In this document: piece by piece, positions 1-38,171 of the stretch
How the letters are laid out: the number at the start of each line of letters is the position of its first letter
Position numbering within the stretch: the stretch's first letter is position 1
Made by a program: the position numbers and the translations under genes
Notes under the pieces: model-generated
Databases searched by the model: none
The model's input: only the letters and a program-made list of their open reading frames with translations
Told to the model about the DNA's origin: nothing
Assembly (NCBI RefSeq): GCF_900167335.1
Contig: NZ_FUXI01000002.1
Span: forward strand, 1-38,171
Source: Pilibacter termitis
GTDB lineage: Bacteria; Bacillota; Bacilli; Lactobacillales; Streptococcaceae
Length of the DNA stretch: 38,171 nt
Direction: 5' to 3'

Positions 1-36
1 CAGACTTCAAATCGCCCTTCTTCGCTTTTCTTTGTC
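1..36 (-). repeat. Truncated copy of nested-hairpin repeat at window edge
   Basis: Read on the minus strand this segment begins with CAAAGAAAAGC (24-34) and continues into AAGGGCGATTTGAAG, which matches the left arm of the complete repeats at 18486-18726. It therefore looks like a second tandem copy cut off by the window edge. The copy-to-copy connector (GCTAGACAAAGAAAAGCG) is the same as between the two full copies near 18600. Confidence 0.6.
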
Positions 37-153
37 TAGCTGCGAGGGGCAGGAGTTTGGCAACTGTTCGCAACAGCACTTGAAACTTTGTTTCAAGCAA
101 GTAAATGCTGTGGCTCACTGTTGCAAACTCCTAACCGCCCCTCTTCGCTTTTC
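37..153 (-). repeat. Nested-hairpin dispersed repeat, copy A
   Basis: On the minus strand the element runs AGAAAAGCG, then an outer stem GAGGGGC/GCCCCTC (137-143 with 44-50), a second stem AGGAGTTTG/CAAACTCCT, a short CAAC/GTTG stem, ACAGCA/TGCTGT, and an apical CTTGAAAC/GTTTCAAG hairpin. Copies B and C have the same architecture with different bases that still pair (TGGC/GCCA for CAAC/GTTG, TGAAG/CTTCA for AGGAG/CTCCT, CTGGAAAC/GTTTCCAG at the tip). That points to a selected or mechanistically required structure. It starts within a few bases of the stop codon of the sortase-family gene on the same strand. Function and mobility mechanism are unknown. Confidence 0.8.
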
Positions 154-155
154 TG

Positions 156-848
156 TTAATAAGCAATCACGATTAAATTTGTTGTGCGTGAGAGGCAGGT
201 TTGTAGTGTGATTCGCTCTCCTCCTCCAGTGCCTGTGATAATGCTCCAGTAGTCACGTTTTGTGCCGATTTCATAGGCTTTGTCGTCTACACGAGTAATC
301 ACACGTACACGGTAATTGCGTTTCTTTTTTGCACTGTCAACAACGGTAATCATGTCGTTGTTTTTTAATTGAGTAAGTACGTTGAATGCACCGGGGTTGT
401 GGGCGATAAAGTGTGTGTTTTTATTGTCTACACAAGATTGTGCCGTAACGCCACCCCAAGTTGCTGCTTCGGTTTTTGGATTTTTATTAATGACAGCTTG
501 TCCTGTTCTTGTTCCTGCAACAGTATAATGGATGATTTGGTTTTTGATAATGAAATATTGAGAAGTATAATTATTTGCCGTATCTGGCAAATCTTCTCCC
601 ATTAAGTCATCTGCCCCACCTGCATAAATTGCAAGTTTTCCTTTGTCGTCAGGATTTGCGTCTGCTTCGTTTACAATGTCAATACTCCTGTCATCGTCAT
701 TCGTAACAGATGATGTTGTTTGATCTTTGCTGCCACTCGCACTTTTGTCTCCTTGATTCGTCAAAAGGAAAAAAGTGCTTACAATAGCAACTAAGGCGAG
801 TGCTGCAACGGAAGATGCAAGGAATATGAGTAATTTTCTCGTTTTCAT
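156..848 (-). CDS. Sortase-family transpeptidase, membrane-anchored, class unassigned
   Basis: This 230-residue protein has an N-terminal membrane segment (about residues 6-29), a Ser/Thr/Asp-rich low-complexity linker to about 70, and a C-terminal sortase fold. The expected active-site residues are visible: His150 in THFIAHNPG, Cys218 in TLQTC and Arg221 just after it. By family knowledge these carry out Cys-based cleavage and transpeptidation of sorting signals on the outer face of the membrane. The start is supported by GGAGG about 8 nt upstream and by a promoter with TTAACA and TATACT. It lacks the DP(F/W/Y) lid and second membrane segment of pilin polymerases, so it is not a classical class C enzyme. 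The spacing TLxTC-x2-R is shorter than in many SrtA enzymes (often 8-9 residues), so the Arg assignment is tentative. It is divergent from the surface locus; its substrate cannot be told. Confidence 0.8.
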   Translation of the reverse strand: MKTRKLLIFLASSVAALALVAIVSTFFLLTNQGDKSASGSKDQTTSSVTNDDDRSIDIVNEADANPDDKGKLAIYAGGADDLMGEDLPDTANNYTSQYFIIKNQIIHYTVAGTRTGQAVINKNPKTEAATWGGVTAQSCVDNKNTHFIAHNPGAFNVLTQLKNNDMITVVDSAKKKRNYRVRVITRVDDKAYEIGTKRDYWSIITGTGGGERITLQTCLSRTTNLIVIAY

Positions 849-898
849 GTTCGGATTCCTCCAAGTCGTTTTTTCACTCGACCTTTTACCCTAAAAAT

Positions 899-927
899 AG
901 TATAGCACTTTTTTTTTGAGTTGTTAA
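899..927 (-). promoter_or_regulatory. Promoter of the minus-strand sortase-family gene, with A9 tract in the spacer
   Basis: On the minus strand TTAACA (922-927) is followed after 17 bp by TATACT (899-904), about 50 bp upstream of the start codon. The spacer contains an uninterrupted run of nine A (plus-strand T 909-917), so slippage would change spacer length. Confidence 0.6.
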
Positions 928-1219
928 TTAATAACTTGTAGAACAAAATTCTTTCTAATTTTATTAGAAGTGCGAAAAAAGCGATAGACAGAAAAGGCTT
1001 GTTCTGTAAAGGAGTTTGTTTGCTGTTGTTTTTCTTTGAATGGAAAATATATTGTTTAAAAATTGATAAAAAACGAGAGATTTAATGTTTTCATGGGTTG
1101 AAAACGTTGGTGTAGGTAGGTTTACGGAATGTGTGAAAAATATATGTTTTTTGTGTGAACTGTTTGAACAACAAATAATTCTTTTTTTTCTCGTTTATAG
1201 AAAATGTTGAATCGTGCTA

Positions 1220-1247
1220 TTGACAAGACAGTAAATGCCTATAAAAT
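1220..1247 (+). promoter_or_regulatory. Probable promoter of the solute-binding / lectin-like operon
   Basis: TTGACA (perfect -35) and TAAAAT (5 of 6 for -10) are separated by 16 bp. Transcription starting near 1254 would give a leader of roughly 258 nt before the start codon at 1512, which is long enough to hold regulatory structure. Confidence 0.65.
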
Positions 1248-1511
1248 CGTGGGTTTTTCGATTAAAATTTGATTAGATTAAAGAAAGCGAGATAGTGAAT
1301 GTCTATTTATCAATTGGAATTAATCAAAAAAGGGGTTATAAATATAATGTACCCAAGAAAAAAATAAAGGAAATGATTTTTATTTACTATGCAAAGAAAA
1401 TAATAGACAAAAATATAAGAAGAAAAAGAAAAAATGTGGATATTTCCACATCGGTTTTAATCGTAAAAAGTTATAAATAATAAAAATGAAATTACAGAGA
1501 GGGGTGAGGAG

Positions 1512-3137
1512 ATGAAAACTCTAAAAAAACTGCTGCCGTTCCTACTATTAAGCGGTTTTGCTTTATTTTTTGGCAAATCGGCTCATGCGACTGTCTACAA
1601 TATTGGTACAGATCTCAACCAACCGCCATTTGAGTACAAGAAGAAAGACGGCACGATGACAGGTATGGAAATGGAAGTTTTGCAAGAGATTGCTCGGATT
1701 GAAGATTTTCAATATACGTTGATTACGGCGAATTTTTCTTCATTATTGACGAGCGTACAGACTGGTGAGCTTGACGGTGTGATTTCGGCGGTGACGATTA
1801 CGGATAATCGTAAAGCGGCATTTGATTTTTCGGCAGGATATATGGATACAGGGCTTGCAATTGCGACACTCAAAAGTAGCAAAGACATCACCAAGCCTGA
1901 AGATTTGCGGGGGAAAACAGTGCTTGCTAGACGTGGCACGCTTGGTGCGAATTGGGCAATGGAAAATCGCAAAGTCTACGGCTGGAACGTGGTGCTAGAC
2001 GACCAAGAACAAGATACCATACAGACATTTGTGGCAAACGCACCAAAAGAATATGCAGCATTTATTGATGATGTGTATCATTTCTCTTTTGAAATGAAAA
2101 AACGAGACGATTTGAAATTTGTCGGCAAAGCATTTGAAAAAGGGGCATACGGTTTTGCAGTGAAAAAAGGGGAAAATCAAGAATTACTCAAAAAAATCAA
2201 TGACGGTATTCAAAAAATCAAAACTTCTGGCAAACTCAATGAAATCAAGAACAAATATTTCAAAGGGGTGAAAATCCCAGCGTTTGAAAAGGAGAGTAAC
2301 GAAACGTTTGTGATTGCTATGAATAGCGACAACGCACCGTTTTGTTATCAAAACAACCAAAATCGCATTGTCGGGTTGGAATATGATTTGCTCAATGAAA
2401 TTGCTAAACGTGTGGGATTTAAAATTGAGTACAAGTTCGTACAAAGTGGCTCAGGATATGCGTTGGTTGAAAATAAACAAGTAGATGCGTTTTTCTCAGG
2501 TCTTAGAATGAGCGAGGAGATGACGACTCGTTATGCGAGTTCCCTTCCTTATACACGTAGCGGGATTCAGTTTTGCACGTATAAAGACGGAGCGTATAAA
2601 GACATAGCTGATTTGAAAGGGTCAATGATTGGTGTAATGAGTGGCATGAACTCTGTTAGTTGGCTCAAGGAAAATCAGGAAAGATTTGATTTCCACATTC
2701 ATGAATTTGATACAGGGCAAACAGATATGATACGTGAGGCAAAACGTTTGAAAGTAGATGCACTTTTGACGAAAGCTATGGTGATTAATTTTCACACGTT
2801 GTCAGATAGTAGTTTGCAAAAAATCGGTGAGGAATTTGATATTCATGATATTTCTTGCATAGCAAATAAAGAGTATGACGGCAAATTTATTGTTCAATTC
2901 AACAAAGGACTCAAGGAAATGCAAAAAGACGGGAGCTACCAAGATATTTTAGAGCAATATCTTGTCTACGGTGAAAAGAGCGAGAAAGTTCCCAAGACAG
3001 CGGAAAGTTTGGGAAAGAGTGAGAGTAAATCAAGCAATTCTCTTACTTATATCATTGTCGCAAGTGTTTTCGGTGTGGTCGTTTTGCTTGGTGTAATTGG
3101 CTATAAAATGCACATAGAGAGGAGGCATAACTCATGA
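1512..3137 (+). CDS. Membrane-tethered tandem solute-binding (SBP_bac_3-type) protein
   Basis: This 541-residue protein has a signal peptide (about 1-26, ending AHA) without a lipobox Cys. Two consecutive amino-acid-type solute-binding domains follow (about 28-252 and 262-485). The first begins YNIGTDLNQPPFEYKKKDG and the second FVIAMNSDNAPFCYQN, both typical of the first strand and loop of the Venus-flytrap fold. A Ser/Lys-rich linker leads to one membrane segment (about 511-531) and a short basic tail. In Gram-positive amino-acid importers such domains are lipoproteins or are fused to a permease; neither is seen here, and no transporter gene is nearby. Tandem flytraps followed by a membrane segment are also the extracytoplasmic half of BvgS-type sensor kinases, but no kinase domain is present. 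It may capture or sense small amino acids or peptides. The stop overlaps the next start (ATGA), so the two are translationally coupled. GAGGGGTGAGGAG just upstream supports this start. Confidence 0.8.
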   Translation: MKTLKKLLPFLLLSGFALFFGKSAHATVYNIGTDLNQPPFEYKKKDGTMTGMEMEVLQEIARIEDFQYTLITANFSSLLTSVQTGELDGVISAVTITDNRKAAFDFSAGYMDTGLAIATLKSSKDITKPEDLRGKTVLARRGTLGANWAMENRKVYGWNVVLDDQEQDTIQTFVANAPKEYAAFIDDVYHFSFEMKKRDDLKFVGKAFEKGAYGFAVKKGENQELLKKINDGIQKIKTSGKLNEIKNKYFKGVKIPAFEKESNETFVIAMNSDNAPFCYQNNQNRIVGLEYDLLNEIAKRVGFKIEYKFVQSGSGYALVENKQVDAFFSGLRMSEEMTTRYASSLPYTRSGIQFCTYKDGAYKDIADLKGSMIGVMSGMNSVSWLKENQERFDFHIHEFDTGQTDMIREAKRLKVDALLTKAMVINFHTLSDSSLQKIGEEFDIHDISCIANKEYDGKFIVQFNKGLKEMQKDGSYQDILEQYLVYGEKSEKVPKTAESLGKSESKSSNSLTYIIVASVFGVVVLLGVIGYKMHIERRHNS

Positions 3138-5932
3138 AAGGGGGAGGAAAATTTGCATTAGCCCTGTTGAGTGGCGTGCTTTTTCTCGGTGGTGTGGCGT
3201 TTGCCGAGGAGAGTACAGCTTATCCGCTCGGTGATTGGTATAGCGACATTACTGTTATTCCAGAGAGGTACAAAGATGTACTCAATGTCGTAAGGCTCGC
3301 AGGGGATGCTGAAAAAGAGCAAGGTGATAGAGGAGATGTTGTAAAACTTTCTTCAGACGCCAAAGATTCGGTCAATAGCGGTCAAATTTGGGGTGTGCAA
3401 AAAATTGATTTGACCAAGCCGTTTGAACTTCAATGCTATATCGCACTTGACCCTACAACTTGGGGGAACTCTACTGAGTTGTTGCTTATGGATGCGAAAG
3501 AGCTAAATCTTAGCAACGGTGCAACAAGTGTAGACAATTCGCAAAAAATTAAGCAAGCACTTAGTTTTATTGTCGGAAAAAGTGCAGACGGTGTCGCTCA
3601 TTCTGGTATGTTTACAGATTTAGCAGTTTATGACAATAGCGGAGTGAAAGTGGCGATGGATTTGGTCAATGATGTCGCTCGCCCAACGATTTCCTATATG
3701 GAGCCAGAAAATAATCTTAGGAGCAATTCCGTGTATTACCAAGACAAGTACAATCTTTACTTGCCAAGCGAATTGCGAGGGTATGAAAAAGGATTTTTCA
3801 CGGAAGAGATGATTGACGTTGACGGCAGTCATGTGCAAACGGAAGTGCCAATCGTCAAACTTTACAACAGTAAGATGAAAGGTTTAGCAAGTGTCGGCGA
3901 CTCACTCGGGTATTTTAGACGACTCCATGTGAAATATACCCCAAACAATGATGGAGGAGTATTTCTTTTCCACTACTATGGCTATACGCCAAGCAAGGTG
4001 AAATGGACGAAGAAAGAAATCAATGAATACCTTGGAGGAGAGGAAATCGTGCTTGGGTTTAATAGTAAAAGCCCAAATAAACAAGATGCCAACGGAAAAA
4101 AGGTGGGTCGTGTAGGAAACAAAATGGTGATTAGCGATTTGTCTCCTTACTACCCAAGTCAAGAGGCGAAAATTTTAGAGGAAAGAAAAATTAGCAATCA
4201 AGACGGTTTTCTCGTAAGAGCACCGAAAGGCTATGATTTGCGTGTGGACGCTCTTGGTTTCCAAAAGAAAGAAGATACGCAAGAATTGTCCTTTTATATG
4301 CCAAATCTTTCTGGAACAGTGGTTCGCTTGACGGATTGTGATAAGACGGGGGTGCCGAGAACGTATGACGGCAAACGGCTTTATACGATAGAAAGCACTG
4401 GAACGACGATTCCAGTAGAGGATATTGGCAATTATAACCGTATCCCAGAATATACCAACAACCACTACATTCTCCTTCCTGACGGACGATTGAAAACAGA
4501 CGGCAAGGAGCAATCGGCAATTAAAAATACACGGTATAAGACGATTAACTTTCACTCGCTTTATTTGGATATTAATCGCAATACGAATGATTTCAATAAA
4601 ATCACCAAAAAGGAAAATGTGGAATATCCAATCAAAACAGGGTACTACTTGCTTGAAGTGATTCAAGTGGGCGAAGGATTTTCTGATAATGCAACCACTT
4701 GGCTCGTTCATATCAATCAAAATGAGCAAACGAAAGAAATCGAAACTCGCATTTACAAGCGTGAAAAAGAAACGGACGACTTTCAGCTTTACAATCAAAA
4801 CATTGTCAAACTAAGCAATGCTCCTATCCAAAAGGAAAGAGGGGAGGAACCATTCCTAGCTCTCGCCTCAGATGCTCGCACCATTGACTTGGGTTATGTG
4901 GCAACACTTTTGTCAGAGGAAAAAGTCAATGTCTATGTGCAAATGGTCGACGAGGACAAATTTGAAGCTCTCAGCGGAGAGAGTGCGTGGGCATTTTATC
5001 GCAAAGTGAAAACGCAAGATAAGGAGCAATGGAGATATTCCTTTACAGGCAGTAAAGATACGATTGAACAATGGGGATTTGGAGCCGAGGACGTTCCGAT
5101 TTCAAGCAATGTCCTTTCAATCAAGGACGGCTTGGTACACGTTGTTTGTGAGAAAGATAGCACCGCCATAGACGGTGAAAGTGTCTACGTGCTACGGCAA
5201 TTGCAAGCAAGCAGTGGACTTCAAGCAATCAAAGGCTATTATATTATTCGCTTTGTCAATGGAAATGAAAAAATGATTCCACGAAAAGACTATCTTTTAG
5301 GTTTATATGTCTATCAGCACACGCAAGGGGAGCATGAGGACAAGATGAACGCAGTGAGAGAACTCGACCCTGATTATAGCTTTTCAAACAATGAACATTT
5401 GATTACCAACAATGTCGTCAAGGAATCTCTTGTAGACTTTTTGGATAAATTTGGTGATACCTATGGTGAGGAGTATGAAAATCTCCCAGATATTTATCGA
5501 GTGGGGTATCAAGCAGAGGTAACGTATTACCCTGACGGTACACAGCCAAACGATATTGAAACTGCCGCCGTAGATAGTAGCAAATTTAAGACGACCACGA
5601 AAGACTTTGACCATGTGATTCCGTTTAGTTTCAATGCGGCAATCACGAGAAACGCTCTTGGCAATCCAAAATTTGCCAATAAAGAATGGAGCTTTGGTAC
5701 GAGTAGTGAAGTGGTCAGTGATGTTACCACAAGTGCAAGTAAGCACGAATTATACTTTAATCTCGTGCAATACGAAAACGGTGGAAGTGGGGCGAAAGTG
5801 CCAAATACATCACGAGATGAAAATTTAAGTGTCATGGTGCTTATCGCAGCAGGTTCTATTTTCCTCATGGCAATTGGAACAGTTGTGTATCTATTAATCA
5901 CCATGAACCACCCTCCAAAACGTGAGGAGTAA
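3134..5932 (+). CDS. Large membrane-anchored surface protein, lectin-like N-terminal region
   Basis: The product (932 residues) has a signal peptide (about 1-24, ending VAFA) and a single C-terminal membrane segment (about 899-923) with a short charged tail. Residues about 40-330 resemble the L-type (legume) lectin-like fold of Gram-positive surface proteins: a VVKLSSDAKDSVNSGQIWG start, IDLTKPFELQCYIAL, a long insertion, HVKYTPNNDGGVFLFHYYG and then INEYLGGEEIVLGFNSKS. This is pattern recognition rather than a confirmed match. The middle and C-terminal part are beta-rich and unrecognised. VPNTS just before the membrane segment is at the place of a sorting motif but does not fit LPxTG, so the protein is probably membrane-anchored. 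It is coupled by a 4-bp overlap to the tandem solute-binding protein, suggesting a shared complex or regulation at the cell surface. GAGAGGAGG upstream supports the start. Confidence 0.65.
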   Translation: MKGGGKFALALLSGVLFLGGVAFAEESTAYPLGDWYSDITVIPERYKDVLNVVRLAGDAEKEQGDRGDVVKLSSDAKDSVNSGQIWGVQKIDLTKPFELQCYIALDPTTWGNSTELLLMDAKELNLSNGATSVDNSQKIKQALSFIVGKSADGVAHSGMFTDLAVYDNSGVKVAMDLVNDVARPTISYMEPENNLRSNSVYYQDKYNLYLPSELRGYEKGFFTEEMIDVDGSHVQTEVPIVKLYNSKMKGLASVGDSLGYFRRLHVKYTPNNDGGVFLFHYYGYTPSKVKWTKKEINEYLGGEEIVLGFNSKSPNKQDANGKKVGRVGNKMVISDLSPYYPSQEAKILEERKISNQDGFLVRAPKGYDLRVDALGFQKKEDTQELSFYMPNLSGTVVRLTDCDKTGVPRTYDGKRLYTIESTGTTIPVEDIGNYNRIPEYTNNHYILLPDGRLKTDGKEQSAIKNTRYKTINFHSLYLDINRNTNDFNKITKKENVEYPIKTGYYLLEVIQVGEGFSDNATTWLVHINQNEQTKEIETRIYKREKETDDFQLYNQNIVKLSNAPIQKERGEEPFLALASDARTIDLGYVATLLSEEKVNVYVQMVDEDKFEALSGESAWAFYRKVKTQDKEQWRYSFTGSKDTIEQWGFGAEDVPISSNVLSIKDGLVHVVCEKDSTAIDGESVYVLRQLQASSGLQAIKGYYIIRFVNGNEKMIPRKDYLLGLYVYQHTQGEHEDKMNAVRELDPDYSFSNNEHLITNNVVKESLVDFLDKFGDTYGEEYENLPDIYRVGYQAEVTYYPDGTQPNDIETAAVDSSKFKTTTKDFDHVIPFSFNAAITRNALGNPKFANKEWSFGTSSEVVSDVTTSASKHELYFNLVQYENGGSGAKVPNTSRDENLSVMVLIAAGSIFLMAIGTVVYLLITMNHPPKREE

Positions 5933-6016
5933 AAAAAGGCAAAACTCACCCTTTGGCTCATATCCAAAAAACTATTTATCCGAAATGCTGAAGGGAAAGA
6001 TATGAAAGGAGGACAA

Positions 6017-6055
6017 ATGATTTACGCACCACTCTATTCAACGAGCAGACTTTGA
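6017..6055 (+). CDS. Possible 12-residue leader peptide ahead of the five-pilin operon
   Basis: AAAGGAGG at 6006-6013 precedes ATG at 6017 by three nt. A further in-frame ATG lies at 6002. The frame reads MIYAPLYSTSRL then TGA. Its last codons lie inside the left arm of the hairpin at 6039-6097, so a ribosome at the end of this frame would mask that arm. This is the geometry of a translational or transcriptional attenuator. It is not proven to be translated; chance occurrence of such a short frame is possible, although the strong Shine-Dalgarno sequence in an intergenic region argues otherwise. Confidence 0.35.
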   Translation: MIYAPLYSTSRL

Positions 6056-6097
6056 GAAAATACACTCGCCTTTTACCCGAAAGACGTCTGCTCGTTG
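6039..6097 (+). terminator. 12-bp hairpin (terminator or attenuator) between the lectin-like gene and pilus locus I
   Basis: CAACGAGCAGAC (6039-6050) pairs perfectly with GTCTGCTCGTTG (6086-6097) around a 35-nt loop and is followed by GTTTTG. The T-tract is weak, so termination may be partial. Position and overlap with the small leader frame make an attenuator for the downstream operon plausible; a simple terminator of the upstream operon is the alternative. Confidence 0.55.
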
Positions 6098-6189
6098 GTT
6101 TTGAGGAGGTAGCTTTGTAACAAAGTTGTGCAACAAGATTCTAACGTGATCAAGAGAGTGTTTGATTTCTCTGGTCATAAAAGGAAGGG

Positions 6190-8406
6190 ATGAAAAAAAT
6201 GGTCAAACACAAATTTTTGAAAGTCTTGCTTGCAACTACTTGTCTAGCAGGTGGGCTTTTCGCAGGAATGTTACACTCAATTGCTCTAGTCGTTCCAGAA
6301 GGTGCGATGATGAATCCTGCTGCTGTTCGTAAAATTACGATTACTCGTGTGACAGACGGTAGCGGCAATATGGATACTCAAGCACTCGTTGACGGAACAG
6401 GAGCGTTGACAAATGGCTGGGTGGCAGATGATTCAGACCCACAAACCACCTACCAAATTTTCAAAGTGCAACTCAATAGTGGTCAAACAACTCCTACGGA
6501 TAATGGATTTATTCCGGGAGAAGTAACCCCAACAGGAGGAGCAAGTACGGCAAACTACAAACTTATTGCAGGAGCAGAAGTGACCACTGTCAGCGGTTCC
6601 GTTTCATTTGAAATCGGCGACTCACAAAGTGGTGCAACAGGAAGTGCCATTGACTATACGGCAACAGGCACTTACGACACAAGTGGCACGTTTGATGAAA
6701 GTGGTGTGACAAGTACAATTGCTCAAGCATTCTTTAAAAACTTAAAAGATGACGGAACAGTTGATGATACAAATGTATCTCCAGACGGTATTTATTTTAT
6801 TCGTGAAAAAAATCCGAGTGCTGAATATGAAGCATATCGTGGATTTATCAGTATTCCAAACTTTGCAGAGATTACCACAGGTGATGAGAGTGCAGTAAGT
6901 GGCACGTATGACGTACACCTCTATCCTAAGAGAGTGCGTGTAGCAGGTCTTGGTATTCATAGCTATGTCAACATCATCGACCCAGTTGCTCATGCAACAA
7001 TGCCACGCTTTGCAACGAATAATGCAAACGATGCGTGGTTGCATGACACTGTTGCCAATGGTCAAGTGACCAACTGGACACAAACGGCGAACTTGCCAAA
7101 ATCATTCTTTGACAACTACAACCCAACAGGTGTAAGTGGTGTAAGTTTGATTGAAATGTGGTATGCAGCAGCTTATACAGACCCACTTGCTTATGGTGAA
7201 AACAAAGCGAGCGGTCAAAGTAACTTTGGCTCCTCTGCAAGTGGTCTTTCTCCTACCCCTTTAGGAGCAGGCGTTACATTTGGTACTCCTTATGGCTCAG
7301 GTACAAATGGTCAAGTAAGTGCTGGAGCAATCATTACGAAACTCTCTGACGGCACAAAAGACTATATTCCGCTATACAAAGGTAGCTCTCTTCAAGCGAC
7401 CAGCAGTAATGTAGTTGTCAATATTACGACAGGAACGAAACAAAGTCACTTGACGATCTGGGGAAATAATACTGTGATCGCAGCCAATGCAAATGCTCCA
7501 GTAGGTTGTTTCCTTCGTTCAAATGATAAAGCGACATTTTTAGCATTGTTTGATGAAACAAATGAACTTGGTGGGGATTATACAGGTATTAACTTGCTTG
7601 ACGCGTCTAGCGGTTATTCCGTAGAACTTGCCTTTACCGTTCAAATGGCACCTAAAGGATTGAACTTTACACAAGACAAGATTTTAGGTGACTTTGCAGC
7701 CAATCCAATTCGTCCGACTGTACTTTCTGGATATGCACTAGATGTGACGAACTTGACCCACAATGTCGTAACGACAAAAGGAAATGACACATTTGCAACG
7801 AATGGTTTTGTGACAGACGGTGCAGGTCGTGATGACGGTGTGCGTAGTGCAACCAATCCAAACGGTGTGTTAATCGAACAAGCATACGTTACCACAGGAA
7901 ACTTGAACGGTGTGAAAGTCAATGAAATCGGCAAACGTCTAGGAAATGCGAAATTCAAATTGAAACTTGTCGATAGTAAAGGTGAAGATGCCGCAGACGA
8001 AGGAAAATACTTGAAAGTATCAACGAGTGACGGCACATGGAGCTATGTGACAGATGTTGCTCAAGCGACAGAATACACAACAGACACAGGAAACGTTGAC
8101 GCAAGTTTGCTCGGTAAATTCCAATGGCTTAGTGTCAATCCAAAATGGGATTATCAATTAATCGAAACAACTGCTCCAACAGGTTATCAATTATTAGCCA
8201 AACCTCTTGCGATTCCAACTGCAAACATGAGTGAACTTACTTGGGATACGGATAATACAAATGATGATTTAGTCAATGTCGTAAACATCCGTAAAACCGT
8301 TCTACCTGTAACAGGGGGAATTGGTCTAGGTATTATCATTCTCGTAGGTATGGCGTTTCTCATCTTTGGTATTGTCAACAAACGCAAACACGATAAGACA
8401 GAATAG
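6190..8406 (+). CDS. Pilin-like LPVTGG protein 1 of 5 (subfamily with protein 5)
   Basis: A 738-residue precursor with a signal peptide (about 1-33), a pilin motif LYPK (Lys247) and a C-terminal prealbumin-like (SpaA/Cna-B type) domain containing the E-box YQLIETTAPTGYQLL (Glu near 659) and VVNIRK just before the sorting signal. LPVTGG (705-710), a hydrophobic stretch and a KRK tail complete it. In this family the YPK Lys is joined to the LPxTG Thr of the next subunit by a class C sortase, and E-box Glu helps form an internal Lys-Asn isopeptide bond. Its mature N-terminus and the GxxSYVNI block after the pilin motif are closest to protein 5, not to proteins 2-4. AAGGA lies only 4 nt before this ATG; the in-frame ATG at 6199 has better spacing and may be the true start. 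First gene of the operon. Confidence 0.85.
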   Translation: MKKMVKHKFLKVLLATTCLAGGLFAGMLHSIALVVPEGAMMNPAAVRKITITRVTDGSGNMDTQALVDGTGALTNGWVADDSDPQTTYQIFKVQLNSGQTTPTDNGFIPGEVTPTGGASTANYKLIAGAEVTTVSGSVSFEIGDSQSGATGSAIDYTATGTYDTSGTFDESGVTSTIAQAFFKNLKDDGTVDDTNVSPDGIYFIREKNPSAEYEAYRGFISIPNFAEITTGDESAVSGTYDVHLYPKRVRVAGLGIHSYVNIIDPVAHATMPRFATNNANDAWLHDTVANGQVTNWTQTANLPKSFFDNYNPTGVSGVSLIEMWYAAAYTDPLAYGENKASGQSNFGSSASGLSPTPLGAGVTFGTPYGSGTNGQVSAGAIITKLSDGTKDYIPLYKGSSLQATSSNVVVNITTGTKQSHLTIWGNNTVIAANANAPVGCFLRSNDKATFLALFDETNELGGDYTGINLLDASSGYSVELAFTVQMAPKGLNFTQDKILGDFAANPIRPTVLSGYALDVTNLTHNVVTTKGNDTFATNGFVTDGAGRDDGVRSATNPNGVLIEQAYVTTGNLNGVKVNEIGKRLGNAKFKLKLVDSKGEDAADEGKYLKVSTSDGTWSYVTDVAQATEYTTDTGNVDASLLGKFQWLSVNPKWDYQLIETTAPTGYQLLAKPLAIPTANMSELTWDTDNTNDDLVNVVNIRKTVLPVTGGIGLGIIILVGMAFLIFGIVNKRKHDKTE

Positions 8407-8418
8407 GCGGTGAACAGT

Positions 8419-10518
8419 ATGGAAACAAGAAAAATAAAAGAAAAAGTTCTTGTATCTTTTGCCTTTATTGGTTTTATCTCCGTGGTTGCTTTTGGGTTAG
8501 TAGCTGGTGCGAATACGTTGATTCCCTCTGATGCCGTACTTGATAGCACAACGGATCGTGTGATTACGATTAGTAAAATCAAAGGCGGAAGTGGCAGTCC
8601 TGATAGTCAATCTCTTGTCGGTGTGACAGGCGACAATGACGCAATCAATGCGATTTTAGGCAATGGTTGGCAAGTGGATAACACGGGAAGTCCAACAACG
8701 TATCGCATTAGCAAGCTAAAGATGAATGCAGCAAATACCGCTCCCGCTGAAAGTCCGCTCAATTATACGGTGATTGACTTTATTGACGTAACAACAAGTG
8801 GCGGGAATGCACAGTTGAATCTAGGAAGTCCGACACATCACGTGCCTGATGTAGAGGCAAAAGGTTTCTACACGCTAGATTATCAAGGAAACGCAGTGGC
8901 AGAAGGAGATGAAGATACAGGAACACCAGACGGGTATTATCTCATTGAAGAACAAAACGCAACTTCTGGAAGTCGTGCGTATCGTGGGTATCTTACCATG
9001 CCAAATGTCCAAGAAATAGATGACGGCACAGGTCACAGCAAAGGACAAATCATCTACGACGTGCATTTATTCCCTAAAGTAGTCAAAGAAGTGAGTTTTG
9101 GTTTTTCTACGGCGGTGAATATTTTAAATACTGACGGTACGACAATGGATAGATTTGCAGATAAAGATGTTTGGCTACATGATACAGTTGCCAATGGCGA
9201 TTCAAATAATTGGACGATATTAGCCAATTACTCTAAGACAACCCTCCAATATATGAGAGCGTCAAACGGAAATGCGATTTATATGGGATTTGACGGAGTT
9301 TATTCCAATAAACATTCTGCTACGAAATCAACTGGAGACTTTACTTGTAGTTTTACTGCTCCAACAGCGGAAGGAACTACTTTTCCTGACAACGCAAATA
9401 TTTCAAATAATTACCCTGCAGATTGGAAAGGTTCCGTTGGCTTATTGATTACCAATTTGAATGACGACACGTATGAGTATATTAGCTTTGGGAAAGTCGT
9501 TTATGATGCTCAGGGAGATAGTAGCTCACACGTGAACACAGTCACTTACAACGGTGTTAGTTGGTCATTTAATGGTTATAACGCACATGCATGGTGGGGA
9601 ACAAATAGTGCAATGGTAGGGATTCCTGCTTCATGGGGAGATGCTACTCACCTAGGGGTCAACAATAAGCTCGGCGATAAATATGCAGGGATTGACCTAA
9701 CAGATCCTGCACAAGGGTATAAAGTGCAAGTGTGTGCCACGATACGATTTACTACGCTTGGTTATCCATTTACACCAGAATACCTCAGTACAGGAGGAAG
9801 TCTTGCAGACAAACCAGTTCACCCTTATGAACTTGGAGCGTATGTAGTCGACACTAGTGGAAGTCCTGCTATTACGACATTTGATACAGATGCTACAAAT
9901 GGCTTGCCAACAGGATTCCCACAAGCAGCAGACGGTTACAAGACACAAGACAATCCAAATGGTGTATTTCTAGATCGTGCGTATATTACCACGGGAAGTT
10001 TGAATGCGGACAAAATCAATAGCAACGGCAGTGATTTGACGGGGGCGAAATTCCTCTTGAAAGTCAAAGACACGCACGGGGCAAATCCAGCAGTTGAGGG
10101 GCAATATATCTCAAGAGGAACGGGGAATGGGGCAATTACCTACACTGCAACAAAAGCAAGTGGAACAGCTCTTACAAGTGGAGCGTGGTTGACGAACAGC
10201 GGTGCAAGTGCCAATACTCTTCAAGGGTATTTCCAAATGCCGGGAATTGATCCTGACTGGGATTATGAACTCGAAGAAACCACAGCACCAGACACGTATC
10301 AATTGCTCAGCAAACCACTTTTAATCCCGAGTGCAAATATTTCAACGGAACGCTTTGTGACGGATGAAACAAACGGGGATTATATCAAGGTGGTCAACAT
10401 CAAGAAAATGATTTTGCCAGTAACAGGTGGCATTGGTCTTGGCTTGATTGTCTTGGTAGGATTGACATTTATCTTTATAGGGGGGCTAAACAAAAAACGA
10501 ATGAAAGGGAGTGAGTAG
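8419..10518 (+). CDS. Pilin-like LPVTGG protein 2 of 5
   Basis: A 699-residue precursor: signal peptide (about 1-32), conserved mature start DRVITISKIKGGSGS, pilin motif HLFPK (218-220), a block WLHDTVANG shared by all five paralogues, a NPNGV-x5-YITTGSLNADKINSNG stretch, then the C-terminal prealbumin-like domain with GAKFLLKVKDTHG, E-box YELEETTAPDTYQLL and VVNIKK, and LPVTGG at 666-671 with membrane segment and basic tail. I place the start at ATG 8419, preceded by GGCGGTGA, instead of the GTG nine bases upstream. It starts 12 bp after the preceding stop. It is closest to proteins 3 and 4, so this trio reflects more recent duplication. Its final codons for KGSE (AAA GGG AGT GAG) also serve as ribosome binding site for the next gene. 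Confidence 0.85.
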   Translation: METRKIKEKVLVSFAFIGFISVVAFGLVAGANTLIPSDAVLDSTTDRVITISKIKGGSGSPDSQSLVGVTGDNDAINAILGNGWQVDNTGSPTTYRISKLKMNAANTAPAESPLNYTVIDFIDVTTSGGNAQLNLGSPTHHVPDVEAKGFYTLDYQGNAVAEGDEDTGTPDGYYLIEEQNATSGSRAYRGYLTMPNVQEIDDGTGHSKGQIIYDVHLFPKVVKEVSFGFSTAVNILNTDGTTMDRFADKDVWLHDTVANGDSNNWTILANYSKTTLQYMRASNGNAIYMGFDGVYSNKHSATKSTGDFTCSFTAPTAEGTTFPDNANISNNYPADWKGSVGLLITNLNDDTYEYISFGKVVYDAQGDSSSHVNTVTYNGVSWSFNGYNAHAWWGTNSAMVGIPASWGDATHLGVNNKLGDKYAGIDLTDPAQGYKVQVCATIRFTTLGYPFTPEYLSTGGSLADKPVHPYELGAYVVDTSGSPAITTFDTDATNGLPTGFPQAADGYKTQDNPNGVFLDRAYITTGSLNADKINSNGSDLTGAKFLLKVKDTHGANPAVEGQYISRGTGNGAITYTATKASGTALTSGAWLTNSGASANTLQGYFQMPGIDPDWDYELEETTAPDTYQLLSKPLLIPSANISTERFVTDETNGDYIKVVNIKKMILPVTGGIGLGLIVLVGLTFIFIGGLNKKRMKGSE

Positions 10519-10519
10519 A

Positions 10520-12622
10520 ATGAAAATGACGAAACAGAGATTTGTTTACAGTATAGGCTCATTCTTTCTCTTTCTTGCGTGTGTGCTAATGCCTCTTACA
10601 AGTTTTGCCAATAGCTTTGTACCACAAGATGCCATGCTTGATAAGACGACAGATCGCAAAATCACTATTGCACGCATTAAAGGAGGGAGTGGCTCTCTTG
10701 ACAGTGCAAGTCTTGTCGATGTCGAAACCGACCGCAGTGCGATTAACGGAATTTTAACAGGCGGCTGGGAAGTGGATAATGAGGGAGACGCTGTAACGTA
10801 TCGCATTAGCAAGTTACGCATGAACACTCCAAACACGCTACCAGTGGATACGAACTTTTCTATTATTGGCAGTGTGGAAATTACGACAAGTGGCGGAATT
10901 GCTGAAGTAAATCTCGGAAGTGAAACCACTCACATTGCAGCTTTAGAAAGTGAAGGTTTTTATACAAAAGACTTGGACGGAACGGTTGCGGATAGTATGG
11001 AGAAAGGGACTCCAGACGGCTTTTATCTCATTGAAGAGCTAGACGTGCCAGACGGAAAAATGCCTTATCGCCAATTTATCAGTATGCCATTTGTTCAAGA
11101 AATTGATGACGGTGCAGGAGAAAGCAAAGGAAGAATTGTCTATGACGTGCATATCTTCCCGAAAGCAGTACAACAAGTGAGCTTTGGTTTTTCTACTGCG
11201 GTGAATATCCTCACAAAATCAGGTGTACCAACGACTCGTTTTGCAGACAAAACCGTATGGACTCATGATACAGTTGCAAACAACAGCGAAAATGTCTGGA
11301 CGATTTTCGGTAATTTCTCAAAAACGACATTGGCAAACACTCGAAGTAATGCGAACCCTATGTATATCGCTTGGGATAGTATATACAGTAACAAACACTC
11401 TACCGTTGCCTCAGGGCAAGGAAACTACGGTGTTGGTTACGGTGTAGCCATACCAAGTGAGGGAACTGGATTTTCTGATGCGGACAAAGGTAAGATTTCA
11501 AACGGTTGGACTTCAGGGTGGAAAAATGCTGGAAACAATAGTGTTGGACTTCTCATTACCAATCTCAATGACGGAACGTATGAGTATATCAATTTTGGTA
11601 GTGTAGCCTATCCAGACACTACGGCGAAACAGCAAACAGTGACAATCACCTACAACACGGTTTCTTGGACATTGAACACCTACAACAATCCAGATTGGGC
11701 AACAAACAACAGTGCAGGAATTAGCGTTCCAGCCAGTTGGGGAGATGCCAATCATTTAGGAGTGAACAACAAACTAGGTGACAAATACCAAGGAATTGAC
11801 CTAACCGATCCGTCTCAAGGATACAAAGTGCAAATCGCAGTGAGCTATAATCTCATTCAAAAAGGGGTGTACTTTAGCCAAGAATATCTTGGTACAGGAG
11901 GGATACTTGCAAACAATCCATTCCACCCGTATGAAGTAGGATTTTATATGGTTGACGACACTGGAAGTCATGCGATTACGACCTTTGGTATTGACAACGA
12001 AGTCGCAAATGGTTTGTCACAAGGCTTTGCACAAGCAGCAGACGGTTTGAAAACACAAGACAATCCAAACGGTGTATTCCTAGAACGTGCGTATGTTACC
12101 ACAGGAAGTTTGAACGCAGACAAAGTCAATAGCAATGATAATGATTTGACAGGAGCAAAATTCGTCTTGAAAGTCAAAGACACACATGGCGAAAATGCAA
12201 GTGTTGAGGGCAAATATGTTCAAAGAGACGGCACTGGTGCGATTAGCTATGACACAAAAGCAAACGCAACAGCAATGACAAGTGGTTCATGGCTTGCCAA
12301 CGCTGGCTCAACAGCCAACACGCTCTTAGGCTATTTCCAAATGCCCGGCATTGATCCTGATTGGGATTATGAACTCGAAGAAACGACTGCTCCAGACACG
12401 TATCAATTGCTCAGCAAACCACTTCTCATTCCGAGTACAAACATTTCGGCTGAACGTTTTGTAACAGATGAGGCAAGTGGCGACTATATCAAAGTAGTCA
12501 ATATCAAAAAAATGCTTTTACCAGTAACTGGGGGCGTTGGTCTCGGGTTACTCATTGTAGTCGGTCTTTTGCTCGTTATTATCGGTCAGAAGAAAAAGAA
12601 CAGCCTGAAAGGAAGTGAGTAG
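10520..12622 (+). CDS. Pilin-like LPVTGG protein 3 of 5
   Basis: A 700-residue precursor with signal peptide (about 1-30, ending SFA), DRKITIARIKGGSGS at the mature N-terminus, pilin motif HIFPK (213-215), the HDTVANN block, the prealbumin-like C-terminal domain (GAKFVLKVKDTHG, E-box YELEETTAPDTYQLL, VVNIKK) and LPVTGG at 667-672. The C-terminal 200 residues are nearly the same as in protein 2, while the central region (about 230-400) is more diverged, as expected if the exposed face is the variable part. The start at ATG 10520 lies one base after the upstream TAG, with AAAGGGAGTGAG overlapping the upstream coding end. The gene itself again ends in codons for KGSE, which act as Shine-Dalgarno sequence for the following gene. 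Confidence 0.85.
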   Translation: MKMTKQRFVYSIGSFFLFLACVLMPLTSFANSFVPQDAMLDKTTDRKITIARIKGGSGSLDSASLVDVETDRSAINGILTGGWEVDNEGDAVTYRISKLRMNTPNTLPVDTNFSIIGSVEITTSGGIAEVNLGSETTHIAALESEGFYTKDLDGTVADSMEKGTPDGFYLIEELDVPDGKMPYRQFISMPFVQEIDDGAGESKGRIVYDVHIFPKAVQQVSFGFSTAVNILTKSGVPTTRFADKTVWTHDTVANNSENVWTIFGNFSKTTLANTRSNANPMYIAWDSIYSNKHSTVASGQGNYGVGYGVAIPSEGTGFSDADKGKISNGWTSGWKNAGNNSVGLLITNLNDGTYEYINFGSVAYPDTTAKQQTVTITYNTVSWTLNTYNNPDWATNNSAGISVPASWGDANHLGVNNKLGDKYQGIDLTDPSQGYKVQIAVSYNLIQKGVYFSQEYLGTGGILANNPFHPYEVGFYMVDDTGSHAITTFGIDNEVANGLSQGFAQAADGLKTQDNPNGVFLERAYVTTGSLNADKVNSNDNDLTGAKFVLKVKDTHGENASVEGKYVQRDGTGAISYDTKANATAMTSGSWLANAGSTANTLLGYFQMPGIDPDWDYELEETTAPDTYQLLSKPLLIPSTNISAERFVTDEASGDYIKVVNIKKMLLPVTGGVGLGLLIVVGLLLVIIGQKKKNSLKGSE

Positions 12623-12623
12623 C

Positions 12624-14753
12624 GTGAAGAAAAGAAAAAATAGAGTGGGTGGAGTTCTCGGATTTGTTCTACTCCTTGCCTGTTTTCTTTCTCCAATGGC
12701 GAGTAAGGCAAATTCTCTTGTACCACAAGATGCCCTTTTAGACAATTCGACGGATCGTGTGATTACGATTGCTCGCATAAAAGGTGGCAATGGTACACTT
12801 GATAGCTCATCTATTGTAGCAGCCCAAGGGGATGCAAGTGCGATGAATGGTGTATTGACTGGCGGTTGGCAAGTGGATAATGCGGGAAGTGCCGCAACGT
12901 ATCGCATTAGCAAACTGCACGTCAATGCAGCAAATACCGCACCAGTTGACAATCCAATCAACTATACAGTGATTGGCAGTGTAGAAATTACAACGAGTGG
13001 TGGAATTGCCGAGATTAATCTCGGTAGTCCCACTCACCACGCAAGTGCCATTCAAGACGAAGGTTTCTACACAAAAGACCCTCAAGGTACTCCAATGGAT
13101 GCAGGAGATGAGGACAAGGGTAGTCCAGACGGCTATTATCTTGTAGAGGCAGCCGACACAGCACAAGGAAGTTTAGGGTATCGTGAATTTGTAACCGTTC
13201 CATTTGTAAGAGAAGTAGATGACGGAGGCGGTCATAGCAAAGGTGAAATCACCTACAACATCCACCTCTTTCCAAAAGTGGTGAAAACAATCAATATGGA
13301 ATTTCAAACAGCGGTCAACATTTTACAATCGGACGGAAAAACACCTTACCAACCAAGATTTGCCGACAAATCTGTTTGGCAACATGACACAGTAGCAAAT
13401 GGTTCAACGAATACTTGGACGTTAATGGCGAATTATTCTAAGAGCATTATTGGTTTAATGCAAGACCCCGGAACGAGTGATCCTGCTAATTTCTTGAATC
13501 TCTATCATATCGGACTAGGGTGGGATCCTCGCTATCAAACAGCGGAAAGTACGGTAAATACCAATGACTACAACGCACTATTTACCAAATCAACAGACGG
13601 AAATATTAGCAATACTTTCCAACCGGGTGCTATGTCTATCGGTATTTTGATTACCAATCTCAATGACGACACCTACGAATATTTCGATTGTGGGAAAGTC
13701 ACTTATACGAGCAGTCCACCACAACAACTTTCTACGAGCTTTAAGTATGGTGGGGTCACATTTAACTATCGTTCTTATTCTGGTACACAAACATTGAGTA
13801 ATGGTACAGCAACTTATGGTATTGCCATACCAAGAGAATGGTCAGATGCCAATCACTTTGGCGTGAACAATCCATTTGGCGACAAATACAAAGGAATTGA
13901 TTTAGCCGACGCAAAACAAGGCTATCAAATCCAAGTGTGTTTGAATATCATTGCACAAGTAAACGGACGTGATTTTGCCGCACAACGACTTGCCACAGGA
14001 GGCACGCTTGACGGCAAACCTGCAAGACCTTATGCGTGCGGTTGGTATATGAGTGCAAATACACCAAATATTTTAGCTGTTACTCCGTGGGGTGGTGGCA
14101 AAGATGCCGTAGGAAATGGCTTGCCAGCAGGTACGGTAAATGGTGATGACGGAGCAAAAAGCGACACGAATCCAAACGGTGTATTCACCAAACAAGCCTA
14201 TATCACCACAGGACAAATCAACGCTCGCAAGATTAATAGCAATGGCAATGATTTGACAGGAGCAAAATTCAAATTGCGGGTGAAAGATACACATGGTGAA
14301 AATACGGCAGTAGAAGGGCAATATGTCGTGAGAAATGGCGATGCGGTATTAGCAAATGGTACAGGTGTCTTGACGTACACGGCAACTCAGGCGAGTGGAA
14401 CAACATTCACCTCAGGAGATACCACAATAGCTGGCGTTGTAGCAAGTGGATTTGACCCAATTGGCATTGATCCAGATTGGGATTATGAACTCATTGAAAC
14501 GACTGCTCCAGACACGTATCAATTGCTCAGCAAACCGATGTTAATTCCAAGTACAAATGTATCACAAGTGCTTTATGAAACAGATTTAGCAAATGATAGT
14601 TTAGTCAAGGTAGTCAATATTAAGAAGATGATTTTACCAGTAACAGGGGGCATTGGAATAGGTGTTATCGTTTTGATAGGCATTATTCTTACGATAGTAG
14701 GCTTTCATGGTAAAAGAAAACTCATACAGACAGAAAGGAGTGAGCTTACATGA
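12624..14753 (+). CDS. Pilin-like LPVTGG protein 4 of 5
   Basis: A 709-residue precursor, most likely starting at GTG 12624, one base after the upstream TAG and 5-6 nt after AAAGGAAGTGA; this mirrors the arrangement at the previous gene. Features are a signal peptide (about 1-29), DRVITIARIKGGNGT, pilin motif HLFPK (216-218), QHDTVANGS, a diverged central region, the prealbumin-like domain (GAKFKLRVKDTHG, E-box YELIETTAPDTYQLL, VVNIKK) and LPVTGG (671-676) followed by a longer polar tail than in proteins 2 and 3. Its stop overlaps the next ATG by 4 bp. Grouping by sequence is with proteins 2 and 3. Confidence 0.85.
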   Translation: MKKRKNRVGGVLGFVLLLACFLSPMASKANSLVPQDALLDNSTDRVITIARIKGGNGTLDSSSIVAAQGDASAMNGVLTGGWQVDNAGSAATYRISKLHVNAANTAPVDNPINYTVIGSVEITTSGGIAEINLGSPTHHASAIQDEGFYTKDPQGTPMDAGDEDKGSPDGYYLVEAADTAQGSLGYREFVTVPFVREVDDGGGHSKGEITYNIHLFPKVVKTINMEFQTAVNILQSDGKTPYQPRFADKSVWQHDTVANGSTNTWTLMANYSKSIIGLMQDPGTSDPANFLNLYHIGLGWDPRYQTAESTVNTNDYNALFTKSTDGNISNTFQPGAMSIGILITNLNDDTYEYFDCGKVTYTSSPPQQLSTSFKYGGVTFNYRSYSGTQTLSNGTATYGIAIPREWSDANHFGVNNPFGDKYKGIDLADAKQGYQIQVCLNIIAQVNGRDFAAQRLATGGTLDGKPARPYACGWYMSANTPNILAVTPWGGGKDAVGNGLPAGTVNGDDGAKSDTNPNGVFTKQAYITTGQINARKINSNGNDLTGAKFKLRVKDTHGENTAVEGQYVVRNGDAVLANGTGVLTYTATQASGTTFTSGDTTIAGVVASGFDPIGIDPDWDYELIETTAPDTYQLLSKPMLIPSTNVSQVLYETDLANDSLVKVVNIKKMILPVTGGIGIGVIVLIGIILTIVGFHGKRKLIQTERSELT

Positions 14754-16855
14754 ATTACTCAAAAAAATTATTTTTCGCAAATGTCCTAATGGCAACAGGA
14801 TTGGTTGTGAGTCTCTTTTCCAGCGTTGCCTATGCAGTAGATGTGCCTGCGAATGCACGCATTAGCCCAGATGCTGAACGCGAAATTACTCTTACACGTA
14901 TCGAGGGAGGAAGTGGCTCTCTTAGCACGGCTGCCTTGATAGACGGAGCTTCTGCATTGTCAGGAGGCTGGAGTGTAGTGGCAGATGATGATACCACTTA
15001 TACGGTCACCAAGGTGAAACTCAATGACGGAGCAGAAACGCCAAGTGATAACGGGACAAGCGATGACGGTGCGAATTATACCAAACTAACCTCAAAAGAT
15101 TATACAGCAAGTGGTGGAACGGCAAACATTCCACTCGGTAGTGGAGTAACTCATAGAGACCCCACAGAAGTACCAGCAGATTGGTACACAGACAATCCAA
15201 ACGGTACCAATGACGCAGACGATCCAAAACCTACTGCTCAACCTGACGGATTCTACCTTATCGAAGAAAAAGTCTTGCCTGGTGAAACAATCGAACATGA
15301 AGTGTATCGTGGATTTATCAGTGTACCATTTATGGCGGAAATAGATGACGGCAATGGAAACTCTGCTGTTCAAGCAGTGTATGACATTCATCTTTTCCCT
15401 AAAAATGTACCTGTTGCAGGATTTGCTTTCCACAGCTATGTCAACATCTTCAAACCAGACGGCACAGCAACAGATAGATTCCAAGCAGTGAACAATAGCT
15501 ATGCTCATTGGCTAAAAGACAGCGTAGCAAACAACCAAACAAATGTCTGGACGATGACAGCAAATATCAACAACGCTATGTTGGATAAATTTACTGGTAC
15601 AGATACGAACTCTACTGTAAGTGTTGGTTATATACCAGTTTGGAATGACCTTTCCACTCTTGGTGGCGAAGCGACAACAAATCACACATGGCCAACTACT
15701 CCGTCTCCCGCAGCAAGAGATGCTCAAATCACGCATACGACACAAGTGGCAACAAGCGGTGTATTCCCTGTTCACTTTATCGTGACGAACAACCAAACAG
15801 GTGAAAAGAAATTCATTCCAACAACGTACAAGAGCGGAAGTCTTAGCACAAACAACTCAACGCAACAAATTGTCTCAACAGTGAACGGGCTTGACATTAC
15901 GTTTATGTACTACAACAAAGTAACGGCTAGTGTCGGAGCTGGTTATGTTTGTCAATTGCTCAAAGGAAGTATACCAAATCTTCAACAAGCACTTGATTAT
16001 ACAAACAAAACAGGCACTGACTTTGACGGATTGAACATACTTGACCCTAGTAGCAACATGACCGTAGAATTTGCTTTCTCTGTACCGATGACAACGAGTG
16101 GACAAAAATTCAATCAAGAATTTATCGGTGTAGGCGGAGTGTTTGAAACGTACCCTGTTCGTCCAATGGAAATTGGTATTTATCTATTGGAAGTAGGTGC
16201 AAGAGCGATTACGACATTTGGTACGGGCAACGCTCAATCTAATGGATTTAGCGGTGACGGTGCAGGTCGTGATGACGGGGTGAGAGATGCTACTACCAAT
16301 CCAAACGGTGTATTAGTAGACCGTGCGGAAATTGATACAGGTAGCTTTAACGCAATCAAGACAGACGGACTTGGCAATCCATTGAGTGGAGCGAAATTCA
16401 AACTTCGTGTAAAAGACACACATGGAATTGCTTCTGCAAACGAAGGCAAATATGTCTCTTTTAACTCTTCAAATGGTGCTGTCGGCTATGAAAGTGACGT
16501 TGCAAAAGGTTTTGAATTGAGTTCAAAAGACGGTGTAGGTGCAAATATTCTTGGTCAAGTACAACAGCTTGGAATTAACCCTCAATTTGATTACGAATTA
16601 GTTGAAACAACAGCTCCAACAGGCTATCAACTACTCGCAAAACCAATGTTGATTCCAGCAGCAAACATTTCTCATGAAATGTGGGTAACAGATCAAACGA
16701 ACGATTCACTTGTTCAAATCGTCAACCTCAAAGCAACCGTTCTACCTGTAACAGGGGGAGAAAGTCTCATCATTCTCATTCTCATCGGACTTGCTCTCAC
16801 AGCAATTGGTTACTTTATCAAGAAAAAAGAAAAGGAATTAGAGATGTTAGGATAA
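14750..16855 (+). CDS. Pilin-like LPVTGG protein 5 of 5 (subfamily with protein 1)
   Basis: A 701-residue precursor: signal peptide (about 1-29, ending AYA), mature start DAEREITLTRIEGGSGS, pilin motif HLFPK (216-218), the FHSYVNI block shared with protein 1, the HWLKDSVANN version of the conserved block, a C-terminal prealbumin-like domain (GAKFKLRVKDTHG, E-box YELVETTAPTGYQLL, IVNLK) and LPVTGG (665-670). That the two outer genes of the five resemble each other and the three inner ones resemble each other suggests an original pair later expanded in the middle. GAAAGGAGTGAG before ATG 14750 supports the start. A 13-bp hairpin separates it from the sortase gene downstream. Confidence 0.85.
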   Translation: MNYSKKLFFANVLMATGLVVSLFSSVAYAVDVPANARISPDAEREITLTRIEGGSGSLSTAALIDGASALSGGWSVVADDDTTYTVTKVKLNDGAETPSDNGTSDDGANYTKLTSKDYTASGGTANIPLGSGVTHRDPTEVPADWYTDNPNGTNDADDPKPTAQPDGFYLIEEKVLPGETIEHEVYRGFISVPFMAEIDDGNGNSAVQAVYDIHLFPKNVPVAGFAFHSYVNIFKPDGTATDRFQAVNNSYAHWLKDSVANNQTNVWTMTANINNAMLDKFTGTDTNSTVSVGYIPVWNDLSTLGGEATTNHTWPTTPSPAARDAQITHTTQVATSGVFPVHFIVTNNQTGEKKFIPTTYKSGSLSTNNSTQQIVSTVNGLDITFMYYNKVTASVGAGYVCQLLKGSIPNLQQALDYTNKTGTDFDGLNILDPSSNMTVEFAFSVPMTTSGQKFNQEFIGVGGVFETYPVRPMEIGIYLLEVGARAITTFGTGNAQSNGFSGDGAGRDDGVRDATTNPNGVLVDRAEIDTGSFNAIKTDGLGNPLSGAKFKLRVKDTHGIASANEGKYVSFNSSNGAVGYESDVAKGFELSSKDGVGANILGQVQQLGINPQFDYELVETTAPTGYQLLAKPMLIPAANISHEMWVTDQTNDSLVQIVNLKATVLPVTGGESLIILILIGLALTAIGYFIKKKEKELEMLG

Positions 16856-16878
16856 CGTAAGGGTAGCTTTACTATATA

Positions 16879-16912
16879 GGCTAATTAGAAATGTGGGAGT
16901 TTCTAATTAGCC
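16879..16912 (+). terminator. 13-bp hairpin between pilins and sortase of locus I, followed by CTACATAG
   Basis: GGCTAATTAGAAA (16879-16891) pairs perfectly with TTTCTAATTAGCC (16900-16912) around an 8-nt loop. There is no T-tract; ACTACATAG follows. It may reduce sortase expression relative to the pilins, act as a processing or stabilising element, or be a non-canonical terminator. Confidence 0.55.
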
Positions 16913-16959
16913 ACTACATAGTATCAATGTTTCAAAATACAAAACGAGAAGGTGAGTCT

Positions 16960-18162
16960 ATGAAACAGTCGAATAAAAAAGAGAAGGAGTACCGCAGACA
17001 TATCCTCATGTCTTGGCTCACCAATCTAATCATTGTGATTGGTCTGGGCTGTCTCCTCTACCCAGTCGTTACTACTTATTTTGAAAATCAGAAAAACAGC
17101 TACGGTAAATTACAACAAATGAGCGAGATTGAACATATGAGTGCCAACGCACTCAAAGCAATGTATAACGATCTCGACCGCTACAACGAGGCACTTTTCG
17201 ACTTAGAGGACAAGAGTTTACCAATGACAAATGTCAAAGACTATGACGATTTGCTCAAAAATTTTGCGATAATGGGAACTCTTGATATTGCAAGTGTGGG
17301 AATCCAAAACTTGCCCTACGTCAAAGATGCCGATGCCCAAGCTCTCGAAGACAAACTAGGGCATTTGAAAGGAACGAGCTTACCAGTAGGTGGAGTGAAC
17401 ACTCACGCCGTTATCGTAGGACATTCTGGTTTGAAGTCAAAAGAGCTATTTACCAATCTTGAAAAGGTGAAAGTGGGGGATACGTTCCACTTGCAGACGG
17501 TCGGCAGAAGTTTGCACTACAAAGTCATTCGCCGAGTGATTGTAGAGCCGACAGACGTGGAAAAGCTCAAAATTGAAAAAGGACGTGATTTAGTTACTCT
17601 TATCACTTGCACACCAATCATGGTCAACTCCCACAGACTGATGATTACAGGCGAACGCTTTGTACCAGATACCGCCAAAACCGAAGAAGTCAAAAAACGT
17701 TGGACACTTAATGACGGTTTACTTGCACTTGTCGGGACAATTGTTTCATGGTGGTTCTTGACATGGATTTTCATCTACCGCAGATTTGTCGGTGTCGTCC
17801 TAGAAGACTCTGATGCCATGGAACCAAGAGCGTTAGTTCGCCTCAACAGAAAAGTAAAATTAGGCGAAGTTCTCGTCATCAAGAGAAAACGCAAGAGAAT
17901 GACCGCAAGAGAACTTGTGAGTATTCTCAATGAAAACTTTGAATATGTAGAAAAAGAAAAACGTAGAAGACTTGTAACGCTTGAGCTAAAAGACATTGAA
18001 AGCGTGCAACTTTACAAAGGAGACAAAATCTGGTTAGCCTTCTTCAAAGACGAAAAACCAGAAAAACTAGAACCCGACAGAGAACAATGGCTAACAGAAG
18101 TCCAACTACGAAGAAGGGAAAGAGAGAGAAAAAGGAGGAGGATGAACCTAGATGATAGATAA
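16960..18162 (+). CDS. Class C-like pilin sortase with long basic cytoplasmic tail
   Basis: A 400-residue protein from ATG 16960 (GAGAAGGTGAG upstream); the frame remains open for 23 more codons upstream, but those run through the hairpin and lack a good binding site. An N-terminal membrane segment (about 18-38) precedes the sortase domain with GTSLPVGGVNTHAVIVGHSGL (His155), TLITC (Cys217) and Arg226 in SHRLMITGER, and a second membrane segment (about 253-272). The pattern is that of pilus-polymerising class C enzymes, but the usual DP(F/W/Y) lid is not seen; KDYDDLL is at about 93-99. The striking feature is a further 128 residues on the cytoplasmic side, rich in Lys/Arg/Glu, including KRKRKR and RRRERERKRRR runs and a short beta-rich middle. 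Pilin sortases usually end soon after the second membrane segment. By position it should polymerise or anchor the five LPVTGG proteins. Confidence 0.85.
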   Translation: MKQSNKKEKEYRRHILMSWLTNLIIVIGLGCLLYPVVTTYFENQKNSYGKLQQMSEIEHMSANALKAMYNDLDRYNEALFDLEDKSLPMTNVKDYDDLLKNFAIMGTLDIASVGIQNLPYVKDADAQALEDKLGHLKGTSLPVGGVNTHAVIVGHSGLKSKELFTNLEKVKVGDTFHLQTVGRSLHYKVIRRVIVEPTDVEKLKIEKGRDLVTLITCTPIMVNSHRLMITGERFVPDTAKTEEVKKRWTLNDGLLALVGTIVSWWFLTWIFIYRRFVGVVLEDSDAMEPRALVRLNRKVKLGEVLVIKRKRKRMTARELVSILNENFEYVEKEKRRRLVTLELKDIESVQLYKGDKIWLAFFKDEKPEKLEPDREQWLTEVQLRRRERERKRRRMNLDDR

Positions 18163-18202
18163 AGAAAAGCGTAGAGGGGCGGTTTGAAGTTAGACAAGAG
18201 GG
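18163..18202 (+). repeat. Deleted remnant of the nested-hairpin repeat
   Basis: AAAGAAAAGCG, GAGGGGCGG and TTTGAAGTT match the left arm of copy B exactly and are followed at once by AGACAAG, which resembles the right flank (GCTAGACAAAG). The core and right arm are missing. The left edge overlaps the TAA of the upstream sortase gene. Confidence 0.65.
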
Positions 18203-18269
18203 GGAGATGAAGATGTAGATTTGGTATAACACACCCTAGTCACACTAATTTAAAGGAGGTGATGAGAAA

Positions 18270-18497
18270 ATGAATATTAATCAAGTTACATTTTTTCAGG
18301 CAAACACAATGACCTCAAAAAACACGTTTCACATCACAGAGGAGCCGATTCCTACGACAACAGAGACGTATTCTTTCATGCCAAAGGAAATCATGCCAAG
18401 CATGAATGAAAGTATTTCTTTTCTCGCTTGTTTTCTAGGCACGTGCATTGTGTTGCTTAGTCTATATTTTCTCTTGCTCCATAAAAGAAAAGCGTAG
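18270..18497 (+). CDS. Small protein with degenerate sorting signal (MPSMNE), no signal peptide
   Basis: A 75-residue protein preceded by AAAGGAGGTGATG. Its N-terminus is polar with no signal peptide. The C-terminal 36 residues read MPSMNE, a hydrophobic stretch of about 22 residues and HKRKA, which is the layout of a sorting signal in which LPxTGE has become MPSMNE. WxL operons commonly include a small LPxTG protein, and this gene stands just before the WxL genes, so it is probably a decayed or repurposed version. The last five codons and the TAG are supplied by the left edge of repeat copy B. It could still be a tail-anchored membrane protein. Whether it is expressed is unknown. Confidence 0.55.
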   Translation: MNINQVTFFQANTMTSKNTFHITEEPIPTTTETYSFMPKEIMPSMNESISFLACFLGTCIVLLSLYFLLLHKRKA

Positions 18498-18604
18498 AGG
18501 GGCGGTTTGAAGTTTGTGGCAGTGAGCCACAGCATTTACTTGCTGGAAACCAAAGTTTCCAGTGCTGTTGCGAACAGCCACCAAACTTCAGCCCCTCGTA
18601 GCTA
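18486..18604 (+). repeat. Nested-hairpin dispersed repeat, copy B
   Basis: The outer stem is GAGGGGC (18497-18503) with GCCCCTC (18591-18597). Inside it are TGAAGTTTG/CAAACTTCA, TGGC/GCCA, ACAGCA/TGCTGT and an apical CTGGAAAC/GTTTCCAG hairpin with loop CAAA. It is followed by GTAGCTAGACAAAG, which joins it directly to copy C. The left edge overlaps the end of the small gene at 18270-18497. Confidence 0.85.
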
Positions 18605-18726
18605 GACAAAGAAAAGCGAGCGGGGCGGTTTGAAGTTTGTGGCAGTGAGCCACAGCATTTACTTGCTGGAAACGCTAGTTTCCAGTGCTGTTGCGAACAT
18701 CCACCAAACTTCAGTCCCTCGTAGCA
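18605..18726 (+). repeat. Nested-hairpin dispersed repeat, copy C
   Basis: This is a near-identical tandem neighbour of copy B, differing in the apical loop (GCTA instead of CAAA) and with a weaker outer stem (GCGGGGC against GTCCCTC). Its right end is GTAGCACAAGG, which runs straight into the ribosome binding site of the WxL gene at 18749, so the structure lies in that gene's leader. Confidence 0.85.
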
Positions 18727-18748
18727 CAAGGAGGGAGGCGTATAGAGC

Positions 18749-19324
18749 ATGGGTGTAATGCGTAAGAGCTACCTTTTAGCTATATTCGGTGTTCTGTCAA
18801 TGTGTCCGTTTACTACAAGTTTTGCAGTGGAAAATGGGAGCATAGAAACAGAGCTGAATTTAGTGGGGGGTATCTACTTTGCCAGTATATCAGACGTTGA
18901 CTTTGGTACCGTCACAAACAAGGAATTAGGCACAGTAATTTACAACAAAACTCCGCTGGAAGTTCGCATACGTGATGAACGTGATGAAAAACGCTCCACG
19001 TGGAAAGTTTCAGTAAAAGCCGAAATTGCACAGGAAAACAAAGGGAAAACCTATCCGCTAAGTATTTATACGATAGACGGATCTTACGCCTATGTATTTG
19101 GCAACGGAGCAAGTGTAGACGAGGCGAGAATTTCCACACGAAAATATAGCTCAAACCCAAAGGGCAGCGACTTTCAAGAAATATTGGCATTGAAAGGGGG
19201 GAGCGAAAGTGATTACCGACTTGTCTGGGAAGTGGGAAGCCTAGAGCTATATTTGGGCAAAGATTTAGATGTGGGTGATTATACCATTCTCACGACATGG
19301 CAAGTAGTAAACAGTATCGAATAG
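18749..19324 (+). CDS. Small WxL-domain surface protein
   Basis: A 191-residue secreted protein with signal peptide (about 1-26, ending SFA; an alternative start at the fourth codon gives MRKSYLL). The mature part shows the WxL domain layout: an early IYFASISDVDFGTV stretch, a first Trp motif WKV (85-87) after an RIRDERDEKRST segment, and the C-terminal WQV (184-186) in TTWQVVNSIE, equivalent to WTLTDSP of typical members. WxL domains bind peptidoglycan non-covalently on the outer wall. The ribosome binding site AAGGAGGGAGG directly follows repeat copy C. It is the first gene of the WxL cluster; Val in place of the final Leu of WxL is a mild departure seen in both motifs. Confidence 0.75.
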   Translation: MGVMRKSYLLAIFGVLSMCPFTTSFAVENGSIETELNLVGGIYFASISDVDFGTVTNKELGTVIYNKTPLEVRIRDERDEKRSTWKVSVKAEIAQENKGKTYPLSIYTIDGSYAYVFGNGASVDEARISTRKYSSNPKGSDFQEILALKGGSESDYRLVWEVGSLELYLGKDLDVGDYTILTTWQVVNSIE

Positions 19325-19387
19325 TAGGGAAACGTCGTTGTAGGAGAAGAATTGAAATTAAAACTAAAAATAGAAAGGAATAGAAAA

Positions 19388-20026
19388 ATGAAAACGAACA
19401 AATGGTTAGTAGTAGGAGGCACATTGCTTGGTGCAATGATGTTTGCAACAGTTGCTCACGCAGCTGACGGTGATGTAATTGATAATCAAGGATCATCTAA
19501 TACAAGTATTACCATGGTTGGTTCTGGCGGTATTACGCTTTACAATGGTGCACCAGCTGATTTTGGCGATCTTGCCATTAGCTCAGAAGCACAAATTGTT
19601 AATTTAGACCCCATAACACCAATTCTTGCTGCAACAGGTGGTTCAGGGACAATCAAAGTTCGTGATTTGCGTGGTAGTGCAACAGGGTACTATGTAACAG
19701 GTTATGCAACACCAATGAAATTGAATGGTACAGAAACATTACCAGTTACAAGTTTTATGGTAAATATTGCAGATGAATCTACTGCTATTGCTGGTGTGAC
19801 TGATCCAAAAATCGTAGGGACAGGTGGAGCAATCGAATTTCTTGTAGAACCAGAAGATGCTCCTGTCATTCTTTCAACAAATGGAGCAACAGCAGGAGGT
19901 TTGCATACAACTGGAGCGATTTCTTGCTCACTTCATGTTGGTGTAACAGAATCCAGCACAGCAGGTCGTTACCACGGTCAAGTCAAATACTCACTAATGG
20001 ACGGACAACCACCACAAACTCCATAA
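19388..20026 (+). CDS. WxL-like secreted protein with Tyr replacing both signature Trp residues
   Basis: A 212-residue protein from ATG 19388 (AGAAAGGAA upstream; an upstream TTG in frame is less likely). Signal peptide about 1-26 (ends AHA). The mature part keeps the topology of a WxL domain: ADFGDLAISS, VRDLRGSATGYYVTGY and C-terminal GRYHGQVKYSLMDG. The two Trp positions are Tyr (YYV at 101-103, YSL at 201-203). It follows the small WxL gene and precedes a hairpin and the DUF916/DUF3324 gene, so it belongs to the WxL locus. It may be a specialised wall-binding variant or a subunit working with the large WxL adhesin. Assignment is by pattern and position. Confidence 0.65.
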   Translation: MKTNKWLVVGGTLLGAMMFATVAHAADGDVIDNQGSSNTSITMVGSGGITLYNGAPADFGDLAISSEAQIVNLDPITPILAATGGSGTIKVRDLRGSATGYYVTGYATPMKLNGTETLPVTSFMVNIADESTAIAGVTDPKIVGTGGAIEFLVEPEDAPVILSTNGATAGGLHTTGAISCSLHVGVTESSTAGRYHGQVKYSLMDGQPPQTP

Positions 20027-20038
20027 CGTGAGAAACCT

Positions 20039-20060
20039 CGGACAAGGGAAACCTTGTCCG
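20039..20060 (+). terminator. 9-bp GAAA-capped hairpin followed by CTACATAAAG
   Basis: CGGACAAGG and CCTTGTCCG pair perfectly around a GAAA tetraloop, 12 bp after the stop of the WxL-like gene. There is no T-tract; CTACATAAAG follows. It is a stable RNA hairpin that could mark a partial terminator or a processing site within the WxL operon. Confidence 0.6.
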
Positions 20061-20142
20061 CTACATAAAGGAAGTAGAGAAATCCAAAAACCTCTCAAAA
20101 ACCTCGCCAACAAGGCACAACGAAAAGAAGGAGGAGATTCAC

Positions 20143-20382
20143 ATGATTACCACATGGAAAATAGAAATGCTCGTAGTAAGACACTCAGGAAGTGAGGCAT
20201 ACACATTCACCGTTGAAACAGAAGGGATTGGCGACAATGAAGAAATGAAAGAAGCCATTATTCAAGCCAACCAAAACCTAAAAATCCTCCTAGCCTGCAA
20301 AGGTGAGGAATACATGAGGATAGGTATGATGAGTGTGGAAAAGATAGGAAGTGAAGTAGAAATACAAAGCAAATCAGCATAA
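20143..20382 (+). CDS. Unrecognised 79-residue cytoplasmic protein in the WxL locus
   Basis: I do not recognise this family. There is no signal peptide or membrane segment. The sequence suggests two beta strands (WKIEMLVV, EAYTFTVETE), one helix (NEEMKEAIIQANQNLKILLA) and a final strand (YMRIGMMSVEKI), a compact beta-beta-alpha-beta unit. It has a strong ribosome binding site (AAGGAGGAG, 7-8 nt from ATG), starts 116 bp after the WxL-like gene and ends 73 bp before the DUF916/DUF3324 gene, all in the same direction. A cytoplasmic protein inside a surface operon could be a regulator or a secretion aid; nothing in the sequence decides this. Confidence 0.65.
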   Translation: MITTWKIEMLVVRHSGSEAYTFTVETEGIGDNEEMKEAIIQANQNLKILLACKGEEYMRIGMMSVEKIGSEVEIQSKSA

Positions 20383-20455
20383 ATGACAACGTAAAAGAGG
20401 AGGAGAAGAGAAGATAAGATAATAAAATACAACAGCACCAAGGAGGACTAGGACA

Positions 20456-21562
20456 ATGAAAAAAACAAATGTATTTATCGCACTATTTCTTGCTATGCTC
20501 TTTTTCCACCCGACACACATGAAAGCCTTGGAACAAGATTATAGCGTAAACACTGAAATCTCAGAATTTCAGCGAGACAAGGAAAAATCATACTTTGATT
20601 TGCGGTTGAAACCGAATCAAGTAACGTCTATTTTTCTTTCTATTAACAATATGTCGGAAACGGAAAATACGTTTTACATCTCAGCCAACCCTGCTTTGAC
20701 GAGTAGTACGGTGAATATTAGTTACAACGTACCCAATCCGAAAACAGACGCAAGCATGAAATATCCGTTTCAAACGATTGCCAAAGTGAAAACGCCAACG
20801 GTGAAAGTTCCGCCGAAACAAAGCAAACGAATTGAAATTGAAATCAAAATGCCAGCTGAAGAATTTGACGGTATTATTCTAGGCGGGATTCATACGAGTA
20901 GAGAATTGACTGATGAGGAAAAGAAACAATCAGGCTATGTCAACACGATTAGCTATGTCAACGGTGTTTGCATTAGTGAAAATGATACGAAAATCAAGCC
21001 AGAATTGACATTGAACAAAGTAGAAGTTTCACAAGCAAACGGCAGTATTACGGTAAATTCTACGATTACCAATCCAACTGCCATTAATCTCTCACCGCTT
21101 ACATGGAAAGCAACCATGACAGACAAAACGACAAACAAAATTGTCAAAGAACAAAAACAAGGAAATGCCATGATTGCTCCGAATACAACGTTCACTTATC
21201 CAATGAAATTTATCACAGGAGAGCTAAAAAGCGGGCATTATCAAATGAAAATCACCGCTACATTGCCAGACAAACGTGAATGGGTGTTGACAAAAGATTT
21301 TGACGTGACAGTGAAAGAAATAGAAAAATATGAGGCACAAGCAGGCGGTTTGGCGATGACCAACAGAAAACCAACGATTACAAATCCGCTATTGTTCGGC
21401 ATTATAGGTGTAGCAAGTGCGATTTGTATAGTAGGAGGCATTCTTTTTATCATAGGAAAAAAACGGAAGAAAAATGAGGAAGTAGAAAACGAGATTGCAC
21501 GTGAGTTAAGAGAAATCGAACAGCGGAAAAGAGAAAGAGAGCTAAGACGTGGGGAAAGTTAA
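20456..21562 (+). CDS. WxL-interacting protein (DUF916 + DUF3324)
   Basis: A 368-residue membrane protein: signal peptide (about 1-25), DUF916 (WxL-interacting, peptidoglycan-binding) domain about 28-150 with YFDLRLKPNQ and IILGGIHTSRELTDEEKK, DUF3324 (host-binding) domain about 165-300 with KPELTLNKVEV, TNPTAINLSPL and LKSGHYQMKITATL, one membrane segment (about 311-334) and a charged cytoplasmic tail of about 34 residues. Length and order match the family, which partners WxL proteins at the wall surface. AAGGAGGACTAGGACA precedes the ATG. The following WxL adhesin starts 27 bp after its stop, so the two are very probably co-transcribed. Confidence 0.92.
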   Translation: MKKTNVFIALFLAMLFFHPTHMKALEQDYSVNTEISEFQRDKEKSYFDLRLKPNQVTSIFLSINNMSETENTFYISANPALTSSTVNISYNVPNPKTDASMKYPFQTIAKVKTPTVKVPPKQSKRIEIEIKMPAEEFDGIILGGIHTSRELTDEEKKQSGYVNTISYVNGVCISENDTKIKPELTLNKVEVSQANGSITVNSTITNPTAINLSPLTWKATMTDKTTNKIVKEQKQGNAMIAPNTTFTYPMKFITGELKSGHYQMKITATLPDKREWVLTKDFDVTVKEIEKYEAQAGGLAMTNRKPTITNPLLFGIIGVASAICIVGGILFIIGKKRKKNEEVENEIARELREIEQRKRERELRRGES

Positions 21563-21589
21563 AACGTGTTTATGAGAGAGGTGTGAGAG

Positions 21590-23566
21590 ATGAAAAAAAT
21601 AGCATGGATAATCTACTTGTCCCTTCTAGTCTTTTTGGGAGCGTGGAAGGTGAGCGGGTACACGGTAGATGAATTAGGGCGAGCGGAGATAAGAACAGCA
21701 CAGGATATAAGGGACGCGATAACGGTCTTTAGCGGAGGAGCGACAAGTGAAACGAAACCTGCGATAACGTCAGTGCCGAAAACATTTATTTTGAAAAATA
21801 ATGTTTATTATGCAGGGAATAACAATGACTATCGCTTGATTGGAGGAACGGCGGAGAATCCTAGCACCTTGGTTGTTGACGGAGACGGTTATACTTATAC
21901 GTTTGGAGACGGAGGTGACTACTCTACCTTTCTTCCGAGTGGTAGCTATATCAGTATTACGTTTAAAAATATGAATGTCGGGAATGTCGACAATTCAGTG
22001 GAAATTCCAGTGGGAATAACCAATCCAGAGGATGTGAAAATGGCAAGCGATAAAAATGCTCCATATATCACACATAATTGGTATGGTATGTTCTTTTGTA
22101 GCGGCAGAAAAGGGATAACGATCACGTATGAAAACGTGAATTATGTCGCCGCTCGTTACGGTCAAATGCTCTATGCAACAGGAGGAGATGCGACTTCTCC
22201 AAATGTCGTTCGATTTAAAGGGAACAATAATATCATCTATCCAAACGGAGCAAGCGGAGCTCAAGAGTTAAGCGAGGGCATTTCTCAATACGAAGTGCTA
22301 AGTGGCACGACAAATATTGTCATTCGCAATAATAATTCTGGTGCGAACATCATCAAACCTGATGATGCAAGTTCTACAAATCCAATCAAGCTCACCGTTG
22401 CAGAGGGGGCAACATTGAATTTTTCAGACAATGGAAGTAGCGGAGGATTTTATGCTGGCGAAAGTGCGGATACCATTTGGCAAATTGACGGCACGCTCAA
22501 TATGGATTTTACAGGCGGTAAGAGAGGGTTTATGAGCGGTAGCAACAAAAGTTTTCAAATGACCGTAGGAAGTACAGGTACTTTTCTCACAAAAGGAGGG
22601 TTAAACTGGAATTTTATTAATCGCACGAGATCGAATAACGGCTCTACCATTACCGCAGAAGAAAATAGCTATATTGATTGGGAAAGAAATAATGGACGAC
22701 TCTTTTCTGGTAGTCCTGTTGCGAATAAGTTTTTCATTTACCTAAATAATCCTCGATTTGCAGCGTTTCGTAGCAGTAAAAATAATTCACTTTTTGGTGA
22801 TTATCGTCAATACAACAATCTCAAAATTGTCTGTTCTGCAAACATGGCAGCTTATGCGTATTCTTCTACTACACCAGACGAATCAACAGATAGTACGAGT
22901 GATGAGGGAAGTGACGTGATAGGTCAAGACGGTTTGATTTTGGAAAAAGATTTGAGTGCAATGGTGCGTGCGGTCGACCATGAAACGACTATGGGAGCTG
23001 ATTTCAGGGTGGCAAATGATCTGATTCCAGTCAAAGATGAAAACGACAAAGCCGTTCTTTCACAATTTAAAGATGCTAAAGCGATTTTCTTTAAAAAAGC
23101 TGGTATGTGGTGGGCAGAAAAACCGGGTGATATGACATGGCGTTATTCGCTTGCTGATGTGTGGCATTTGGCACCAACGATGAACGGCAGTTATTTTGCT
23201 CCGAGAAACGACCCCGAACCAGAAAATAATTTCATGAAATTTACCATTCGAGATGACGGAGTCTCAGGCAATGTCAATTGGCAAATTACCGCAAGTGCGA
23301 CCCCACTTGTTGATAAGGTGCATAATTTCACAATGGCACCACTCAAATGGGTAGAACAATATGGCGAAATGGAAGGCGAAGTAATGGAGCTTTCCGAATG
23401 GAGTCTTTCAAGTAACAGCGAGATACTGTCGCAAGGAAAATACAACACGGATAAAACAGTCACCTATGACGCCATGCACGGAGTTATCCCGCAGTTAACC
23501 GTGAATATGTTTGCGGGCGAATATAAAGGCAGAGTTGACTGGACACTTACTGATAGTATCGAATAA
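21590..23566 (+). CDS. Large WxL-domain adhesin with beta-helix region
   Basis: A 658-residue protein with signal peptide (about 1-23), a long region (about 35-400) rich in Asn/Gly/Ser with regularly spaced strands (FILKNNVYY, ITFKNMNVG, VVRFKGNNNIIYP, NIVIRNNNSGANI, LTVAEGATLNFSDN) that looks like a right-handed beta-helix of the pectate-lyase-like adhesive type, a Ser/Thr/Asp linker (about 420-440) and a C-terminal WxL domain with WQI (about 562-564) and WTL (about 651-653) in the terminal WTLTDSIE. Such proteins sit on the wall and bind host or surface ligands. GAGAGGTGTGAG precedes the ATG. The gene is last in the WxL operon and is followed by a 16-bp hairpin. Confidence 0.88.
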   Translation: MKKIAWIIYLSLLVFLGAWKVSGYTVDELGRAEIRTAQDIRDAITVFSGGATSETKPAITSVPKTFILKNNVYYAGNNNDYRLIGGTAENPSTLVVDGDGYTYTFGDGGDYSTFLPSGSYISITFKNMNVGNVDNSVEIPVGITNPEDVKMASDKNAPYITHNWYGMFFCSGRKGITITYENVNYVAARYGQMLYATGGDATSPNVVRFKGNNNIIYPNGASGAQELSEGISQYEVLSGTTNIVIRNNNSGANIIKPDDASSTNPIKLTVAEGATLNFSDNGSSGGFYAGESADTIWQIDGTLNMDFTGGKRGFMSGSNKSFQMTVGSTGTFLTKGGLNWNFINRTRSNNGSTITAEENSYIDWERNNGRLFSGSPVANKFFIYLNNPRFAAFRSSKNNSLFGDYRQYNNLKIVCSANMAAYAYSSTTPDESTDSTSDEGSDVIGQDGLILEKDLSAMVRAVDHETTMGADFRVANDLIPVKDENDKAVLSQFKDAKAIFFKKAGMWWAEKPGDMTWRYSLADVWHLAPTMNGSYFAPRNDPEPENNFMKFTIRDDGVSGNVNWQITASATPLVDKVHNFTMAPLKWVEQYGEMEGEVMELSEWSLSSNSEILSQGKYNTDKTVTYDAMHGVIPQLTVNMFAGEYKGRVDWTLTDSIE

Positions 23567-23584
23567 ACAACGGTCCTCCTAACA

Positions 23585-23635
23585 GGCTAAGACAAATTCC
23601 TCGTAGAAATTTGTAAATTGGAGTTTGTCTTAGTC
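23585..23635 (+). terminator. Terminator of the WxL operon
   Basis: A 16-pair stem with two G-U pairs is formed by 23585-23600 (GGCTAAGACAAATTCC) and 23620-23635 (GGAGTTTGTCTTAGTC) and is followed by TGATTTTAT. Position 19 bp after the stop of the WxL adhesin and the weak T-tract fit an intrinsic terminator. Confidence 0.7.
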
Positions 23636-23846
23636 TGATTTTATAATAACGACACTCGTGCCCTTTACATAGATAAAATTTTTTTAGACAAATCGCTAGT
23701 TTTTAATTGCAAATTTATAAGTAAAGAATTAAAATTGAATTAGATAAAAATTGATAAAAGGTGAAGAAAAGATGAAGAAAAAAAGGTAGATTAAAAATAG
23801 GTTTCTTGCATAAATTGCGAGTTTGTAGAGTGTGGGAGGTGATACC

Positions 23847-26800
23847 ATGAAAACGAGAGTTCATAAATCACATAGATTTCTCTATCTTTGGGTGATTATT
23901 TGTATGCTTTTTCCACAAATGTTCACATTTATCCTCAAACCAATGGATATTTTCGCCAATGAAAATGAGCCATTAGAAGTAACAAACAACTCAAACGGAG
24001 CGTTTTCGATTACAGGCAGTCAACTTCAAGTCGACCTCAACGGCGACGGAAACTATACCAATGTATCCAACGGCAGTGAAGTAGCAGAAAATGCAAATGT
24101 TCGTTTGACGATTAATTGGTCGTTGGCAGATGATTTAAATGTAAGCATTCTCTCGAATCCTACGGTGTTAGAAAATTTACCAAGTTGTTTTTACGTGCCA
24201 GCGACTGGTATGACGGGAGTTATCAAAGGACAAGGCAATCTTTCCAATGTTACATTTGCCACCTATACCATTTCAAGTGATCACAAGATTGAAATTCATT
24301 GGAATGTCAATGTGCTAAATTATGACGGTATCGCAGGGAAACTCTCCATTCAAACGCAATTCCGTTTTGAAAATAGTGATGAAGATGTCGTGATTGACTT
24401 GAGCCAAGTCGGAGGAGATGAAATCGTCATTCACTCGAAAGAGGACGGTGAGGCAAAAATTCAGAAAAAAGGCTTGGAGTACAACAAAGACACTGGGGAA
24501 ATGACATGGGAAATTAAGGTAAATGACGGAAGTAGCGGACATCAAGCATTGAGCAACGTTGTCATTTACGACACATTTGGCAATAACCAAGATTTTGTTC
24601 GTGCCACACTTTACAAAAAAGAAAAAAATGAAAACGATTGGAGCGAGTTAGAAAGTAGCAATTATACGCAAGAAGTCACAAATGGGGAAGTCTCATGGAC
24701 GATTTTGCCAAAAAATACGCTAAAATCTACCGCCTATAAAGTCGTGGTCAAAACGCATATTACAGATGATGATGTGACCAAGATAAGAAACAAAGCAAGT
24801 TTTACAAGCAAACAAAATGAGAGCAAAGAAGAAGTCGAAGGCGAATTTGACCTTGTGCATAGTGAGTTTTCAAAAGAGATAGACAAACAAAATGGCACAG
24901 AGAAAATCGAATATTTCCTAAGTAACGGCACGCCTAGCACAAAGAGTGATTACGACTATGCACTCATTTATTGGACGATAAAAGTGTACTATCCGATTGA
25001 CTTTAGCAAAAATAATCCAATCGAAGATATGCTCACCATTAGCCCAAGTGAGGCAGGTACTCACAAATACGTGACAAGCTCTGTTGTGATTAATGCTTGT
25101 GACAATCAAAGTGCCGCACAGAAAAACTTTACGGTTAGCTTTGCAAATAGTGATACGAAAATGACCATAACACCACCTGTTGCACCAAACTATGCAAGAC
25201 GTGGGTATGAAATAAAATACGTTTCAAAATTCACGAAAACGCAAGCTCAAAGTTGGTACAATGGCAAAACGATTCACCTAGGAAACCAAGCGACTTACGC
25301 AGATTTTAGCGATCAAGACGGAGGCTACATTACACCGACAACGGATTTTGGTGTGACGAAAAATGGCGTAAATAGTAATTCTGAAAAACAAACAATGGCT
25401 TGGCGGATTAATTACAATACGCAAGGGGTGAACAATGTAAAAAATGGCAAAATCATTGACAACTATATTGTGTATCGTGAAGATTTGATGAACTCACATC
25501 CAGATGAATTAAATAGTATTTTTTACAACAAATACAAATGGATATATTTTAAACGTGAATTAATCGAAGATACGCTTGTCGTGAAACTTGTACCTTCAAA
25601 CACTGTTTTAAGACGTGGGATTGATTATACGTTGAGCTATAAAAACTTAGATGATGAACATTTGCTTTTGCCAGACGGTAGTACGCTTTATAGCGGACTT
25701 GACTTCAAGAGTGGCTTTGTCATTGAATTCTTAGGAAGTTATAAAGAAAGTCTCAGCAGTCAAGTAGAAGTTACCTTTGAAACAAAAGAGCATATTATGG
25801 AAAACAAAGGGTATCTTCGTTCTTGGGATATGACAAATGAGGAAATTAATGATTGGAAAGATAGTCTCGGGCTATGGTGGCAAGAGGGTGAAATCTATAA
25901 ATGGCAAGGTGCGGATAAGTTTTATGATTTTACTTATGACAGTACGCACAATGATCCATACAATCCGTTCCTTAACCCAGATTTACATTCGTTCAATGGT
26001 GTAGAAGGTCGGTGGGGAGAAAATGGTGAGTTTTCTCAAAGAGATGTAGGAATCACGTGGTTTTCATGGCTTGATATGTATAACGACAGTAATGGGGTAA
26101 AACAAGCAGTCTTACTCCCAGCAGGACGAGATTTATCCTCTTGGGAAACACTTCGGCTTGGTCAATCAGATAGCGGATATAAAGCCTCACTCAAATTGTT
26201 CTACTACCTCAAATACAATGGTGGGTATATTTCTGCGGATCAATCAGACGTTGAGGGGATTTATAAAGGATTTTCAAGTGAGGATAGCTCTGTTATTGCA
26301 AATGGTTACACGAAAAAACCAGTCGTAGCGTTCACCACAACGTTCAATCCATTCCACTCTACTTTGCCAGCAGGAACGGTATTCACAGACGACCTTTCTC
26401 ATCTGGAAGTAGGAGAGGTGGAAGAAACGACATTTGAGTTGATAAAAAATAGTATCCGCATTTATGAAAGCAAAGAAGTTTCAGACAATGGTCGCAACTA
26501 TCTTCACACAAATGGCACGGAACAAAAAGACCCTGCCAATACGATTTTCAAAGAGGGGATAGATTACGAAATTGACTACAACGAAGAGACAAAATTGCTC
26601 AAAATCAATTTTTTGAAAACACATGACAAAACGCTCAACATTGTTTTCTTGATGAGTTTGTCTCATGAAACAGCTTATTCAAAAGACCCATTGTTGAACG
26701 GAAAATTTCAAAACACAGCGAAACTTACCACTCCGAATCAAAGCGACATGACAGCCTCAACAGGTGAAGTGCAATTTGATAGAAATGGTTCACTTTACAC

Positions 26801-28838
26801 AAAAACCATGACTGCAGGAGAGGGAGAAGAGAGCAATCTAGGCTTTTATACGGTCGTTGTCAATCCAAATAATTTCAAATTCCAGCAGTTGCTCGTAAGT
26901 GATGCGACAGATAAGACGGCGATGAGCTTGATTAAAGGAGCAGACGGCGAGCCGATTTTGAAAGTTTATGAGGGAGTTAGAGATGTGACAGGTCAACTCA
27001 TCAAAGGGAAATTGTTGACGGCTGGAGTAGACTATTTGCAAATTCCGTCACATATTATAGCGACTATGGGAGGGAATCATGGAGATTATACTCTTCCAGA
27101 TGAATACGGAAAAATCATTCGCTACTGGGATTTTAATCAGTTAGATGTCAATGGTAGACCGAAAATAGTAGAAGACGATTTTCATACACTTGCAGATATT
27201 CCAGCAAATTTAGCATGGGATTATGGTGGGTCATATAGTCCAATTGCTGGTCAATTCAACGCAGACACATTGCTCAATATGACTAGTCGCCCAAGAGAGC
27301 CTTGGCAAATTCTCTTTGGTGAAAACCGTGCGTACACAAATGAAGAACCACGAGATGACCGTACGTTTATCATTGACTACGCAGTGAAAATAGACGGGGA
27401 TAAATTGCCAGCAGGAGACAATCATTTGTACAACTATCTCGGTATAAACTTGCGAGATGCTGAAGAGGCAAAAGTTGGCGGACAAGTAGAAAAACCGTGG
27501 TCTGAAAGTAGTGGCGAGGGAAGTGGGTACAATCATGAGTTGACGTTTGCGAAGAAAAACGCAAAAGGTGATTTATTAGCAGGTGCCTCTTTCATGTTAG
27601 AGAAGAAAATGGGAGACACGTGGCAATCCATTTACCCAACCAATGCACTTGGTGCCTTTGATGTGAATGAGACAATCACACGTGCAGGATTAACCAACGG
27701 GCTTTATCGCTTGGTTGAGCTAAAAGCTCCAGTCGGTTATCAAAAATTGAGTGAGCCAATTTACTTCAGACAAATGTCGCTTGAGGAAATGCCGAATTTC
27801 TACACAACTGATGAAGTGGGCAACGCAAAAGAGAACTCCTTTGCAAGTTTTAGCACGGAGAATGGGGAATTTACCCTAAACGTGCAAAACGATTACGAAA
27901 AACGTCCGCTTACGATTGAAAAAACGTGGGATTTCACTAATGACAATATTCTTGTCAATGAGGACGATTTAGAGTTTTACGTGGTGAAAGTAGATGTACT
28001 TCGAGAAGTGGAAACCTCACTTGGCACGTTTACACTTGATAGAAAAATCGCCTCACTTGAGTTGACACATGAAAACTCCTTTAAGGAAGTAATCGAAAAT
28101 CTTCCAGTCAAGACAGATGACGGGGTGCTTTATCGCTACGTGGCAAAAGAAGTAGACATTATCGACAGCCGAAATGGCAAGTCCATTCTTGTGAATTTCA
28201 CAACAGAGGGAATGTTGGATAATTTGCTTGACGAAAACCACGACCTATTTGACACCGACAATCGACTGGTGACAGATAGCAACGGCAATTTCTTGATTGG
28301 GTTGAAAAATGTTCTCACACCGAAAAGCGAGGACGATTATGTCAAAGTTGGCTTTGAAAAATTCTTCATCGCCACACCAGACAACTATGTAAGCCACATT
28401 ACACTAGAATTGTTCCGCAAAACAGAAGAAAGTGGCTATCACTATATCCAAACGATTACCTTGAACAAGGAAAACAGTTGGAAGTGGGCAAGTGGTTTAC
28501 TCAGTAAAAAGGATGTAAATGGTATGGAGTATCAATATTTCATCAAAGAAACAGCAGTATATGATAAGGACGAAAACAATATCATGGATGAGTTTTTATC
28601 AAGTGCTGAGGATTATACAGCTTTAACTTCAGTTAGTTTTGAAGTGGACGAAGAAACATTCAAAAGCGAATATCTCGACGTTTACAATACGTATCAACGA
28701 AGTTTATTCCTCCCAGAAACAGGAGGCAATGGCTTGAAGTGGATAATGGTTGCGACAAGTATCATGCTTGCGTTGTCCGTTGTATTGTATCGCTTGCGGA
28801 AATGGATAAGGCTAAGTGAAGTACGACTCAAAAGATGA
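23847..28838 (+). CDS. Giant Cna-B-type adhesin, probable tip subunit of pilus locus II (LPETGG)
   Basis: A 1663-residue precursor from ATG 23847 (GGGAGGTGAT upstream; the in-frame GTG at 23832 lies in the binding site). Signal peptide about 1-41. The N-terminal two thirds look like serial immunoglobulin-like adhesive domains of the collagen-binding or SdrG type (SLADDLNVSILSNP, then GEMTWEIKVNDG and SWTILPKNTL). From about 1230 comes a SpaA-type prealbumin-like domain (AKGDLLAGASFMLEKK, E-box LVELKAPVGYQ), then two Cna-B repeats (about 1353-1475 starting RPLTIEKTWDF, and 1497-1610 with LELFRKTEE and KWASGLLSKKD). LPETGG at 1622-1627, a membrane segment and an Arg/Lys tail follow. No YPK-type pilin motif and no von Willebrand A domain were seen, so it should be a terminal adhesin rather than a backbone. 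It is first in a classical adhesin-backbone-sortase-anchor order. Confidence 0.85.
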   Translation: MKTRVHKSHRFLYLWVIICMLFPQMFTFILKPMDIFANENEPLEVTNNSNGAFSITGSQLQVDLNGDGNYTNVSNGSEVAENANVRLTINWSLADDLNVSILSNPTVLENLPSCFYVPATGMTGVIKGQGNLSNVTFATYTISSDHKIEIHWNVNVLNYDGIAGKLSIQTQFRFENSDEDVVIDLSQVGGDEIVIHSKEDGEAKIQKKGLEYNKDTGEMTWEIKVNDGSSGHQALSNVVIYDTFGNNQDFVRATLYKKEKNENDWSELESSNYTQEVTNGEVSWTILPKNTLKSTAYKVVVKTHITDDDVTKIRNKASFTSKQNESKEEVEGEFDLVHSEFSKEIDKQNGTEKIEYFLSNGTPSTKSDYDYALIYWTIKVYYPIDFSKNNPIEDMLTISPSEAGTHKYVTSSVVINACDNQSAAQKNFTVSFANSDTKMTITPPVAPNYARRGYEIKYVSKFTKTQAQSWYNGKTIHLGNQATYADFSDQDGGYITPTTDFGVTKNGVNSNSEKQTMAWRINYNTQGVNNVKNGKIIDNYIVYREDLMNSHPDELNSIFYNKYKWIYFKRELIEDTLVVKLVPSNTVLRRGIDYTLSYKNLDDEHLLLPDGSTLYSGLDFKSGFVIEFLGSYKESLSSQVEVTFETKEHIMENKGYLRSWDMTNEEINDWKDSLGLWWQEGEIYKWQGADKFYDFTYDSTHNDPYNPFLNPDLHSFNGVEGRWGENGEFSQRDVGITWFSWLDMYNDSNGVKQAVLLPAGRDLSSWETLRLGQSDSGYKASLKLFYYLKYNGGYISADQSDVEGIYKGFSSEDSSVIANGYTKKPVVAFTTTFNPFHSTLPAGTVFTDDLSHLEVGEVEETTFELIKNSIRIYESKEVSDNGRNYLHTNGTEQKDPANTIFKEGIDYEIDYNEETKLLKINFLKTHDKTLNIVFLMSLSHETAYSKDPLLNGKFQNTAKLTTPNQSDMTASTGEVQFDRNGSLYTKTMTAGEGEESNLGFYTVVVNPNNFKFQQLLVSDATDKTAMSLIKGADGEPILKVYEGVRDVTGQLIKGKLLTAGVDYLQIPSHIIATMGGNHGDYTLPDEYGKIIRYWDFNQLDVNGRPKIVEDDFHTLADIPANLAWDYGGSYSPIAGQFNADTLLNMTSRPREPWQILFGENRAYTNEEPRDDRTFIIDYAVKIDGDKLPAGDNHLYNYLGINLRDAEEAKVGGQVEKPWSESSGEGSGYNHELTFAKKNAKGDLLAGASFMLEKKMGDTWQSIYPTNALGAFDVNETITRAGLTNGLYRLVELKAPVGYQKLSEPIYFRQMSLEEMPNFYTTDEVGNAKENSFASFSTENGEFTLNVQNDYEKRPLTIEKTWDFTNDNILVNEDDLEFYVVKVDVLREVETSLGTFTLDRKIASLELTHENSFKEVIENLPVKTDDGVLYRYVAKEVDIIDSRNGKSILVNFTTEGMLDNLLDENHDLFDTDNRLVTDSNGNFLIGLKNVLTPKSEDDYVKVGFEKFFIATPDNYVSHITLELFRKTEESGYHYIQTITLNKENSWKWASGLLSKKDVNGMEYQYFIKETAVYDKDENNIMDEFLSSAEDYTALTSVSFEVDEETFKSEYLDVYNTYQRSLFLPETGGNGLKWIMVATSIMLALSVVLYRLRKWIRLSEVRLKR

Positions 28839-28859
28839 AAGTAGCGGAAATTGACGGAA

Positions 28860-28894
28860 ATGTATAGGGGCATAGGCTTTATGCCCCGATACAT
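28860..28894 (+). terminator. Hairpin after the giant adhesin gene, closing with ATACATAA
   Basis: GGGGCATA (28867-28874) pairs with TATGCCCC (28880-28887) and, across one A-G mismatch, ATGTAT (28860-28865) pairs with ATACAT (28889-28894). AAC follows, with no T-tract. It is 21 bp after the adhesin stop and could set the adhesin to backbone ratio by partial termination or processing. Confidence 0.6.
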
Positions 28895-28904
28895 AACACA
28901 AAGA

Positions 28905-28955
28905 TAGCGTAGAAGGTGGTATGGAGTTCTAAACTCCTGCCCCTTGTAGCTAGAA
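28905..28955 (+). repeat. Miniature derivative of the nested-hairpin repeat, in the leader of the backbone pilin gene
   Basis: GCGTAGAAGGTGG, GGAGTT, CTA, AACTCC, TGCCCCTTGTAGCTAGAA keeps the outer arms and right flank of the repeat but has only a 3-nt loop in place of the whole inner core. The ribosome binding site AAGGAGG comes immediately after the right flank, as for repeat copy C. Confidence 0.6.
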
Positions 28956-28972
28956 TAAGGAGGGCGTTTATT

Positions 28973-30688
28973 ATGAATAACCAACAAAAAAAATTAGGAC
29001 TTGTGAGCGTTGTGGCGGTATGTTTATTCATGGCAATGATTTTTTTGCCAACGAAAACTTTTGCCGATGTTGCCTTTGAAATTCACAAAGTCGAAAATGC
29101 GTCAGCACCGAATTATGACAACAATGGATATGAAGAGCCAAGCGGTTTAGATGTTTCAAAACCAATGGCAGGTGCAAAATTTACCGTGGTGGACTTGACA
29201 AGTGATTTTTATGGTAGTTATATGCAAACGTATTTGGACGCACACAGCGGAGCAAAAAGAGCGGAAGTGTATGAAGCATATGTAGCAATGTTGAAACTAG
29301 AAAACAACACAGAAATTAAAGCTCGTGGGAGTGTCGTAGGTAGTGAAAGTGGTCCAACAGAACCAGAACATGGAGTGGTTACAATCCCTAACATTCCAGA
29401 AACAAGTGGCGGAAAAGATGCAATTTATGCAGTGCTAGAAACTACACCACCACCAAACAATATTAGTGTTGAAGAATGGGAAACCGCAACAATGGTCGTT
29501 GGTAGCGTGCCAACCATTGTCGCACTTCCAATGTATGGAGATGACGGAACAACGAAACTTGAAACGATTAAATTATATCCGAAAAATGAAGTGGGGGGAA
29601 TTGAGAAGGTTTTAGGTGACGGTACTGAAAACTCTCCTTACAAAAATGTGCAAATTGGCAAAGGAATATATTATACGATTAAATTCAAAGTGCCAAATGA
29701 TGTTGGAACAAAATTAGCAAATGGGCATTATAAATATAGAATAATAGATGTGGTTGATATTCCGGGGGTTGGGCTTACAGTTGATAGGATGACAATTGAA
29801 AAGATTGAGGGAGAAAAAGGAACATGGATAGGGTCTCAAGCAAGAGATGATAACTACGCTGATTTTGATGTACTCTCATTCCCTGAGCTTTACTCTGAAC
29901 CTTTGATTGGAAACGGGAGAGCAACAGCAGGATTTGTCTTTGAATACAATCCAGACAAAGTAACCTCACCTTCAGCTATTAAATGGGAAGACTTAGCAGG
30001 AGCAACGATTACTGTTTCTGTTGATGGGCATATTAACCATGAGGCAGATGTGAACGAATCAATCAAAAATAAAACACGTTATAGCGTATGGCAAGATGAC
30101 GATACAGTCATTGTTCCGGGGGAAGACGAAGTAGAAAGTTTTACGCAGATGTATAAATTTAAAAAGAACGATAGCGTAACAGGTGCTCCCCTTGCAGGTG
30201 CAACATTTAAAATAAGTGTGTTAAATGAGGTAGGTGGCGAGGAAGAACTTAGTTTTGTAGAGGAAACAGCTGGAGTTTACCACGTGGCAGACTCAACTGA
30301 AAGCGGCGTACCAACGCTTTCTGTAAATGAAAATGGTGAGTTGATAATCAAAGGACTAGATGCAGATGTCACTTACACAATAACTGAAACAAATGCCCCA
30401 GCTGGTTATCGTTTAGATACTACACCAATCGAGTTTAGACCAATGACAAAAGAACAACTAGAATTTCAAAGTTATGATCGTTTTGGAGAGTTATCTGAAT
30501 CTGGCAATTATGTGGACGGTTTCCACAACATCTACAACGTCTCCGAAACAGTTCTCCCAACCACAGGGGGCAAAGGATTCATTGTATTCACTGTCGCAAG
30601 TCTCTCTCTACTTGGCATTTCAGCAGTATTCTTCATGATGAAACGCAAAGTAAAAGCACTCGCAAAAGTGGAAGATGAAAACAAATAA
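28973..30688 (+). CDS. Backbone (major) pilin of pilus locus II, LPTTGG
   Basis: A 571-residue precursor from ATG 28973 (AAGGAGG 9 nt upstream; the longer frame runs back through the repeat and is not credible). Signal peptide about 1-31 (ends FA), mature start VAFEIHKVENA typical of backbone pilins, N-domain to YPK (202-204) in IKLYPKNEVGGIEKVL, a middle domain beginning VQIGKGIYYTIKFKVP, a C-terminal prealbumin-like domain (YKFKKNDSVTGAPLAGATFK, E-box YTITETNAPAGYRL, FHNIYN) and LPTTGG at 528-533 followed by a membrane segment and basic tail. The combination of N-terminal pilin motif, two isopeptide-type domains and an adjacent class C sortase makes it the polymerising subunit. An A8 run occupies codons 5-7. 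Confidence 0.9.
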   Translation: MNNQQKKLGLVSVVAVCLFMAMIFLPTKTFADVAFEIHKVENASAPNYDNNGYEEPSGLDVSKPMAGAKFTVVDLTSDFYGSYMQTYLDAHSGAKRAEVYEAYVAMLKLENNTEIKARGSVVGSESGPTEPEHGVVTIPNIPETSGGKDAIYAVLETTPPPNNISVEEWETATMVVGSVPTIVALPMYGDDGTTKLETIKLYPKNEVGGIEKVLGDGTENSPYKNVQIGKGIYYTIKFKVPNDVGTKLANGHYKYRIIDVVDIPGVGLTVDRMTIEKIEGEKGTWIGSQARDDNYADFDVLSFPELYSEPLIGNGRATAGFVFEYNPDKVTSPSAIKWEDLAGATITVSVDGHINHEADVNESIKNKTRYSVWQDDDTVIVPGEDEVESFTQMYKFKKNDSVTGAPLAGATFKISVLNEVGGEEELSFVEETAGVYHVADSTESGVPTLSVNENGELIIKGLDADVTYTITETNAPAGYRLDTTPIEFRPMTKEQLEFQSYDRFGELSESGNYVDGFHNIYNVSETVLPTTGGKGFIVFTVASLSLLGISAVFFMMKRKVKALAKVEDENK

Positions 30689-30696
30689 ATAATAAA

Positions 30697-30714
30697 GAGG
30701 GGGGATTCCCCCTC
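30697..30714 (+). terminator. G-rich hairpin after the backbone pilin gene, followed by ATACATAAG
   Basis: GAGGGGG pairs with CCCCCTC around a 4-nt loop, 8 bp after the stop. There is no T-tract; ATACATAAG follows. In many pilus operons a partial block here keeps sortase levels below pilin levels, which this hairpin could do. Confidence 0.6.
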
Positions 30715-30754
30715 ATACATAAGAATTATCGTAGAGCTAAAAAGGAGTGAGACC

Positions 30755-31615
30755 ATGAAATTAAAGCCAACCACTTATAAAAAATTAGAATTTCTCCTCA
30801 CTCTCGGCTTTGTGCTAACGCTTGCTGGTGCCGTTGGGATATTTTCCTATCCTCACGTGATGAATGCGTTAAACGACAGAATGGTGGACGAAATTCTCAC
30901 CAACAAACACGTAGAGGAGAAAACGGCAGAGAAGTTAAGCGAGCAGATGAAACAACGGCAAGAAGTTGCCAGACAAAAAGCACTTCAAGACCCGTATTCT
31001 GCTGAAAGTTTGCATGAACTCTCTTATGACCCGATTACGATACCTATTTATGCCAAGCACGTTATCGGTGAAATTTACCTCCCCACAATCAAACATTCGC
31101 TCCCGATTTTTGACAATAGTAGCGAACAATTTTTACAGCGTGGGGCAACGTGGTTAGCAACGAGTAGCGATTTGACAGGAGGTGTCGGAAAACACTCGAT
31201 TGTTGCAGGACACTCTGGTATTCCGCACGCACGACTTTTCAACGAAGTACCGAAACTAAAAGTTGGCGACTTGATTTTATACAAAATCGCAAACGAATAC
31301 TACGCCTACAAAATTTTCGAGCAAAAAAAAGTCACACCAGACCAATCGCAAAAAGTATTGCTTGATAAAAATAGAGATTTAACGACACTTGTAACGTGTG
31401 TGCCAATTGGTATCAATAGCCACCGACTACTCATCACAGGGGAGAGAGTCCCATTTACCCCAACCATGATGAAAGAAATCGAAAACATTCAGCAAGAAAA
31501 AAAGAAAACCGACACGAGAATTTTTCTATTATTGGGTAGCGGGTGTGTGTTGTTGATTATTGTACTATTCCTCGTTATCAGGAACTATCGAAAAGGAAGG
31601 GGGGAAAGAAAATGA
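30755..31615 (+). CDS. srtC: Class C pilin-polymerising sortase of locus II
   Basis: A 286-residue enzyme with an N-terminal membrane segment (about 11-36), a predicted coiled region (40-75), the lid motif DPY (79-81) that plugs the active site in class C enzymes, catalytic His153 in IVAGHSGIP, Cys215 in TLVTC and Arg224 in SHRLLITGER, and a C-terminal membrane segment (about 256-276) with a short basic tail. All hallmarks and the length are those of pilus polymerases that join the YPK Lys to the LPxTG Thr. AAAAAGGAGTGAGACC precedes the ATG. Its stop overlaps the start of the LPDTGE protein (ATGA), so both are translated together. It contrasts with the locus I enzyme, which lacks the lid and has a long tail. 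Confidence 0.93.
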   Translation: MKLKPTTYKKLEFLLTLGFVLTLAGAVGIFSYPHVMNALNDRMVDEILTNKHVEEKTAEKLSEQMKQRQEVARQKALQDPYSAESLHELSYDPITIPIYAKHVIGEIYLPTIKHSLPIFDNSSEQFLQRGATWLATSSDLTGGVGKHSIVAGHSGIPHARLFNEVPKLKVGDLILYKIANEYYAYKIFEQKKVTPDQSQKVLLDKNRDLTTLVTCVPIGINSHRLLITGERVPFTPTMMKEIENIQQEKKKTDTRIFLLLGSGCVLLIIVLFLVIRNYRKGRGERK

Positions 31616-32817
31616 AACGAATGAAAAAAATCTGGGTGATAGGACTATTTTTCACACTCTCGCTATTTTTCGGCAATCTATTTGCCAAAGCAGACACGAC
31701 AGAAGTGACGGTTTTCACGAAATCACTAGCAGGTGAAGTGATGAGCGGAGTGAAAATGACTGTCTATGACGTAACAGACTTTCTCACGGGTGAAGAAACC
31801 GCAGAGGAACTGGAGAAATTGGTCACGCCAGAAGTCGAAGTAGCAACGCTTATCACAGATGAAAACGGAAGAGCGACGGTTCAGCTAGAAAACTTGAACG
31901 ACCGAAGAAGTGCAGGGTATCTCTTTACCCAAGAGAAAAGTGGTAATGTAACGGAGGCATTGCAATCCGTTTTGCTCACACTCCCTGCTCACAACGAGGA
32001 GGGCAGACAAGTCTCAAGAGTTGAACTTTATCCGAAAGCCTACCCGCTCGCCTATTCGGCTCATTTTTACAAGCACGGCTTATCTGGTGCGACGTTTGAG
32101 GACATTGGAGCGTTAGAGGGTGCGATATTTGTCCTCTCAAAAGACGAGGGAAACAGGACGCTCTACCTTGAGGAAAGCACGGACGGCAACCTTACTTGGA
32201 CGGACGAGTTTAAGGGGGAAATGGATCCATTCTGGGCGGAATTGCTCGGCGACACGTTTAACGATTACGCTGGTAGCAAGGAAAATTTCAACCAATCTCT
32301 CGCATTTTTCACAAGCGACACCAACGGTCGAGTTTCCACAGGCGACTACAAACTCCCAGCTGGAACGTATATGTTTCGAGAAGTCGAGGCTCCCGAAGAT
32401 TTTCGTATTCTCTTTGACGATTTCGGTGGGGTAGAAGTAACGATTCCAGAAAATCCAAATGAGGAAATTCTCATTTCTATCATGGACGAAAATGGCGACA
32501 TTCAGACGTTTTCCGAAGATGAGGCGATTTATTACAATACAGACGGCGAATTGCCAGAAACCGAGGGCGAAGAAGACTCGCCAGAGGACGACAGAGAATT
32601 GCCACCAATCGAGGACGAAACCATTCCACCGAAACAAGACGAGAACACTCCTCCGAAACTAGCGGACACCTACAACGAAACACCTCGCATGGTAAATGAG
32701 GACGAGCCACGAGGATTCCTACCAGACACAGGTGAGCTTGGCAGTATTCTCCTTTGTATCTCAGGAGTTTTCATGTGTTTCTTATATTTCATCAGTAGAG
32801 AAAAGAAGAAAAAATAG
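31612..32817 (+). CDS. Small anchor-type pilin of locus II, LPDTGE
   Basis: A 401-residue precursor from ATG 31612, overlapping the sortase stop, with AAGGAAGGGGGGAAAG upstream. Signal peptide about 1-28 (ends FAKA), two prealbumin-like domains (TEVTVFTKSLAGEVMSGVKM; GATFEDIGALEGAIFVLSKD with YMFREVEAPEDFRI as E-box), then an acidic Pro-rich stalk (about 310-365 with LPETEGEEDSPEDD, ELPPIEDETIPPK) and LPDTGE (370-375), membrane segment and KKKK tail. A Pro-rich stalk before an LPxTGE signal is typical of basal subunits that terminate polymerisation and are attached to the wall by the housekeeping sortase. It is the only LPxTGE protein here; all other sorting signals end in GG. A strong terminator follows. 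Confidence 0.85.
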   Translation: MKRMKKIWVIGLFFTLSLFFGNLFAKADTTEVTVFTKSLAGEVMSGVKMTVYDVTDFLTGEETAEELEKLVTPEVEVATLITDENGRATVQLENLNDRRSAGYLFTQEKSGNVTEALQSVLLTLPAHNEEGRQVSRVELYPKAYPLAYSAHFYKHGLSGATFEDIGALEGAIFVLSKDEGNRTLYLEESTDGNLTWTDEFKGEMDPFWAELLGDTFNDYAGSKENFNQSLAFFTSDTNGRVSTGDYKLPAGTYMFREVEAPEDFRILFDDFGGVEVTIPENPNEEILISIMDENGDIQTFSEDEAIYYNTDGELPETEGEEDSPEDDRELPPIEDETIPPKQDENTPPKLADTYNETPRMVNEDEPRGFLPDTGELGSILLCISGVFMCFLYFISREKKKK

Positions 32818-32826
32818 CGTTAAATC

Positions 32827-32862
32827 AACACTTTGTAGAGGGAAAGCTACAAAGTGTTTTTT
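32827..32862 (+). terminator. Strong intrinsic terminator of pilus locus II
   Basis: AACACTTTGTAG (32827-32838) pairs perfectly with CTACAAAGTGTT (32847-32858) around an 8-nt loop and runs into TTTTTT, 9 bp after the stop codon. It is the only textbook terminator in the window and sets the boundary between loci II and III. Confidence 0.9.
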
Positions 32863-32926
32863 ATAAAATGACAAGATTCCGCTTTCATTAAAAAATTTTA
32901 ATTTGTTTGAACTCGAACTGGGTATT

Positions 32927-32956
32927 TTAACCAAATGAGAAATTAATGAGTATAAT
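32927..32956 (+). promoter_or_regulatory. Promoter of pilus locus III
   Basis: TATAAT (32951-32956, perfect) is preceded at 18 bp by TTAACC. Transcription from about 32963 gives a leader of about 117 nt. The strong upstream terminator means locus III needs its own promoter, which supports the call. Confidence 0.7.
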
Positions 32957-32969
32957 TAAAATATAAGGT

Positions 32970-33054
32970 TTAGGAAAGAAAACTTTTCTAATAAAAAAGA
33001 CAATGTAGGCAGACAGATAACTGTCTGGAAAACAAAGAAAAGCTCCTCGGAGCT
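32970..33054 (+). promoter_or_regulatory. Structured 5' leader of locus III with three consecutive hairpins
   Basis: Hairpin 1 is TTAGGAAAG/CTTTTCTAA (32970-32978, 32983-32991, one G-U pair), hairpin 2 is CAGACAG/CTGTCTG with loop ATAA (33010-33027), hairpin 3 is AGCTC/GAGCT with a CTCG loop (33041-33054). Hairpin 3 is preceded by CAAAGAAAAGC and followed by TAGACAA, the same flanks as the nested-hairpin repeat, so it looks like a reduced member. AAGGAGG comes 11 nt later. Confidence 0.5.
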
Positions 33055-33079
33055 AGACAATAATAAGGAGGATATTACC

Positions 33080-34939
33080 ATGAACAAGAAGATTATTGGA
33101 AGTGTTGCAAACGTTTTAATTCTTGCACCACTCGTACTCACAGTTGCTACGTCACCAGTATCTGCAAACATTACAGATGATAGTCCAGAAAATGGTTTTA
33201 CACGTGTCAATATACATAAATTAGTGTATAAAGACGGTGAAACACCAGCATTTCCAGAAATCACACCAACTTCTGACGGTCAAGATTACGACATTCCGTC
33301 AAGTGTAATGGATAAATTTAATTACTTGGCAGGGGCTGGGTTTACAGTCTTTGATGTAAGTAGCTATTACTATGGATTACGTGAAGGATGTACGGATAAC
33401 GGACAACCGAATACAGGTGTAGATAATGATGATAATCACCCGCTCTCAGCACTCGATGGCGGACTTAAAGCTGGAGAAGGTATATCAGCTGCTGCGGCTT
33501 ATGCACAGACAGTTGCTTATTTCCAAAAATTCCCAGCTAGTCTAATCGCAAACTACTATGAACAAGTAGACGCAGGAAATGACAGAGGTGATCTAGTTTC
33601 AGAACTTACAGGTAGCAAAACAGGTGTGCAGAATGGAACAATCAATGGCGACAGTGGTACAGGTCTAGCACGTTTGGAATTACCAACGAAAAGTGAAGGT
33701 CACGAAGGTGAAGGTCACGAAGGGGCAGTTTACGCAATCTATGAAACAACTAGCCCAGAAGGCATGGCGATTACAAGTGCCGTTCCAACGATTATTGCCT
33801 TGCCAATTACTAAAGATAATGGCACAGTCATGCATAAAATTTACATCTATCCAAAAAACCAAAAAGCTCAGTTGTATAAGACGTTAAGAGCAATTTCTAA
33901 TGGCTATACTTATACTGGAGAACCTCAAGATGAACCAATCAATGAAGTGAAAAAAGTATCCGTAGGCGACACACTTACTTATACGATTGACTTCCCAATC
34001 CCAGCAGATATTGCAGATTCAAAATATGCAAGTGGTTTAAATGTTTGGGATGATATACCATATGGTTTTGTTTATATGGAGTCTCAGGTTTCTAACGGTT
34101 TAACCCCTACTATAAATGATGGAAAATATAAAGATTACGCATTTACAACTGATATTACAGCTGATAATGGTCACTTTAAAGATGCTGAAGATGTGCAATG
34201 GCACTTCTCACAATCTGCTTTACTTTCTTTTGCAGGTCAAAGTGTAACGATTACTTTACAAGTGAAAGGAAATACAACAATGCAATTAGATACACCGCTT
34301 GAAAATATCGCATACTACAAAGCAGATACGACACAACTTACGGACAACACAACGAAAGTTGCAACAGGTGCTTACCAATTTATCAAAATTGACGGAGATT
34401 CTTTGACTCCATTAACTGGTGCGAAGTTTAATATTTACAATAGTGCTGGCGAAAAATTAAGTTTTAGAAATGACGGTGAAGGGGTATATATATATGCACC
34501 AGAAACTGCGATAGATGCTGACAATTATACACCAATAGATAGAGAAACAGACATTGAAGTGGATTTTGACGGTTTGTTAATTATTAAAGGTCTTGCAAGC
34601 GGTACTTACAAATACGCCGAAATTGTTGCACCAGACGGCTATGTCAATCCGTTAGAAACTTTTGCCTCAGGACATGAATTTGTGATTACCACAGCAGGAG
34701 TTGATGCGGGGATTACAAAATTTAATTCTACATTGGCAAATAGTAACGTTGCAGGAGATTTACTTGGTGAAGAAGAAGGAGACTTCCACCACGACATTCT
34801 AAACTACCACAAAGGAACACTTCCAAGTACAGGTGGAAAAGGAATTGTCATCATGTTAGCCGTAGGGATCACAGGAATGGCATTCGTAGCATTCCTATGG
34901 AAACGCAACAATAAAGACGGAGACGAGACTGAAGCGTAA
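33080..34939 (+). CDS. Backbone-type pilin of locus III, LPSTGG
   Basis: A 619-residue precursor with AATAAGGAGGATATTACC upstream. Signal peptide about 1-29 (ends SAN), mature start with TRVNIHKLVYKDGE as in backbone pilins, an N-domain with a YYYGLREG segment, pilin motif YIYPKN (257-260), a middle domain starting VSVGDTLTYTIDFPIP, a C-terminal prealbumin-like domain (YQFIKIDGDSLTPLTGAKFN, E-box YKYAEIVAPDGYVNP, FHHDILNYHK) and LPSTGG (581-586), membrane segment and a charged tail. A 15-bp tandem duplication (33695-33724) encodes EGHEG twice. It is the first gene after the promoter. The sortase that would polymerise it is not in this stretch and may lie beyond the window. Confidence 0.9.
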   Translation: MNKKIIGSVANVLILAPLVLTVATSPVSANITDDSPENGFTRVNIHKLVYKDGETPAFPEITPTSDGQDYDIPSSVMDKFNYLAGAGFTVFDVSSYYYGLREGCTDNGQPNTGVDNDDNHPLSALDGGLKAGEGISAAAAYAQTVAYFQKFPASLIANYYEQVDAGNDRGDLVSELTGSKTGVQNGTINGDSGTGLARLELPTKSEGHEGEGHEGAVYAIYETTSPEGMAITSAVPTIIALPITKDNGTVMHKIYIYPKNQKAQLYKTLRAISNGYTYTGEPQDEPINEVKKVSVGDTLTYTIDFPIPADIADSKYASGLNVWDDIPYGFVYMESQVSNGLTPTINDGKYKDYAFTTDITADNGHFKDAEDVQWHFSQSALLSFAGQSVTITLQVKGNTTMQLDTPLENIAYYKADTTQLTDNTTKVATGAYQFIKIDGDSLTPLTGAKFNIYNSAGEKLSFRNDGEGVYIYAPETAIDADNYTPIDRETDIEVDFDGLLIIKGLASGTYKYAEIVAPDGYVNPLETFASGHEFVITTAGVDAGITKFNSTLANSNVAGDLLGEEEGDFHHDILNYHKGTLPSTGGKGIVIMLAVGITGMAFVAFLWKRNNKDGDETEA

Positions 34940-34965
34940 AGAATAGCAAAGAAAAGCAATCCTCC

Positions 34966-35006
34966 CGAGTATCATAGCAGACAGATTTTCTCTACTATGA
35001 TACTCG
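34966..35006 (+). terminator. 12-bp hairpin after the locus III backbone pilin, followed by TTACATAA
   Basis: CGAGTATCATAG (34966-34977) pairs perfectly with CTATGATACTCG (34995-35006) around a 17-nt loop. TTACATAA follows and is interrupted by the MITE-like element. CAAAGAAAAGC (34947-34957) lies just before it. It is probably a partial terminator or processing hairpin between the two pilin genes. Confidence 0.6.
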
Positions 35007-35014
35007 TTACATAA

Positions 35015-35169
35015 GGGCACCTCTAAAAACTCGCACTTATCCTAAATTGCTAGTTTTCCGATTTTCTTCGTCAGTCTCCTCAACCTATGAACCACATAGC
35101 TTTCGTCGATTTCCTCGAAAATCTAAAAACTAGCTAATTTAGTCTTAAGCGGAGTTTTTAGAGGAGCCC
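35015..35169. mobile_element. 155-bp MITE-like element with ~52-bp terminal inverted repeats and ATAA target duplication
   Basis: Left end GGGCACCTCTAAAAACTC and right end (reverse complement) GGGCTCCTCTAAAAACTC match at 17 of 18 positions, and similarity extends over about 52 bp at each end (35015-35066 and 35117-35169), including CTAAATT, GCTAGTTTT and GATTTTC. The element is flanked by ATAA at 35011-35014 and 35170-35173. It has no coding capacity and is probably mobilised by a transposase elsewhere. I cannot assign the parent insertion sequence family. It lies between the locus III hairpin and the lectin pilin gene. Confidence 0.8.
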
Positions 35170-35200
35170 ATAAAAAACTCATAGAAAGGGTGAATAAGTG

Positions 35201-38041
35201 ATGAAAAACACAATCAAGCAAACCAAACAATCAATCACAAACTTAACACTTGCACTTCTATTATTATTGGCAACGGTAAGTGAACTTACAACTTTCACCT
35301 TATCCCCAATTTCTGTGAGTGCAGTGGAATTGACCGATAAAAACCCAGTTTCTTACGTTATCCATGACGCAAGCGACAGTGGCAACGGCCCATTTTCTGT
35401 AAGTGAGGTCAACGTCAAAACACAAAGTGACGGCACAAAATACGGCTCAATTAGCCTAAAATACCCAAGTGGTACGCTTGACATTCAAATGCCTGCAACT
35501 TCTTGGAAACGGAAAGACAGCCTAAATGGAGGCTACACGAGCATTTCCTTTATGGAAACGAATGCCACAGCTGAAAATGTCCGCACGTTTCTCTCTGGTA
35601 TCACCTTTACAAAGAAAACTCCAGAGGCTGTCGTGTACGGAAAATTCAGCGTAACACTCAATAAAACCAGTATCTCAAACTTCGTAGACAGCCAAGGAGT
35701 AAACCACTACTATGAAAAAATAGATAAAACATCTTCAATCAACTGGTATGAAGCATATAACGAGGCAAAAACAAAAACTTATAACGGAATGAAAGGTTAT
35801 CTTGCGACGATTACAAGTGCCGAAGAACAAGACTATATTTACTATTCTGTTGCCAAAACGACAGGTTGGTTAGGAGGTACACGTGCGAGAAAAACAGCAG
35901 GTGGCGAAAAAATCGCAGATGAGGACACTGCAAGTGTTCCAACTTCTCCTTATGATACCCGTAATAACAAATGGTACTGGGCAAGTGGTCCAGAGGGAAA
36001 AAATCACAAAAATGATGACGGAAATGTCTTTTTCTCCGCAGCAACGTTTGCCACCTACTCAAACCAAACAGATGCCAATCCAAAAGTAGCAGGAGAGTTG
36101 TTTGACTTCTTCCAAAGGAAAAATCAGCCAATGTATCGAACTTCTGGAACTGGGACGATTTACGCAACCCCAAAAAATCCCAACGACCCTAACGACCCTG
36201 AGAGAACGCTAATAACCATGGAACAAGTTGCAACAGGTAAGGCAGAACCAAATGGCACGACGAGCGAGGGATATTTACAATTTGCGTATAGTGACATTGC
36301 TCCGTGGAATGATTTTGCTTATAATAATACAAATATAAAAACTTACTATGTAGAATACGGCGGGTACGATAAATTAGCAGAAGACGAGCTAATGGCGGAA
36401 AACGCTATGGTAAAATCTGTTTCATTTAGCCCGGGGGAATCTGATTTCTCTAATACAGACGATTTTGCACTTTTGGGCAACGAGGGAGACGGTTTGCCAG
36501 AAAACACTCGCTTTATCCTAAGAAAACAGCTCGACCACTCAGGTGCGATTGAAAACGCAGGTTTGCCAGACAGAGAGTTGCAAGGAACGCTTGACGGTGT
36601 AACGTTTGAGGCGTATCACGTGGAAAGTCGGTTCTATCAACTTCGCAAAAAAACTGTTGCAGACGTGATAAATGGCGATATGAGTAATCTTTCTCCAGAA
36701 TTGCGTAGTCATTCTACGAGTGAGAGAATGACGGTTGAAATGGCAACGAAACAAATTTCTTATGAATATTCACAAGGAAAATTGACACTTGGCAACTTAG
36801 CGAAAACGTTCTTGCCAACAGGTAGCACCATTACGCAAGACGGACATTCTGCAAAAGAAGTCGGCACGACATTTGCCGATTTGCCAACGAAATACCAAGG
36901 AAAAAATGCGGTGTATCTCATTGTAGAAAAGAAAATTGACACAATGAACAGCGAAAACGCACTTGTGAACAACAACGTGTTCAAATATGAACAACCACTT
37001 GTTGCCGCTCTTCCTGCTTTCACAGAGGACGGTGTGCCAATGGATATTGTCTACCTCTATCCAAAAGACTATACAAGTCAAATCAAAAAAGAAGTAATAA
37101 CTCGCCCAAACAATCCGTCAACGGACTACGCTTTCGGTGAGGTGATTACCTTTAAAATCACCGTACCAGTACCAGAAGACATCAACGCACAAGTCTGGGA
37201 CGGCGAAAACTACATTAGCAAATATACCAAACTAGAAATCAAAGACACACCAGAATTGACAGAAAACGGAGCAGACCACATCACACTTGATGAAATTACA
37301 AGCGTAACAGCAGAAGGTGCGGAGCTAAGCGGGATTACGGCGACAGTAGACCACTCTGGCATTACCAGTGCTTTGATTACTATACCAAACACGAGTTTTG
37401 CACAATTAGAAGGGAAAACGTCAATCGAAGTTATTTTGACAGGACACATTCCTTACACATTGGACAACGGACAATTTTATTTGAACAATGCTGATTATCT
37501 CGTAGATATTGCTCTTTCAGATAGCGACTTCCAAGCTCATGATGACACAAAAAACATGGTCATTGGTACAGGTCAGTTTACCATTGAAAAAATTGACGGC
37601 GACTCTAAAATGCCACTAGAAAACGTACCATTCCTTGTAAAACGGAAAAACGAACAAGACGAAGTAATTTATTTGAAATTCGTTGGCACAGGAAGTGAAA
37701 AACATCCAACATGGGTGACAAGTGAAGAAGACGCAGAAATTTTCCGCACAGACGAAAACGGAGAAATTCACATTATCGGTGTGGAACTTGACAACGACTA
37801 TGAAATCAAAGAACTTCAAGCACCAGACGGCTATTTGCTAGGTGAAATGCCCAACGCTTTTGCGGTGACTAATATTGACCACACAGAAGTCGTTGAAAAC
37901 TTCCACAAAGGATTCCTACCGTCAACAGGTGGCATGGGAACATTGATTTTCATGATAATCGGACTAAGCGGTATGGCACTCATATTCTTAATTTACAAAC
38001 ATAAAAATGAAGAAAATGAGCATAATTTTGAAATTGACTAG
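35201..38041 (+). CDS. Pilin with inserted C-type-lectin-like domain, LPSTGG
   Basis: A 946-residue precursor; ATG 35201 is preferred over the adjoining GTG (AAAGGGTGAATAAG upstream). Signal peptide about 1-41. Residues about 45-160 form a beta-rich leader domain (SISFMETNATAENVRTFLSG). Residues about 168-390 carry a C-type-lectin-like domain: INWYEAYNEAKTKTYNGMKG, YLATITSAEEQDYIY, GWLGGTR, WYWASGPEG and, after a long insertion (about 262-355), DIAPWNDFAYNNTNIKTYYV then EYGGY. After this come pilin-type domains with YLYPKDYTSQIKKEV, a prealbumin-like domain (FTIEKIDGDSKMPLENVPFL, E-box YEIKELQAPDGYLL) and LPSTGG (906-911), membrane segment and acidic-basic tail. The C-terminal half resembles the preceding pilin, so this is a lectin-bearing adhesin or tip pilin of locus III, likely binding carbohydrate, although calcium-site residues cannot be confirmed. 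Confidence 0.85.
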   Translation: MKNTIKQTKQSITNLTLALLLLLATVSELTTFTLSPISVSAVELTDKNPVSYVIHDASDSGNGPFSVSEVNVKTQSDGTKYGSISLKYPSGTLDIQMPATSWKRKDSLNGGYTSISFMETNATAENVRTFLSGITFTKKTPEAVVYGKFSVTLNKTSISNFVDSQGVNHYYEKIDKTSSINWYEAYNEAKTKTYNGMKGYLATITSAEEQDYIYYSVAKTTGWLGGTRARKTAGGEKIADEDTASVPTSPYDTRNNKWYWASGPEGKNHKNDDGNVFFSAATFATYSNQTDANPKVAGELFDFFQRKNQPMYRTSGTGTIYATPKNPNDPNDPERTLITMEQVATGKAEPNGTTSEGYLQFAYSDIAPWNDFAYNNTNIKTYYVEYGGYDKLAEDELMAENAMVKSVSFSPGESDFSNTDDFALLGNEGDGLPENTRFILRKQLDHSGAIENAGLPDRELQGTLDGVTFEAYHVESRFYQLRKKTVADVINGDMSNLSPELRSHSTSERMTVEMATKQISYEYSQGKLTLGNLAKTFLPTGSTITQDGHSAKEVGTTFADLPTKYQGKNAVYLIVEKKIDTMNSENALVNNNVFKYEQPLVAALPAFTEDGVPMDIVYLYPKDYTSQIKKEVITRPNNPSTDYAFGEVITFKITVPVPEDINAQVWDGENYISKYTKLEIKDTPELTENGADHITLDEITSVTAEGAELSGITATVDHSGITSALITIPNTSFAQLEGKTSIEVILTGHIPYTLDNGQFYLNNADYLVDIALSDSDFQAHDDTKNMVIGTGQFTIEKIDGDSKMPLENVPFLVKRKNEQDEVIYLKFVGTGSEKHPTWVTSEEDAEIFRTDENGEIHIIGVELDNDYEIKELQAPDGYLLGEMPNAFAVTNIDHTEVVENFHKGFLPSTGGMGTLIFMIIGLSGMALIFLIYKHKNEENEHNFEID

Positions 38042-38088
38042 CTGACGTGGTAAAATAGTGTTTCGGCTATGTAGTCGACAGTTACGAA

Positions 38089-38123
38089 GTGAAATTGCAG
38101 AAAACAAGTTTTTGCGATTTCAC
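38089..38123 (+). terminator. Hairpin after the lectin pilin gene
   Basis: GTGAAATTGC (38089-38098) pairs with GCGATTTCAC (38114-38123) with one G-U pair, around a 15-nt loop ending in TTTTT. A second small hairpin, CGAAG/CTTCG, follows near 38131-38150. No clear gene starts before the window ends. The role as terminator is uncertain. Confidence 0.4.
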
Positions 38124-38171
38124 CAAGTGCAATCGAAGAAAAGACTTCGAGTGGACGAAAGTTCCCGAGTG

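What the first reader, a model, noticed from the sequence alone, without database searches (positions are those of the whole stretch)
18486..18726. Nested-hairpin dispersed repeat with compensatory base changes
Seen: copies B and C in tandem here and copy A on the other strand at 37-153 (with a truncated tandem partner at 1-36). The stems differ by paired substitutions: TGGC/GCCA against CAAC/GTTG, TGAAG/CTTCA against AGGAG/CTCCT, and CTGGAAAC/GTTTCCAG against CTTGAAAC/GTTTCAAG. The single-stranded parts (AGTGAGCC, TTTACTTG, TGCGAACA) are constant. Covarying stems with conserved unpaired segments are the signature of a structured RNA or a hairpin recognised by a protein. No known family came to mind.
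Basis: partly seen in the sequence, partly recalled or inferred. Interest (0 to 1): 0.72.

Follow-up and report, generated by a model that had tools for sequence, protein, structure and literature searches.

The report
Folded repeat arrays beside gene starts
The hairpin repeat is real: it is one of several hundred copies of a folding DNA element that this bacterium carries in head-to-tail arrays between genes, often just before the signal that starts protein synthesis, and relatives in other genera share its ends and its fold although the letters of the fold have changed.

Summary
The finding holds and is larger than described. The window lies in a 2.79 Mb Lactobacillales genome with 360 exact head-to-tail junctions of this unit (reversed control 0) and 77 units in 40 arrays in a 446 kb sample. 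In 80 non-redundant copies 96.8% of stem cells pair and 31 of 41 pairs show two-sided changes; 0 of 500 shuffles reach this. The same ends and architecture occur in Enterococcus sp. 5H and its genus (12 of 12 sampled genomes) and in Listeria rustica. Empty and filled copies of a second repeat show that units insert. Arrays lie between genes, often beside a Shine-Dalgarno site: sense here (29 versus 1), antisense in two enterococcal genomes (20 versus 0). No Rfam family matched, and no Y1, IS110 or reverse-transcriptase gene was found. Best reading: a new family of mobile elements recognised by their fold, which also stack at their own ends. The mobilising enzyme is unknown, and whether the selected strand is RNA or single-stranded DNA is not shown.

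The parts
18486..18609 (+). Unit B, full length, head of a two-unit array
18610..18728 (+). Unit C, tandem to B; its last bases are shortened (GTAGCACA instead of GTAGCTAGACA)
32..154 (-). Unit A, directly after the stop codon of the sortase-like gene 156-848 (-)
1..31 (-). Start of the next tandem unit after A, cut by the contig end
   Evidence: junction C23:24-41
18730..18751 (+). Shine-Dalgarno region and ATG (18749) of the next gene, directly after unit C
18309..18497 (+). Small open frame of 62 aa with a hydrophobic stretch and HKRKA tail; its last codons and stop lie inside unit B

Best explanation
A family of non-autonomous mobile elements of about 120 nt that are recognised by their fold rather than by the letters of their ends. 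Shown: hundreds of copies; strong compensatory change; insertion into a second repeat at one point; short flank sharing; placement between genes, often beside a Shine-Dalgarno site, in a clade-fixed orientation; the same architecture in other Lactobacillales. Inferred: an enzyme of the host or of another mobile element recognises the folded strand AAAAGC to GCTAGA, as single-stranded DNA or as RNA, and inserts a copy at A/G-rich sites such as CAAAG|GAGG with a repeat of about 5 nt, so that the Shine-Dalgarno site survives. The junction so made (GCTAGA-CAAAG-AAAAGC) resembles the target, so further, different units enter there and build arrays. Selection keeps the fold in lineages that still move; inserted copies then decay.
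For: 360 exact junctions, reversed control 0. 31 of 41 pairs with two-sided change, 0 of 500 shuffles. Terminal stems change letters and stay paired (helix 2: 5 of 7 pairs with two-sided change). Six empty copies of a second repeat and eight copies with units at the same point. Flanks share more than permuted flanks (4.08 vs 3.54, 0 of 500) and linkers agree within arrays (65% vs 24% expected), while adjacent units are no more alike than units of different arrays (0.787 vs 0.779). Close copies differ by one-sided changes, far copies by compensated ones. G.T exceeds A.C on the strand AAAAGC to GCTAGA here (59:19) and in enterococci (50:31) although gene orientation is opposite.
Against: No enzyme or autonomous relative found; five tyrosine recombinases exist but none is linked. 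No strain comparison shows recent movement. The flank signal is small and the flanks are low in complexity. 8 of 82 adjacent pairs exceed 95% identity against 0.4% of random pairs, so some local duplication occurs, and non-adjacent units of an array are more alike than random (0.819), which stepwise insertion does not explain; short-read assembly may have lost identical neighbours. The enterococcal G.T excess is marginal (P 0.045, cells not independent). Strict sense orientation here would also fit a role in mRNA.
Confidence: 0.6

Rival explanations
1. A cis-acting regulatory or processing RNA: units are kept in leaders and between cistrons because the folded RNA is bound or cut (for example by RNase III) and tunes the next gene.
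For: Sense orientation (29 ++ versus 1 --); Shine-Dalgarno and start codon within 45 nt to the right in 44 of 87 arrays; a nine-hit array between purN-like and purH-like genes; G.T excess on the sense strand.
Against: In two enterococcal genomes the orientation is opposite (20 -- versus 0 ++) while the favoured strand is still AAAAGC to GCTAGA. The downstream genes that I recognised by eye from their first codons have no common theme (recognition from memory, not a count). Empty copies of the same site exist.
Confidence: 0.22
2. BOX-type or ordinary IS-derived MITE repeat already known under another name.
For: Similar size, intergenic, folded, variable length; BOX has terminal inverted repeats and target duplications (passages of PMC3049150).
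Against: BOX is modular (boxA, boxB, boxC); here the whole unit repeats. The strict junction is absent from 45 of 45 sampled genomes of g5, taken to be Streptococcus by inference, and the model finds nothing in the two g5 genomes tried. Covarying terminal stems do not fit an enzyme that reads fixed inverted repeats.
Confidence: 0.1
3. No selection: arm-to-arm template switching keeps the palindrome paired.
For: Long palindromes can be corrected in this way (established knowledge).
Against: Copies at least 97% alike show no compensated change (0 in 16 comparisons); invariant non-pairing motifs and the G.T to A.C imbalance need strand-specific constraint.
Confidence: 0.04

Closest known systems
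BOX elements of Streptococcus pneumoniae
   Same: Small, intergenic, predicted RNA folds, variable length (passages of PMC3049150)
   Different: BOX is built of boxA/boxB/boxC modules; here whole units of about 124 nt repeat head to tail
REP/REPIN elements moved by RAYT (Y1) proteins
   Same: Short dispersed hairpins; recognition of a folded single strand (recalled, and search listing)
   Different: Longer (about 120 nt) and no Y1 transposase match in this genome
MITEs such as RUP and Correia/NEMIS elements
   Same: Non-autonomous, intergenic, folded, short flank duplications (passages)
   Different: The terminal stems here covary instead of keeping fixed inverted repeats; no parent IS found
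Integron attC sites
   Same: Works alike in principle: imperfect hairpins with conserved bulges and variable stems, one strand recognised (recalled)
   Different: No cassettes between units and no integron integrase identified; membership not tested
Efa-1 of Enterococcus faecalis
   Same: Intergenic structured enterococcal repeat (passages of PMC2267715)

Membership tests
REP/REPIN with RAYT | Y1 (PF01797) transposase in the genome | tested here: not met
   0 matches; controls ring in 5 of 14; genome 98.67% complete
Rfam families (release 15) | Gathering score of any of 4227 families | tested here: not met
   0 in the window and 0 in 12 further loci; weak matches far below gathering
BOX | boxA/boxB/boxC modules | not tested
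   No BOX sequence was fetched; only indirect: strict junction in 0 of 45 g5 genomes
MITE | Clean empty and filled sites | tested here: met
   6 empty and 8 filled copies of a second repeat
MITE | Target site duplication | tested here: inconclusive
   Flanks share more than permuted ones, but the signal is short and A-rich
MITE | Terminal inverted repeats of a parent IS | tested here: inconclusive
   Terminal stems pair but vary in letters; no parent element among 15 split-end candidates; ISs were not surveyed
Group II intron or other retroelement | Reverse transcriptase (PF00078) | tested here: not met
   0 matches in this genome
IS110 bridge RNA | IS110 transposase (PF01548) | tested here: not met
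   0 matches in this genome
Integron attC | Integron integrase and R boxes | not tested
   Five Phage_integrase genes were found but not typed

The most novel reading that the evidence does not exclude
A previously undescribed kind of mobile nucleic acid of Lactobacillales that spreads through a folded single strand (DNA or RNA) without a Y1 transposase, an IS110 transposase or a reverse transcriptase, settles beside Shine-Dalgarno sites so that the gene start survives, and stacks into arrays because its own junction mimics that target. The enzyme would be of a new kind, or a tyrosine recombinase used in a new way.
Probability: 0.25. Interest if true: 0.82.

Novelty: new variant of a known kind. 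Interest (0 to 1): 0.64.

Why it matters
One genome holds hundreds of diverged copies of a single fold, a natural mutational scan of it. The family occurs in several families of Lactobacillales, has no Rfam entry, sits beside the starts of ordinary genes, and its mover is unknown. The nearly strict but opposite orientation in two clades makes the choice between an mRNA function and a transposition preference directly testable.

Tried and rejected
Led nowhere: plasmid and phage records gave no match. Nine library searches showed no description of this family in what they listed, for four short motif strings, returned 342 papers, of which the 15 listed look like chance primer matches and the other 327 were not seen. 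An autonomous element with a gene between the unit ends: 15 candidate lines; 14 have the coordinates of long-variant halves or array ends (not inspected one by one) and one, L200, was read and is a rearranged flank repeat.

Rejected: a lagging-strand preference as the cause of orientation (runs with genes here, against them in the enterococci; no replication origin was mapped); simple tandem duplication as the main source of arrays (with 8 of 82 exceptions); mutation bias as the only source of the G.T excess (should reverse in the enterococci, marginal).

Rows dropped before counts: one search took 146 end-to-end hits of 221, kept 144 and reduced them to 81 at 93% identity; L061:6654 was then left out of A1 (80). 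One search gives context for 39 of 40 arrays. One search uses 61 arrays with readable ends, 87 distinct arrays. A2 has 54 of 55 units (L215:923 left out). (15 arrays: -- 9, -+ 3, +- 3) kept an overlapping opposite-strand hit and is replaced.

Full report
What is there. The window is C23:1-38171 of a 2,794,241-base genome in 59 contigs, 98.67% complete. Its family holds a large genus of 1.2-2.5 Mb genomes and the best named PurH match is a Streptococcus (77%), so Streptococcaceae is my inference. BLAST with copy B lists 133 places, with 40 of 281 first-look candidates scored. A covariance model from 80 copies finds 150 places at E 3.4e-27 or better, all of the 150 scored of 1846 candidates. The junction AGCTAGA-N3..9-AAAAGC occurs 186+174 times; read backwards, 0 times.

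Units and arrays. In 446 kb from three contigs, the window included and otherwise taken without regard to hits, there are 40 arrays and 77 units: 54 short, 12 long, 11 partial. Scaled up that is about 480 units; the 360 junctions imply somewhat more. The long form (178-180 nt, 18 units) carries an almost invariant insert of about 60 nt with its own hairpin at the apical end, while its scaffold varies like that of short units. The period is 123-124 nt, with a linker usually of 5 nt.

Fold. On alignment A1 (80 units), six of the seven column pairs with the highest corrected mutual information are stem pairs and the seventh is 54-57. 96.8% of 3280 cells pair and 31 of 41 pairs show two-sided change; 0 of 500 shuffles reach either; structures slid by 1-3 columns fall to 32.5-40.8%. 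Invariant or nearly so are the A36.A91 mismatch (80 and 79 of 80), the tandem G.A at 39/40 and 87/88 (80 of 80), G19 and T21 in the 5' bulge (80 and 79), and T50, T51, A53 in the apical bulge (80). Between copies at least 97% alike (16 comparisons) there is no compensated change; below 80% identity there are 10.0 compensated pairs against 2.3 breaking changes per comparison. That time course fits selection on the fold better than copying between arms.

Strand. Non-Watson-Crick cells in the stems are G.T 59 and A.C 19 on the strand AAAAGC to GCTAGA (nominal P 6e-6). With pairs predicted on both strands it is 22 to 7 (P 0.008). The sequences are related, so these P values are nominal.

Other genomes. 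The stricter junction (ending CTGA) occurs in 42 of 295 Lactobacillales genomes, its reversed control in 1: 12 of 12 of genus g28 (5 to 22 copies each), 4 of 6 of g20, 6 of 9 of g42 and 0 of 45 of g5. The other 20 genomes, this one among them (2 copies, because its units rarely end in CTGA), have few matches, many of them single and possibly chance. G228 of g28 has the coordinates of the genome of Enterococcus sp. 5H. With the looser pattern Enterococcus sp. 5H has 12 (control 1) and Listeria rustica 7 (control 2). Read directly, their units have the same ends, CGTT-like bulge and nested hairpin. Across the class, 3 of 121 genomes match, one of them outside the order and once, no more than the control with 3 genomes. 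The only other genome of the same genus (59% complete) has none. The model made from this genome finds units in G143, G151, G267, G287 (g28) and G027, G135 (g20), but not in G081, Enterococcus sp. 5H (G311), L. rustica (G318) or the 7 genomes of other genera tried; G006 and G015 of the same family also match. The enterococcal alignment A2 (54 units) folds alike, with two-sided changes in 27 of 32 pairs.

Insertion. A second repeat with inverted ends exists empty (GTTCAT|AGGTTGAGGAG) at six places (L034, L042, L195, L202, L209 and this window) and with one or more units at that point at eight (L033, L036, L042, L060 twice, L198, L199, L204); L045 keeps only its left side. Over 61 arrays the two flanks share more than permuted flanks (4.08 against 3.54 nt, 0 of 500); linkers agree inside an array (65% of 69 against 24% expected) and resemble the left flank (0 of 500). 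Adjacent units are on average no more alike than units of different arrays (0.787 against 0.779; 82 and 1472 pairs), although 8 of 82 exceed 95% identity (random 0.4%), and non-adjacent units of one array are more alike (0.819, 90 pairs). I read this as repeated insertion of different units at one target plus some local duplication. The last figure is not explained, and short-read assembly may have lost identical neighbours.

Place and orientation. For 39 arrays the upstream and downstream genes relative to the unit are ++ 29, +- 5, -+ 4, -- 1. Of 87 distinct arrays 44 have a Shine-Dalgarno-like site and a start codon within 45 nt to the right in sense; the three other placements score 6, 3 and 8. 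67 of 87 have a stop triplet within 15 nt to the left, but in any frame of A-rich DNA. In two g28 genomes (760 kb, 26 arrays): -- 20, -+ 5, +- 1, ++ 0, and 18 of 26 have an antisense Shine-Dalgarno motif within 22 nt left of the array, 0 of 26 a sense one to the right. So both clades place units beside the Shine-Dalgarno site, but on opposite strands. Because the same strand shows the G.T excess in g28 (50 to 31, P 0.045), I lean to a fold used for spreading rather than a fold in the mRNA. This step is inference.

Mechanism. Terminal stems change letters yet stay paired, so an enzyme that reads fixed inverted repeats in double-stranded DNA is unlikely. Y1 transposase, reverse transcriptase and IS110 transposase were not found; five Phage_integrase genes were. 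The mover is unknown.

Literature. I saw passages of PMC3049150, PMC10969869 and PMC2267715; other papers only as listings with the start of their abstracts. No description of this family appeared in the listings; most subscription journals are not in the library.

Verdict. It is best filed as a new family in the broad BOX/REP/MITE kind with an unusual set of features: conservation of the fold across genera, arrays of whole units, placement beside Shine-Dalgarno sites and clade-fixed orientation.

Noticed in passing
window 35015-35169: Empty copy of a second dispersed repeat with inverted ends (GGGCACCTCTAAAAACTC), MITE-like, many copies in this genome.
   Followed up: partly
window 18309-18497 (+): A 62-aa frame with a hydrophobic stretch and HKRKA tail whose last codons and stop are supplied by unit B.
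   Followed up: no
window 1512-38041: Run of surface-protein genes: sortases, SpaA/Cna_B pilin-like proteins, WxL-interacting protein.
   Followed up: no
L031, L033, L037, L039, L041 and others (18 units): Long unit form with an almost invariant 60-nt insert that carries its own hairpin.
   Followed up: partly
L200:9001-9720: A flank of about 270 bp repeated around intact and deleted units, suggesting local rearrangement at arrays.
   Followed up: no
L214, L217 (enterococcal): A further repeated stretch (GGTAACAACGTTCCGCTTTGC) to the right of the arrays.
   Followed up: no
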